Positions 1 through 39,371 of a DNA stretch of 39,371 bases are shown piece by piece. The translations under genes and the position numbers were made by a program. Position 1 is the stretch's first letter. The number at the start of each line of letters is the position of its first letter. Origin of the DNA: a virus; the IMG/VR virus record IMGVR_UViG_3300010392_000226, positions 1 to 39,371 of that record. One strand, written 5' to 3'. The notes under the pieces are model-generated. The model had not been told where the DNA came from, searched no databases, and worked only from the letters and a program-made list of their open reading frames with translations.

Positions 1-127
1 AATTGATTTATCGAATGATTAAGGGCAAAAAGATAAAAGATACCGAAATAGTTAAGCGGGAAAAAATCAAAACAATCAGAGACAACCGCCGAAAGGTCGA
101 CAGTAACAAAAATCGTAAGAGTGTAAT
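1..127. repeat. Terminal direct repeat, left copy
   Basis: Bases 1-127 are identical to 39245-39371. An exact overlap of this kind at the ends of an assembled contig normally means that the molecule was assembled as a circle (or as circularly permuted ends) and cut at an arbitrary point; 127 is also a common assembler k-mer length. A coding frame continues across the join without a break, which supports an artificial cut. A true short terminal repeat of the packaged DNA is the less likely alternative, because the cut falls inside a gene. Confidence 0.95.
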
Positions 128-146
128 AAATAAAATAACGGGGTAA
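1..146 (+). CDS. 3' end of the glycosyltransferase-like gene that begins at 38347
   Basis: Codons here are in phase with the frame that starts at 38347 once the 127-base overlap is collapsed; the stop is TAA at 144-146. The encoded tail is very basic (KGKKIKDTEIVKREK, then RDNRRKVDSNKNRK). The next gene starts two bases later at 149, so the two are probably translationally coupled. On this linear contig the gene would look truncated at both ends, but it is intact on the circle. Confidence 0.75.
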   Translation, partial: LIYRMIKGKKIKDTEIVKREKIKTIRDNRRKVDSNKNRKSVINKITG

Positions 147-148
147 AA

Positions 149-781
149 ATGGAAGGTAATTATATACTTAAAATTAACACCGAAAGCGGCACCCTTGACG
201 ACGATATAATTTTAGCCACCAATGAAGACGGCGAAGAGTTGTTAAGGTTTGAGGTAAATTGGTCGGGGCAACCTATCCGAGTAAGATATCCCCGACATGG
301 CGTTTGGGATAGCTACTGCAAAGATATAGCTTTGTTACTCCGTAAAATGTCGAGCGCCGCCGACGATGTTAATTTACCTGATTTATATAAAGACGTTGGC
401 CATATAGAAGAAATAGAGCACGGGCGCCAGTTAATTAGTAAGAAACGCTGGCAGGATTGGGCATTATTACAAGCGGCTGTTATTAATCAAAAGGCTATAG
501 CCAAAGACGTAGAGCGCATATTTTTCGAGTATTTACGCCCTGAGATTGAAGGGAAGACCGACGAACAATCGGCCATTATACTAAGGGAAACGGCCCCGCT
601 AGACGCACTTGTAAGAATGTTTTGCGCCTTATTAGTGCCCGACCAAATGTTAAAAAAAAACACGAAATTTCTAGTAAGCCAAATTTTCCCGACTTGGATA
701 AATCCGAATTATACCGAAGCCTATACAAAGAAAGGGGATTCACAGAAAGAACAATTAACCAATGCAGCGAGCTTCGTTTAA
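149..781 (+). CDS. Tail assembly chaperone, short form (lambda gpG-like position)
   Basis: This 210-residue soluble protein lies directly before the tape measure gene, where siphoviruses keep the two-product tail assembly chaperone that coats the tape measure during tail building. I recognise no named domain; the call rests on position and on the frameshift arrangement. The frame contains a run of nine A at 652-660 followed by C, read TTA-AAA-AAA-AAC. A -1 slip there enters a second open frame that ends at 852, exactly at the start of the tape measure. Residues after about 170 (the part after the slip) are present only in the unshifted product. The ATG at 149 follows the previous stop by two bases. 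Confidence 0.65.
   Translation: MEGNYILKINTESGTLDDDIILATNEDGEELLRFEVNWSGQPIRVRYPRHGVWDSYCKDIALLLRKMSSAADDVNLPDLYKDVGHIEEIEHGRQLISKKRWQDWALLQAAVINQKAIAKDVERIFFEYLRPEIEGKTDEQSAIILRETAPLDALVRMFCALLVPDQMLKKNTKFLVSQIFPTWINPNYTEAYTKKGDSQKEQLTNAASFV
655..661 (+). other. Probable -1 ribosomal frameshift site (A AAA AAC)
   Basis: In the frame of the gene starting at 149 the heptamer reads A|AAA|AAC (655-661), a canonical X XXY YYZ slip site, and an overlapping A|AAA|AAA lies three bases upstream. A -1 slip moves ribosomes into the frame that ends at 852. Lambda G/GT and many siphoviruses use the same device. I see no strong stem-loop just downstream. A homopolymer sequencing error is the alternative explanation. 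Confidence 0.65.
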
Positions 782-852
782 GGCTTATACTTTTAAGGCA
801 AGCTGAGAACGATAACCGATTACATGAATATTTATATGGAGATAAGGATTAA
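658..852 (+). CDS. Tail assembly chaperone, frameshift extension (gpT-like part)
   Basis: This is the -1 frame segment, read only after slippage near 655-661; the fused product would be about 234 residues (frame from 149, then this part). The encoded sequence (LDKSELYRSLYKERGFTER followed by a leucine- and arginine-rich helix) looks like genuine protein, more so than the alternative frame ending at 781. Its stop overlaps the tape measure ATG at 852, as in other G/GT-tape measure arrangements. An independent start at ATG 622 is possible, but I see no ribosome site for it. In lambda the T part bridges the tape measure and the tail tube protein; the same role is inferred here. Confidence 0.6.
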   Translation, partial: KHEISSKPNFPDLDKSELYRSLYKERGFTERTINQCSELRLRLILLRQAENDNRLHEYLYGDKD

Positions 853-3800
853 TGGCAACTATCAAAGAATATTCTATCAAGTTAGAGGCCGACTTATCCA
901 AAGCTCAGACGGCGTTAGGGGAATTCAAAGATAGTATACTAGGCACTTTTGCAGATATAAATAAAGCCGTTGCCGATCAATCTATAAGCCAAAGTATTAA
1001 TAAGGGTGTAGCCGAGTCGGTTAAAGAAATCGATAAGCTAGGCAAAGCCACAAAGAAAACAGCTAAGGAAATGGGCGGGGCGTTCGACGATACTAGCGAC
1101 GACTTTCGAAATTCTTTTGCCAAGTTAGAAGTCGAAAACGATAAGTTACGAAAATCCTTAGTAAGCGAAGCTGAGGCAACGGGAAAACAACGGGTTAAGG
1201 CTACTAAGAACCGTATAGACCAAGAAATAGCACTCGAAAAAGCTAAGCTTAACACCGAAAAGCAATTAGCTAACCAACGGCTTAAAAATGCCCAGGGTAA
1301 CGCGGCTAAACAATTACAAATACAAAAAAAGCTAGACGCCCAAATATTAGCTAGTGATAAAAGAATAGCCAAATTCCAAGATAAATTAGAAAAGACGGGT
1401 AAAACGACATTTCTAGCCGAAGCGGGCGAAAATTTCGCGACTATATCTCAATCGGTACAAAATTTAGACGTGGCGGGCGTGCTGGGCGGCTTTGGTAAAA
1501 CGGCGGGAATAGTAGGCGTAGGGATTGACGCGCTGGCAAACTGGAGCGGGGCGGCTTTAGACGCGGCCAAAAAAGCTGAAGGAATTAACAACCAGTTCGA
1601 AAAGCTAAACGCTACCTTAATACAACAAAACCCAAATATAGAAATAACAACGGCCCAATTTAATAACATAAAGGCCGAAATTCAGGCAATCGAAAGGCCC
1701 TTAAATGTAACGGCTGAGCAAGTAAATAATTTATCCATAGCGATAGCAAGTTTTGAAGCCCCTGATAATATAGGCGAAGCCACCGAAGCAATATTAAACT
1801 TATCAAAAGTTAGTGACGTTGAAACACCTTTAGACGATATAGCGGCGGGCGTAGGCCGTTTGTCTCAGGCTATGGGGGTAAGCGCTAAGGAAGCCGCCGA
1901 CTTAACCGCCGTTATGGCTACCCAATTAAAAGGCGTAGCGGCTGACCCATTAGGCGAAAGTATAACCGAGTTAGGTACTGTATTTAGTAAGGCTAACTTA
2001 ATAATGGGAGACTCTAAAAAAGCGGCTCAGGAAAGCGCGGCGGTCTTTACTCAATTAACTAAGTCGGGTTTTGAGGTAAGCGAAGCGACAAGCGCGGCTG
2101 AGGAAATATTCTTAAAGCTTAACGATGCAATGACCGACCCCGCTTTATTAAAAAGCATAGGGGACAAGTTACCCGAAGGGCTTAGCTTAATCGACGCGGG
2201 GCTAGAAAATGGCAACGTATCGGCTGTTAAGTTTATAGAAGCCATTCAAAGATCGGGCGGCGCGGGCAAAGCGTTAGCGGCTGAGCTTGGGGGCACAGGC
2301 GGCGAAGCATTACAATTTTTACAAGCTAATTTTGAGAAAACAGGCCAAAGCTCTAATGACTTTCTAAAGACTTTTGAAAACACTACCAACCAAGCGGCGG
2401 CCATAGCCGAAAGCTTAACCCCATCGGCTGAAAAGCAAAGCGCCCGACTTAATCAACTATTGGAAGACGTACAAATAAACGCGGGGCAAGCATTTACGGG
2501 TGTTTTAGGCGGCCTTAGGGATATAGGTATTGGGGCCTTAGAGTTTATTAACGATATATTCAAAAGTAGTGAGCAAAAATTCGCCGAAGCCGTTCAACGA
2601 ATGGAAGCCCTAGAAAGCATTGCGGCGGGCGTTGGTGGGGCTTTAGAGCAAGTTAGCAGCGTTATTGCGTCGGGCGTTATTAGTGGCGAAGGATTAGACG
2701 ACGCTTTAGAAAGTGTTAGGGCTAATATTGCAAACGTGGCCGAAGTATCGCCAGGAACCGCCGCCGAAATAGAGGCATTGTTAAATGCTGACGGCGAAGT
2801 TACTCAGGAACGATTAACAGAAATAAACGAACTATTATTAAGGGCTAACGAATCGGCACAAACCCTAGCCCTAGCCGAACAATTTGAGGCCGCCGACCAA
2901 GCTTTAGAGGCTTTAAGCGATAACGTAACCGATTTATTAAAAGATGTTGCCGGGGCAGAAATATTTGGCGCAGATGCCGGTGAAGCCATAGCAACAACAA
3001 AAGGGATTGCAGCAGATTTAAAAGAAGAAATCGCGAGTATCAATAAAGAATTAGAAAATGGACAAATTACGACTGAGAACCAAATTGAACTAACCCAAGA
3101 ACGATTAGAGTTAGAAAAGCAATTATTGATAACTGAAAGTAATATAGAAAAAGCCACCGAACAAATAGAAACAGTAATTAAAAGGCAAGTCGATCTAAAC
3201 AAAGAAAACATTAATGATGAGCTTACAAGGGCCGCCATTGTCGAACAAATAGCCGACGAATTTGGGGATAGTGAAGCGGCCTTAAATCAAATTAACTCAA
3301 TACTTGACGAACAAATAACAGCACTAAACGAAGCAGAAAGTGCCCAAAGTGACATTAAAACAGCAACCGAAGAAACCGCCGAAGCCCAGGCCGAAATATT
3401 ACCATTAAGCCAGGCGCAATTAGACTTATCAAAAGAAATAAACGAGTCATTAGATAAAGAAGTTGACGCAATCTTAGAGGCTGGGCAATCCCAAGAACAA
3501 CGAACCCAGGCCGAAATAGATACGCTTAAGGCTAAAAAGGCTAGTTTGCAATCTGTTTTAGTCGAGCTAGACGCGCAAATTGAATTAATAAAAGGGGCAA
3601 TAGAGGCCCAAGAAGCTAGCCAAATGGCCGAAAAGGATCGAATCCTTTTAGCTCAGCAACTAGCCGAAAAACAAGCCGAAATAAAAAGGATTATGTCGGG
3701 GCAACAAGACGAAGCCACCGCCGTAGACTTAGTACAAACGGGCGATTTAAGCGGGGCTTTAGCTCAATTAGAAGAAAGCCGCGACAAGGTAGCCAAAAGT

Positions 3801-6800
3801 ATAAGCTTAGTCGGGCGCGATATTGATAGCCTACAAAGCACGGGTAAGAAATTTCAGGAAGCCCAGGCCGATAGGGATAAGGCGGCCAGCGACGCCCAAA
3901 AGAAAAGGGAAAAGGATAAGGATAAGGCGGCTAAGGACGCACTTAAAAGGCAAAAGGATTTATTAAAGTTACAGGCTGAGCAAACGAAAAAACGGTTAGA
4001 AAAAGAGGAAGAAAATTTTAATCGTTTAGTCGATAACGCTAGAAAAACGCGCGACGCTGAGCGTAAAGAAATACAAGCCCGTAAAGCCCTAGAAAAAAGA
4101 TTAGCCGAGTTAGGCAAGTCGTTACGCGGGCAAGTGTTTAACATTGCTAAAAGCTCTTTGGAAGAAATCGAAAGGATAAGGGATAGTTTCGAAACCGAAA
4201 GCTTAAGAAAATCATTCGACGAAATTATAAAAAACAATAGAGAACAAAGCGAAGAATTCAAAGCCCAAAAACAGGCCGAAATAATAGAGCAGGAAAAGGC
4301 CGTTAAGCTAGCCCAGGCGGGGTTAACTGATTTAAGAGACCAATTAAGCCAAGAAAAAACATTAAGTCAGGGTGTTTTTAGGGAAATTAAAAACGTAGGC
4401 ATTGAATTAGCCGATTTAAGTAGGGACTTAGGGTTTTTAGGTTTTCTAAGAAACGACGTCGACGCTCTTTCGGGTTCTTTGAAGGACGCGAAAAAGGAAC
4501 TAGAAGGGCTTAATTTAAGCGCTCAGGCTAGGCAAATAGCGCCACAGGTAACAACCCAACCAGCAACAACGAAGCCGCAAGCCGTTTTTATTAATGCTGA
4601 TGGGATAGAGAAGTCAATAAATCAGCTATTAACCGAAGTCGAGGGCGGGAATTTTACCGACGCTTTTAAGTTTATAAAACAACAGGGCACAGTTCAATTA
4701 AGCGTATTACAGAAATTCAAAGACTTTGAATTTGTGGCTGAGCTTAAGGGTATAAAAGAAGCCCAGGCGGCCTTTGATGAGGCGGGGGCAAAAGAAGACA
4801 CCAACACGGCGGCACAATTGCTTAACGCCGAAAAGACCGCCCTTTTAAGCTCTTTTGTTAATCGCTTAAGTGGTGTGTTAGAAAAAACCGACATAGACGG
4901 GCTAAACGAACAAATAACAGCCCAAACCCAGGAAGTAAGCAAGCAAACGGCTGAGCTAGCCAAATTAAAAGGGCTTACCCCTGGCCTAGCTGGGGCCGTC
5001 GAGTCTCAAAAAGGTTTTGAGGAAGTCGCCCAACAATCCGAAAAGCTTAGAGATGCACTAATTGAAATAGACCAATTGGAATTAGATTTAATTAACGCGG
5101 TCGGCTTTGAGGAAAGCAAAGAAATATTAGACCAATTGGAAAATAAATTAAATGATATAAGTAAGGTTAGCTTAACCGAGTTAACAGGGCGGGCAACTGA
5201 GCTTAAAACCCAATTCGACGAAATAAATTTCGATACACTAATAAACAAGTCGGGGGAATTAACCGACGAGCAAAAAGAGGAAGTTAAACAAGCTAAGCGG
5301 CTAAAAGAAGAAATTCAATTATCAATAGACAAAGTAACCGAAATTACGGACAAAGTACAGGAATTACAAGACGAAACGGGGGCGCTTGACTTTGTGGACG
5401 AGCGTAAATTAATACAAGCCCGTAAAGAGTTAGAGCAAACAAGCGGCGCCTTATCCCTTATACAAAGCGCCGAAAATGAAATAAACCAAATAAGATCTAA
5501 AGGGCTTACCCCCTTACAGCAATTAAAAGAGACTGAGCAGGCAAACTTAAAATTAATTACCGAAAGGGTAACGGCTTTAGATAAACAAACGGCGGCGGGT
5601 CAAGAATTAACCGACGAACAAAAAAAACAACGGGCAGCGCTTATTGAAACGGTTAAATTATTGACCGAAATTTCGTTAATTAAAGGGCCTGAATTATTAG
5701 AACAACAAAAGGCCGAAAAAATACAAAAAGCCGTTGATGGAATATTAAACACATTTGAGCAAATAGAGGGGGCTATCGATCTAGGGATAGAAGCCATTGA
5801 AAATATTCCCGACGCTTTCGCCGAAAGCACTCAGGCGGGCGTTTTAGCCGTTGCCGATATAGCCCAAAAGGTAGGGACCGCTTTATTAGAGGGGCCGCCG
5901 CCGCTTAATCTTATCGGGGCTTTTATTGTAGGCGGGGCCATCATTGCCAAAGCCATAGCAAAAATAACAGCACTTTTCAAAGATAGAGAATTAACCCAGG
6001 AAGAACAAGCCCAAAGACGGGCCGACGCTGAGGAAAGGATTAATAAATTACATGAAACTAGAATTAGTTTAATGGATAGGGCCGCCGAGTTAGGCGATAA
6101 GTCATTAGACCAAGCTAGGGAAAGGCTTAAGGCTTTAAGGGCTATTAATGCAGAAAGGCAAAGGGAAAGCCTTTTCGCTCAGGAATTTATAGAATTAACT
6201 AACGACGAAATAGCCGCAAAAATAGAAAGCGAAGAGGCCCAAAGGGGTATATTGGAAGCTAGGGAGGCTGAAATAGAATTCGCTTTAGAGGGGTCTAGAA
6301 ATCAAAGGCAAGCATTATTAGCCCGCTTGGGTATAGACGACGGCGGTAACACTAAAAAGAAACTACGCGAAGTATTGGAGACACTAAACGCCGATTTAAT
6401 AAATATCAATGGTACAATAGAGGAAGGCAACGGCCAGCTAGAAAGGGCCGCCGAAATACTAAGCTTACAAAATGAAATTATCCAAGAGCAAATCGGATTA
6501 ATAGAATTTCGAATGGCTTTAGGGGCCGACGAGTTAACCGAGTTAGAAAAGCAAAGGGGTATTATATCGGAGCAACTAAGGGGCGAATTATCCCAGGCTT
6601 TAGGGGTTGCAGACCTATCCAATGTTTCCACTAAATTAATTAAGGCTACGTTTTCGGGTATTAGTCAAGAAATAACCAACGAAATGACCGACCTTTTAAG
6701 ACGGTTCGACGATTTAACGGCTGAGGAAATAGAAAGGCTAGGGATACTATTAAGTGAAGACATTGAAAACAGCCCCTTAAGCGAAGGGTTACAACAATTA

Positions 6801-7832
6801 TTTCTAGACTTGATAGCCATAGAAGACCAAACAGCAGAAACGACCGAAGCCCTTGAAAATCTTTTCGACCGTCAAAAAAGGCTTTTAGAGTTACAAAGGG
6901 ACTTAGACGAAATAACAGAAACTGAATTCGTCGAAATGTTTAACCAATTATTACAAGACCGTATAGACGTTTTACAAGCTGAGCTGGCCTTAATGGACGA
7001 AACAAACAGCACTTTAGCCGAAAGACTTGACAAAGAAATTGAAATAAAACAATTACAGCTAGAGCAAAAAAACTTAATCGACGAAATGAATAACAGCTTA
7101 GACAAAACCGACAGCCGATTAAGTGGGCTTATACGTAAGCATCAAGACCAAATAGCGGCTTTTAGAGAAGCTCAACAAACGGGCACTTTGACCCCTGAGC
7201 AACAACAGGAATTATTAAACACGCGGGAAGACATAGCTACCACAATGAGAGACGCTGGGGCAAGTGAGGAAGAAATTAACGAAGTTTTAAGCGCTTTACC
7301 TGAGTTTAGAAAAGGCGGCCCAACCCCCGACCGTGAAACTATAGTTAAAACGCACCCTGGGGAATTCATATTAAGAAAAGAAGCGGTTAACGCAATGGGG
7401 AAAGGCTTTTTATCAATGTTTAATAGCAATCCTTTTGCATTAAGCCCGCCTGTAAATACAAGCCCAACACCCCCACCGCCACCGCCAGGGGAAAAAGCGG
7501 CTAACCCTTTTGCATTATCGCCGCCAGTCAGTACTGGTACTGACTTTAATAACCCGCTAGCTTTAAGCCCGCCCGATACTTTCGGGGTTAATCCTTTAGC
7601 TATAACGGCCAGCGAAATAGCCCCGATTTTAGCTCAGGGCATTTTTAACAGAGATAGAGCAAATATTGAAAATAATAATACTAATAATATTAACTTAGAT
7701 ATGGTTAATAATATAACGACGTCGGATAACTCGGAAATAGCCCCGATTTTAGGGCGAGAATTCGAGAGTTTTATAATTAACATAGCTAATAAAAATATGG
7801 AAAGCGGGAAAATTAACAATGTTAGGGATTAA
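852..7832 (+). CDS. Tape measure protein
   Basis: At 2326 residues this is by far the largest gene, about 18% of the genome. It sets tail length and is threaded inside the tail tube before ejection with the DNA. Nearly the whole chain is charged, alanine-, glutamate- and glutamine-rich helix or coiled coil. One hydrophobic segment lies near residues 1680-1705 (LIGAFIVGGAIIAKAIAKI). Near the C-terminus is GGPTPDRETIVKTHPGEFIL followed by RKEAVNAMGKG, a module I recognise from many tape measure proteins. After it come a proline run and three units of the type NPFALSPP. I see no lysozyme or peptidase domain. An AAGGAT site lies just before the ATG. At about 0.15 nm per residue the predicted tail is about 350 nm. 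Confidence 0.93.
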   Translation: MATIKEYSIKLEADLSKAQTALGEFKDSILGTFADINKAVADQSISQSINKGVAESVKEIDKLGKATKKTAKEMGGAFDDTSDDFRNSFAKLEVENDKLRKSLVSEAEATGKQRVKATKNRIDQEIALEKAKLNTEKQLANQRLKNAQGNAAKQLQIQKKLDAQILASDKRIAKFQDKLEKTGKTTFLAEAGENFATISQSVQNLDVAGVLGGFGKTAGIVGVGIDALANWSGAALDAAKKAEGINNQFEKLNATLIQQNPNIEITTAQFNNIKAEIQAIERPLNVTAEQVNNLSIAIASFEAPDNIGEATEAILNLSKVSDVETPLDDIAAGVGRLSQAMGVSAKEAADLTAVMATQLKGVAADPLGESITELGTVFSKANLIMGDSKKAAQESAAVFTQLTKSGFEVSEATSAAEEIFLKLNDAMTDPALLKSIGDKLPEGLSLIDAGLENGNVSAVKFIEAIQRSGGAGKALAAELGGTGGEALQFLQANFEKTGQSSNDFLKTFENTTNQAAAIAESLTPSAEKQSARLNQLLEDVQINAGQAFTGVLGGLRDIGIGALEFINDIFKSSEQKFAEAVQRMEALESIAAGVGGALEQVSSVIASGVISGEGLDDALESVRANIANVAEVSPGTAAEIEALLNADGEVTQERLTEINELLLRANESAQTLALAEQFEAADQALEALSDNVTDLLKDVAGAEIFGADAGEAIATTKGIAADLKEEIASINKELENGQITTENQIELTQERLELEKQLLITESNIEKATEQIETVIKRQVDLNKENINDELTRAAIVEQIADEFGDSEAALNQINSILDEQITALNEAESAQSDIKTATEETAEAQAEILPLSQAQLDLSKEINESLDKEVDAILEAGQSQEQRTQAEIDTLKAKKASLQSVLVELDAQIELIKGAIEAQEASQMAEKDRILLAQQLAEKQAEIKRIMSGQQDEATAVDLVQTGDLSGALAQLEESRDKVAKSISLVGRDIDSLQSTGKKFQEAQADRDKAASDAQKKREKDKDKAAKDALKRQKDLLKLQAEQTKKRLEKEEENFNRLVDNARKTRDAERKEIQARKALEKRLAELGKSLRGQVFNIAKSSLEEIERIRDSFETESLRKSFDEIIKNNREQSEEFKAQKQAEIIEQEKAVKLAQAGLTDLRDQLSQEKTLSQGVFREIKNVGIELADLSRDLGFLGFLRNDVDALSGSLKDAKKELEGLNLSAQARQIAPQVTTQPATTKPQAVFINADGIEKSINQLLTEVEGGNFTDAFKFIKQQGTVQLSVLQKFKDFEFVAELKGIKEAQAAFDEAGAKEDTNTAAQLLNAEKTALLSSFVNRLSGVLEKTDIDGLNEQITAQTQEVSKQTAELAKLKGLTPGLAGAVESQKGFEEVAQQSEKLRDALIEIDQLELDLINAVGFEESKEILDQLENKLNDISKVSLTELTGRATELKTQFDEINFDTLINKSGELTDEQKEEVKQAKRLKEEIQLSIDKVTEITDKVQELQDETGALDFVDERKLIQARKELEQTSGALSLIQSAENEINQIRSKGLTPLQQLKETEQANLKLITERVTALDKQTAAGQELTDEQKKQRAALIETVKLLTEISLIKGPELLEQQKAEKIQKAVDGILNTFEQIEGAIDLGIEAIENIPDAFAESTQAGVLAVADIAQKVGTALLEGPPPLNLIGAFIVGGAIIAKAIAKITALFKDRELTQEEQAQRRADAEERINKLHETRISLMDRAAELGDKSLDQARERLKALRAINAERQRESLFAQEFIELTNDEIAAKIESEEAQRGILEAREAEIEFALEGSRNQRQALLARLGIDDGGNTKKKLREVLETLNADLININGTIEEGNGQLERAAEILSLQNEIIQEQIGLIEFRMALGADELTELEKQRGIISEQLRGELSQALGVADLSNVSTKLIKATFSGISQEITNEMTDLLRRFDDLTAEEIERLGILLSEDIENSPLSEGLQQLFLDLIAIEDQTAETTEALENLFDRQKRLLELQRDLDEITETEFVEMFNQLLQDRIDVLQAELALMDETNSTLAERLDKEIEIKQLQLEQKNLIDEMNNSLDKTDSRLSGLIRKHQDQIAAFREAQQTGTLTPEQQQELLNTREDIATTMRDAGASEEEINEVLSALPEFRKGGPTPDRETIVKTHPGEFILRKEAVNAMGKGFLSMFNSNPFALSPPVNTSPTPPPPPPGEKAANPFALSPPVSTGTDFNNPLALSPPDTFGVNPLAITASEIAPILAQGIFNRDRANIENNNTNNINLDMVNNITTSDNSEIAPILGREFESFIINIANKNMESGKINNVRD

Positions 7833-7872
7833 ATATTTATGGATAATTTTATTAACGGGGTTTTATTGTAAC

Positions 7873-9789
7873 ATGGATTTTGAAATAGATAAACAAACGA
7901 CTTATAACACAACGGTTACAAGGGCGGTCGGGCCTACGACCGAAACGGGCATAAGGGGTACATTGCCACAAACGGCCCCCGACGATGTTAATAGCATATG
8001 GGTATCCCTAAATGGAAACGATGGAAATCTTGGAACAGAGGGAAGCCCTAAGCGTACTATAATAAACGCCCTAGCAAGCACTACGGGTTCTAAAAATACA
8101 GTTCATATTTTTAGAGATGGCTTTACAGGTGAATTAGTTTTTAACGAAACGGGCGCGGTTAATATTATTACGACTCGCAACATACAAGTAGAACAAGGCG
8201 AAACAGCTAAAATAACGGTTACTACCCCTAATACTTTCACTTTTGGGGGCGGCGGTGGCGGCGCTTGGTCGGGTGGTATTAATGGGATTATATTCGAAGT
8301 TAACGAACCCGCCGCGCTTTTTGGCAATGACTCAGGGTCAACAGGTACAATAGAAAATTGTACTTTTATAAACAATAACACGACGACTATAAACGCTCAC
8401 GTTTTCGATTTATTTGGCAGTCCGTCGCTGTTTTATAATACTAAATATTGCGTATTTGTTGGGTTTAGGATATTCGAAAACCTAGCCCCCACGACAAGCG
8501 ACACAATAGAAAATAATATTTTTATCGGCCTTAACCCTAGCTTTTCAACTTCGGGGCTCAGTCCTCAAAATAGAATGTCTTATGTTATAGAAAACCAAAC
8601 GGCCACCAATGGCATAAACATAGCTATTAAAAGAAATATTTTTTATGGCTTTGACGCGCTTATTAATGGTAATACGGCGCATACTAGTGACGCTAACGCG
8701 ACAGATTTTAATTTTGACTCATGCACTATGCAAAATATTACGCACGTCGCGATAGTCGAGCAACCAACGTCAGGAACTGAATATTATAATTATAATTTTG
8801 ATTATTGCCAGCTTGCGAACGCTGGGGTCGGCTTTGTCATTGAAGACAATACAACGGCGGGCGCGGTCGATGTTACGCTAGACGAAACCAACGCCATAGA
8901 CCCCGACTTAAACCCTATGTTTACGAATCTTTCAGGCGCTTTAACCCCTGACTACCCAGCAGACGGCTTTAGGTTACAGGCCGAAGGCAAGGATGCGGGC
9001 AACGGTCAGCCCTATTTAATAGACTCGCCACTAATTGACGCGGGGCTTTCAAGCGTAGACATTAGCCCCTGGGATGAATCGACGACACTAACAAGCGAAG
9101 CATTTAACAGCCTATTAACGATAAAATGGCCGCCGTCGCTTCTTAATATTAGTAATGAATTTGTAAATTCCTCTAGTATAAGCGACATACTAGGCAACCC
9201 TCACAGCGATTACGACTCAATAAGAAAAGCTTTCAATTTTACTTTCGGTGGGGGCAACCATTACGCTAATAACGACGATCTAAGGCGATTAATTAACATA
9301 ATGGCCGATAATGGTAGCCTAAGATTTTACCCCTTTGCCAAAGGTTCAACTATATTTGTAGACCCCGAAACGGGTAACCCCGACGCGGTTAACGGTACTT
9401 TTGATAGTTCTGATAATACCCTAGCCCCTAACATTGTCGGGGGCGTACCAATGGTTAAGAATAACTGGCGGGGCTTTTGGATTATCATAAACGACGGGGG
9501 CACCGATAAGCATTTTTATATTGAGTCTAACACCCTAAGCAAGTTTACCTTAGTCGACAAGTTAGGCGAAACTTTCCCAACGTCGGGGCTTTATGATTTT
9601 ACTATTGAATATATTTTAGTTAAAAGCACTTTGGAAAATATCGCTATAGCTCAGCAATTTTTTACTAACTTTTTGAAGGGCGGGGCTTTTAGAGAACAAG
9701 GCCAAACGCGTAGTCTAGCACATGAAATGAAAGGCCACCAAGTTAGCTTTATAGAAACGTCAGAACATGAGGATAATACCAAAGCGTGA
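7873..9789 (+). CDS. Tailspike or tail fibre with a right-handed beta-helix
   Basis: This is a protein of about 638 residues from ATG 7873. Residues around 45-75 contain VSLNGNDGNLGTEGSPKRTI, the entry motif seen at the start of many pectate-lyase-like parallel beta-helices (DUF1565-like). It is followed by about 300 residues rich in Asn, Thr and Gly with short beta repeats (for example IENCTFINN, IENNIFIG, IKRNIFYGF). Such proteins bind or cleave host surface polysaccharide. The frame extends upstream to ATG 7819, overlapping the tape measure end and adding a hydrophobic leader (MLGIKYLWIILLTGFYCN). I prefer 7873 because the extension is shared with coding DNA of the tape measure and a secretion signal is not expected on a tail protein, but its ribosome site is weak, so the start is uncertain. 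Confidence 0.75.
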   Translation: MDFEIDKQTTYNTTVTRAVGPTTETGIRGTLPQTAPDDVNSIWVSLNGNDGNLGTEGSPKRTIINALASTTGSKNTVHIFRDGFTGELVFNETGAVNIITTRNIQVEQGETAKITVTTPNTFTFGGGGGGAWSGGINGIIFEVNEPAALFGNDSGSTGTIENCTFINNNTTTINAHVFDLFGSPSLFYNTKYCVFVGFRIFENLAPTTSDTIENNIFIGLNPSFSTSGLSPQNRMSYVIENQTATNGINIAIKRNIFYGFDALINGNTAHTSDANATDFNFDSCTMQNITHVAIVEQPTSGTEYYNYNFDYCQLANAGVGFVIEDNTTAGAVDVTLDETNAIDPDLNPMFTNLSGALTPDYPADGFRLQAEGKDAGNGQPYLIDSPLIDAGLSSVDISPWDESTTLTSEAFNSLLTIKWPPSLLNISNEFVNSSSISDILGNPHSDYDSIRKAFNFTFGGGNHYANNDDLRRLINIMADNGSLRFYPFAKGSTIFVDPETGNPDAVNGTFDSSDNTLAPNIVGGVPMVKNNWRGFWIIINDGGTDKHFYIESNTLSKFTLVDKLGETFPTSGLYDFTIEYILVKSTLENIAIAQQFFTNFLKGGAFREQGQTRSLAHEMKGHQVSFIETSEHEDNTKA

Positions 9790-9980
9790 AAGACAAAAGC
9801 CTTTTAACCCCTAACGTCGATTTAATACCCCATATAAAAACGGTTACATTTTTCTATTATTCAGATAATGGCGACGATAAAAACCCAGGGACTAAACAAA
9901 GGCCGCTTAAAACCTTAAAAAGGGCTAAGGCTTTAATTCAGGAATATCGAATTAAAAATTATAAACTGGTAAAAATCTAA
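9786..9980 (+). CDS. Small protein repeating the beta-helix entry motif
   Basis: This gene of 64 residues has a GTG start that overlaps the TGA of the tailspike gene (GTGA), and its stop abuts the next gene. Residues 24-50 read YYSDNGDDKNPGTKQRPLKT and then a lysine-rich helix. This is the same entry motif as in the large neighbour (NG-D-N-GT-P-T pattern), but no beta-helix follows. It may be a shrunken duplicate, a separately made cap, or a leftover from modular exchange. Function unknown. Confidence 0.65.
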   Translation: MKDKSLLTPNVDLIPHIKTVTFFYYSDNGDDKNPGTKQRPLKTLKRAKALIQEYRIKNYKLVKI

Positions 9981-10996
9981 TGGGTAGGCAAGTATTATTA
10001 AATGACGAAGACATTAGTAAATTCGTTTCTAATATCCCTAACGTAGTGCAATCGGCGGGCGGCTTTGGGCAAGTAACTATTAATGATATTAACGACATAA
10101 CGGGTATTAATATCGGCGGCTTTTGGGATATAAACGCGAATAACTCGCCTTTTTTTGGGGCTGAGCTAAGCGGGTTTAGTATAAAGATTAATATTGACGG
10201 GGTAAGGGTATTTACTGGCCATGTTAAAGAAATAACAGCCAATAACGAAACAAGGGCTGCCACAGTTTCAATAACTTCGGATTTACAAAAAGCCTTAGAT
10301 CATGGCGCTATTTATGTTAGTGACGATTTTGAAACACCTGTAAATGCAATAAGGGAAATAGCCGACCTTTATAAAATTAAAATCGACTCAGGAACATTTA
10401 ATAAAAGTAATAATTTTTATGATACCGATAACGTATTAATAAACGTGAATCGAGTTAGGCCCGAAGGCTCAGTATTTGGCTTAATCCAAGAAATCGCGGC
10501 CATGGCTTGTATAAGGCTTTATAGTATTAACGGGGTTTTGTATTGTGATAACTCCGAAGTACAAACAAAACCCAGCCTAGCCACGTTTACCGATAGACAT
10601 ATAGACGGGACAATTAATTTATATTCCAACCCTATAAGCACGCGGCTAGATAAGGAATTAATAAACGGCTACTATATAGAAACATTACAGGGGGCCGCTA
10701 CCTTTGGGGAAACTCAAAAGCAAGCCAAGACGATTAACGGCGGGTTCGATTCGAGTATACAGATTAAGTCATTACAAGCGGGCGTATTTTTGGGCGAGCT
10801 TTGGATTGATTACTTAAACAGGGTGCAAAATCAAATAGCCTTCAAGATACCCAAAGGGTACGGCGTACAATTAGCGCTAAACGACGCGGTAATAATTAGG
10901 AATAGCTTAGCGGGCTGGGATGACATAACAGCCGATTTAATAAGTATTGACAACACGACGCAAGTAACAAGCGACTTAATAGGATTAACCCGCTAA
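9980..10996 (+). CDS. Putative tail hub or baseplate protein (gp27/gpD-like)
   Basis: This protein has 338 residues. The N-terminal beta-rich half has IKINIDGVRVFTGHVKEI (about residues 70-87) followed by VSITSDLQKALDHG, a layout like that of phage hub proteins (T4 gp27, P2 gpD, Mu gp44), where a segment of the form V-F-x-G-x-V precedes the hub barrel. The remainder alternates strands and short helices. Its position after the tape measure and tailspike and before a putative receptor-binding gene fits a tail tip role. Start and stop are tightly packed with both neighbours. The family assignment is by pattern only. Confidence 0.5.
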   Translation: MGRQVLLNDEDISKFVSNIPNVVQSAGGFGQVTINDINDITGINIGGFWDINANNSPFFGAELSGFSIKINIDGVRVFTGHVKEITANNETRAATVSITSDLQKALDHGAIYVSDDFETPVNAIREIADLYKIKIDSGTFNKSNNFYDTDNVLINVNRVRPEGSVFGLIQEIAAMACIRLYSINGVLYCDNSEVQTKPSLATFTDRHIDGTINLYSNPISTRLDKELINGYYIETLQGAATFGETQKQAKTINGGFDSSIQIKSLQAGVFLGELWIDYLNRVQNQIAFKIPKGYGVQLALNDAVIIRNSLAGWDDITADLISIDNTTQVTSDLIGLTR

Positions 10997-12231
10997 TGAG
11001 TAACAAAATAATAGCCCCAAACACTAGCCGAAACATTGCCCCCAGGTTTAACAATGTTAGAGATAATTTTTACTCAAATATTTATGGGCCTCAATTCGTT
11101 TACGATTTTAGTACCACTATTGGATCTAATCGGCAAGTCGGGTTAAAGGGCTTACCAACTGGCAACGGCGATAATATTATAAGAATACCCTTTCGGGTTT
11201 TCGATAGCTCAGGGGCTTTTACTAATCAAACTGAATGGCTAGAAATAACCGACGGCTGGATTATAGACCTTGACGACACGGCCATAGACTTAACGGCTAA
11301 AACAGGGGGCATAATTGACGGGGTAGGCTTGTCGGGGCTAAGGGATTATTTTATTTGGGCCTTTGCTGATTTTTCTAAAACGGGGGACGATCGTTTTCAG
11401 GGCTTCGGCGTTACTCAAAGGCCAGCCGTTAATAGCACATTGACAACGACAAGCGGGGGGGCTCTAGGTGCGTCGGGGTCGGTTTTTACCTTTAACCTAT
11501 CGAACTACGCTAATATTTTTACAATTGGATCAAGGATAATAATAAGGCTAGGGACACAAAACAGCGCGACCAATGACTTTAACCAGGGGGTTATTACTGA
11601 CATATTAGCCCACAACCAAATAGAAGTTACAATGGACGCGAGCTACGGGGCTGGCATTGACACAAATTGGCAAAACCAAAGCTTAGCGGGGCAAGCTGGC
11701 CAGCAAATAAGACAAACAACCGCCTTTAAGCCGTATTTATTACAATCGACCCAAGAGCTTTACCCTGGCGGGGGCAACGAATACGCTTTTTGTTATATGG
11801 GGAATATACAAACCGACGGGTCTAGCGATATTAAAACGGCTAGGAAGCGGGGCGAATTTTACTCATTGCCTGACTTAACCTTTACAGTTCAAAGCGAAAA
11901 TTTCACGGTTACGACTAACCGACGGTTAAACCTATCTAGGTGGCTACCATTTCACGCTAAGGAAGCGTTTATAAGATTAATAGGGCGGCGTAATGCTGGG
12001 AGTAGTACGGCGGGCTTTGTTAGAGCTGCACAAAATTTAGGCATAGACGGTAAACACCTAACAACCAATAACTACGGGTTTACTAATAACAGCGTATTGA
12101 TAAGGGAACATGGATTAATACCGATAGAGCAATACGACCAAACCATAAGCTCAACGGGGTCAACGTCAGGAAGTGAAAGTTTTTTAACTAATATAACATT
12201 AATGGGATACGAAGGCGAAAACGAATTTTAA
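10996..12231 (+). CDS. Putative tail fibre or receptor-binding protein
   Basis: This 411-residue protein is rich in Gly, Ser, Thr, Asn and aromatic residues, with few Lys or Glu and no membrane segment, a composition typical of beta-structured tail tip proteins. It is the last large gene of the tail module, a usual place for the host-binding protein. The stretch TTTSGGALGASGSVFTFNLS near residues 150-170 looks like a flexible linker between domains. No enzyme motif is visible. Its ATG overlaps the stop of the hub-like gene (TAATG). A baseplate component is the alternative. Confidence 0.5.
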   Translation: MSNKIIAPNTSRNIAPRFNNVRDNFYSNIYGPQFVYDFSTTIGSNRQVGLKGLPTGNGDNIIRIPFRVFDSSGAFTNQTEWLEITDGWIIDLDDTAIDLTAKTGGIIDGVGLSGLRDYFIWAFADFSKTGDDRFQGFGVTQRPAVNSTLTTTSGGALGASGSVFTFNLSNYANIFTIGSRIIIRLGTQNSATNDFNQGVITDILAHNQIEVTMDASYGAGIDTNWQNQSLAGQAGQQIRQTTAFKPYLLQSTQELYPGGGNEYAFCYMGNIQTDGSSDIKTARKRGEFYSLPDLTFTVQSENFTVTTNRRLNLSRWLPFHAKEAFIRLIGRRNAGSSTAGFVRAAQNLGIDGKHLTTNNYGFTNNSVLIREHGLIPIEQYDQTISSTGSTSGSESFLTNITLMGYEGENEF

Positions 12232-12247
12232 TAGGAGTAAATAATTA

Positions 12248-12514
12248 ATGGATATGGAACAAAGGATAAGCAAAGCTGAGACTAAAATCGCTGTTTTACA
12301 AAACAATTTAGAAGGACTAAAAGAAAGCATGAAAGCGAACGACCAAAAAACCGACGACATACATAATAACGTACTAACAATCACCCACTCGTTAACGTCG
12401 ATAGATAAAAAACTAGATAGTAAGGACGCTAAAAACTGGAAACTTATCACTATGGGTATCGGGGCAATACTAACAATCGTAACGGCCTATTTTATCGGCA
12501 CTATGGGCACTTAG
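12248..12514 (+). CDS. XhlA-like coiled-coil membrane protein
   Basis: This protein has 88 residues. Residues 1-60 form an amphipathic coiled coil with heptad-spaced hydrophobics (MEQRISKAETKIAVLQNNLE and so on), followed by one C-terminal membrane segment (about residues 67-85, KLITMGIGAILTIVTAYFIG). This is the layout of the XhlA family of phage lysis or holin-associated proteins. A clear AGGAG site lies 10 bases before the ATG. It closes the late tail operon, just before a terminator, and is far from the endolysin at 23882. A virion-membrane contact role cannot be excluded. Confidence 0.6.
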   Translation: MDMEQRISKAETKIAVLQNNLEGLKESMKANDQKTDDIHNNVLTITHSLTSIDKKLDSKDAKNWKLITMGIGAILTIVTAYFIGTMGT

Positions 12515-12571
12515 TATAATATTTATCATATATATTATATAATATTCCTATTGATTTAATTCACACATTGA

Positions 12572-12601
12572 AAGCCCGTTTCAATAGGCGGGCTTATTTT
12601 T
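12572..12601 (+). terminator. Rho-independent terminator of the tail operon
   Basis: A perfect 7-bp stem, AAGCCCG (12572-12578) with CGGGCTT (12589-12595), a 10-base loop and then ATTTTT. It lies 57 bases after the stop of the XhlA-like gene and ahead of the early promoter, so it separates late and early transcription. Confidence 0.85.
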
Positions 12602-12645
12602 CTGCAATAAAAAAATATAACACCCTCACTTTTTTAATTAATTAC

Positions 12646-12677
12646 TTGACTTACTATAATAGATATACTATATTATA
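12646..12677 (+). promoter_or_regulatory. Early promoter with overlapping dyad
   Basis: TTGACT (12646-12651), 17 bases, TATATT (12669-12674): five of six matches to consensus in each sigma70 box, with ideal spacing. An imperfect inverted repeat, TATAATAG (12655-12662) and CTATATTATA (12668-12677), fills the spacer and the -10 box, so a repressor bound there would block RNA polymerase. The stretch 12515-12717 holds only the terminator, this promoter and the leader of the next gene; AT-rich alternating sequence at 12515-12550 has no other feature I can name. Confidence 0.75.
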
Positions 12678-12717
12678 TGTATAGGGTTTGAGAAAAGCCC
12701 AAAAGGAGTTAGTAGTA

Positions 12718-12909
12718 ATGAGTTATTTTTTATCTGAGCAAAAGCGGCTTTTAAGCTTGCTTAAAGTAGAGGCATTAGATTTAATAAAAACCATAGAAGA
12801 GGTTACCGTTAATCCTAAATTATATGAACGCGTTTCACTCCCTATATATGGGATGATTGAAATAAGAGACATTTTAATTAAACTGGGGGGTAGTCAAAAT
12901 GACCAATAA
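12718..12909 (+). CDS. Small hypothetical protein, first gene of the early operon
   Basis: This protein of 63 residues is mostly helical, with a leucine-rich N-terminal half (LSEQKRLLSLLKVEALDLI). I chose ATG 12718 because AAGGAG lies at 12703-12708, nine bases upstream; an in-frame TTG at 12688 lacks a site. The end overlaps the next gene by 11 bases, so the two are probably translationally coupled. I recognise no family. As the first early gene it could be a regulator or a host-takeover peptide, but the sequence does not show this. Confidence 0.7.
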   Translation: MSYFLSEQKRLLSLLKVEALDLIKTIEEVTVNPKLYERVSLPIYGMIEIRDILIKLGGSQNDQ

Positions 12910-13768
12910 CTATAACATACCCGCCCCAGTATTCAACGCAATAGCTAAAGACGACTATAAGCGCGACCCTTCGGCTTTTGCCAGTGTAACCCAGCTTTGC
13001 GACGACCCGTTTTATGTAGCCCTAAGCGAAACGGCCCCAGCTAAAGAACCCGACGCGATAGACTTCGCGGCTATTGCTTTGGGTAAAGCGTGGCACGATT
13101 ACATAGAAAGGGCTAACGGTAACGAAAACGCCCTTATAGAAGAGCGCTTAACCATAGATATAGACGGCGCTAAGATAACGGGGGCTTTGGATTATTATAA
13201 CGGCGATACTTGCCAGCTTTTAGATTATAAGGTAAGCACGGTTTGGGCTTATCAGTTCAAAGACGAACCAGGCAGTCAATACCAAAAGTGGGTTAAGCAA
13301 TTAAATATTTATGCTTATATGCTAAGGGCCAATGGCTTTCCCGTTAAGTCGATAGCGGTAAGCCTATATATAAAAGACTGGTCAGGGGCTAAGGGGAAAT
13401 TCGATCCTAATTACCCGACAAGCCCGATAATTGAAATGCCTATTCAAATATTCACAGATGGCATAATCGAACAAAGATTAAGGGCCGATATAGCTAAGCT
13501 AAAAGCCGCTAGAAATGGCCAGGGTAACCAATGTTCAATTATTAACCGTTGGGAAAGGCCGACCGTTTTTAAGGTAATGAAAGGGACAAATAAAAAAAGC
13601 TCTAAGAATTTACCTACTTACGCCGACGCTAAAGAGTGGGCCGACAATAATATAAAAGTTAAATATGATATTGTCGAGCATAAAGGGGCGCGGGTACGTT
13701 GTGAGGGGTATTGTAATTACTCCGACCATTGCCCAGGCTATCAAAAACATTTGAAGGAAAGTAAATAA
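12899..13768 (+). CDS. Cas4/RecB-like PD-(D/E)XK exonuclease with probable iron-sulfur cluster
   Basis: This protein of 289 residues has the RecB-family nuclease core in order: His66 (GKAWHDYIE), Asp98 (TGALDYY), Asp109-Tyr-Lys111 (LLDYK) and Gln134 in QLNIYAYML. One cysteine near the N-terminus (Cys34) and three near the C-terminus (Cys268, Cys272, Cys278) match the cluster layout of Cas4, AddB and related 4Fe-4S nucleases. The likely job is to resect DNA ends to give 3' single strands for the annealing protein encoded at 14705. Genes are tightly overlapped up- and downstream. Specificity (5'-3' or both) cannot be read from the sequence. Confidence 0.8.
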   Translation: MTNNYNIPAPVFNAIAKDDYKRDPSAFASVTQLCDDPFYVALSETAPAKEPDAIDFAAIALGKAWHDYIERANGNENALIEERLTIDIDGAKITGALDYYNGDTCQLLDYKVSTVWAYQFKDEPGSQYQKWVKQLNIYAYMLRANGFPVKSIAVSLYIKDWSGAKGKFDPNYPTSPIIEMPIQIFTDGIIEQRLRADIAKLKAARNGQGNQCSIINRWERPTVFKVMKGTNKKSSKNLPTYADAKEWADNNIKVKYDIVEHKGARVRCEGYCNYSDHCPGYQKHLKESK

Positions 13769-13992
13769 TGGACATAACAAGCGAAAAGTATAACCTAGCT
13801 TTAGAAATAAAAGACGACTATTTAGCCGTTAGTCGTAAAAGTGAGAAACATTTTTACGCCCTTTTCCGTAGCGATATGGGGTATAAATATATAAAGGATA
13901 TTCCAGCCGAAAAGGAGCTAGAGTTAACCCGATGGCTAGGGCTTTTAATGATTAATGCCATTAAATCCAACATTATAGGGGAAAAGATATGA
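13768..13992 (+). CDS. Small hypothetical protein between nuclease and resolvase
   Basis: This protein has 74 residues, an N-terminal beta-like half (LALEIKDDYLAVSRK) and a C-terminal helix (ELTRWLGLLMINAIKS). Start and stop overlap the neighbours by one and four bases (ATGA at 13989), so it is made with the recombination enzymes. No family is recognised; a small accessory factor for one of the two flanking nucleases is a guess. Confidence 0.6.
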   Translation: MDITSEKYNLALEIKDDYLAVSRKSEKHFYALFRSDMGYKYIKDIPAEKELELTRWLGLLMINAIKSNIIGEKI

Positions 13993-14510
13993 AATATAAA
14001 TATATCATAGGCATAGACCCAGGTAATAAAGGCGGGGTCGTAGTGCTAGACGCTAAAAAGGAAACCGTTGCAAAATATGCAACACTTAACGGGACTTTCG
14101 ACGACTTAGATACAATTATGTCTCTAGTCTTAGAAAGTGACCAAACGGCGGCCTATATCGAACATACTGAGCCTGTAAAGTTTGGTAAGGTTGTTATGCC
14201 CGTGGTTTACTGGCGCCAGGGTTTTAACTATGCCAACGCGGTAACGGGTTGTACTATTGGAAACGTCAATAGTATAAACCTAGTCGGGCCTAAGGCGTGG
14301 CAAGCTGAGCTTAACAAGTCGCTTAAATACCCCCATTTCCATTACGATAGGGAAATAAAGCGGGTAAGTATTGCCAATTGTGAGCAACGCTTTGGGCGGC
14401 TTTTTGCTAACAAGAAAAGCGGGAAGCCCTTAGACGGCTTAGCCGACGCCGCTAACATTGCTTATTATGGCTTAGTACAGGAAAGCCAAAAGGGGGTTAA
14501 AAATGATTAA
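13989..14510 (+). CDS. RuvC-like Holliday junction resolvase
   Basis: This protein of 173 residues has an RNase H fold. It begins IIGIDPGNKGGVVVLD (Asp10), has YIEHTE (Glu58, Glu61) on the second acidic strand and DGLADAANIAYYG (Asp149, Asp153) at the C-terminal helix: the four-acidic-residue layout of RuvC/CRISPR-type resolvases. It should cleave four-way or branched DNA made during recombination and replication so that concatemers can be packaged. It is flanked by the RecB-like nuclease and the annealing protein, which supports the role. The N-terminal motif reads DPGNKGG rather than the DPG-TG of bacterial RuvC, as is common in phage versions. Confidence 0.8.
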   Translation: MKYKYIIGIDPGNKGGVVVLDAKKETVAKYATLNGTFDDLDTIMSLVLESDQTAAYIEHTEPVKFGKVVMPVVYWRQGFNYANAVTGCTIGNVNSINLVGPKAWQAELNKSLKYPHFHYDREIKRVSIANCEQRFGRLFANKKSGKPLDGLADAANIAYYGLVQESQKGVKND

Positions 14511-14715
14511 AGCAAAAGACCTTAATAACTTAATTCATGAGATAGAGGAAAGGCGCGAAGACTTAGAACTTCGTATAATCGATTTATGTTACGGCGCTGG
14601 GGTAAGCGCTTCGGCGTATCATAATTACAAGGTCGAATCTCAGGATATGACCATAAAAGTAGCTATAAGACTATTAAAACAATTAGAAAAGGAAAATATA
14701 ACCGATGGAGAATAA
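14503..14715 (+). CDS. Small HTH-like protein
   Basis: This protein has 70 residues. Residues 25-62 (IIDLCYGAGVSASAYHNYK, then MTIKVAIRLLKQLEK) fit a five-helix XRE-like DNA-binding fold, with the recognition helix around GVSASAYHNYK. It overlaps both neighbours by about ten bases, so it is embedded in the recombination operon. It may repress the early promoter, but no operator link can be shown from sequence. Confidence in the HTH call is moderate because the domain is short. Confidence 0.5.
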   Translation: MIKAKDLNNLIHEIEERREDLELRIIDLCYGAGVSASAYHNYKVESQDMTIKVAIRLLKQLEKENITDGE

Positions 14716-15553
14716 ACAGTTACAAATTCAAGAAATACAAAGTATAGGCCAAGTCATGAAAAAAAGCGGCCTGTTTAGCGACTTACAAAGCCCTGAGCAA
14801 GCTATGGTTAAAATTATGGCGGGGCAAATGCTGGGCGTCGATCCTTTCGGGTCGACTAGCGGTATACATATTATTAAGGGCAAACCCGTTATAAGCGCTA
14901 ACTTAATGGCTGGGTTAATTAAGCGGTCGGGAAAGTATGACTATAAAGCCATTAAGCACGATGAAACCTTATGTCATTTAGAATTTTACAGGGTCGACGG
15001 TAAAAAGGAAGCCATAGGGGAAAGTATTTTCTCTATGGACGACGCTAAAAAGGCGGGCTTAAGCGGTGGTAACTGGGCTAAGTACCCTAAAAATATGCTT
15101 TTCGCTAGGGCTATAAGTAACGGGTTTAGATACCATTGCGCTGACTTGGCCATTAGTGGCGGGGTATATGTCGAAGGGGAGTTAGACGACGATAAGCCAA
15201 TGGCTGAGCCTGAGCCTAAAAACGTAACGCCTAAAAATGAGCCTGAAGGATTAAAAACGTCAAAGGAAACTATAAAGGAAGTATTCGAAACGTCTAAAAA
15301 ACATAACGAAACACCCCTACCCATAGGCAACGAACCCGCCCAGCTTTTAAGCGATGCACGCGACGCGGTTAACAGCTTAGCCCCTGAGGATAAAGCTAAA
15401 TGGAAAAATGATTATATCCAAATGTTTAACGAGCCGCCCCGAAGTGCTAAGGATATGGACGCCGATAAGCTTGAATGGTGTATAAGCTGGGTTGCTGAGC
15501 TAAGGAACGCTGAGCTTAACGCCGAGTATAATGAAACGGTTGGGGGTGTGTAA
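14705..15553 (+). CDS. RecT-like single-strand annealing protein
   Basis: This 282-residue protein has an N-terminal part (residues 20-155) that follows the pattern of phage RecT-type recombination proteins: SPEQAMVKIMAGQMLGVDPF, then GIHIIKGKPVISANLMAGLI, KRSGKYDYKAI and a glycine-aromatic core ending in FARAISNGFRYHCADL. The C-terminal third is charged and low-complexity (DDDKPMAEPEPK), with a helical end. Such proteins coat and pair complementary single strands. It lies in one operon with a Cas4/RecB-like nuclease and a resolvase, the usual partners. The exact family (RecT, or a RecT-like family of unknown function) cannot be fixed by eye. Confidence 0.65.
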   Translation: MENKQLQIQEIQSIGQVMKKSGLFSDLQSPEQAMVKIMAGQMLGVDPFGSTSGIHIIKGKPVISANLMAGLIKRSGKYDYKAIKHDETLCHLEFYRVDGKKEAIGESIFSMDDAKKAGLSGGNWAKYPKNMLFARAISNGFRYHCADLAISGGVYVEGELDDDKPMAEPEPKNVTPKNEPEGLKTSKETIKEVFETSKKHNETPLPIGNEPAQLLSDARDAVNSLAPEDKAKWKNDYIQMFNEPPRSAKDMDADKLEWCISWVAELRNAELNAEYNETVGGV

Positions 15554-15738
15554 TGATAGATACGAAAACCGAAGACTATATAACGGCTGAGCTGACAAGG
15601 CTAAAGGGTTTAGATTATAAGTACTGGACTGAGGCCGATAAGGATCTTTTAATATCATTGATACCTATCGAGCATCTTGAAAGGCCATTAAGAGATATAT
15701 TCCCCATAATAAAAATAAAAGTAGTAGGGGGCGAGTAA
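15553..15738 (+). CDS. Small hypothetical protein
   Basis: This protein of 61 residues is acidic and basic in alternation (KTEDYITAELTRLKGLDYK), with a hydrophobic C-terminal strand. It overlaps the annealing protein stop (TAATG). Its own stop overlaps an ATG that opens a ten-codon frame (15738-15770, MEKLKGLNYV), which in turn ends just inside the next gene; this could pass ribosomes on to the next start. Function unknown. Confidence 0.6.
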   Translation: MIDTKTEDYITAELTRLKGLDYKYWTEADKDLLISLIPIEHLERPLRDIFPIIKIKVVGGE

Positions 15739-15762
15739 TGGAAAAGCTAAAAGGATTGAATT

Positions 15763-15996
15763 ATGTATAAGATAGGGCAAAAGGTTTATTGTTTAACTGA
15801 GGTCTTAGACGGGCCGTATTTTATTACAATCGAAGGCATAGCTTTAGGGACAATAGAGGCGGTTATAAGTCTAGAGGACTGGGTAGAATATCGGGTTAGG
15901 TTTAGGGCTGGGCTTGTAAGGGAAATAAAAGAAATGAACGTTATGAATTTAGAAGAGTGTATAGAATCGCTTAAGCGTTGGGATAAAAGGAAGTAA
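15763..15996 (+). CDS. Small hypothetical protein (KOW/SH3-like beta protein)
   Basis: This protein of 77 residues starts MYKIGQKVYCLTEVLDGP and continues with strands (ITIEGIALGTIEAVI, WVEYRVRF), the look of a small five-stranded barrel of the kind found in many phage proteins, then a charged helix. An AAAGGA site precedes the ATG. It is the last gene before a structured leader at 16000-16077. No function can be assigned. Confidence 0.6.
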   Translation: MYKIGQKVYCLTEVLDGPYFITIEGIALGTIEAVISLEDWVEYRVRFRAGLVREIKEMNVMNLEECIESLKRWDKRK

Positions 15997-15999
15997 TAA

Positions 16000-16077
16000 G
16001 CCCCGCCGAAAGTTGGGACACCGACGGGCGAAAAAATAGCCCGACTACTCTACTGGAGGGGTCGTCGTAGCGGGCTT
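16000..16077 (+). ncRNA. Structured leader with alternative hairpins before the replication genes
   Basis: Four GC-rich segments in AT-rich surroundings can pair in different ways: GCCCCGCCG (16000-16008), CGACGGGCG (16022-16030), AGCCCGACTAC (16038-16048) and GTAG-CGGGCTT (16067-16077). Segment 1 pairs with 2, 2 with 3 and 3 with 4; the 3-4 stem is about ten pairs with one bulge and encloses GGAGGGG. This looks like an attenuator or a small structured RNA between the recombination and replication genes. There is no clean T run after the last stem, so a simple terminator is less likely. A weak promoter (TATAAT at 16135-16140) and a dyad (TAGTA at 16129-16133, TACTA about 13 bases on) lie between it and the next gene. 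Confidence 0.4.
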
Positions 16078-16164
16078 AGATTAATATAATAAAATTGTTT
16101 TACTTTTTTATTAAATCGTATTAATATAGTAGTTTATAATTTATTACTACCATTGGAGGGGAAT

Positions 16165-16452
16165 ATGGATTACATAGCGGCTATACAAAAGCTAAACCTA
16201 AACCATTACCAAAAGCATATACTAATAACATTGGTCTTAGACGCGGATAAGTGGGGGCACTCTAGGACAGGGTTAAGAGAGCTTAGCAGTAGAACAGGCA
16301 TAGAAAGGGGCACTTTAATAAAGTGGCTTAAATCGCTTGAGAATGAATGGTTTATAAAAATAAACCGTCGAACGGGGAAACTTAATACTATTAGTATATG
16401 GAGAACTAAATATTTATTAAATAATAAGGTTGAGGGGCTAGAAAATGAATAA
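16165..16452 (+). CDS. Winged-helix DNA-binding protein (replication-associated)
   Basis: This protein has 95 residues from ATG 16165, chosen because GGAGGGG lies at 16155-16161; an in-frame TTG at 16153 would place the site inside the gene. The chain is one winged helix: HYQKHILITLVLDADKWGHS, then RELSSRTGIERGTLIKWLK as helix-turn-helix and a wing (FIKINRRTGKLNTISI). It resembles the N-terminal domains of phage replication initiators (helix_turn_helix_36 type) and sits directly before the initiator, with an eight-base overlap. It may be a paralogue of the initiator's DNA-binding domain that acts as a partner or regulator. Confidence 0.65.
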   Translation: MDYIAAIQKLNLNHYQKHILITLVLDADKWGHSRTGLRELSSRTGIERGTLIKWLKSLENEWFIKINRRTGKLNTISIWRTKYLLNNKVEGLENE

Positions 16453-17614
16453 ATATTACAAAGTCCCTTACTGGGTACACGAATTAGACATTGACAAAGC
16501 CAGCCAACATATATTAATAGTACTGCACAAATTCAAAGACAATGTTAAAAATACCTGTTTTCCATCAATCGAGACATTAAGCAAAGCGTCGAAAATGGAT
16601 AGACGGCTAGTAATGAAAAGCATTAAAACGCTTAAAAATAAGGGTATAATTTCAACCAAAAAGCATAAAGGAAATTCAAATTTATACCTAATCGAAAGTT
16701 ACAAAAGCGATACTTTTGAAAGTAACATAAACGATACCTTTGAAAGTAGCGAAAGTGTAACTATCAAAAAAACTGAAAGTATCAATAATGTAACCTTTGA
16801 AAGTAGCATAAATGATACCTTTGAAAGTATCAATAATGTACCACTAACTAAGACTAATATAACTAAGACTAATATAACTAATAAGAATACGGGATCTATC
16901 GACCCCGCCCCTATTAAAAAAGTTGAGCAAAAAACAAAACCTAAACCAACCAAAAAACCAACCCCTAAACCTGAGCAAAAAAAGGGCGAAGACTTACCGA
17001 CCCCTAACAAGATTTTTAATGACCCTTCACATACTGACTTATACAAAAAAAACTTTGTTGGGTTGTATATCGATACGTTCAAACATTTCATAGGCACCCA
17101 CCCCGCTAAGCTTAACCCCGTCGAAACTAAACAGGCTAAGAATATTTATGAACTATGCCTTAAAACCGACGACGTTAACCCAATGGGTTTATATTACGCT
17201 TACTTACACTCGGCTTTCAAGTCGTACTTAAATCTAAACGAATATAGCGTCTGGCCCTTTTGTGATGGCTCACTCCCAACCCCTTCGCTTATACGTAAGC
17301 ACTACGACAAGCTGAGCCGCGACGCTAAAACCCGCCACGACTATAGCAACTACAGGGAACCCAAATGGCCTAACGATGTTTTTATCCATTGGCATAACAT
17401 GATAACCCATAAGCTAAACATAGCCTATAACATGGACGTAGACTTAGCCAAAAAAGAAGCCTTACCCCTAACGCTAGAATTTCTAGATATGACCGAGACC
17501 GAAAAATGGGACAGGTCATATCCCTATCGATACATAGAAAGACCGCTAGAAGACTCAGTAACAAACTACACACCACCCGAAGGATATACCCGTGTTACAC
17601 ACTCAGCAAAATAA
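16445..17614 (+). CDS. Replication initiator with origin inside the gene (lambda O-like)
   Basis: This protein has 389 residues. Residues 1-85 are a winged helix (FPSIETLSKASKMDRRLVMK, then LKNKGIISTKKHKGNSNLYL). Residues 88-140 are a repetitive linker encoded by DNA repeats that look like iterons, followed by a Lys-Pro-rich hinge (TKPKPTKKPTPKPEQKKGED). Residues 185-389 are a helical domain that may load the DnaB-type helicase encoded next. DNA-binding domain, iterons within the gene, AT-rich stretch, helicase-contact domain and helicase gene follow the plan of lambda O and its origin. Start overlaps the preceding winged-helix gene. The C-terminal domain family is not recognised. Confidence 0.7.
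   Translation: MNKYYKVPYWVHELDIDKASQHILIVLHKFKDNVKNTCFPSIETLSKASKMDRRLVMKSIKTLKNKGIISTKKHKGNSNLYLIESYKSDTFESNINDTFESSESVTIKKTESINNVTFESSINDTFESINNVPLTKTNITKTNITNKNTGSIDPAPIKKVEQKTKPKPTKKPTPKPEQKKGEDLPTPNKIFNDPSHTDLYKKNFVGLYIDTFKHFIGTHPAKLNPVETKQAKNIYELCLKTDDVNPMGLYYAYLHSAFKSYLNLNEYSVWPFCDGSLPTPSLIRKHYDKLSRDAKTRHDYSNYREPKWPNDVFIHWHNMITHKLNIAYNMDVDLAKKEALPLTLEFLDMTETEKWDRSYPYRYIERPLEDSVTNYTPPEGYTRVTHSAK
16709..16829 (+). repeat. Iteron array inside the initiator gene (putative replication origin)
   Basis: Four near-identical 16-base units of consensus GATACCTTTGAAAGTA lie at 16709-16724, 16733-16748, 16790-16805 and 16814-16829. Within each pair the period is 24 bases. A fifth degenerate copy fills 16757-16784. 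Each unit is itself an imperfect inverted repeat (ACTTT-TG-AAAGT), as expected for a dimeric initiator. All periods are multiples of three, so the reading frame is kept (peptide DTFES repeated). Confidence 0.75.
16846..16885 (+). other. AT-rich repeat next to the iterons (putative DNA unwinding element)
   Basis: AACTAAGACTAATAT occurs twice head to tail (16846-16860 and 16861-16875), then AACTAATAAG. It starts 17 bases after the last iteron. An AT-rich, directly repeated stretch beside iterons is the usual site of first melting in theta origins such as lambda ori. Confidence 0.6.
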
Positions 17615-18884
17615 TAACAGTGATATAGAACTTGAAAAGGCTATACTAGGCGCGGCTATAATAAACAATGATATAGCTATCGAAGTGGCCAGCCGTCTAA
17701 AACCTAGCCATTTTACCGAAACAAAAACTAAGGCTATACATAAAGCATTAAAGCATTTGATGAACGAAAAAAGCGAAATATCGAGAATAACGATAAATAA
17801 CGCCCTTAAACAGCTTAACGAAGTTAACCCAGTACCTTTACCCTATTTAGCCGATATAACGCAACACAGCCACGCTATTAACGAAATAAAGGGATATATT
17901 AGCACGCTAGACGAGTACAGATATTTAAGGGGTATAAAAATATTAGCCAATGACTTAAATAATTCCCTTCGATACGACAACAAAACAGCGATAGCCGAAA
18001 TAACTCAAACGATAACCAAAGCCGAAACATTTCAAGGGTTGGCCGTTGCTTCGGATTGGATGACCGAGTTAAACAAAAGCCGCAACGATTGGAAGGATAT
18101 AGACTTAGACGAGTTAGAACATTGGGCTTACCCTGACTTAAAAAAGTTTATCCCTATCCCATTTCCTGGCGGTAAGCTTATAAGCGTAGCGGGTACGACG
18201 GGCACAGGTAAAACCGCCTTTATGTTAAATAATGCTATACACCTGGCCAGCTTAGGGGTTAACGTTGTGTACTTTTCGCTTGAAATGAGTAAAACGGCAA
18301 TGGGCCGAAGGGCGGTAAAATACTTAACTGGCCACGATCCTATTCACGCAAAAACCGAAAATCCCATAGCAAAAAGCGCCGTCGAAAAAAACATGGACAA
18401 ATTGGCGGCTTTGCCTTTGGAAATACGCGACGAGCGCGACATTGACAAGCTAGAGGGGTGCCTCTTTTCAAGGGTCAAAAGCGACACAAAAACCGTCATT
18501 TTTATCGATTATTTGGGGTTGTTAACAATCGGCGGGCAAAAAGGGTCTTTATACGAGAAAGTTACCGCGCTGACAACGCGATTAAAAAAAATTGCTATGT
18601 CGTTCGAAATAGATATTATAGTCGGCGTTCAATTTAATCGATCAGTCGGCAAAGAAAAAAGACAAGGTCAATTATACGACTTACGCGATAGCGGCTCGAT
18701 TGAGCAGGATAGCGACGAGGTACTTATATTAGACCGCCCTAATATGCGAGACGAAGACAAAATAAGCACAGGTATTGAAAAAGCTAAAGTGATTATTGCC
18801 AAAAATCGGGAGGGCATAACGGGCGAAATAGATATAGGCTGGGATAATCAAAAGGCGACTTATGTTAATTGGGCAGATTATTAA
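17592..18884 (+). CDS. DnaB-type replicative helicase
   Basis: This protein of 430 residues has an N-terminal helical domain that starts ELEKAILGAAIINNDIAIEV, like the DnaB N-domain. The RecA-like ATPase core has a Walker A GTTGTGKT (residues 201-208), YFSLEMSK after it, a Walker B VIFIDYLGLL (Asp306) and the DnaB signature region DLRDSGSIEQDSDEVLILDR near residues 365-385. It should form the hexameric 5'-3' helicase that opens the replication fork. The start is GTG 17592 with AAGGA about nine bases upstream, and it overlaps the initiator end by 23 bases, so initiator and helicase are coupled. The presumed loader is the preceding protein; no separate loader is seen. Confidence 0.92.
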   Translation: MLHTQQNNNSDIELEKAILGAAIINNDIAIEVASRLKPSHFTETKTKAIHKALKHLMNEKSEISRITINNALKQLNEVNPVPLPYLADITQHSHAINEIKGYISTLDEYRYLRGIKILANDLNNSLRYDNKTAIAEITQTITKAETFQGLAVASDWMTELNKSRNDWKDIDLDELEHWAYPDLKKFIPIPFPGGKLISVAGTTGTGKTAFMLNNAIHLASLGVNVVYFSLEMSKTAMGRRAVKYLTGHDPIHAKTENPIAKSAVEKNMDKLAALPLEIRDERDIDKLEGCLFSRVKSDTKTVIFIDYLGLLTIGGQKGSLYEKVTALTTRLKKIAMSFEIDIIVGVQFNRSVGKEKRQGQLYDLRDSGSIEQDSDEVLILDRPNMRDEDKISTGIEKAKVIIAKNREGITGEIDIGWDNQKATYVNWADY

Positions 18885-18898
18885 AAAGGGGAAAAGCA

Positions 18899-19141
18899 TT
18901 GAAACCAATAGAAGATTACTTAAAACAATTAAAAGACAATAACCCAGGGTTAAGCCCGCTTAATACTGGCCCTAAAATTATAAAGCTTGCTAGGTTACTA
19001 GATAAGGCTTTAGACGACGGCCTTATTAGTAAGGCTGACTGGTTAGATTTTAATATTGAGCTTAAAGAAATGTATCGGTTAAGGTTGGAAGAATTCGACA
19101 AAATGACAACGCGGGAAAAAATAAACGATATTTTTATTTAA
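18899..19141 (+). CDS. Small helical hypothetical protein after the helicase
   Basis: This protein of 80 residues is all helical and charged (KPIEDYLKQLKDNNPGLSP, then LDKALDDGLISKADWLDF). I chose TTG 18899 because AAAGGGGAAA lies just upstream; the frame also opens at TTG 18869 inside the helicase gene but lacks a ribosome site. No family is recognised. Position last in the replication operon suggests a helper of replication, which the sequence does not prove. Confidence 0.6.
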   Translation: MKPIEDYLKQLKDNNPGLSPLNTGPKIIKLARLLDKALDDGLISKADWLDFNIELKEMYRLRLEEFDKMTTREKINDIFI

Positions 19142-19149
19142 GTTTAATA

Positions 19150-19170
19150 TTAGTATTATATTAATACTAA
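19150..19170. promoter_or_regulatory. Perfect 9-bp inverted repeat (candidate operator)
   Basis: Arms TTAGTATTA (19150-19158) and TAATACTAA (19162-19170) with a three-base spacer, nine bases after the stop at 19141. It may be an operator for an HTH protein. The rest of 19142-19296 holds a direct repeat CGGGCCGTT (19190-19198 and 19224-19232) and a small hairpin AACTAA/TTAGTT (19240-19245 and 19252-19257), but no open frame that looks coding. Confidence 0.5.
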
Positions 19171-19296
19171 TTACGACATAGGAGCGCGGCGGGCCGTTGG
19201 CTTGCTTAGCTCGAAAAACATAACGGGCCGTTTACCTTAAACTAATTCTCCTTAGTTCTAACTCATTTCCTGAAAACAGGGTAAGCGGCTTATTGT

Positions 19297-19366
19297 GGCG
19301 GGCATAGTTTAACAGTAAAACAGGATCGGTTACGATCTTAATCTAGGTGCGAATCCTAGCCCCGCC
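19297..19366 (+). tRNA. tRNA-like sequence with an irregular anticodon loop
   Basis: A cloverleaf can be drawn: acceptor GGCGGGC with CCCCGCC (six pairs, last position C-C), D stem GTTT/AAAC (19307-19310 and 19318-19321), anticodon arm GGATC/GATCT, T arm CTAGG-TGCGAAT-CCTAG (19344-19360). The 5' part resembles bacterial tRNA-Gly (GCGGGCATAGTTTAA). Oddities: the anticodon loop is 6 bases (GGTTAC) if the C-G pair forms, or 8 if it does not; the D loop lacks the GG pair; the T loop has TGC for TTC; no CCA is encoded. The anticodon cannot be assigned. It may be a decayed tRNA or a tRNA mimic. Confidence 0.5.
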
Positions 19367-19380
19367 CTATAGGAATAACA

Positions 19381-20076
19381 ATGAACATAATCAAAGCGGG
19401 TAAGCAAAATAATATAAATTTCGCCCACCCTATACAGCCAAACGACAAGGGGCAAAGCGTAATATTTATACACGGTTTCGCTAACGACCCCGACGACGCA
19501 ATAAAAGCGTATAGTTCGATGGCCCCTTACTACAAGACTAAAGACTACAACGTTTTCGGTTTTATATGGCCGTCTAATGGCTACGTAGGGGCGCGGTCTT
19601 ACCTTAGCGACTTTAGACGGGCGCGAAAGGCTAAGCACGCTTTGCGCTCAGCTATTGCGGCTATTAAGGGCGCTATGCCCGAAGGCCATAAGATTGTTAT
19701 TCAATGCCATTCAATGGGGTCGGTCGTGGCTATGGAAACTTTGGCAATAATTGAAAGCGGCTTAATACATAGAATTATTATACACGGCGGCGACGCTACG
19801 CGAAAGCTTTTCAAAAAGCGGCGTAAATATGGCAAGCACTTCAATAAAATTAACGGGGTGTTAAGCCTATATAGTGAGCACGATAGGGTATTAAGTACGG
19901 TTGCGAAACTGTTTAGGCCAGTTTGTAGGGTAGGGGAAAAGGAATTTCCTAAACGAGTGCCCGATGAATGGAAAAGTGTAAGCGCTGAAAAGGTAAGCGG
20001 TAACACAATAAGGCATAATAGTTATAAAAGCGCTCAGCTTGTTTTAACTTTTAGTTCTACCTGGGGTAAGAAGTAG
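19381..20076 (+). CDS. Alpha/beta hydrolase (esterase or lipase-like)
   Basis: This protein of 231 residues shows the alpha/beta hydrolase plan: VIFIHGFANDPDDA (oxyanion loop, residues 27-40), nucleophile elbow CHSMG with Ser111, an acid after strand 7 (LSLYSEHD, Asp168) and a late His212 (NTIRHNS). No signal peptide or membrane segment, so it probably acts in the cytoplasm unless released by lysis. The first gene after the tRNA-like sequence, it starts 14 bases downstream. LysB-type esterases of mycobacterial phages share the fold but sit in lysis modules; this one does not. Possible roles are cleavage of a host signal or surface ester, or a defence-related hydrolase; the substrate cannot be read from sequence. 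Confidence 0.75.
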   Translation: MNIIKAGKQNNINFAHPIQPNDKGQSVIFIHGFANDPDDAIKAYSSMAPYYKTKDYNVFGFIWPSNGYVGARSYLSDFRRARKAKHALRSAIAAIKGAMPEGHKIVIQCHSMGSVVAMETLAIIESGLIHRIIIHGGDATRKLFKKRRKYGKHFNKINGVLSLYSEHDRVLSTVAKLFRPVCRVGEKEFPKRVPDEWKSVSAEKVSGNTIRHNSYKSAQLVLTFSSTWGKK

Positions 20077-20381
20077 TGAGCTGGCAAACAAACGACGGCG
20101 TAACTACTTATACTTCTAATTTTTGTAAGGGCCAGGAAGTTTATACCGTTACCCATAGAATTGACTTTTTAGGCGACTTTCAAGTTGTCATTACGCCCGA
20201 AATAGTTAAAAGCGTTAAATTTGGGGGCGGGTGTACTGTTATCCATCTTAGTATAACGGGCGATATACAGGAACATTTAGTATATAAACCCGAAAGGCTT
20301 AAGAAGGAATTACTAAAGCTTATAGAGGCTGAGTATAAACAGTATCAAGAAACTAAAAAGGGAAACGAAGAAAATGAATAA
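20076..20381 (+). CDS. Small hypothetical protein
   Basis: This protein has 101 residues from a GTG start that overlaps the hydrolase stop (TAGTG). It is beta-rich in the first two thirds (VYTVTHRIDFLGDFQVVIT, then CTVIHLSITGD), with a charged C-terminal helix (LKKELLKLIEAEYKQYQETK). No membrane segment. Likely co-translated with the hydrolase, but no family is recognised. Confidence 0.6.
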   Translation: MSWQTNDGVTTYTSNFCKGQEVYTVTHRIDFLGDFQVVITPEIVKSVKFGGGCTVIHLSITGDIQEHLVYKPERLKKELLKLIEAEYKQYQETKKGNEENE

Positions 20382-20404
20382 TAATTTATTTATGGTGGCG
20401 GTTT

Positions 20405-20638
20405 ATGGTAATTAATGAATTAGCTCTTGAGATCTTTTTGTGGGTTGTAATACTTGGGTTGTTGTCAATGCTTGTCTGGGCCGCCACTCAAATAATGACA
20501 AATGTTGATGAGGAAGAGGCACGAGTACGTAGGGTTCAACTTATGTTGCTTGATACGATCCCAGATAAACAACTTGAAGAGGATGGTTGGATGGATACAA
20601 AGAAAGCTATAAAACAAGAATTGGAGAAAGGAAAATGA
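20405..20638 (+). CDS. Small membrane protein
   Basis: This protein of 77 residues has one membrane segment at residues 7-29 (ALEIFLWVVILGLLSMLVWA), then an acidic and basic cytoplasmic-looking helix. Codon use here (CTT, TTG, GTT) differs from the TTA- and GGC-rich neighbours, so the gene may be a recent arrival. It overlaps the next gene's start by four bases. Function unknown; superinfection exclusion or membrane takeover are guesses. Confidence 0.55.
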   Translation: MVINELALEIFLWVVILGLLSMLVWAATQIMTNVDEEEARVRRVQLMLLDTIPDKQLEEDGWMDTKKAIKQELEKGK

Positions 20639-20925
20639 ATAACAATAATCTAATTAGTTGGCTGGCGGGGCTTATAGCCTTAGCCGTTATAATTACAATC
20701 GTAGTATTTACGACTAACGCGGCGGTAGGCCAGGAAGCGCGGGTATTAATGCAGACGGACATACAAGCCGAGATAGCGGCGCCTAACTTACCTAAGCCTG
20801 AGGTAAGGACCCTTTCGGTCGTGCGGTTTAGTAGTGGGGACATTGCTAAGATTGAAGTCGATGGGACTAAATGTATTTTTGTCGAAACACGCGACGGGGT
20901 GGCGCTTAGTTGTGATTGGCGATAG
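20635..20925 (+). CDS. Small protein with N-terminal membrane anchor
   Basis: This protein has 96 residues from ATG 20635, chosen because GGAGAAAGGAAA lies directly upstream; an earlier in-frame ATG at 20587 is inside the previous gene. Residues 6-27 are a membrane anchor or uncleaved signal (SWLAGLIALAVIITIVVF). The rest is a beta-rich domain that ends TKCIFVETRDGVALSCDWR, with two cysteines that could pair outside the cytoplasm. I recognise this type of ending from small phage-encoded proteins but know no function. Confidence 0.6.
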   Translation: MNNNNLISWLAGLIALAVIITIVVFTTNAAVGQEARVLMQTDIQAEIAAPNLPKPEVRTLSVVRFSSGDIAKIEVDGTKCIFVETRDGVALSCDWR

Positions 20926-21130
20926 ACGTTGTATTTTTTGCGATATAGGAACTACTGAAAATGGGAGAAGTGACCCTTATGATTATACTGCACCCCCTAA
21001 GGGTAAAACATTTAAGAGTATCAAGAGTGATTTAGTGATCCATATATGTGACGATTGTTTATGGAATTGCGGTGTAACACAGAAATATAATAAGCGAAAA
21101 GGGCTGCCTAAGGGCAATGAAGACGAGTAA
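20912..21130 (+). CDS. Zinc-finger protein resembling the ClpX N-terminal domain
   Basis: This protein has 72 residues if read from GTG 20912; the frame is open from 20834 but the early part overlaps the previous gene. Two cysteine pairs, CIFC (Cys7, Cys10) and ICDDC (Cys46, Cys49), with Cys53 after. The second pair, in VIHICDDCLWNC, closely resembles ClpX (VYICDECVELC), and the first, RRCIFCD, resembles its CSFCGK. The loop between pairs is about 35 residues, against roughly 18 in ClpX. There is no ATPase part. In ClpX this domain binds SspB and lambda O, so a free copy could act as a decoy or adaptor for the host protease. Codon use differs from the neighbours. The start is uncertain. Confidence 0.55.
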   Translation: MIGDRRCIFCDIGTTENGRSDPYDYTAPPKGKTFKSIKSDLVIHICDDCLWNCGVTQKYNKRKGLPKGNEDE

Positions 21131-21332
21131 ACCCCAGCACGCTAAAGGCGATAAGGTAGCAATGCTTATTACTGATAAGCGGGGCGAAGTTAAGGCTAAA
21201 CAAAGGTTTGTTATACTGAGCATTATAAAAACCAAACGCAAGTTATTCCCCTGGGATTATGTATTAAGGGGCGTAGATAGCGGTAAGGTGCATGTAATGG
21301 CTAGTAATTTATTATTTAAGGGTGGTAAGTAA
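21117..21332 (+). CDS. Small hypothetical protein
   Basis: This protein of 71 residues is basic and beta-rich (GDKVAMLITDKRGEVKAKQR, then VLRGVDSGKVHVMASNLLF), like a small KOW/SH3-like barrel. Its start lies 14 bases inside the zinc-finger gene and its stop overlaps the next ATG. Function not recognised. Confidence 0.6.
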   Translation: MKTSKPQHAKGDKVAMLITDKRGEVKAKQRFVILSIIKTKRKLFPWDYVLRGVDSGKVHVMASNLLFKGGK

Positions 21333-21544
21333 TGGATAGTCCCTTTAGATATTGTGTTGTCGTTTGGGGCAATGGCGAGGCTGGCGACAATGCTAAGAAT
21401 TCGTACGAAATTGAATTGTATGAGCATAGCGGAAAAATTGTCGCGTATGAGTCGGCGGGCGTTGTTTATAATTTTATAGGCCCTTTGCCTGACGCCTTAG
21501 AATATATAAAAGGCAGAATATTAGAAGACCATAAGGAGTTATAA
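21332..21544 (+). CDS. Small hypothetical protein before ssb
   Basis: This 70-residue acidic protein has strands and one helix (YEIELYEHSGKIVAYESAG, then LPDALEYIKGRILEDHKEL). The ATG overlaps the preceding stop (TAATG). It ends three bases before the ssb start; AAGGAG for ssb lies in its last codons. Function unknown. Confidence 0.6.
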   Translation: MDSPFRYCVVVWGNGEAGDNAKNSYEIELYEHSGKIVAYESAGVVYNFIGPLPDALEYIKGRILEDHKEL

Positions 21545-21547
21545 TAA

Positions 21548-22000
21548 ATGAGTGCATTTGATATAAATCAATTAGTATTACAGGGGCGGTTAACCCGTGA
21601 GCCTGAGCAAAGAACAACAGCCCAGGGTATGACGGTTACAAGCTTCGGCGTAGCCAATAACCCCAGGGGCAAAGATGAAAAGGCTAGTTTTTTCGACTGT
21701 ACGGCGTTTAAGCAAAAGGCCGAATTTATAGGGACATACGCCCGAAAGGGTAGCCATGTTTTAATCGTTGGTTCTATTAAACAAGAAACATGGACGGACA
21801 AAAACACGGGGGCTAATCGCTCTAAGGTTGGTGTACTGGTAAACGATATTAAGTTACTAGACCCGCCTAATAAACAGGGCAACGATGGCCAGGGGCAAGC
21901 ATACGGCCAACCCCAGCAACAAACGACATATAACCAGCCTAAGCCACAACAGGGCGCGGCGGGTTTTATGGATAATAACGATATGGATATACCTTTTTAG
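21548..22000 (+). CDS. ssb: Single-stranded DNA-binding protein
   Basis: This 150-residue protein has an OB fold that starts INQLVLQGRLTREPEQRTT and includes SFGVANN, FFDCTAFKQKAEFIGTYARK and SHVLIVGSIKQETW (residues 5-85), the standard bacterial/phage SSB pattern. A Gln-, Gly- and Pro-rich linker (about 108-140) leads to the acidic tip DMDIPF, which in SSBs recruits partner proteins. It coats single strands made by the helicase and the nuclease. A strong AAGGAG site precedes the ATG. It ends in TAG, so amber is a real stop in this genome. Confidence 0.95.
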   Translation: MSAFDINQLVLQGRLTREPEQRTTAQGMTVTSFGVANNPRGKDEKASFFDCTAFKQKAEFIGTYARKGSHVLIVGSIKQETWTDKNTGANRSKVGVLVNDIKLLDPPNKQGNDGQGQAYGQPQQQTTYNQPKPQQGAAGFMDNNDMDIPF

Positions 22001-22016
22001 GTAAAAGGATTAAACG

Positions 22017-22490
22017 ATGGGTAAACATGTTAAGCCTACGGAATTCGGACAGTGCGTGTTAGATTTTCTAGATAACGCGGCTATGTCAAAAAAGACATTT
22101 AGCGAAGAGGTAGGCATATCAAAGGGTTATTTAGATAGGCTGTTAAGGGGTAATGCTAAGGTTGCCAGGCGCATAGTTAATGCGATGGCTAGCGTAATGG
22201 AATTAGGAGAAATAGAAAAGCTTAGTTTTATTAACTTATCCAAAGAGAACGAACCTGAAATAGATATTTATGAATATAGGATTGGTGAGCGCGTTTATAT
22301 TACAAGCTCTAATTATAGCTCAATGTCTTTAATTAGGTGCACAGTTGCCGACCGTGTTATTTTGGGTAATGTTCCCCATTACATACTTAATAACAACGAC
22401 ATAGGCGACAGATTTGCAATGCGAGCTAGTCAGGTTTTAGGCTTGAAAGCGGTTGTTATTAAGGCGTCTAGCTGGGCTCAAAATGATTGA
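22017..22490 (+). CDS. HTH protein with C-terminal beta domain
   Basis: This protein has 157 residues. Residues 20-60 form an HTH (SKKTFSEEVGISKGYLDRLL, then NAKVARRIVNAMASV), followed by a beta-rich part (IYEYRIGERVYITSSNYSS). It has a good AAAGGAT site. The split into DNA-binding and sensing or dimerising parts fits a transcription regulator, perhaps of the early-late switch; there is no operator evidence. It overlaps the start of the next gene by eight bases. Confidence 0.65.
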   Translation: MGKHVKPTEFGQCVLDFLDNAAMSKKTFSEEVGISKGYLDRLLRGNAKVARRIVNAMASVMELGEIEKLSFINLSKENEPEIDIYEYRIGERVYITSSNYSSMSLIRCTVADRVILGNVPHYILNNNDIGDRFAMRASQVLGLKAVVIKASSWAQND

Positions 22491-22716
22491 GACAATTTAC
22501 TACACAATCCTAGCCCTAGCCGTTGTTTTATGGCTAATGGCTTGGGTTAGTGAAAAACGTTATAGAAAAAGCGAGCAAAGGGCAGTACATTTAAGTAATG
22601 AATTATTACAAGCTCAGGCGGCTATATATGATTATCGTAGGCGGCTAGGGTTTGAAGACGAAAGGATTAAGGGCCACGTGGCCGACGTTTGGAATTTGGT
22701 TAAGAAGGAAGGGTAA
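22483..22716 (+). CDS. Membrane-anchored coiled-coil protein (possible inner spanin)
   Basis: This protein has 77 residues from ATG 22483 (an in-frame start at 22453 lies inside the previous gene). An N-terminal membrane segment (TIYYTILALAVVLWLMAWV) is followed by a charged coiled coil (KSEQRAVHLSNELLQAQAAI), the layout of Rz-type inner spanins. The next gene encodes an outer-membrane-type lipoprotein and the endolysin follows within 1.2 kb, which fits a spanin pair. It is shorter than most Rz proteins, so the call is tentative. Confidence 0.45.
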   Translation: MIETIYYTILALAVVLWLMAWVSEKRYRKSEQRAVHLSNELLQAQAAIYDYRRRLGFEDERIKGHVADVWNLVKKEG

Positions 22717-22721
22717 ATTAA

Positions 22722-23147
22722 ATGATTAAACAAATAATTCTATTAATGATAGTAATGTTGGGATTAATGATAGGCTGTAAGCGTGACGCCGATATAGCTT
22801 CGCATAATCTGAGTTACGCCGCCGATAATTTTGAATTAGATCGAAGGGTTGTTTTTTATAATGGGATAACGAACGATTATATGTTAGAAATTATCGGGAA
22901 GTGCTCAGTAAAAGATAAAGGCACCCAGCTTGAAGTTACCTGTAAGACTGGCCCAAGTCAGTATAAAAAGCATTTTCTTGGGCTTAGTGACAATGTAACT
23001 TATTTTGCAGAACAGTTGACAGGGAAAAAGGTTTCTACTTATCATTATTCTGTAACATTCAAACCGCAATCTATTTTACCTGATATTGATTTTAAGGGTA
23101 ATTTGGAAGAATTAGCGGGGGCGGTTGCTTTGGATGGCCAGGATTAA
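22722..23147 (+). CDS. Phage beta-sandwich lipoprotein
   Basis: This protein has 141 residues. A signal peptide with basic N-terminus and a hydrophobic stretch ends LGLMIGC, a lipobox with Cys19. Lysine at +2 argues against inner membrane retention. The mature part follows a pattern I recognise from lipoproteins of many phages of Gram-negative hosts: RRVVFYNGITNDYMLEI, LEVTCKTGPSQYKKHFLGLS, KVSTYHYSVTFKPQSILPDI. Proposed roles in such phages include surface exclusion of related phages; none is proved here. With the preceding membrane protein it could alternatively act as outer spanin. Codon use (GTT, CTT) differs from most of the genome. Confidence 0.7.
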   Translation: MIKQIILLMIVMLGLMIGCKRDADIASHNLSYAADNFELDRRVVFYNGITNDYMLEIIGKCSVKDKGTQLEVTCKTGPSQYKKHFLGLSDNVTYFAEQLTGKKVSTYHYSVTFKPQSILPDIDFKGNLEELAGAVALDGQD

Positions 23148-23179
23148 ACAGCATAAGAATTTGAAAAGGAAGTATAAAA

Positions 23180-23431
23180 ATGGATTGGAAAAACTTATTC
23201 AAAAGTAAAAAAACAAAAATATTTATTATGGGTACTGGCTTCGCGGCTTTACTGGCCTTTGGTGCGCATGTTTTAGGGCTGAGCGAAGAATTAATTAAAA
23301 CTATCTTCGTAACGGTCGAGTCAGGCGCGGGCGCTACGATCTTAGGCTTTGGCGCTCAGGATATGGGAAAAGAAAAGGCCAGGATAGAAAGCAGTATTGA
23401 AGACGACATAGAGGCCGTTATTAATGATTAG
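23180..23431 (+). CDS. Putative holin
   Basis: This protein of 83 residues has a basic N-terminus (WKNLFKSKKTK), a first membrane segment at residues 14-34 (IFIMGTGFAALLAFGAHVLG), a second, more weakly hydrophobic one at 41-62 (IFVTVESGAGATILGFGAQ) and a charged C-terminus: the size and topology of small phage holins. It lies 450 bases before the endolysin in the same direction. AAGGAAG precedes the ATG. The XhlA-like protein at 12248 is the alternative or partner holin. Confidence 0.6.
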   Translation: MDWKNLFKSKKTKIFIMGTGFAALLAFGAHVLGLSEELIKTIFVTVESGAGATILGFGAQDMGKEKARIESSIEDDIEAVIND

Positions 23432-23846
23432 TTTACCTTACTTCCCGCCCGACAACGCTGTAAAAGTGCTTAAGCGGGTTATTAAACAGGTTAAAAGCCG
23501 CACGGGCTTAACTTACCCTGAAATGGCCGAAACCATAGGCGTAGGCATACAAACCATTTATGGTATAATTTGGGATAGGGTTAGGACTGTACATGACGCA
23601 ACCTGGGAAAAGTTTAAGGAAGGGTACGAAGGGATTATGTCAGCCCCGATTAATAAAATGCCTTCCAACCCTGGTAAAATACTAAGGAACCTACGCGAAG
23701 CGGCGGGTATAAGTCAAGACGGGCTAGCCGTATATAGTGGCGTTAGTAAGGTTCATATTTCTAGAGTCGAGCGCGGGTTAAATAATGTAAGCCCTAAGCT
23801 TTGGGCTAATTGGATGGAAATTTTAAGCGAGTATATAAATGAATAA
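23424..23846 (+). CDS. Tandem HTH protein
   Basis: This 140-residue protein appears to have two HTH units: residues 25-55 (TGLTYPEMAETIGVGIQTIY) and residues 85-135 (LRNLREAAGISQDGLAVYSG, then VSKVHISRVERGLNNVSPKL), the second a clear XRE/Cro-type domain. It overlaps the holin-like gene by eight bases and stops shortly before the endolysin, an odd place for a regulator. Two DNA-binding units in one chain suggest binding to long or paired sites. Role unknown; control of lysis or late genes is a guess. Confidence 0.7.
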   Translation: MISLPYFPPDNAVKVLKRVIKQVKSRTGLTYPEMAETIGVGIQTIYGIIWDRVRTVHDATWEKFKEGYEGIMSAPINKMPSNPGKILRNLREAAGISQDGLAVYSGVSKVHISRVERGLNNVSPKLWANWMEILSEYINE

Positions 23847-23881
23847 CGCGTATGATAAGTTTATTTTTTTGGGTGGGCTTA

Positions 23882-24424
23882 ATGCAATTAACAGATAATA
23901 TTAACTTACTGGAATATACCCATAGCCCAACGGCTATAAGGCGGGGTATAAACAACCAACCGGACGATAAACAAATAGATTGGATAAGGGTAAAGGCTGA
24001 GCTAGACCAAGACACCCGCGACAAGGCTAACGAAATATTAAACCCGATAACGGGCTATGATTATAAGATTGAACAAAGTTCAGGCTTTAGAAGTAAGGCG
24101 CTTAACCGTCGTATCCCTGGGAGTTCTAAGCATAGTCAGCACATGGCCTTAGATCACGAAGCCGCCAGCGATATTAAAATTTATTATAGAGACAACAGGG
24201 GCAGAAAGGTCTATTTAGCTACCTGGGATATTGTAAGGATTATTGCTTATTATTTCCCTGGGCGTTACGATCAAATTATACGCTACCCTACTTTTGTGCA
24301 TGTTTCGATTACAACCGACGGACAAAACAGGGGTAATATATTTAAGAAAGTTAAAGGCGGCTATAAGCGGCTAAGCAATAAGCTGGGCTGGCTGAGGTCG
24401 CCAGCTAAAAGGTGGGGTTTGTAA
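23882..24424 (+). CDS. Endolysin, M15-family peptidase
   Basis: This protein has 180 residues from ATG 23882. The start MQLTDNINLLEYTHSPTA is the usual beginning of phage M15 (VanY/D-Ala-D-Ala carboxypeptidase-like) endolysins; an in-frame ATG at 23852 would add a hydrophobic MISLFFWVGL, less likely. Zinc and catalytic residues are visible: SGFRSKALN (67-75), SSKHSQHMALDHEA with His84 and Asp91, and FVHVSI with His140. It cleaves peptide bonds of peptidoglycan. No signal peptide and no separate wall-binding domain, so it needs a holin for release. It couples to the next gene through TAATG. Confidence 0.88.
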   Translation: MQLTDNINLLEYTHSPTAIRRGINNQPDDKQIDWIRVKAELDQDTRDKANEILNPITGYDYKIEQSSGFRSKALNRRIPGSSKHSQHMALDHEAASDIKIYYRDNRGRKVYLATWDIVRIIAYYFPGRYDQIIRYPTFVHVSITTDGQNRGNIFKKVKGGYKRLSNKLGWLRSPAKRWGL

Positions 24425-24912
24425 TGAACGTTAGAGAATTAGCAAAAGAAAGCCATGAAATAGCCGTTTCTAAGGGTTGGTGGGAAAGCCCACGCACGCC
24501 TCAGGAATTAGCCGTGTTATGTATATCGGAGCTATCCGAAGCGGTAGAGGCTTACAGGGATAACCCCGACGATATGCACCGAGTCGTAAACGGGAAGCCC
24601 GAAGGTATAGCGGTTGAACTGGCCGATTATTGTATAAGGCTTTTAGACTGGCAAAGCGACAGCATTGATATAAATAAAGACGGGGCCTTTGAATTTGTTA
24701 ATACTGGCGAAACGGATTTAATTAACGTTGTGTATATGCTAACGGGCTATACTATGGAAATCGAAGACTATTCAGGGGAAAGCTTGTTTAAGGTTTTCGG
24801 GCTTATTAATAATTATATGCTATCTAAGGGCTACGACTTAGAGGTAATTATCAAAGAAAAGTTAGCCTATAATAAAACACGGCCCCACCGTCACGGCGGT
24901 AAAGCGTTATAA
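24424..24912 (+). CDS. MazG-like nucleotide pyrophosphohydrolase
   Basis: This protein has 162 residues from ATG 24424, which overlaps the endolysin stop. The pattern ELAVLCISELSEAVEAYR, then GIAVELADYCIRLLDW, carries the ExxE and ExxD metal sites of the all-alpha NTP pyrophosphatase family (MazG/dUTPase type). The C-terminal KLAYNKTRPHRHGGKAL is typical of phage MazG-like proteins. It should hydrolyse a nucleoside triphosphate to the monophosphate, by changing nucleotide pools or clearing modified nucleotides; in some phages a ppGpp role has been proposed. An insert of about 35 residues (INKDGAFEFVNTGETDLINV) lies between the core helices. Confidence 0.8.
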   Translation: MNVRELAKESHEIAVSKGWWESPRTPQELAVLCISELSEAVEAYRDNPDDMHRVVNGKPEGIAVELADYCIRLLDWQSDSIDINKDGAFEFVNTGETDLINVVYMLTGYTMEIEDYSGESLFKVFGLINNYMLSKGYDLEVIIKEKLAYNKTRPHRHGGKAL

Positions 24913-25454
24913 TGCAAAATTATATAATAGTCGACTTAGAAACGACTGGGCTAAAGGCTCAGGCGGGCGATAAAGTAATACAATTTGCGGCGGTTAATGG
25001 CAATAAACAGGGGCTTTATAATGCTGAGGTAAGCTTATTAATTAACCCTGGCATTAAAATTCCCCCTGAGTCGACGTATATACATGGGATAAGCGACGAT
25101 ATAATTAATAAATCCCATTGCCTAGATTACAAAATGGGTATAACTTTTATACATAGCTATATTAAATATTTTATGGGTAAGGGTTTTAAGCTTATGGCTT
25201 ATAACTCAGCCTTTGATTTAACTTTTCTAAAGGTAGCTTTTGAGGACGAAGGGCTTATAAGGCTTTACGACGACGATTATATTAACTCGTCTAAAAATTG
25301 CGTTATGAAAATGGCTCAAAATAAATATCGAACTAATAAATATATGAAATTAGTTAAAGCCTGCCAAAAGGCGGGCGTAATAACCGAAGGGTATAGAGCA
25401 CATAACGCCTTAGACGATTGTAAAATGGCGTTTGAATTGCTTAGGAGATTATAA
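24912..25454 (+). CDS. DnaQ-like 3'-5' exonuclease (DEDDh)
   Basis: This 180-residue protein has all four motifs: DLETTGL (Asp8, Glu10), HGISDDII after exo I, YNSAFDLTFL (Asp102) and AHNALDDCKMA (His164, Asp169). It matches the proofreading subunit family. No phage DNA polymerase gene is visible, so it could proofread for the host enzyme, degrade host DNA or trim recombination ends. The ATG overlaps the MazG-like stop. No polymerase or clamp-binding domain is seen in the protein. Confidence 0.88.
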   Translation: MQNYIIVDLETTGLKAQAGDKVIQFAAVNGNKQGLYNAEVSLLINPGIKIPPESTYIHGISDDIINKSHCLDYKMGITFIHSYIKYFMGKGFKLMAYNSAFDLTFLKVAFEDEGLIRLYDDDYINSSKNCVMKMAQNKYRTNKYMKLVKACQKAGVITEGYRAHNALDDCKMAFELLRRL

Positions 25455-25457
25455 GAA

Positions 25458-26159
25458 ATGGGAAGAAAAACCGAAAACAGCACAACGACGACGACGATAA
25501 CCGACCAAACTAACCTAGACCCTAAAAGGACTAATAATATAAGTCAGTTACCTGTAATATTGTATAATGAGGAAGGTTGCCCGATACACTCCCCAGGCTC
25601 AGGGGCGCCCGTTGCTGAATTCTTAAAAACGTCGGGCGCGTCTATTGAGCAAAATATAGTAGGCTCTTTGGGTACGCCCGTCGAATTCTTTTTAGAGCCT
25701 ATAAAAAAAGACACCGTAACAAAAGCCGACGACGCCATAAATGGCTCCGATATAATATTAGAAATAACATTGTTAACAATTGAATTAATAGATACCTCTA
25801 TGGGGTCGGCTGACTACGGCGGTATAGCTGGCGGCCTAGCTAATGGCGTGCGGTTGGAGATACGTAGCGGCGACTTAGCAACGGGTACGCTTTTATTTGA
25901 CATGTTAGACGGCCAGCCCGTCGGGCAAAATTTTGATTGGGGTTTTCACGCGGGTACTTTTCAGGTCATAGACCAGGGAAGCGGCGACGACGCTATTATA
26001 GTTAAAATGGCTTTTATGGATAAGCTAGGTAACCCGTTAAGGCTTAAGACTAACGGGTATAACGGAACCCCCGACCGTATAAGCATAGCAATTCAAGACG
26101 ATTTAACAGCCTTAACAAGGCAACGGGCCAAAATATCGGGCCATTGGTATTATGACTGA
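25458..26159 (+). CDS. Hypothetical, possible virion surface protein
   Basis: This 233-residue protein begins with a Thr-rich tail (MGRKTENSTTTTTITDQTN). Its body is beta-rich and acidic (DIILEITLLTIELIDT, GVRLEIRSGDLATGTLLFDM). There is no membrane segment and no enzyme motif. Composition fits a structural or decoration protein, yet it sits just upstream of the terminase and not with the head genes. A phage capsid fibre or head-surface protein is the best guess; I do not recognise the family. Confidence 0.5.
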   Translation: MGRKTENSTTTTTITDQTNLDPKRTNNISQLPVILYNEEGCPIHSPGSGAPVAEFLKTSGASIEQNIVGSLGTPVEFFLEPIKKDTVTKADDAINGSDIILEITLLTIELIDTSMGSADYGGIAGGLANGVRLEIRSGDLATGTLLFDMLDGQPVGQNFDWGFHAGTFQVIDQGSGDDAIIVKMAFMDKLGNPLRLKTNGYNGTPDRISIAIQDDLTALTRQRAKISGHWYYD

Positions 26160-26361
26160 TATGAAAAACGAAAGCAAAGAAAAAGAGACCATTTATAAAA
26201 AGCGACGTATCGAAAAGGGTTTAACCCAGGAAGAAGTTTGTCGCGCCGTTAATATGTCAAAGTCGGGCTATTGGAACATAGAAAAGGGATTAAGAAAACC
26301 CCAGGCTAGGCATAAACGGGCATTAAACCAATTTTTAGAAATTGAAGAAAAGGGTAATTAA
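26152..26361 (+). CDS. Small XRE-family HTH protein
   Basis: This 69-residue protein is one XRE/Cro-type domain: YKKRRIEKGLTQEEVCRAVN, then MSKSGYWNIEKGLRKPQARH. It overlaps the stop of the previous gene and the start of the small terminase. ATG 26161 is an alternative start. It could regulate the packaging operon. A DNA-recognition helper for the terminase is also possible given its place, but this is conjecture. Confidence 0.7.
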   Translation: MTDMKNESKEKETIYKKRRIEKGLTQEEVCRAVNMSKSGYWNIEKGLRKPQARHKRALNQFLEIEEKGN

Positions 26362-27053
26362 TGGCGGGCGGTCGTGTTAAGGGCAAAAGTCGAATAGAAC
26401 AAAGTTGGCAGGAACCGTTCATAGTAGCGGCTTTACTGGGTGGCAACTCACTTAAACAGATTTCCGATACTTACCAGGTACACCGCTCGACGGTCGATAA
26501 GTATAAAAAATCTGAGCGCTTCCAAAAAATGTCTAGGCTATGGTTAAAAAATGGCTTTCCTAAAAAGGTCGAAAAGAAAATAAAAGAACTATATCCAAAC
26601 TACGAAAAGGCTATAAGCGAGTTAAAAGCTAACACGATTAAAGCGGCTAACGGTGATTTGAGCTTTTCGGCTGAGTCAGGAAAGGGTAGCCGTAGTATAG
26701 CAATACCTAACCCAACCCCCGATAATGTAAGGATAAGGGCCTTACTTGACGAAGCAGAAAAGAAAGCCTTACACTTTTACGGGCGCGACGAAATACAGCC
26801 CGCCGTCGTGGCGCATAAAATGTTTTTAGACTCGGTAAAGGAATTAAGGGCCGTAGAGGATCGTATATTAGAAAGGCTAGGCACTCAGGAAGAGGAAAGG
26901 CTAGCATACATACAAGCCAAAAGGGAATATTATAAGGCCCAATTATTCGAGCATGGCGACGAAATAGAAATAGAAAAGGTAGTAAGTAACTTTGAACCGT
27001 CAATTATTCAACCCGACGAAGCTTTACCCCCAGCAGAAAATATTATTAGGTAG
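26361..27053 (+). CDS. Putative small terminase subunit
   Basis: This protein has 230 residues. An N-terminal HTH (WQEPFIVAALLGGNSLKQIS, then YQVHRSTVDKYKKSERFQ; residues 16-56) fits a DNA-recognition domain. The middle and C-terminal parts are helical (ALLDEAEKKALHFYG, LDSVKELRAVEDRILERLG) as in oligomerising TerS proteins. It lies directly upstream of the large terminase and overlaps it by 62 bases. In phages TerS binds the packaging start site and feeds DNA to TerL. Ends in TAG. The call rests mainly on position and architecture. Confidence 0.7.
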   Translation: MAGGRVKGKSRIEQSWQEPFIVAALLGGNSLKQISDTYQVHRSTVDKYKKSERFQKMSRLWLKNGFPKKVEKKIKELYPNYEKAISELKANTIKAANGDLSFSAESGKGSRSIAIPNPTPDNVRIRALLDEAEKKALHFYGRDEIQPAVVAHKMFLDSVKELRAVEDRILERLGTQEEERLAYIQAKREYYKAQLFEHGDEIEIEKVVSNFEPSIIQPDEALPPAENIIR

Positions 27054-28260
27054 CCCTGACAATAGCGTAATCGTAGCCAAAGGCGGCGCGGGTACTGCTA
27101 AAACAACGGGCGGGGTATTAAAGTTATACGAATATCTAAGCCGCTACCCTGGGGCTTATATTCTCGTTATAATGCAAACGCTTAACCAATTACGAATGGT
27201 ATTTAAGGAGACCTGGGAAAGCATAGCGCCCGAAAAACATTATAAATATAGTGATATGGGGAATACTATAACCCTTTACAACGGGGCTAAAATATCCCTA
27301 CAATATGGGGAATTACCAAGCGCGGTCGATAGGGTTAGGGGGGTTAACTTGTCGGGGTATTATATTATTCAGGCCGAAAGCTTAACGAATGAGAAGCTTA
27401 TTTATGAGTTAGACCAAAGGGTCAGAATTCAGGGGATACCCCATTTAAGGCTTATAGACTCAAACGGCGGGCACTTGCATAGGGTTTGTAGTCGTCGCTA
27501 TTCAAATTTCGATAGCGCTGAGTTTATAGCGACCGATATAAAGAAAACAGAAAGCGGCCCTTTAACAGTGTATCGGGGTAAGTGCGCATTTGGCAATTAT
27601 CTATATATTCATATCAAGACAACCCCCGAAACGTCGGTTTATACTAAAGAAGTCTTAGACGAAAATAAACGAACTATGCCCGAAGCTACTTATAAACGAA
27701 TGATTTTAGGGCTAGACACAGCCGACGAAGGGTTAGTATATGACGAGTTCGATCGCCACGTACACGTTAAAGAGTTTGAAATTAATGAAGGGTGGAAATT
27801 TTACAGGGGTATCGATTTTGGATATACTAACCCCTTTGTATGTCTTTGGATTGGCATTGACGCCGACGGTAATTACTTTGTATTTGATGAATGGTATATG
27901 TCTAAGCTTTTAGTTCCTGAGCACGTAACGGCTATTAAGGGGCGCTGGGATAACTTAGAATACCTTTGCACCTACGCCGATCCAAGCGGGGGCGCTATGT
28001 TAGGCCAACTTATGGACGACTTAGGCGGGAATATTGAAGGTGGTTATAATAATAGGCAATGGGGGCGGGAACGGGTTAAAATGAATTTCAAACAGGATAA
28101 GATTACCATTCACCCACGATGTGAAAATCTTATTTATGAATTACAGGTCAATGAGTGGAAGACATTAAAAAGCGGTAACGAAGTACCTGAGGATAGCCAA
28201 AAGGTTAACGACCACGCTTTAGACGCGCTACGCTATGTAATTGCTAGTTTGGAGATTTAA
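26992..28260 (+). CDS. Large terminase subunit
   Basis: This protein has 422 residues. ATPase domain: VIVAKGGAGTAKTT is the Walker A (Lys37 in GGAGTAKT); IIQAES follows in the place of Walker B/C. The C-terminal RNase H-like nuclease has GIDFGYTNPF (Asp275), CTYADPSGG (Asp330) and NDHALDALRY (Asp407, Asp411). It packages DNA into the prohead and cuts concatemers. The likely start is TTG 26992, since LFNPTKLYPQQKILL resembles the usual TerL beginning and an AAAAGG site lies upstream; no ATG precedes the ATPase motif. The 62-base overlap with TerS is long. Confidence 0.9.
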   Translation: MNRQLFNPTKLYPQQKILLGSPDNSVIVAKGGAGTAKTTGGVLKLYEYLSRYPGAYILVIMQTLNQLRMVFKETWESIAPEKHYKYSDMGNTITLYNGAKISLQYGELPSAVDRVRGVNLSGYYIIQAESLTNEKLIYELDQRVRIQGIPHLRLIDSNGGHLHRVCSRRYSNFDSAEFIATDIKKTESGPLTVYRGKCAFGNYLYIHIKTTPETSVYTKEVLDENKRTMPEATYKRMILGLDTADEGLVYDEFDRHVHVKEFEINEGWKFYRGIDFGYTNPFVCLWIGIDADGNYFVFDEWYMSKLLVPEHVTAIKGRWDNLEYLCTYADPSGGAMLGQLMDDLGGNIEGGYNNRQWGRERVKMNFKQDKITIHPRCENLIYELQVNEWKTLKSGNEVPEDSQKVNDHALDALRYVIASLEI

Positions 28261-28263
28261 CCC

Positions 28264-28364
28264 CGCTTTAGCTTAAAGCGCCTATCATTATAAAAAGGGT
28301 TTAATAATAGCCTAACCTAAAAGCTAAGCGGGTGGGCAATTTGTAACGCTTACCCTTTAAGCGT
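28264..28364. other. Structured gap between converging TerL and methyltransferase cassette
   Basis: The 155 bases from 28261 to 28415 contain no gene. A perfect 7-bp hairpin CGCTTTA-GCT-TAAAGCG (28264-28280) lies three bases after the TerL stop; a second hairpin ACGCTT/AAGCGT (28346-28351 and 28359-28364) sits inside a longer GGGTG/CACCC pairing (28331-28335 and 28370-28374). There is no T run, so I do not call a classical terminator, but the position between converging genes suggests a transcription-stop or RNA-end function. Confidence 0.4.
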
Positions 28365-28415
28365 CTAAGCACCCTTATAGAGGTACGCCGCGCGCTCGCT
28401 AGGGTTATAATATAA

Positions 28416-28655
28416 TTAAACTTTTAGCTTACCCATTTCTAATTTAATTAAGCTAAAGAATTCATTGATATAATATATATCCCTTTCGTCGGGCTTATCG
28501 AATATCTTTCCGTTACCGTCAGCGACTTCGTAACTATACGCCCCGTTATTATCGACGGTCTTAACGATAACCCCCGCTTGTATAGTGCGGCGGTTAGCAT
28601 AGCCAGCCAATGGCTTAACTATTATTACTTTGTCGCTGACTTTGTATCTATTCAT
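28416..28655 (-). CDS. Small beta-barrel-like protein of the methyltransferase cassette
   Basis: This protein of 79 residues starts MNRYKVSDKVIIVKPLAGYA and continues with strands (AGVIVKTVDNNGAYSYEVAD), a KOW/SH3-like small barrel by appearance. Its ATG overlaps the stop of the methyltransferase on the minus strand, so both come from one transcript. It is the last gene of the only reverse cassette. It might help the methyltransferase or bind RNA/DNA; no family is recognised. Confidence 0.6.
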   Translation of the reverse strand: MNRYKVSDKVIIVKPLAGYANRRTIQAGVIVKTVDNNGAYSYEVADGNGKIFDKPDERDIYYINEFFSLIKLEMGKLKV

Positions 28656-29791
28656 TAAAATATCGTTTCCTGGCCATCGTCTAGGGCCTTAATTCTCTTT
28701 TCTGCTATTTCCATATAGTCGGGGCTTAGTTCAATGCCTACGAATTCCCGATCCAATTGAATAGCGGCCACGCCAGTACTACCAGACCCCGTAAAAGGAT
28801 CTAGTATTATATCACCTTTGCGGCTCCCTAATGTAATAAGGTATTGCATTAATTTAACAGGCTTCGCGGTTGGATGGAAGTTCCCCTTAGTAATACGCTT
28901 TTCGGTTACTTTGTTTTCACACTGGCAACGGTGGGGAATATCGCCGACTAACTTTTTTTTACAATTTGCGCATATATCGTCATACGTACGCGCCCCTGTA
29001 TCGTGTTGATTGCCTTCAAGGTCTTCGACCCCTTTATTTTTCTCAGCCTTAGCCGCCTTAGATACAATCATATAAGGAAAGGTGCTATTTTCTGGTTTAA
29101 TGTTTAATTCTTTATGCCATCGGTCAAGGTCGAAATATTTGGAAAAATCGTTATCCAAAACATTATCACTAACCAAAAGGTTAGCAGGGAAGCGGCCACC
29201 ATTAACGCCGGCTGATGTATTATTAACGTCACTTGCCATAAAACTTCCACCGCTTGTATTATTAAACCTATTAATATCGCCCTTGTCACTATCGCTTAAA
29301 TATGGCACCCTACAATTATCCAACCAAGTAACACCCTTCCCATTATCTAAACATTGATCGACAAATGTTTTTTTATCCAACGGTTTCATTACTACTATAA
29401 TTATTTCCGTTGCGGGTTTAGGTTGGAAGCCACCGTAAGCGCCGTTAAATTGTTCTAATTTTTTCCCTATATTGTGAGCCTTTGGGAAACCCGATGCATA
29501 AGCCCAATAAATAGAACTAAAACCGACGTTAAAGCCGCTATTCTCTAAATTGATAATCATACGGCTAAGCACGTCTTGACGCGGGGCCGACATAATAAAG
29601 GCGAAAGCCCCAGGCTTAAGAACCCTAAGACATTGTTTCCATATATCGGGGTTAGGTAGTGTTTTATCCCAGTCTTTACCCATGAAGGAATAGCCGTAAG
29701 GCGGGTCGGTTACAATACAATCTATAGAATTATCGCTTACCTTTTCCAGTTCTTTAAGCGAGTCGCCATTATAAAGGGTATAATTTTTCAA
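28655..29791 (-). CDS. DNA methyltransferase, beta class (N6-adenine or N4-cytosine)
   Basis: This protein has 378 residues. The catalytic motif IV DPPY (29-32) precedes the AdoMet motif I FTGSG (333-337), the order of beta-class enzymes. The long middle part (about 170-330) is the target-recognition region and holds a zinc-knuckle-like set Cys274, Cys277, Cys289, Cys291. HPTAKPVKLMQYLI before motif I is typical. No restriction gene is adjacent, so it is a solitary methyltransferase that may protect phage DNA from host restriction. It lies between TerL and portal on the opposite strand. The target sequence cannot be deduced. Confidence 0.9.
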   Translation of the reverse strand: MKNYTLYNGDSLKELEKVSDNSIDCIVTDPPYGYSFMGKDWDKTLPNPDIWKQCLRVLKPGAFAFIMSAPRQDVLSRMIINLENSGFNVGFSSIYWAYASGFPKAHNIGKKLEQFNGAYGGFQPKPATEIIIVVMKPLDKKTFVDQCLDNGKGVTWLDNCRVPYLSDSDKGDINRFNNTSGGSFMASDVNNTSAGVNGGRFPANLLVSDNVLDNDFSKYFDLDRWHKELNIKPENSTFPYMIVSKAAKAEKNKGVEDLEGNQHDTGARTYDDICANCKKKLVGDIPHRCQCENKVTEKRITKGNFHPTAKPVKLMQYLITLGSRKGDIILDPFTGSGSTGVAAIQLDREFVGIELSPDYMEIAEKRIKALDDGQETIF

Positions 29792-30204
29792 TTAATAACC
29801 AAGCCTTTCTTTGGCAATCCCAAAGCAATAAGCCATAAATGGGGGGCTATGTCTTTACTAGTTTCCCGCTTTTCCATAAATTGATTATTAACCATTACGC
29901 CATCGCCAGGCTCTAAGTTATCCCAAATGTAAACCATATCCCTAACCCATTCACTAGCCGCGTTTATTCCAAATTCCCTGATAATTAAATCGTTTTGATT
30001 AAGGTATTTAATTAGGTTGGGTATAACTTTAGAGTGTAAGTCTAAACTATTGCCAGGTACGGGGCTAAGGGTTTTAGTTTCCCATTTTAGATCTAACTTA
30101 CCTTTATTTTTTAAGGCTATCCAGTCTATCCGATAGGGGAAAGGGATTTTATCTAGCTCACTATGAATGTTAATAGTTACGTAATCGCTTGCAATGATTT
30201 TCAT
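29788..30204 (-). CDS. Hypothetical protein, first gene of the reverse cassette
   Basis: This protein has 138 residues from the ATG at 30204 (minus strand), chosen because AAGGGTGG lies directly upstream; the frame opens a little earlier at 30228. Mixed alpha/beta (MKIIASDYVTINIHSELDKI, FGINAASEWVRDMVYIWDN). The end overlaps the methyltransferase start by four bases, so the two are coupled. No family is recognised. It begins only 60 bases from the divergent HTH-portal gene, so both share the control region 30205-30264. Confidence 0.65.
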   Translation of the reverse strand: MKIIASDYVTINIHSELDKIPFPYRIDWIALKNKGKLDLKWETKTLSPVPGNSLDLHSKVIPNLIKYLNQNDLIIREFGINAASEWVRDMVYIWDNLEPGDGVMVNNQFMEKRETSKDIAPHLWLIALGLPKKGLVIN

Positions 30205-30214
30205 AAACCACCCT

Positions 30215-30264
30215 TTGAAAAATATCATATATTATATTATAATATAACAGAGGCATAATATAAC
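30215..30264 (+). promoter_or_regulatory. Promoter and operator-like palindrome of the HTH-portal gene
   Basis: TTGAAA (30215-30220), 17 bases, TATAAT (30238-30243): a near-consensus sigma70 promoter pointing to the portal gene. The 16-base perfect palindrome TTATATTATAATATAA (30232-30247) covers the -10 box. One arm with flank, ATAATATAAC, occurs at 30239-30248 and again at 30255-30264, ending directly before the ATG. AGAGG (30249-30253) is the ribosome site. A repressor at the palindrome would block transcription and one at the second half-site would lie at the translation start. Confidence 0.7.
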
Positions 30265-31725
30265 ATGAATATAAAACACGACAGAAAAAAGGCGGGGCTT
30301 TCTCAGAAGGAATTAAGCAAGCTTACAGGCTTAAAGCAATCTTATATATCAATACTAGAAAATGGAAAGGTTACCCCGTCGGCGGGTACGATAAACAAAA
30401 TAGAAACAGCCATAAATGAACGGTCATTAAAATCGAGTCATACCCAGCCGTTAATTACCCCCGAAACAATCCCAGCCGATAAAAATGACGTAATCCATAA
30501 TGAAATAGCACGGTCGGGCGTTAGTACCCCAGGCTTTGCGGTCGACGCGTCGGGCTTTGGCTTGCTTAGCGCTAACGGGTATACTACGCGGGAATATGAA
30601 AGGATAAGGCGATTTACCCCAAAGATTAAAAACGGGCTTAGGATATTAACCGACGCTACTTTTTGGGTCGACGCCGTTATTAGGCCCGACGACGATAACG
30701 ATTATATTAATAACCCTGAGTATGAAGAAAGGGATAAAACACTTACCAAAGTTATAAGCCAAATGTTAAAGACATTCGAGCACGATTACTTACCATTCGA
30801 CCAAGCGGTTAAAAGCTGGTTCCAATATGCGATTACTTGCGGCTATTCAGTGGCCGAAAAGGTTTGGGAAAATGATAACGGACAATGGCGCTTAACAGCC
30901 CTTAAGGTAAAAAAGCCTTGGGACTTCCACCCCTGGGTAGACGAATGGGGTAACCTAGAGGCTTTATTCCATTACCCGACGGGGCAATTTTTACACCCTG
31001 AGCGGTTTTTATTTGCGCCCTGGCCTTTTTTGCATGGCGAAAACTATCTAGGGGTAAGCGAAATAGAGGCCGTACGCCAGGAAGTCGACTTATTCAATAC
31101 TAATAAGGAAGCCCGTAACCGATTCGTACACCGTCAAACCATAGCCCCGTTAGTGCATGAGAGAACCGCCGACGCATCGGGCGACGACGACATTATAGAG
31201 CAAATGGAAAGCGAAAGCGTTTTACACTTGCCCGCCTCACGTAACCCCCAAACCCAGGAAATGCAAAGCAAACATAAGTTTAGCTTAGTAGACGGTCGGG
31301 CTAGTTCGTCACTACTTAGCCAAATGGATAAGGCTATAGAGGAAGACGGCAAAGAAATAACGCGCACGTTGGGGATTCCCGATACTTTAGGCGTAACCGA
31401 TACGCGGGCGGGGTCCTTTGCTTTGGGTAAAGTGCAATTCGATAGCTTTACCGCGCGGCCTGAAAATGCCCAGGCTTGGGTTAGTGCGCATATTCAAAGG
31501 CAAGTTATTAGGGATATTGTAAAATATAATTATCCTAGTTGGCTGGCCGACCCTAATTATTTTATACCACAATATAAATTTGAATTACTCGACGAAGACT
31601 TCCAAAATAAAGTTAGCCAAAGGGTAAGGGAAGAATTCAAAGCGGGCTTAATCGACATAGACGAAGCGCGAAGCGAATTAGGCAAAGTAAGCAAGGAAAC
31701 CGTAGACGAAACCGACGCGGTTTAG
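30265..31725 (+). CDS. Portal protein with N-terminal XRE-type HTH domain
   Basis: One uninterrupted frame of 486 residues. Residues 1-55 form a complete XRE/Cro-type domain: HDRKKAGLSQKELSKLTGLK, then QSYISILENGKVTPSAGTIN. A linker (55-100) follows. The rest (about 105-475) fits the Mu gp29/DUF935 portal type: PFDQAVKSWFQYAITCGYS, VAEKVWE, PERFLFAPWPFLHGENYLG, EARNRFVHRQTIAPLV, TLGVTDTRAGSFALGKVQFD. Portals form the 12-fold ring at one head vertex through which DNA passes. No in-frame start with a ribosome site lies between the two parts; the first later methionine is deep in the portal. A separate promoter and palindrome precede the gene. Portals with DNA-binding domains are not known to me. 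Ends in TAG, with the frame open beyond. Confidence 0.85.
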   Translation: MNIKHDRKKAGLSQKELSKLTGLKQSYISILENGKVTPSAGTINKIETAINERSLKSSHTQPLITPETIPADKNDVIHNEIARSGVSTPGFAVDASGFGLLSANGYTTREYERIRRFTPKIKNGLRILTDATFWVDAVIRPDDDNDYINNPEYEERDKTLTKVISQMLKTFEHDYLPFDQAVKSWFQYAITCGYSVAEKVWENDNGQWRLTALKVKKPWDFHPWVDEWGNLEALFHYPTGQFLHPERFLFAPWPFLHGENYLGVSEIEAVRQEVDLFNTNKEARNRFVHRQTIAPLVHERTADASGDDDIIEQMESESVLHLPASRNPQTQEMQSKHKFSLVDGRASSSLLSQMDKAIEEDGKEITRTLGIPDTLGVTDTRAGSFALGKVQFDSFTARPENAQAWVSAHIQRQVIRDIVKYNYPSWLADPNYFIPQYKFELLDEDFQNKVSQRVREEFKAGLIDIDEARSELGKVSKETVDETDAV

Positions 31726-32127
31726 TCGGGAAAGGGTAGGCGTATAAATGAAGACAGAAAACTAGCCATATATAAAAGGCTATTTCATGAGAACATTAAA
31801 CGACGGGGCAAGCGCGACGAAATAAAGGTAAGTATAACCCTTAACCAATATATAACCCTAATATCTAAGCCGTGTTATTATTGCGGCTTAGAATATAGCT
31901 TAACAGCCCTAGACGTTGTTTACCGATACAAAGGCAAAGGGCCGACGTATGTAACCGATACACATATTAATCACAATGGGATAGACCGAAAGGAAGCTAG
32001 AAAGGGCTACGAGTTCGACAATTGCGCCCCGTGCTGTAAAGATTGCAATATGGCAAAGAACACAAAAACACCCGCCGAGTATATAAAATTCATTCATAGG
32101 GTTTATAAATACAATTTCACCAAGTAA
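31726..32127 (+). CDS. HNH endonuclease in frame behind the portal's amber stop, no standard start codon
   Basis: The frame that follows TAG 31723-31725 stays open for 133 codons to TAA 32125-32127. It encodes KPCYYCGLEYSL, then THINHNGIDRKEARKGYEFD and NCAPCCKDCNMAKN, the zinc cysteines and His-Asn-His core of free-standing phage HNH endonucleases, with a typical helical lead-in (YKRLFHENIKRRGKRDEI). There is no ATG, GTG or TTG before the motif. An ATG at 31748 has a ribosome site (AAAGGG) but is one frame off and stops after five codons. Options: amber readthrough from the portal, a rare start, a frameshift, or a start lost by mutation. It may be a homing nuclease or, as in HK97-like phages, a packaging helper. 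Confidence 0.65.
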   Translation, partial: SGKGRRINEDRKLAIYKRLFHENIKRRGKRDEIKVSITLNQYITLISKPCYYCGLEYSLTALDVVYRYKGKGPTYVTDTHINHNGIDRKEARKGYEFDNCAPCCKDCNMAKNTKTPAEYIKFIHRVYKYNFTK

Positions 32128-32135
32128 AATACACA

Positions 32136-32158
32136 TTTAGTACCATAAAGGTATTAAA
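32136..32158 (+). other. Stem-loop after the HNH frame
   Basis: TTTAGTACC (32136-32144) pairs with GGTATTAAA (32150-32158), with one G-T pair and a five-base loop. It lies nine bases after the HNH stop. No T run follows, so termination is uncertain. The gap 32128-32209 is otherwise AT-rich, with a possible but poor promoter (TATATT at 32187-32192). Confidence 0.45.
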
Positions 32159-32209
32159 TGTTAATATTGTGTATAGGCTTTTCGGGTATATTTAGTTATA
32201 AATATAATT

Positions 32210-33529
32210 ATGTCCGACGAAAAAACCCCTAAAAATAATACATTTACAAGACTTATATTTACTTCGGGGCAACCCCGCGACATGAAACTAAGGGAAGAAA
32301 TTAACGAATTCTTTGGCATCGATGGAAAGGTTGGTTTTTCTGATAACGATGTTAAAGAAATGTTTTTCAATACCCGCCGATTAATGCGAAATAATAACCA
32401 TTTAGTTAACGTAAAAATAGGCCACGACGACGACGACGAAAGACAAAAGGGGCAAGTAACTAAACTAGAGTTAGTTAAAACCCAATTGCCTAGCGGTGTA
32501 ACTGGCAATGGAATAAGGGCAACATTCAAAATGAATGAGCCATTTATTGACGACGTTGAAAACGGGCTTTTCCCTAATGTATCGATCGAATTTGATGACC
32601 AAGCGGTTAACGATAAAGGCGACGATATAGGGCTATTATTAGACGCTTTCGCGCTTTTGGGTACTTCCCAGCCCGCCATTATGCACTTACCGACGGGCTT
32701 AGCTAAGCAATATTCTAAATTAAAACAATTTCAAGCAACCCGTAAAAATGAGACTTTTTCCAAGTCAAAATTAAAATTACTGAGAGGTAAAAAGAGCATG
32801 TTTTTTAATAAGCGTGAAAAAGCAGAAAAGGAACGCATAACCGCCGAAGATTACGACGCTATGCGCGAAATTTCTAGCTCAATAGAAAACGCCGCCGACT
32901 CTATTAAAGAGAAAGCGGGCGCCGACGTATCCGAAGAACTTGACGCTTTAGATATAGCGGCTAGTAAAATTAGAGAGCTGGCCGACAAGGGCCAAGAAAT
33001 CGAAAGCGACGACGAAGCCGACGAGTCTAAGGAACAATCCAAAGACGAAGCCGACGACGAGCGCGCCGACGATAACCCAAAGGATAAAGAGGAAGACGAC
33101 GAAATGGACGAAAGAGGACTTTTACAAAAAGAAATCAATGATTTACGAAAAGACCTTAAGCGCGAAAGACTCGAAAAGGAACAAATTCGAACGGCTGAGA
33201 AAAAAGCAAAAGCCGACGAAGTTTTTAACGACTTACACGCTAAAGAGTGCGTTTTAGCTGAGGATCGCGAATTGTTTGACACAATCGCAAACGCTCACGG
33301 GCTAGACCGCGCTAGGGATAACTTTTTAAGATCTACAAAAGCAACCCCAGCAACGGGCGACGCTTTAACAAATAGCGATGACACTAAAGGAACCGATAAA
33401 AACGATACGGCTTTATTTGAAAAAATGAAACTAGGGTATAGTCGTTCCCTTAATGTATCCGATGACGTGGCCGAAAAAATGGCAACCGAAGCGGTTAAAG
33501 CTCAAAAAAGATTACAGGGGGCTAAATAA
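32210..33529 (+). CDS. Head maturation protease fused to scaffold (Mu gpI-like)
   Basis: This protein has 439 residues. Residues 45-170 have the protease pattern of Mu gpI-type enzymes: NNNHLVNVKIGHDDDDE with the probable catalytic His, GIRATFKMNEPFIDDVENG, and LFPNVSIEFDD with the serine. Residues 210-345 are acidic and lysine-rich coiled coil (ESDDEADESKEQSKDEADDE, then DERGLLQKEINDLRKDLKRE), a scaffold that is normally cut and lost. The C-terminal tail (SRSLNVSDDVAEKMATEAVK) may bind the capsid protein. The ATG has no convincing ribosome site, so the start could lie elsewhere, although the N-terminal residues look genuine. Confidence 0.8.
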   Translation: MSDEKTPKNNTFTRLIFTSGQPRDMKLREEINEFFGIDGKVGFSDNDVKEMFFNTRRLMRNNNHLVNVKIGHDDDDERQKGQVTKLELVKTQLPSGVTGNGIRATFKMNEPFIDDVENGLFPNVSIEFDDQAVNDKGDDIGLLLDAFALLGTSQPAIMHLPTGLAKQYSKLKQFQATRKNETFSKSKLKLLRGKKSMFFNKREKAEKERITAEDYDAMREISSSIENAADSIKEKAGADVSEELDALDIAASKIRELADKGQEIESDDEADESKEQSKDEADDERADDNPKDKEEDDEMDERGLLQKEINDLRKDLKRERLEKEQIRTAEKKAKADEVFNDLHAKECVLAEDRELFDTIANAHGLDRARDNFLRSTKATPATGDALTNSDDTKGTDKNDTALFEKMKLGYSRSLNVSDDVAEKMATEAVKAQKRLQGAK

Positions 33530-33951
33530 TGGCACTAACAGCAAATAGAAAACGAACCAAAGTAGACGGCGAAAGTAAGATTTTTACCCGAAATTTTGAC
33601 GTACCCGCCAGCACTGAAATTTTTCAAGGTGGCGTTTACTTTGTAGACGCTTCAACGGGGGCACTTAAAAAAACTTCTAACGGTACTACCGATTTATGTG
33701 TAGGCATAGCCTTTAATCACTATAACAACGCCGTAGCGTCGGCCACAACTGACAAGCCCGTTACTATTGAATGGGGTCAGGAAGAAGACGTAACGATTAC
33801 AGGCGTAGCGGCTACCGACGTAGGTAAGCCCGTATATAGTGCGGCTGACGATAGTTTTACTTTGTCGCCTACTTCGGCCGTTAGGGTTGGGGTCGTTACT
33901 CAGTATGTAACTACAAATACCGCAACGGTCAGAATTGACCCAATAGCATAG
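33529..33951 (+). CDS. Putative head decoration protein
   Basis: This 140-residue beta-rich protein contains VPASTEIFQGGVYFVDASTG and repeated Thr/Val strands (VTIEWGQEEDVTITGVAATD). Placed between the protease-scaffold and the major capsid gene, where phages keep the decoration or cement protein. Its ATG overlaps the protease stop (TAATG) and AGGGGG lies upstream. Name by position and composition; no specific family is recognised. Confidence 0.65.
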   Translation: MALTANRKRTKVDGESKIFTRNFDVPASTEIFQGGVYFVDASTGALKKTSNGTTDLCVGIAFNHYNNAVASATTDKPVTIEWGQEEDVTITGVAATDVGKPVYSAADDSFTLSPTSAVRVGVVTQYVTTNTATVRIDPIA

Positions 33952-33963
33952 GAGTAAAATAAA

Positions 33964-34902
33964 ATGGCGATAAATTTAACTAACCAACAAATAAACGAAT
34001 TATACCTTAAGGTTAGCGGCGCGATTGACTACAAATATAACGAAATATTTGACATGGCTAACGCGACTAATAATCTTAGAGATATGACAATGGCCGAAAC
34101 GACTGACCAAGATAAGGTAGACTTGCCTTTTATGGAAAGCGTCGTAGGGCTGAGCGAAGGGGCTAAACACAACCCTATTAAAATACGTACACTTTTAGGC
34201 GGTACTCATGAGATTCCCGTAAAGAAATGGGAAGACGGCTTCGAAGTATCCAAGCACGATGTAAAAGCCGACCGTTTGGGGCAAATTATGGCGCGGGCTA
34301 TGGACTTAGGAAGTGGGGCCGCGTTATTGCAAAGGGATTTAATACTCGAATCTTTAAGAAGTGGGGATACGTCTAGCTTTTTAATGTATGACGGCGAGAA
34401 TCTTTTCGCTAACGCACACCCAAAAGGCGGTACTACGTTCGACAACTTACAAGCGGGCGTATTAAACGCAACTAACTTGCAAGCTATGCGCGTTATTATG
34501 ATGCGTTTTCCATCGGACGCGGGCGCGGCTAGACCGTTGAATATTATGCCTAATAAGCTAATTGTGCCCCCTGACTTGGAAAAAACCGCTTTGGAATTTG
34601 TTAATAATACTTATGTCCCTGGCGGCTCAGGTGAGGCCGATAACTTCTTTAAGGGAATTATGGAAGTGATCGTAGCGCCTGAATTAACCGACGTAGACGA
34701 CTGGTATTTAGTATTCAGTAATGCTAACGTTAAGCCTTATATTCATTTATCAAAGGAAGGGTTTAGCCCTTATTCAATTGATATTGAAGGCGACGTAGCG
34801 GGTACTGACGCGTACAAACATGAAAAATTAATCTTTACGGGTTCAACGTATGAAAACGTATACCCAACAAGGCCCGAATTTTTCTTAAAAGTAGCTAACT
34901 AA
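33964..34902 (+). CDS. Major capsid protein (Mu gpT-like)
   Basis: This protein has 312 residues. The pattern MTMAETTDQDKVDLPFMESV near the start, KKWEDGFEVSKHDVKADRLG, and YDGENLFANAHPKGGTTFDN (about 135-155) is characteristic of Mu-type major head subunits with the HK97 fold. It ends with strand-rich VYPTRPEFFLKVAN. It should form the icosahedral shell with the protein encoded at 33529. A strong AGGAG site precedes the ATG, as expected for the most abundant protein. A stem-loop follows the stop. Confidence 0.88.
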   Translation: MAINLTNQQINELYLKVSGAIDYKYNEIFDMANATNNLRDMTMAETTDQDKVDLPFMESVVGLSEGAKHNPIKIRTLLGGTHEIPVKKWEDGFEVSKHDVKADRLGQIMARAMDLGSGAALLQRDLILESLRSGDTSSFLMYDGENLFANAHPKGGTTFDNLQAGVLNATNLQAMRVIMMRFPSDAGAARPLNIMPNKLIVPPDLEKTALEFVNNTYVPGGSGEADNFFKGIMEVIVAPELTDVDDWYLVFSNANVKPYIHLSKEGFSPYSIDIEGDVAGTDAYKHEKLIFTGSTYENVYPTRPEFFLKVAN

Positions 34903-34916
34903 AAAGCAAAATAAAA

Positions 34917-34936
34917 GGGGCGTGCAAAAGCGCCCC
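34917..34936 (+). other. Stem-loop after the major capsid gene
   Basis: GGGGCG (34917-34922) pairs perfectly with CGCCCC (34931-34936) around an eight-base loop. No T run follows, so it is more likely an mRNA-stabilising or processing hairpin than a terminator. Similar stems follow the tail genes at 37728 and 38294. Confidence 0.6.
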
Positions 34937-34955
34937 ACAATCAAAGGATTTAATA

Positions 34956-35300
34956 ATGGACATTGATATAAAAATCTATCCTAAACCCGAAAGTAATCAA
35001 TTTTTAATGATAGCGGCTAAGGCTAACTCGAACGGCCTACACCCCTACGGCTTAATGCTTAAAGATAAGCCTAATAAAGTACCCGTATATTTTGAAGGGA
35101 CTGAAGATGAAGCCTTTAAGCACGCCGATAAAGGCGCGGTTTTAGGTAAAAGGGTATTGGATAAGCGTACGCAATACGAAATTTACAAAGCTAAGGCAGC
35201 TAACCAACTTTCAAGCGTTGGAATGGTTTTAGACGCTAAAGAATACGAAGCTATCGCAAGCGGGAAACCTAATAAGGCCCCAAAAAGTAAGGATAATTAA
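34956..35300 (+). CDS. Hypothetical head protein
   Basis: This 114-residue protein is lysine-rich at the C-terminus (ASGKPNKAPKSKDN). The N-terminal half is beta-rich (IKIYPKPESNQFLMIAAKAN). It lies just after the capsid gene and before the connector genes and has an AAGGATTTAATAATG start context that recurs elsewhere in the genome. A small head or head-tail joining protein is likely by position only. Confidence 0.6.
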   Translation: MDIDIKIYPKPESNQFLMIAAKANSNGLHPYGLMLKDKPNKVPVYFEGTEDEAFKHADKGAVLGKRVLDKRTQYEIYKAKAANQLSSVGMVLDAKEYEAIASGKPNKAPKSKDN

Positions 35301-35303
35301 GCA

Positions 35304-35570
35304 ATGACTAGCGACTATAAAAAGCTTAGAGACAACGAAATTAAACGGGTAGGCATTAAAGCACAGACCGAAGCCGAAAAGGTAATCGAAAAACGCGAAG
35401 AAATGGCAACCGTTAAAGTATACGACGACGCGGGCAAAGTTATAGACGCTAAAAAAGACATTGCAGAAAAATACATTAAGCGGGGTAAATGGTCTAAAAG
35501 GATTTTAACATTTACTTACCAAAGCGAAGCATATCAAAATAATTACGATTTGATAGACTGGGGTAAATAA
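35304..35570 (+). CDS. Hypothetical head or neck protein
   Basis: This 88-residue highly charged protein has an N-terminal helix (KAQTEAEKVIEKREEMATVK) and a strand-rich end (WSKRILTFTYQSEAY). Its stop overlaps the next ATG (TAATG), so it is translated with the connector gene. No family is recognised; its size and place suggest a neck-associated factor. Confidence 0.6.
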   Translation: MTSDYKKLRDNEIKRVGIKAQTEAEKVIEKREEMATVKVYDDAGKVIDAKKDIAEKYIKRGKWSKRILTFTYQSEAYQNNYDLIDWGK

Positions 35571-36034
35571 TGGCCGATAAATGGACAACTCAAAGTTTAG
35601 TTATTGACCAAGCCCCAGGCTTTTTGAATGACTCTGAATTAGGCGTTATAGATAGCAATCGGTTCGATAGACATATAGAGGAAGCTACTTTAATGGTTAA
35701 GCATGACCTTAAAAGTATCTTTGATTTAAGCCTATTCCCTGACCCTGTATATGTTAGCATTATGGAAATTGTAGCCATTAGAACGGCTATTATTATGTTA
35801 CAAAAATACCAGCTAGGCGACCAAAAGCAATTAGATTATTTATGGGCTGAATATAATCGGTGGCTAAGCTTAGCGGCTCAGGGCTGTTTACTTGACGACT
35901 TAGATAATGTTATTGATGTTATCGGGGGCGTTACCAATATTAAAATTAAGCCAGGATTACCTACGCCTATCGAAGAGGTATATGGAAACGGCCCGCGTAT
36001 TGGATACACTGGCATAGTAACGAGCACTAATTAA
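35570..36034 (+). CDS. Putative head-tail connector (Mu gp36-like)
   Basis: This 154-residue helical protein has RFDRHIEEATLMVKHDLKSI and IVAIRTAIIMLQKYQLGDQK, then WAEYNRWLSLAAQGCL, like the adaptor proteins (gp6/gp15/gp36-like) that dock under the portal. The C-terminal 40 residues are extended and Gly/Pro-rich. Position between capsid and virion morphogenesis genes supports the role. The family call is moderate. Confidence 0.6.
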   Translation: MADKWTTQSLVIDQAPGFLNDSELGVIDSNRFDRHIEEATLMVKHDLKSIFDLSLFPDPVYVSIMEIVAIRTAIIMLQKYQLGDQKQLDYLWAEYNRWLSLAAQGCLLDDLDNVIDVIGGVTNIKIKPGLPTPIEEVYGNGPRIGYTGIVTSTN

Positions 36035-36035
36035 T

Positions 36036-36557
36036 ATGAGTTTCAAAATAGGATTTAACGAAAGCGACTTAAACAGCGTTATAGCCTTTTTTGAATCTGA
36101 TATTAAGGAAAGCACAGAAAAGGGCTTAAAAAAAGCTTCGGAGTTAATACCTGGGTTTATTCAGGATAATATTAATAGTTACGGGGCAAACCGCGATGAG
36201 GGCGAATGGGAAAGCGTGCCCGTTTTTTGGCTAAGGGTGCGGGAAACATGGCCCGACCCTGAAATAGTAAGCGGTTTTTTAACAGGGCCGCAAAGCCTTT
36301 ATTTAAGTAGCCATATTAGCGGGGCTGATAAGCCACCGTTAAGGGATACGGACGCGCTTTATAATAGTTTCCAATTGTTAGAAACGGCTGAGAATAACGA
36401 CGGCTTTGAATTTGTAACGGGTAGCCGCTTAGATTATGGACAAACCCAAAACGAAGGCGGCTTAGATAATAGGGACAGGGAACACATGTTTTTAGTCGTC
36501 GGCGAGCATACTGACGCTATAGACGAAACTTTTGAAAAGGGCTTTGATAGTGCATAA
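36036..36557 (+). CDS. Virion morphogenesis / tail completion protein (Mu gpG-like)
   Basis: This 173-residue protein contains KPPLRDTDALYNSFQL, then FVTGSRLDYGQTQNEGG (about 105-150), the pattern of Mu gpG/HK97 gp10-type completion proteins (PPL-DTG-L-S then VG-YA-HQ-GG). The N-terminal half is helical. It probably closes the neck or the tail end during joining. An unusual acidic patch follows the core (LDNRDREHMFLVVGEH). Confidence 0.75.
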   Translation: MSFKIGFNESDLNSVIAFFESDIKESTEKGLKKASELIPGFIQDNINSYGANRDEGEWESVPVFWLRVRETWPDPEIVSGFLTGPQSLYLSSHISGADKPPLRDTDALYNSFQLLETAENNDGFEFVTGSRLDYGQTQNEGGLDNRDREHMFLVVGEHTDAIDETFEKGFDSA

Positions 36558-37077
36558 TTTATTAAATGGGTTAAAGGCCCTTATAGCCGACGAATTATTA
36601 AGTAAGACAAGCCGCCCGACTGAGCTAAAGCCCTTAGAGACTTGCGAAGTAAGGCCCGATGGTTGGATAGCTTATAATTATAATTCGATTAAATACCCCG
36701 CTTGTTTTATTTGGTCTTTAGGTGGTGATGAAATTGAAGGGCGCGAAACTGATTCGAGCCAAGAAAATCTTAGGGTAATGGTAAAGTTATTATTTAGATC
36801 GACTAAGGCCGATATAAGCTGGGGCAATGATAAATTTAGTCCCTTTGCAATTTATGAAAAGGTATACGATTTATTAAGAAAGGATAAACAGGTTAATCAA
36901 ACGGTGGACGGGTTAAAACTACCAATTACATTCAAGGACTTTGATGTCCGCCCTAATAAACAATCCTTTCAATTTTACGGCGTAGGCCGTGAATTTAGGC
37001 TAGAATATATAAGGGAGTATCGGGAATTCGCTGGATGGCGTAATAACGATACTGAAATAAGGCCAGGTTTTCAATAA
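36550..37077 (+). CDS. Putative tail terminator or minor tail protein
   Basis: This protein has 175 residues from GTG 36550, chosen because AAAAGGG lies eight bases upstream; an earlier in-frame TTG at 36532 is inside the previous gene. Mixed alpha/beta (FSPFAIYEKVYDLLRKDKQV, then FQFYGVGREFRLEYIREYRE), similar in plan to gpU-type tail terminators. It comes directly before the tail tube candidate, the normal place for a terminator. Confidence 0.55.
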   Translation: MHNLLNGLKALIADELLSKTSRPTELKPLETCEVRPDGWIAYNYNSIKYPACFIWSLGGDEIEGRETDSSQENLRVMVKLLFRSTKADISWGNDKFSPFAIYEKVYDLLRKDKQVNQTVDGLKLPITFKDFDVRPNKQSFQFYGVGREFRLEYIREYREFAGWRNNDTEIRPGFQ

Positions 37078-37100
37078 TATTATTTAAGAGGTAAAACATT

Positions 37101-37703
37101 ATGGCAGTAAATAAAAGTAATTTATGGCTAAAGGGCGGTATTACGTCGCTAGGGTCGTGGGCAAGCCCCGAAACTATCGGAACTGACGCGGCTTTTCCTA
37201 GCTCTAAGTTTACAGGGTCGGTATTAGGCTCTATTAAACGGGGTACTCAGGTTATTAACCTACCCGCCGAGTATGTACGCGCTGAAGTTACAACCCCCGC
37301 GAAACTGTTTAGAACTGACCCTATTAGGTTAGGCTTTACAATTGAGGGCGACGTATATGAATTCGATAGCACTACGCTAGGAACGCTATTCAACCTTAAC
37401 ACACAAGCAAGCTACGCGGTAACTACGCCGAGTGCTAAAACAATCGACTTGCACCACATTGGATCTGACGCCCCAGTTTTAACCGAACAAGGGTTATTAA
37501 TCCAAAGTACATTAGTCGACGGGCGCGACGCTGAGATCGCTATGTACGCGGGTCTACTTAAACCCGAAGACCGAGCGGTTAACTTGTCGGGCGACGATTA
37601 CGCGGTTGTTAGGCTTATGGCTGAGGCAACCCCCGATAGTGGCTTTACTACGTTAGCCCAGGATCAAAAGAACTACGGTTATATCATGATCGATAGAACC
37701 TAA
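37101..37703 (+). CDS. Putative major tail tube protein
   Basis: This 200-residue beta-rich protein starts MAVNKSNLWLKGGI and has long alternating strands (PIRLGFTIEGDVYEFDS, IDLHHIGSDAPVLTEQG), acidic overall, with no membrane segment. AGAGG precedes the ATG. Position after the terminator-like gene and before the chaperones, and a following stem-loop as for the capsid gene, fit a highly made tail tube protein. The gene at 37767 is the other candidate. Confidence 0.6.
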   Translation: MAVNKSNLWLKGGITSLGSWASPETIGTDAAFPSSKFTGSVLGSIKRGTQVINLPAEYVRAEVTTPAKLFRTDPIRLGFTIEGDVYEFDSTTLGTLFNLNTQASYAVTTPSAKTIDLHHIGSDAPVLTEQGLLIQSTLVDGRDAEIAMYAGLLKPEDRAVNLSGDDYAVVRLMAEATPDSGFTTLAQDQKNYGYIMIDRT

Positions 37704-37727
37704 AACCTAAGATACAAAAATTAAAAA

Positions 37728-37748
37728 GGGGTCGTTAATAGCGGCCCC
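37728..37748 (+). other. Stem-loop after the tail tube gene
   Basis: GGGGTCG (37728-37734) pairs with CGGCCCC (37742-37748), with one T-G pair and a seven-base loop. No T run follows. It lies 25 bases after the stop at 37703 and before AGAGG of the next gene. Confidence 0.55.
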
Positions 37749-37766
37749 GATAAAGAGGTAATAATT

Positions 37767-38249
37767 ATGGCGGCTATTATAGCAACTGACTTAGAAGAAG
37801 CTTTTGGGATAGGCGGCGCGTCCACTCCTTACAGTGGGGCCGACGATCGGCCACTATTTGAGGCGGGGCAAGTCGTTTTTAACTTAGGCGACTTCCCAGC
37901 GTCGGCGGCGGCTGATAATATGAATATAGATCATAAAAGTTATACTATCGTTGACGTTGTGGTTATACCACAAACCGAAGGCGGCGTAACTAAGTTTATG
38001 GACCAAACGCTTACTTTCGCAACGTCGGCGGTAAGTGACTCAGGGAGTACAACCCGAAGCGTATTAGGTTGGGCGCATACAACAAGCCCAGCCGCTACGA
38101 CAACGGCTACGACTGCCTCTAGTCCTTGGTTTTACAACGTACAAGACGAAGAGGGTAACATTATTCGTAATGTCCATCAAATGCAATTAACTAACCAAGC
38201 TGGTATTGAAACATATATTGCGGCTGAGATTGCGGGGTGGTGGGCGTAA
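37767..38249 (+). CDS. Tail structural protein
   Basis: This 160-residue protein is rich in Ala, Thr and Ser with a Thr-rich loop (TTSPAATTTATTASSPW) and strands on both sides (YTIVDVVVIPQTEGGVTKFM, VHQMQLTNQAGIETYIAAEI). Composition and place suggest a virion protein, perhaps the second tail tube or tail assembly protein. The TAA is followed by a stem-loop. No family is recognised. Confidence 0.55.
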   Translation: MAAIIATDLEEAFGIGGASTPYSGADDRPLFEAGQVVFNLGDFPASAAADNMNIDHKSYTIVDVVVIPQTEGGVTKFMDQTLTFATSAVSDSGSTTRSVLGWAHTTSPAATTTATTASSPWFYNVQDEEGNIIRNVHQMQLTNQAGIETYIAAEIAGWWA

Positions 38250-38293
38250 TACTGATTATTTAGTAAATTAACCCACAAAACACCAAACCAACG

Positions 38294-38323
38294 GGGCGGC
38301 CTTCTTACCATCGGGGGCCGTCC
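38294..38323 (+). other. Stem-loop before the glycosyltransferase-like gene
   Basis: GGGCGGCC (38294-38301) pairs with GGCCGTCC (38316-38323), eight pairs with one G-T, loop of 14 bases. No T run. The rest of 38250-38346 contains only the AAGGATTTAATAAA ribosome site of the gene at 38347. Confidence 0.55.
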
Positions 38324-38346
38324 TTATACAAAAAGGATTTAATAAA

Positions 38347-39371
38347 ATGCCAATAGTAAATTATAAAGGCGATTCTAACCAAATATCTATTAATATGCAT
38401 AATGCACATATACCTTTTATTAAGGGTGTCCCTAGTTATATCAATGATAGTTATCTATCAATGGTATTGGGTGTTAATGGTATGACATTAGACGACGGGA
38501 AGCAAACGGCGCGAAGTGATAACGCCCCCCATATATATATAGTTATGCCAGTCGATTTTATTAAATTTCAAGGGGCTATAAGCGCCCTATATAAGATTAT
38601 TAAAGGCTACCCAACTTGTAATATTAATGTACAATGTCCCGACATTTATACAGGGCTTTTAATTTGCGATAAGCGAATTTGGAATAATATAAATATTGTA
38701 ACCCATCGAAACGATAAAATAAAATATTACAGAGATTTTAATCTTAACGAGTTACAACCTAAATTCAATAATAATTATATGAAAATTATTATACCCCGCC
38801 AACAAATGGCCCTAGAGTCTATTTACATGAAGGACCAATACATTACAGAGTCGGGCGAAAAGGACATTGAAAAAGATAAGGCTCAAAACTATTTTAAGCT
38901 TAATACAGGCGACAAAGGGAAGGGCGTAGTAATAATTAAAAATGGCTTAGATAAAATTAACAGCTTGCCTTTTTTGGCTGACAACTTAGGCGAAAGGGTA
39001 GGCGCTACGATAATCGAAGGCTACGACTTTAAGAATATCGAAAGGGATATAGATAGCCTTTTAGAGTGCGAAACCGTTTTAGCTTGCGGCGATACACCGC
39101 TTACATATTTAGCCCTAATGTTAAATAAAAAGGTAATCGGTTTTTTCTTTAACCGTTTCGACATAGATAATAGTATCCAATACGAAGGCTTTAGTAATTG
39201 GGTATGCCCGTCAATAGGCGGTTATAATAACGACGAAATAACAGAATTGATTTATCGAATGATTAAGGGCAAAAAGATAAAAGATACCGAAATAGTTAAG
39301 CGGGAAAAAATCAAAACAATCAGAGACAACCGCCGAAAGGTCGACAGTAACAAAAATCGTAAGAGTGTAAT
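38347..39371 (+). CDS. Glycosyltransferase-like protein in the tail module (5' part; continues to base 146)
   Basis: This gene starts at ATG 38347 behind a good AAGGA site, runs off the right end and finishes at TAA 144-146, giving about 347 residues. The N-terminal part (around residues 65-105) looks like a Rossmann strand-helix unit (IYIVMPVDFIKFQGAISAL). The C-terminal part has GDTPLTYLALMLNKKVIGFF (about residues 255-274), which resembles the donor-site signature of GT-B glycosyltransferases of the heptosyltransferase (GT9) type, usually DTGPxHLAAALGKPVVxLF. The tail of the protein is lysine and arginine rich. It lies between the tail structural genes and the tail chaperones, so it may modify a virion protein, or it may be a tail protein with a chance resemblance. 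The family call is from motif resemblance only. Confidence 0.5.
   Translation, partial: MPIVNYKGDSNQISINMHNAHIPFIKGVPSYINDSYLSMVLGVNGMTLDDGKQTARSDNAPHIYIVMPVDFIKFQGAISALYKIIKGYPTCNINVQCPDIYTGLLICDKRIWNNINIVTHRNDKIKYYRDFNLNELQPKFNNNYMKIIIPRQQMALESIYMKDQYITESGEKDIEKDKAQNYFKLNTGDKGKGVVIIKNGLDKINSLPFLADNLGERVGATIIEGYDFKNIERDIDSLLECETVLACGDTPLTYLALMLNKKVIGFFFNRFDIDNSIQYEGFSNWVCPSIGGYNNDEITELIYRMIKGKKIKDTEIVKREKIKTIRDNRRKVDSNKNRKSV
39245..39371. repeat. Terminal direct repeat, right copy
   Basis: This is the second copy of the 127-base end repeat, identical to bases 1-127. Collapsing the two copies gives a circle of 39244 bp. It lies in the 3' part of the glycosyltransferase-like gene that starts at 38347. 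Confidence 0.95.

Follow-up and report, generated by a model that had tools for sequence, protein, structure and literature searches.

The head of a tailed phage contains twelve portal subunits and hundreds of capsid subunits, and the control of this balance is only partly understood. Portals of the Mu gp29/DUF935 type, such as those of Mu, JBD30 and Andromeda-like Bacillus phages, have the same core profile and fold as the portal described here and the same gene position between terL and the head genes. The 98 distinct relatives compared differ from it in lacking a helix-turn-helix (HTH) domain, and the divergent promoter is a further difference of the portal reported below.

The XRE controller proteins C.BclI and C.AhdI belong to the same HTH superfamily as the domain found here (weak PDB matches), and a methyltransferase gene is adjacent in either case. 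Controller-type autoregulation has a layout in which a regulator gene borders a methyltransferase cassette, points away from it and has a palindrome across the promoter. In the methyltransferase M.SsoII, the N-terminal 71 residues, on a flexible linker, bind a 15-bp intergenic quasipalindrome and downregulate the enzyme's own gene (PMC3978073). For the phi29 connector gp10, it was described that the N-terminal helix of one monomer could lie near the pRNA ring, subject to the position of the connector (PMC6542822). This helix makes no close direct contact in that structure and, unlike the HTH described here, is not a folded domain of the sequence-specific DNA-binding type.

The locus analysed here lies in a virus record of 39,371 nucleotides (IMG/VR IMGVR_UViG_3300010392_000226, positions 1 to 39,371), referred to as the window. 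At 30265..31725 on the plus strand, a gene of 486 codons was found that encodes an HTH domain followed by a portal. The product resembles M.SsoII (PMC3978073) in that a protein whose main function is not regulatory carries an HTH at its N-terminus, connected through a flexible linker, and has an intergenic palindrome nearby. The HTH of M.SsoII is, however, carried by the methyltransferase itself, whereas here it is carried by the portal, the methyltransferase is a divergent neighbour and binding is only predicted. C proteins are free small proteins, in contrast to the HTH described here, with which a portal frame of 486 aa begins; since it has no separate product, it was not classed as a C protein. 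No cognate restriction enzyme was identified, the only possible candidate being an HNH/endonuclease VII frame behind the portal that lacks a standard start.

The fusion gene and its two domains

The fusion frame begins with ATG and ends with TAG, without any internal stop. The original prediction of an HTH joined in one frame to a Mu gp29/DUF935-type portal was confirmed by profile matches for both domains and, regarding the portal fold, by AlphaFold2 and Foldseek. The Cro/C1 (XRE) domain occupies residues 1-55 (30265..30429, plus strand). HTH_3 (PF01381) matched residues 3-51 (30271-30417) with E 9.9e-12 and 45.2 bits (cut-off 23), covering nearly the full profile; the complete domain predicted for residues 1-55 was thereby recovered, with its end refined to about residue 51-55. 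When this piece was searched separately, the E value for HTH_3 was 2.8e-13. PHROGs assigned transcriptional regulators to the N-terminal part of the protein and portal proteins to the remainder, and the nearest phage relatives of the HTH were transcriptional regulators and repressors. It scores highest among the four HTH_3 matches of the record, so it does not have the look of a decaying domain.

Other HTH proteins are encoded upstream, namely a second small XRE protein of 69 aa at 26152-26361 (plus strand), whose stop codon overlaps the start of a small-terminase candidate, and two further ones at 22017-22490 and 23424-23846. Judged by eye alone, the portal HTH is unlikely to have arisen through duplication of one of the other HTH genes in this phage.

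The linker, at about residues 56-105 (30430..30579, plus strand), is of low predicted order. The AlphaFold2 pLDDT was below 50 at residues 47-79 and 85-97, and order was low overall from about residue 47 to 97.

The portal core extends over about residues 106-472 (30580..31680, plus strand). Portal_Mu (PF06074) matched residues 149-472 with E 6e-17 and 62.4 bits, the curated cut-off being 23.9, and in a search of the whole genome the fusion gene was the sole match to this family in the record (60 bits). Two portal families, phrog_113 and phrog_9232, were also matched. Structure prediction, which had been proposed as a check, was carried out with 29 related portals in the input alignment. It served its purpose for the portal core, which was modelled with confidence and retrieved the solved portals of P74-26, G20c, JBD30 and Mu with Foldseek (E down to 2.4e-11). 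The HTH region was poorly modelled, also in a single-sequence prediction; in the AlphaFold2 model this is attributed to the aligned portals, which have no counterpart there. The HTH fold is consequently assigned from sequence profiles alone, and these are strong. The gene order also fits a portal of the Mu type, with the large terminase gene upstream (26992..28260, plus strand; phrog_5653, E 1.1e-29) and a gpT-type capsid gene downstream (33964-34902). The protein is a variant of the Mu-type portal and not a new kind of protein.

Translation of the fusion and its rarity among portals

The start codon at 30265 is preceded by the ribosome-binding site AGAGG (30249..30253, plus strand). The anti-SD energy at this start was -5.8, close to that of 38 other genes of this phage, whose median was -6.1. 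Behind the HTH, no in-frame ATG occurs before residue 167, where the energy was -0.7, and the one in-frame TTG, at residue 100, has a weak ribosome site (-2.5). As had been predicted, the scan revealed no in-frame ATG, GTG or TTG with a ribosome site behind the HTH. A separate internal portal start was rejected on the basis of these weak or late candidates, and a separate portal product is therefore unsupported.

These observations bear on the possibility that HTH and portal belong to two distinct genes in the natural population, merged in this record by faulty assembly or sequencing or by the recent loss of a stop codon. The fusion is present in one metagenomic record, with no second copy found in the phage collection or in the IMG/VR scans, and the irregular frame behind the portal, lacking a standard start and with its ATG at 31748 out of frame, indicates that frame faults or decay are possible. 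Against this, no stop interrupts the frame and each of its two domains is intact. ATGs in other frames around the junction are followed by stops after a few codons, and a separated portal would be left in this frame without a usable start. An artefact or private mutation was considered improbable.

The irregular frame encodes an HNH/endonuclease VII protein (31726-32127, plus strand; phrog_1035, E 1.5e-17). It sits in the frame of the portal, directly 3' of the portal TAG, and no ATG, GTG or TTG was found near its 5' end. The ATG at 31748 has a good ribosome site and lies in another frame, which is closed by a stop five codons on. The arrangement could be due to read-through, to a rare start codon, to decay or to a fault in the sequence. 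Read-through of the TAG was considered and no sign of a recoded stop was seen: no tRNA genes were found in the window and TAG terminates 8 of the 49 called genes, which leaves a recoded stop without support.

In order to place the fusion among its relatives, 98 distinct related portals were compared (77 in one set and 21 more from genome searches). None of them gave an HTH family match (Pfam) in its N-terminus; the portal of the window alone did so. Identity to the Andromeda-like and other Mu-type portals was about 20-27% at best, and the N-termini of the relatives are not conserved. The genome searches with PF06074 covered two phyla, with 392 and 111 genomes, and the additional portals that they yielded had no HTH. 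A literature search for portals with a helix-turn-helix or XRE domain returned no description, so the statement that no portal with such a domain was known holds within the collections searched, from which near relatives of the phage may be deliberately missing. IMG/VR was scanned with peptide patterns taken from the capsid, from the whole portal and from its conserved block, and no close relatives were detected. With tblastn, the full fusion protein had no close relative in the phage collection, and among plasmids it matched only ordinary HTH regulators. When alignments of the portal and of the capsid or a TerL motif were used for scanning, distant relatives only were obtained, and the prokaryote-genome scan gave four distant portals. 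The fusion is known from one metagenomic contig without close relatives, and its interest is limited accordingly.

Distant portals were also seen in long frames of 719-831 aa (L024:3670-6162, L044:1346-3481, L165:4915-7365 and L086:2472-4655). The C-terminal part of these frames resembles, by eye, a MuF-type head morphogenesis domain, suggesting that fusions at the opposite end of the portal occur in this family.

The methyltransferase cassette and the divergent gap

Directly upstream of the fusion gene, and divergent from it, lie the only three minus-strand genes among the 49 called, all of them between terL and the portal. The first is ORF146, with no assigned function (29788..30204; likely start 30204, longest frame to 30228), for which no match was found in Pfam, PHROGs or the phage collection. 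It is followed by a DNA methyltransferase of the N6_N4_Mtase family (28655..29791; PF01555, E 3.6e-33; phrog_67) and by ORF79, an ORF call with no assigned function (28416..28655). In the closest annotated relatives the portal follows terL directly, with nothing between them; a minus-strand trio at this spot therefore looks like an inserted cassette. The GC content was 38% for the HTH, 36-41% for the cassette and 46% for the portal core, the HTH stretch of 165 bp being short for an argument from composition. A gut phage with a Mu-type portal carries a methyltransferase frame on the same strand between terminase and portal (L006:3305-4063), which suggests that methyltransferases may enter at this position repeatedly.

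The gap between the likely start of ORF146 and the fusion gene is 60 bp long. It contains a sigma-70-like promoter reading into the fusion gene, TTGAAA-17-TATAAT (30215..30243, plus strand), which agrees with 11 of 12 consensus bases and is one of two of such quality in the window; the consensus is that of sigma-70 and may not be the host's. The -10 box lies inside a perfect 16-bp palindrome, TTATATTATAATATAA (30232..30247), the longest perfect palindrome of the window and a candidate operator. An 11-bp direct repeat, ATAATATAACA, spans 30239..30265, with copies at 30239-30249 and 30255-30265 that flank the ribosome site. The second copy ends at the start codon and could possibly be a further half-site. 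When the gap was subjected to 10,000 dinucleotide shuffles, 1.3% of the shuffled sequences had a palindrome as long as this one, 1.6% had a direct repeat of 10 or more, 0.66% had a promoter as good and none had all three. The test was chosen only once the region had been inspected, the three features overlap one another and the AT content of the gap is very high, so these counts are supporting and not decisive. No relative shows conservation of the operator.

The cassette could account for the origin of the HTH without any function, if its arrival joined the regulator frame to the portal. The domain would then be a tolerated N-terminal tail, weakly active or with no present role, which persists since the promoter and ribosome site now precede it. 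Portals tolerate varied N-termini, and a single genome shows the fusion. On the other hand, a domain that is intact and scores well above the cut-off is not what would be expected of such a tail, nor is a palindrome overlying the -10 box. A passive fusion was thus regarded as rather unlikely, although better placed than an artefact.

The position of the palindrome is also relevant to the earlier suggestion that the HTH binds a packaging start. A portal HTH, or those of the 12-mer, might recognise a site in the genome and help the terminase to start or hold packaging; the portal is the place where packaging happens, and a flexible linker could bring all twelve HTHs within reach of DNA close to the motor. 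This suggestion was weakened by two results. In front of terL there is already a candidate for the small terminase, which has a weak HTH match of its own (26361..27053, plus strand; HTH_23 E 0.028, phrog_2538 E 0.063), and the best candidate site lies on the promoter, no further copy of the palindrome above chance being found in the window. Related portals, moreover, do without an HTH. A role in packaging was accordingly judged the least probable of the explanations, well down in the range of the improbable.

The portal as a candidate autorepressor

The explanation we favour, with slightly less than even confidence, is that the fusion is real and that a captured XRE regulator would make the portal an autorepressor of its own promoter. 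It is preferred because the domains are intact in one frame with no separate portal start, and because the regulator-like HTH, the divergent cassette, the promoter with its palindrome and the precedent of M.SsoII point the same way. Ranked by probability, it is followed by the passive fusion, the artefact or private mutation and the packaging role.

In the proposed sequence of events, a methyltransferase cassette (ORF79, methyltransferase and ORF146) with a divergent XRE regulator would have entered between terL and the portal gene in the reverse orientation, and the frame of the regulator would have become joined to that of the portal. The resulting protein would be a Mu-type portal to which a repressor-type HTH is tethered by a flexible stretch of about 50 residues. 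Free portal subunits might then bind pairwise to the palindrome in the gap, over the -10 box of their own promoter, and repress the portal gene and perhaps the methyltransferase operon too. Once built into the ring of the procapsid, subunits would cease to act as repressors, and the supply of portal (12 copies per head) would in this way follow capsid assembly. The specific form of this model, in which unassembled portal acts as a transcription factor on the portal promoter, and perhaps on the methyltransferase operon, until relieved by uptake into the procapsid, is a more doubtful proposal than autorepression in general. We infer the cassette origin of the HTH, its DNA binding, the autorepression and the relief on assembly from the arrangement of the locus.

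The original prediction had left open whether the HTH was a captured regulator or bound the portal's own promoter. Both ideas gained from the divergent promoter with its palindrome and from the adjoining methyltransferase cassette. The interpretation is narrowed from an unspecified HTH target to a specific candidate operator.

If the model is true, an operator-bearing promoter together with a portal carrying a repressor domain would offer a direct, testable way of balancing portal against capsid. A structural virion protein would double as a gene regulator, and the locus would be an example of a cargo cassette fused to an essential head gene. On our best reading of this one environmental sequence, a part of the virion may be able to switch off its own gene, for which no earlier description was found.

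Two further genes of the window were observed. A 2326-aa frame at 852-7832 (plus strand), without match in Pfam or PHROGs, probably encodes the tape measure protein of this 39-kb genome. Among the early genes, a DUF900-type alpha/beta hydrolase is encoded at 19381-20076 on the plus strand (PF05990, E 2.9e-17).
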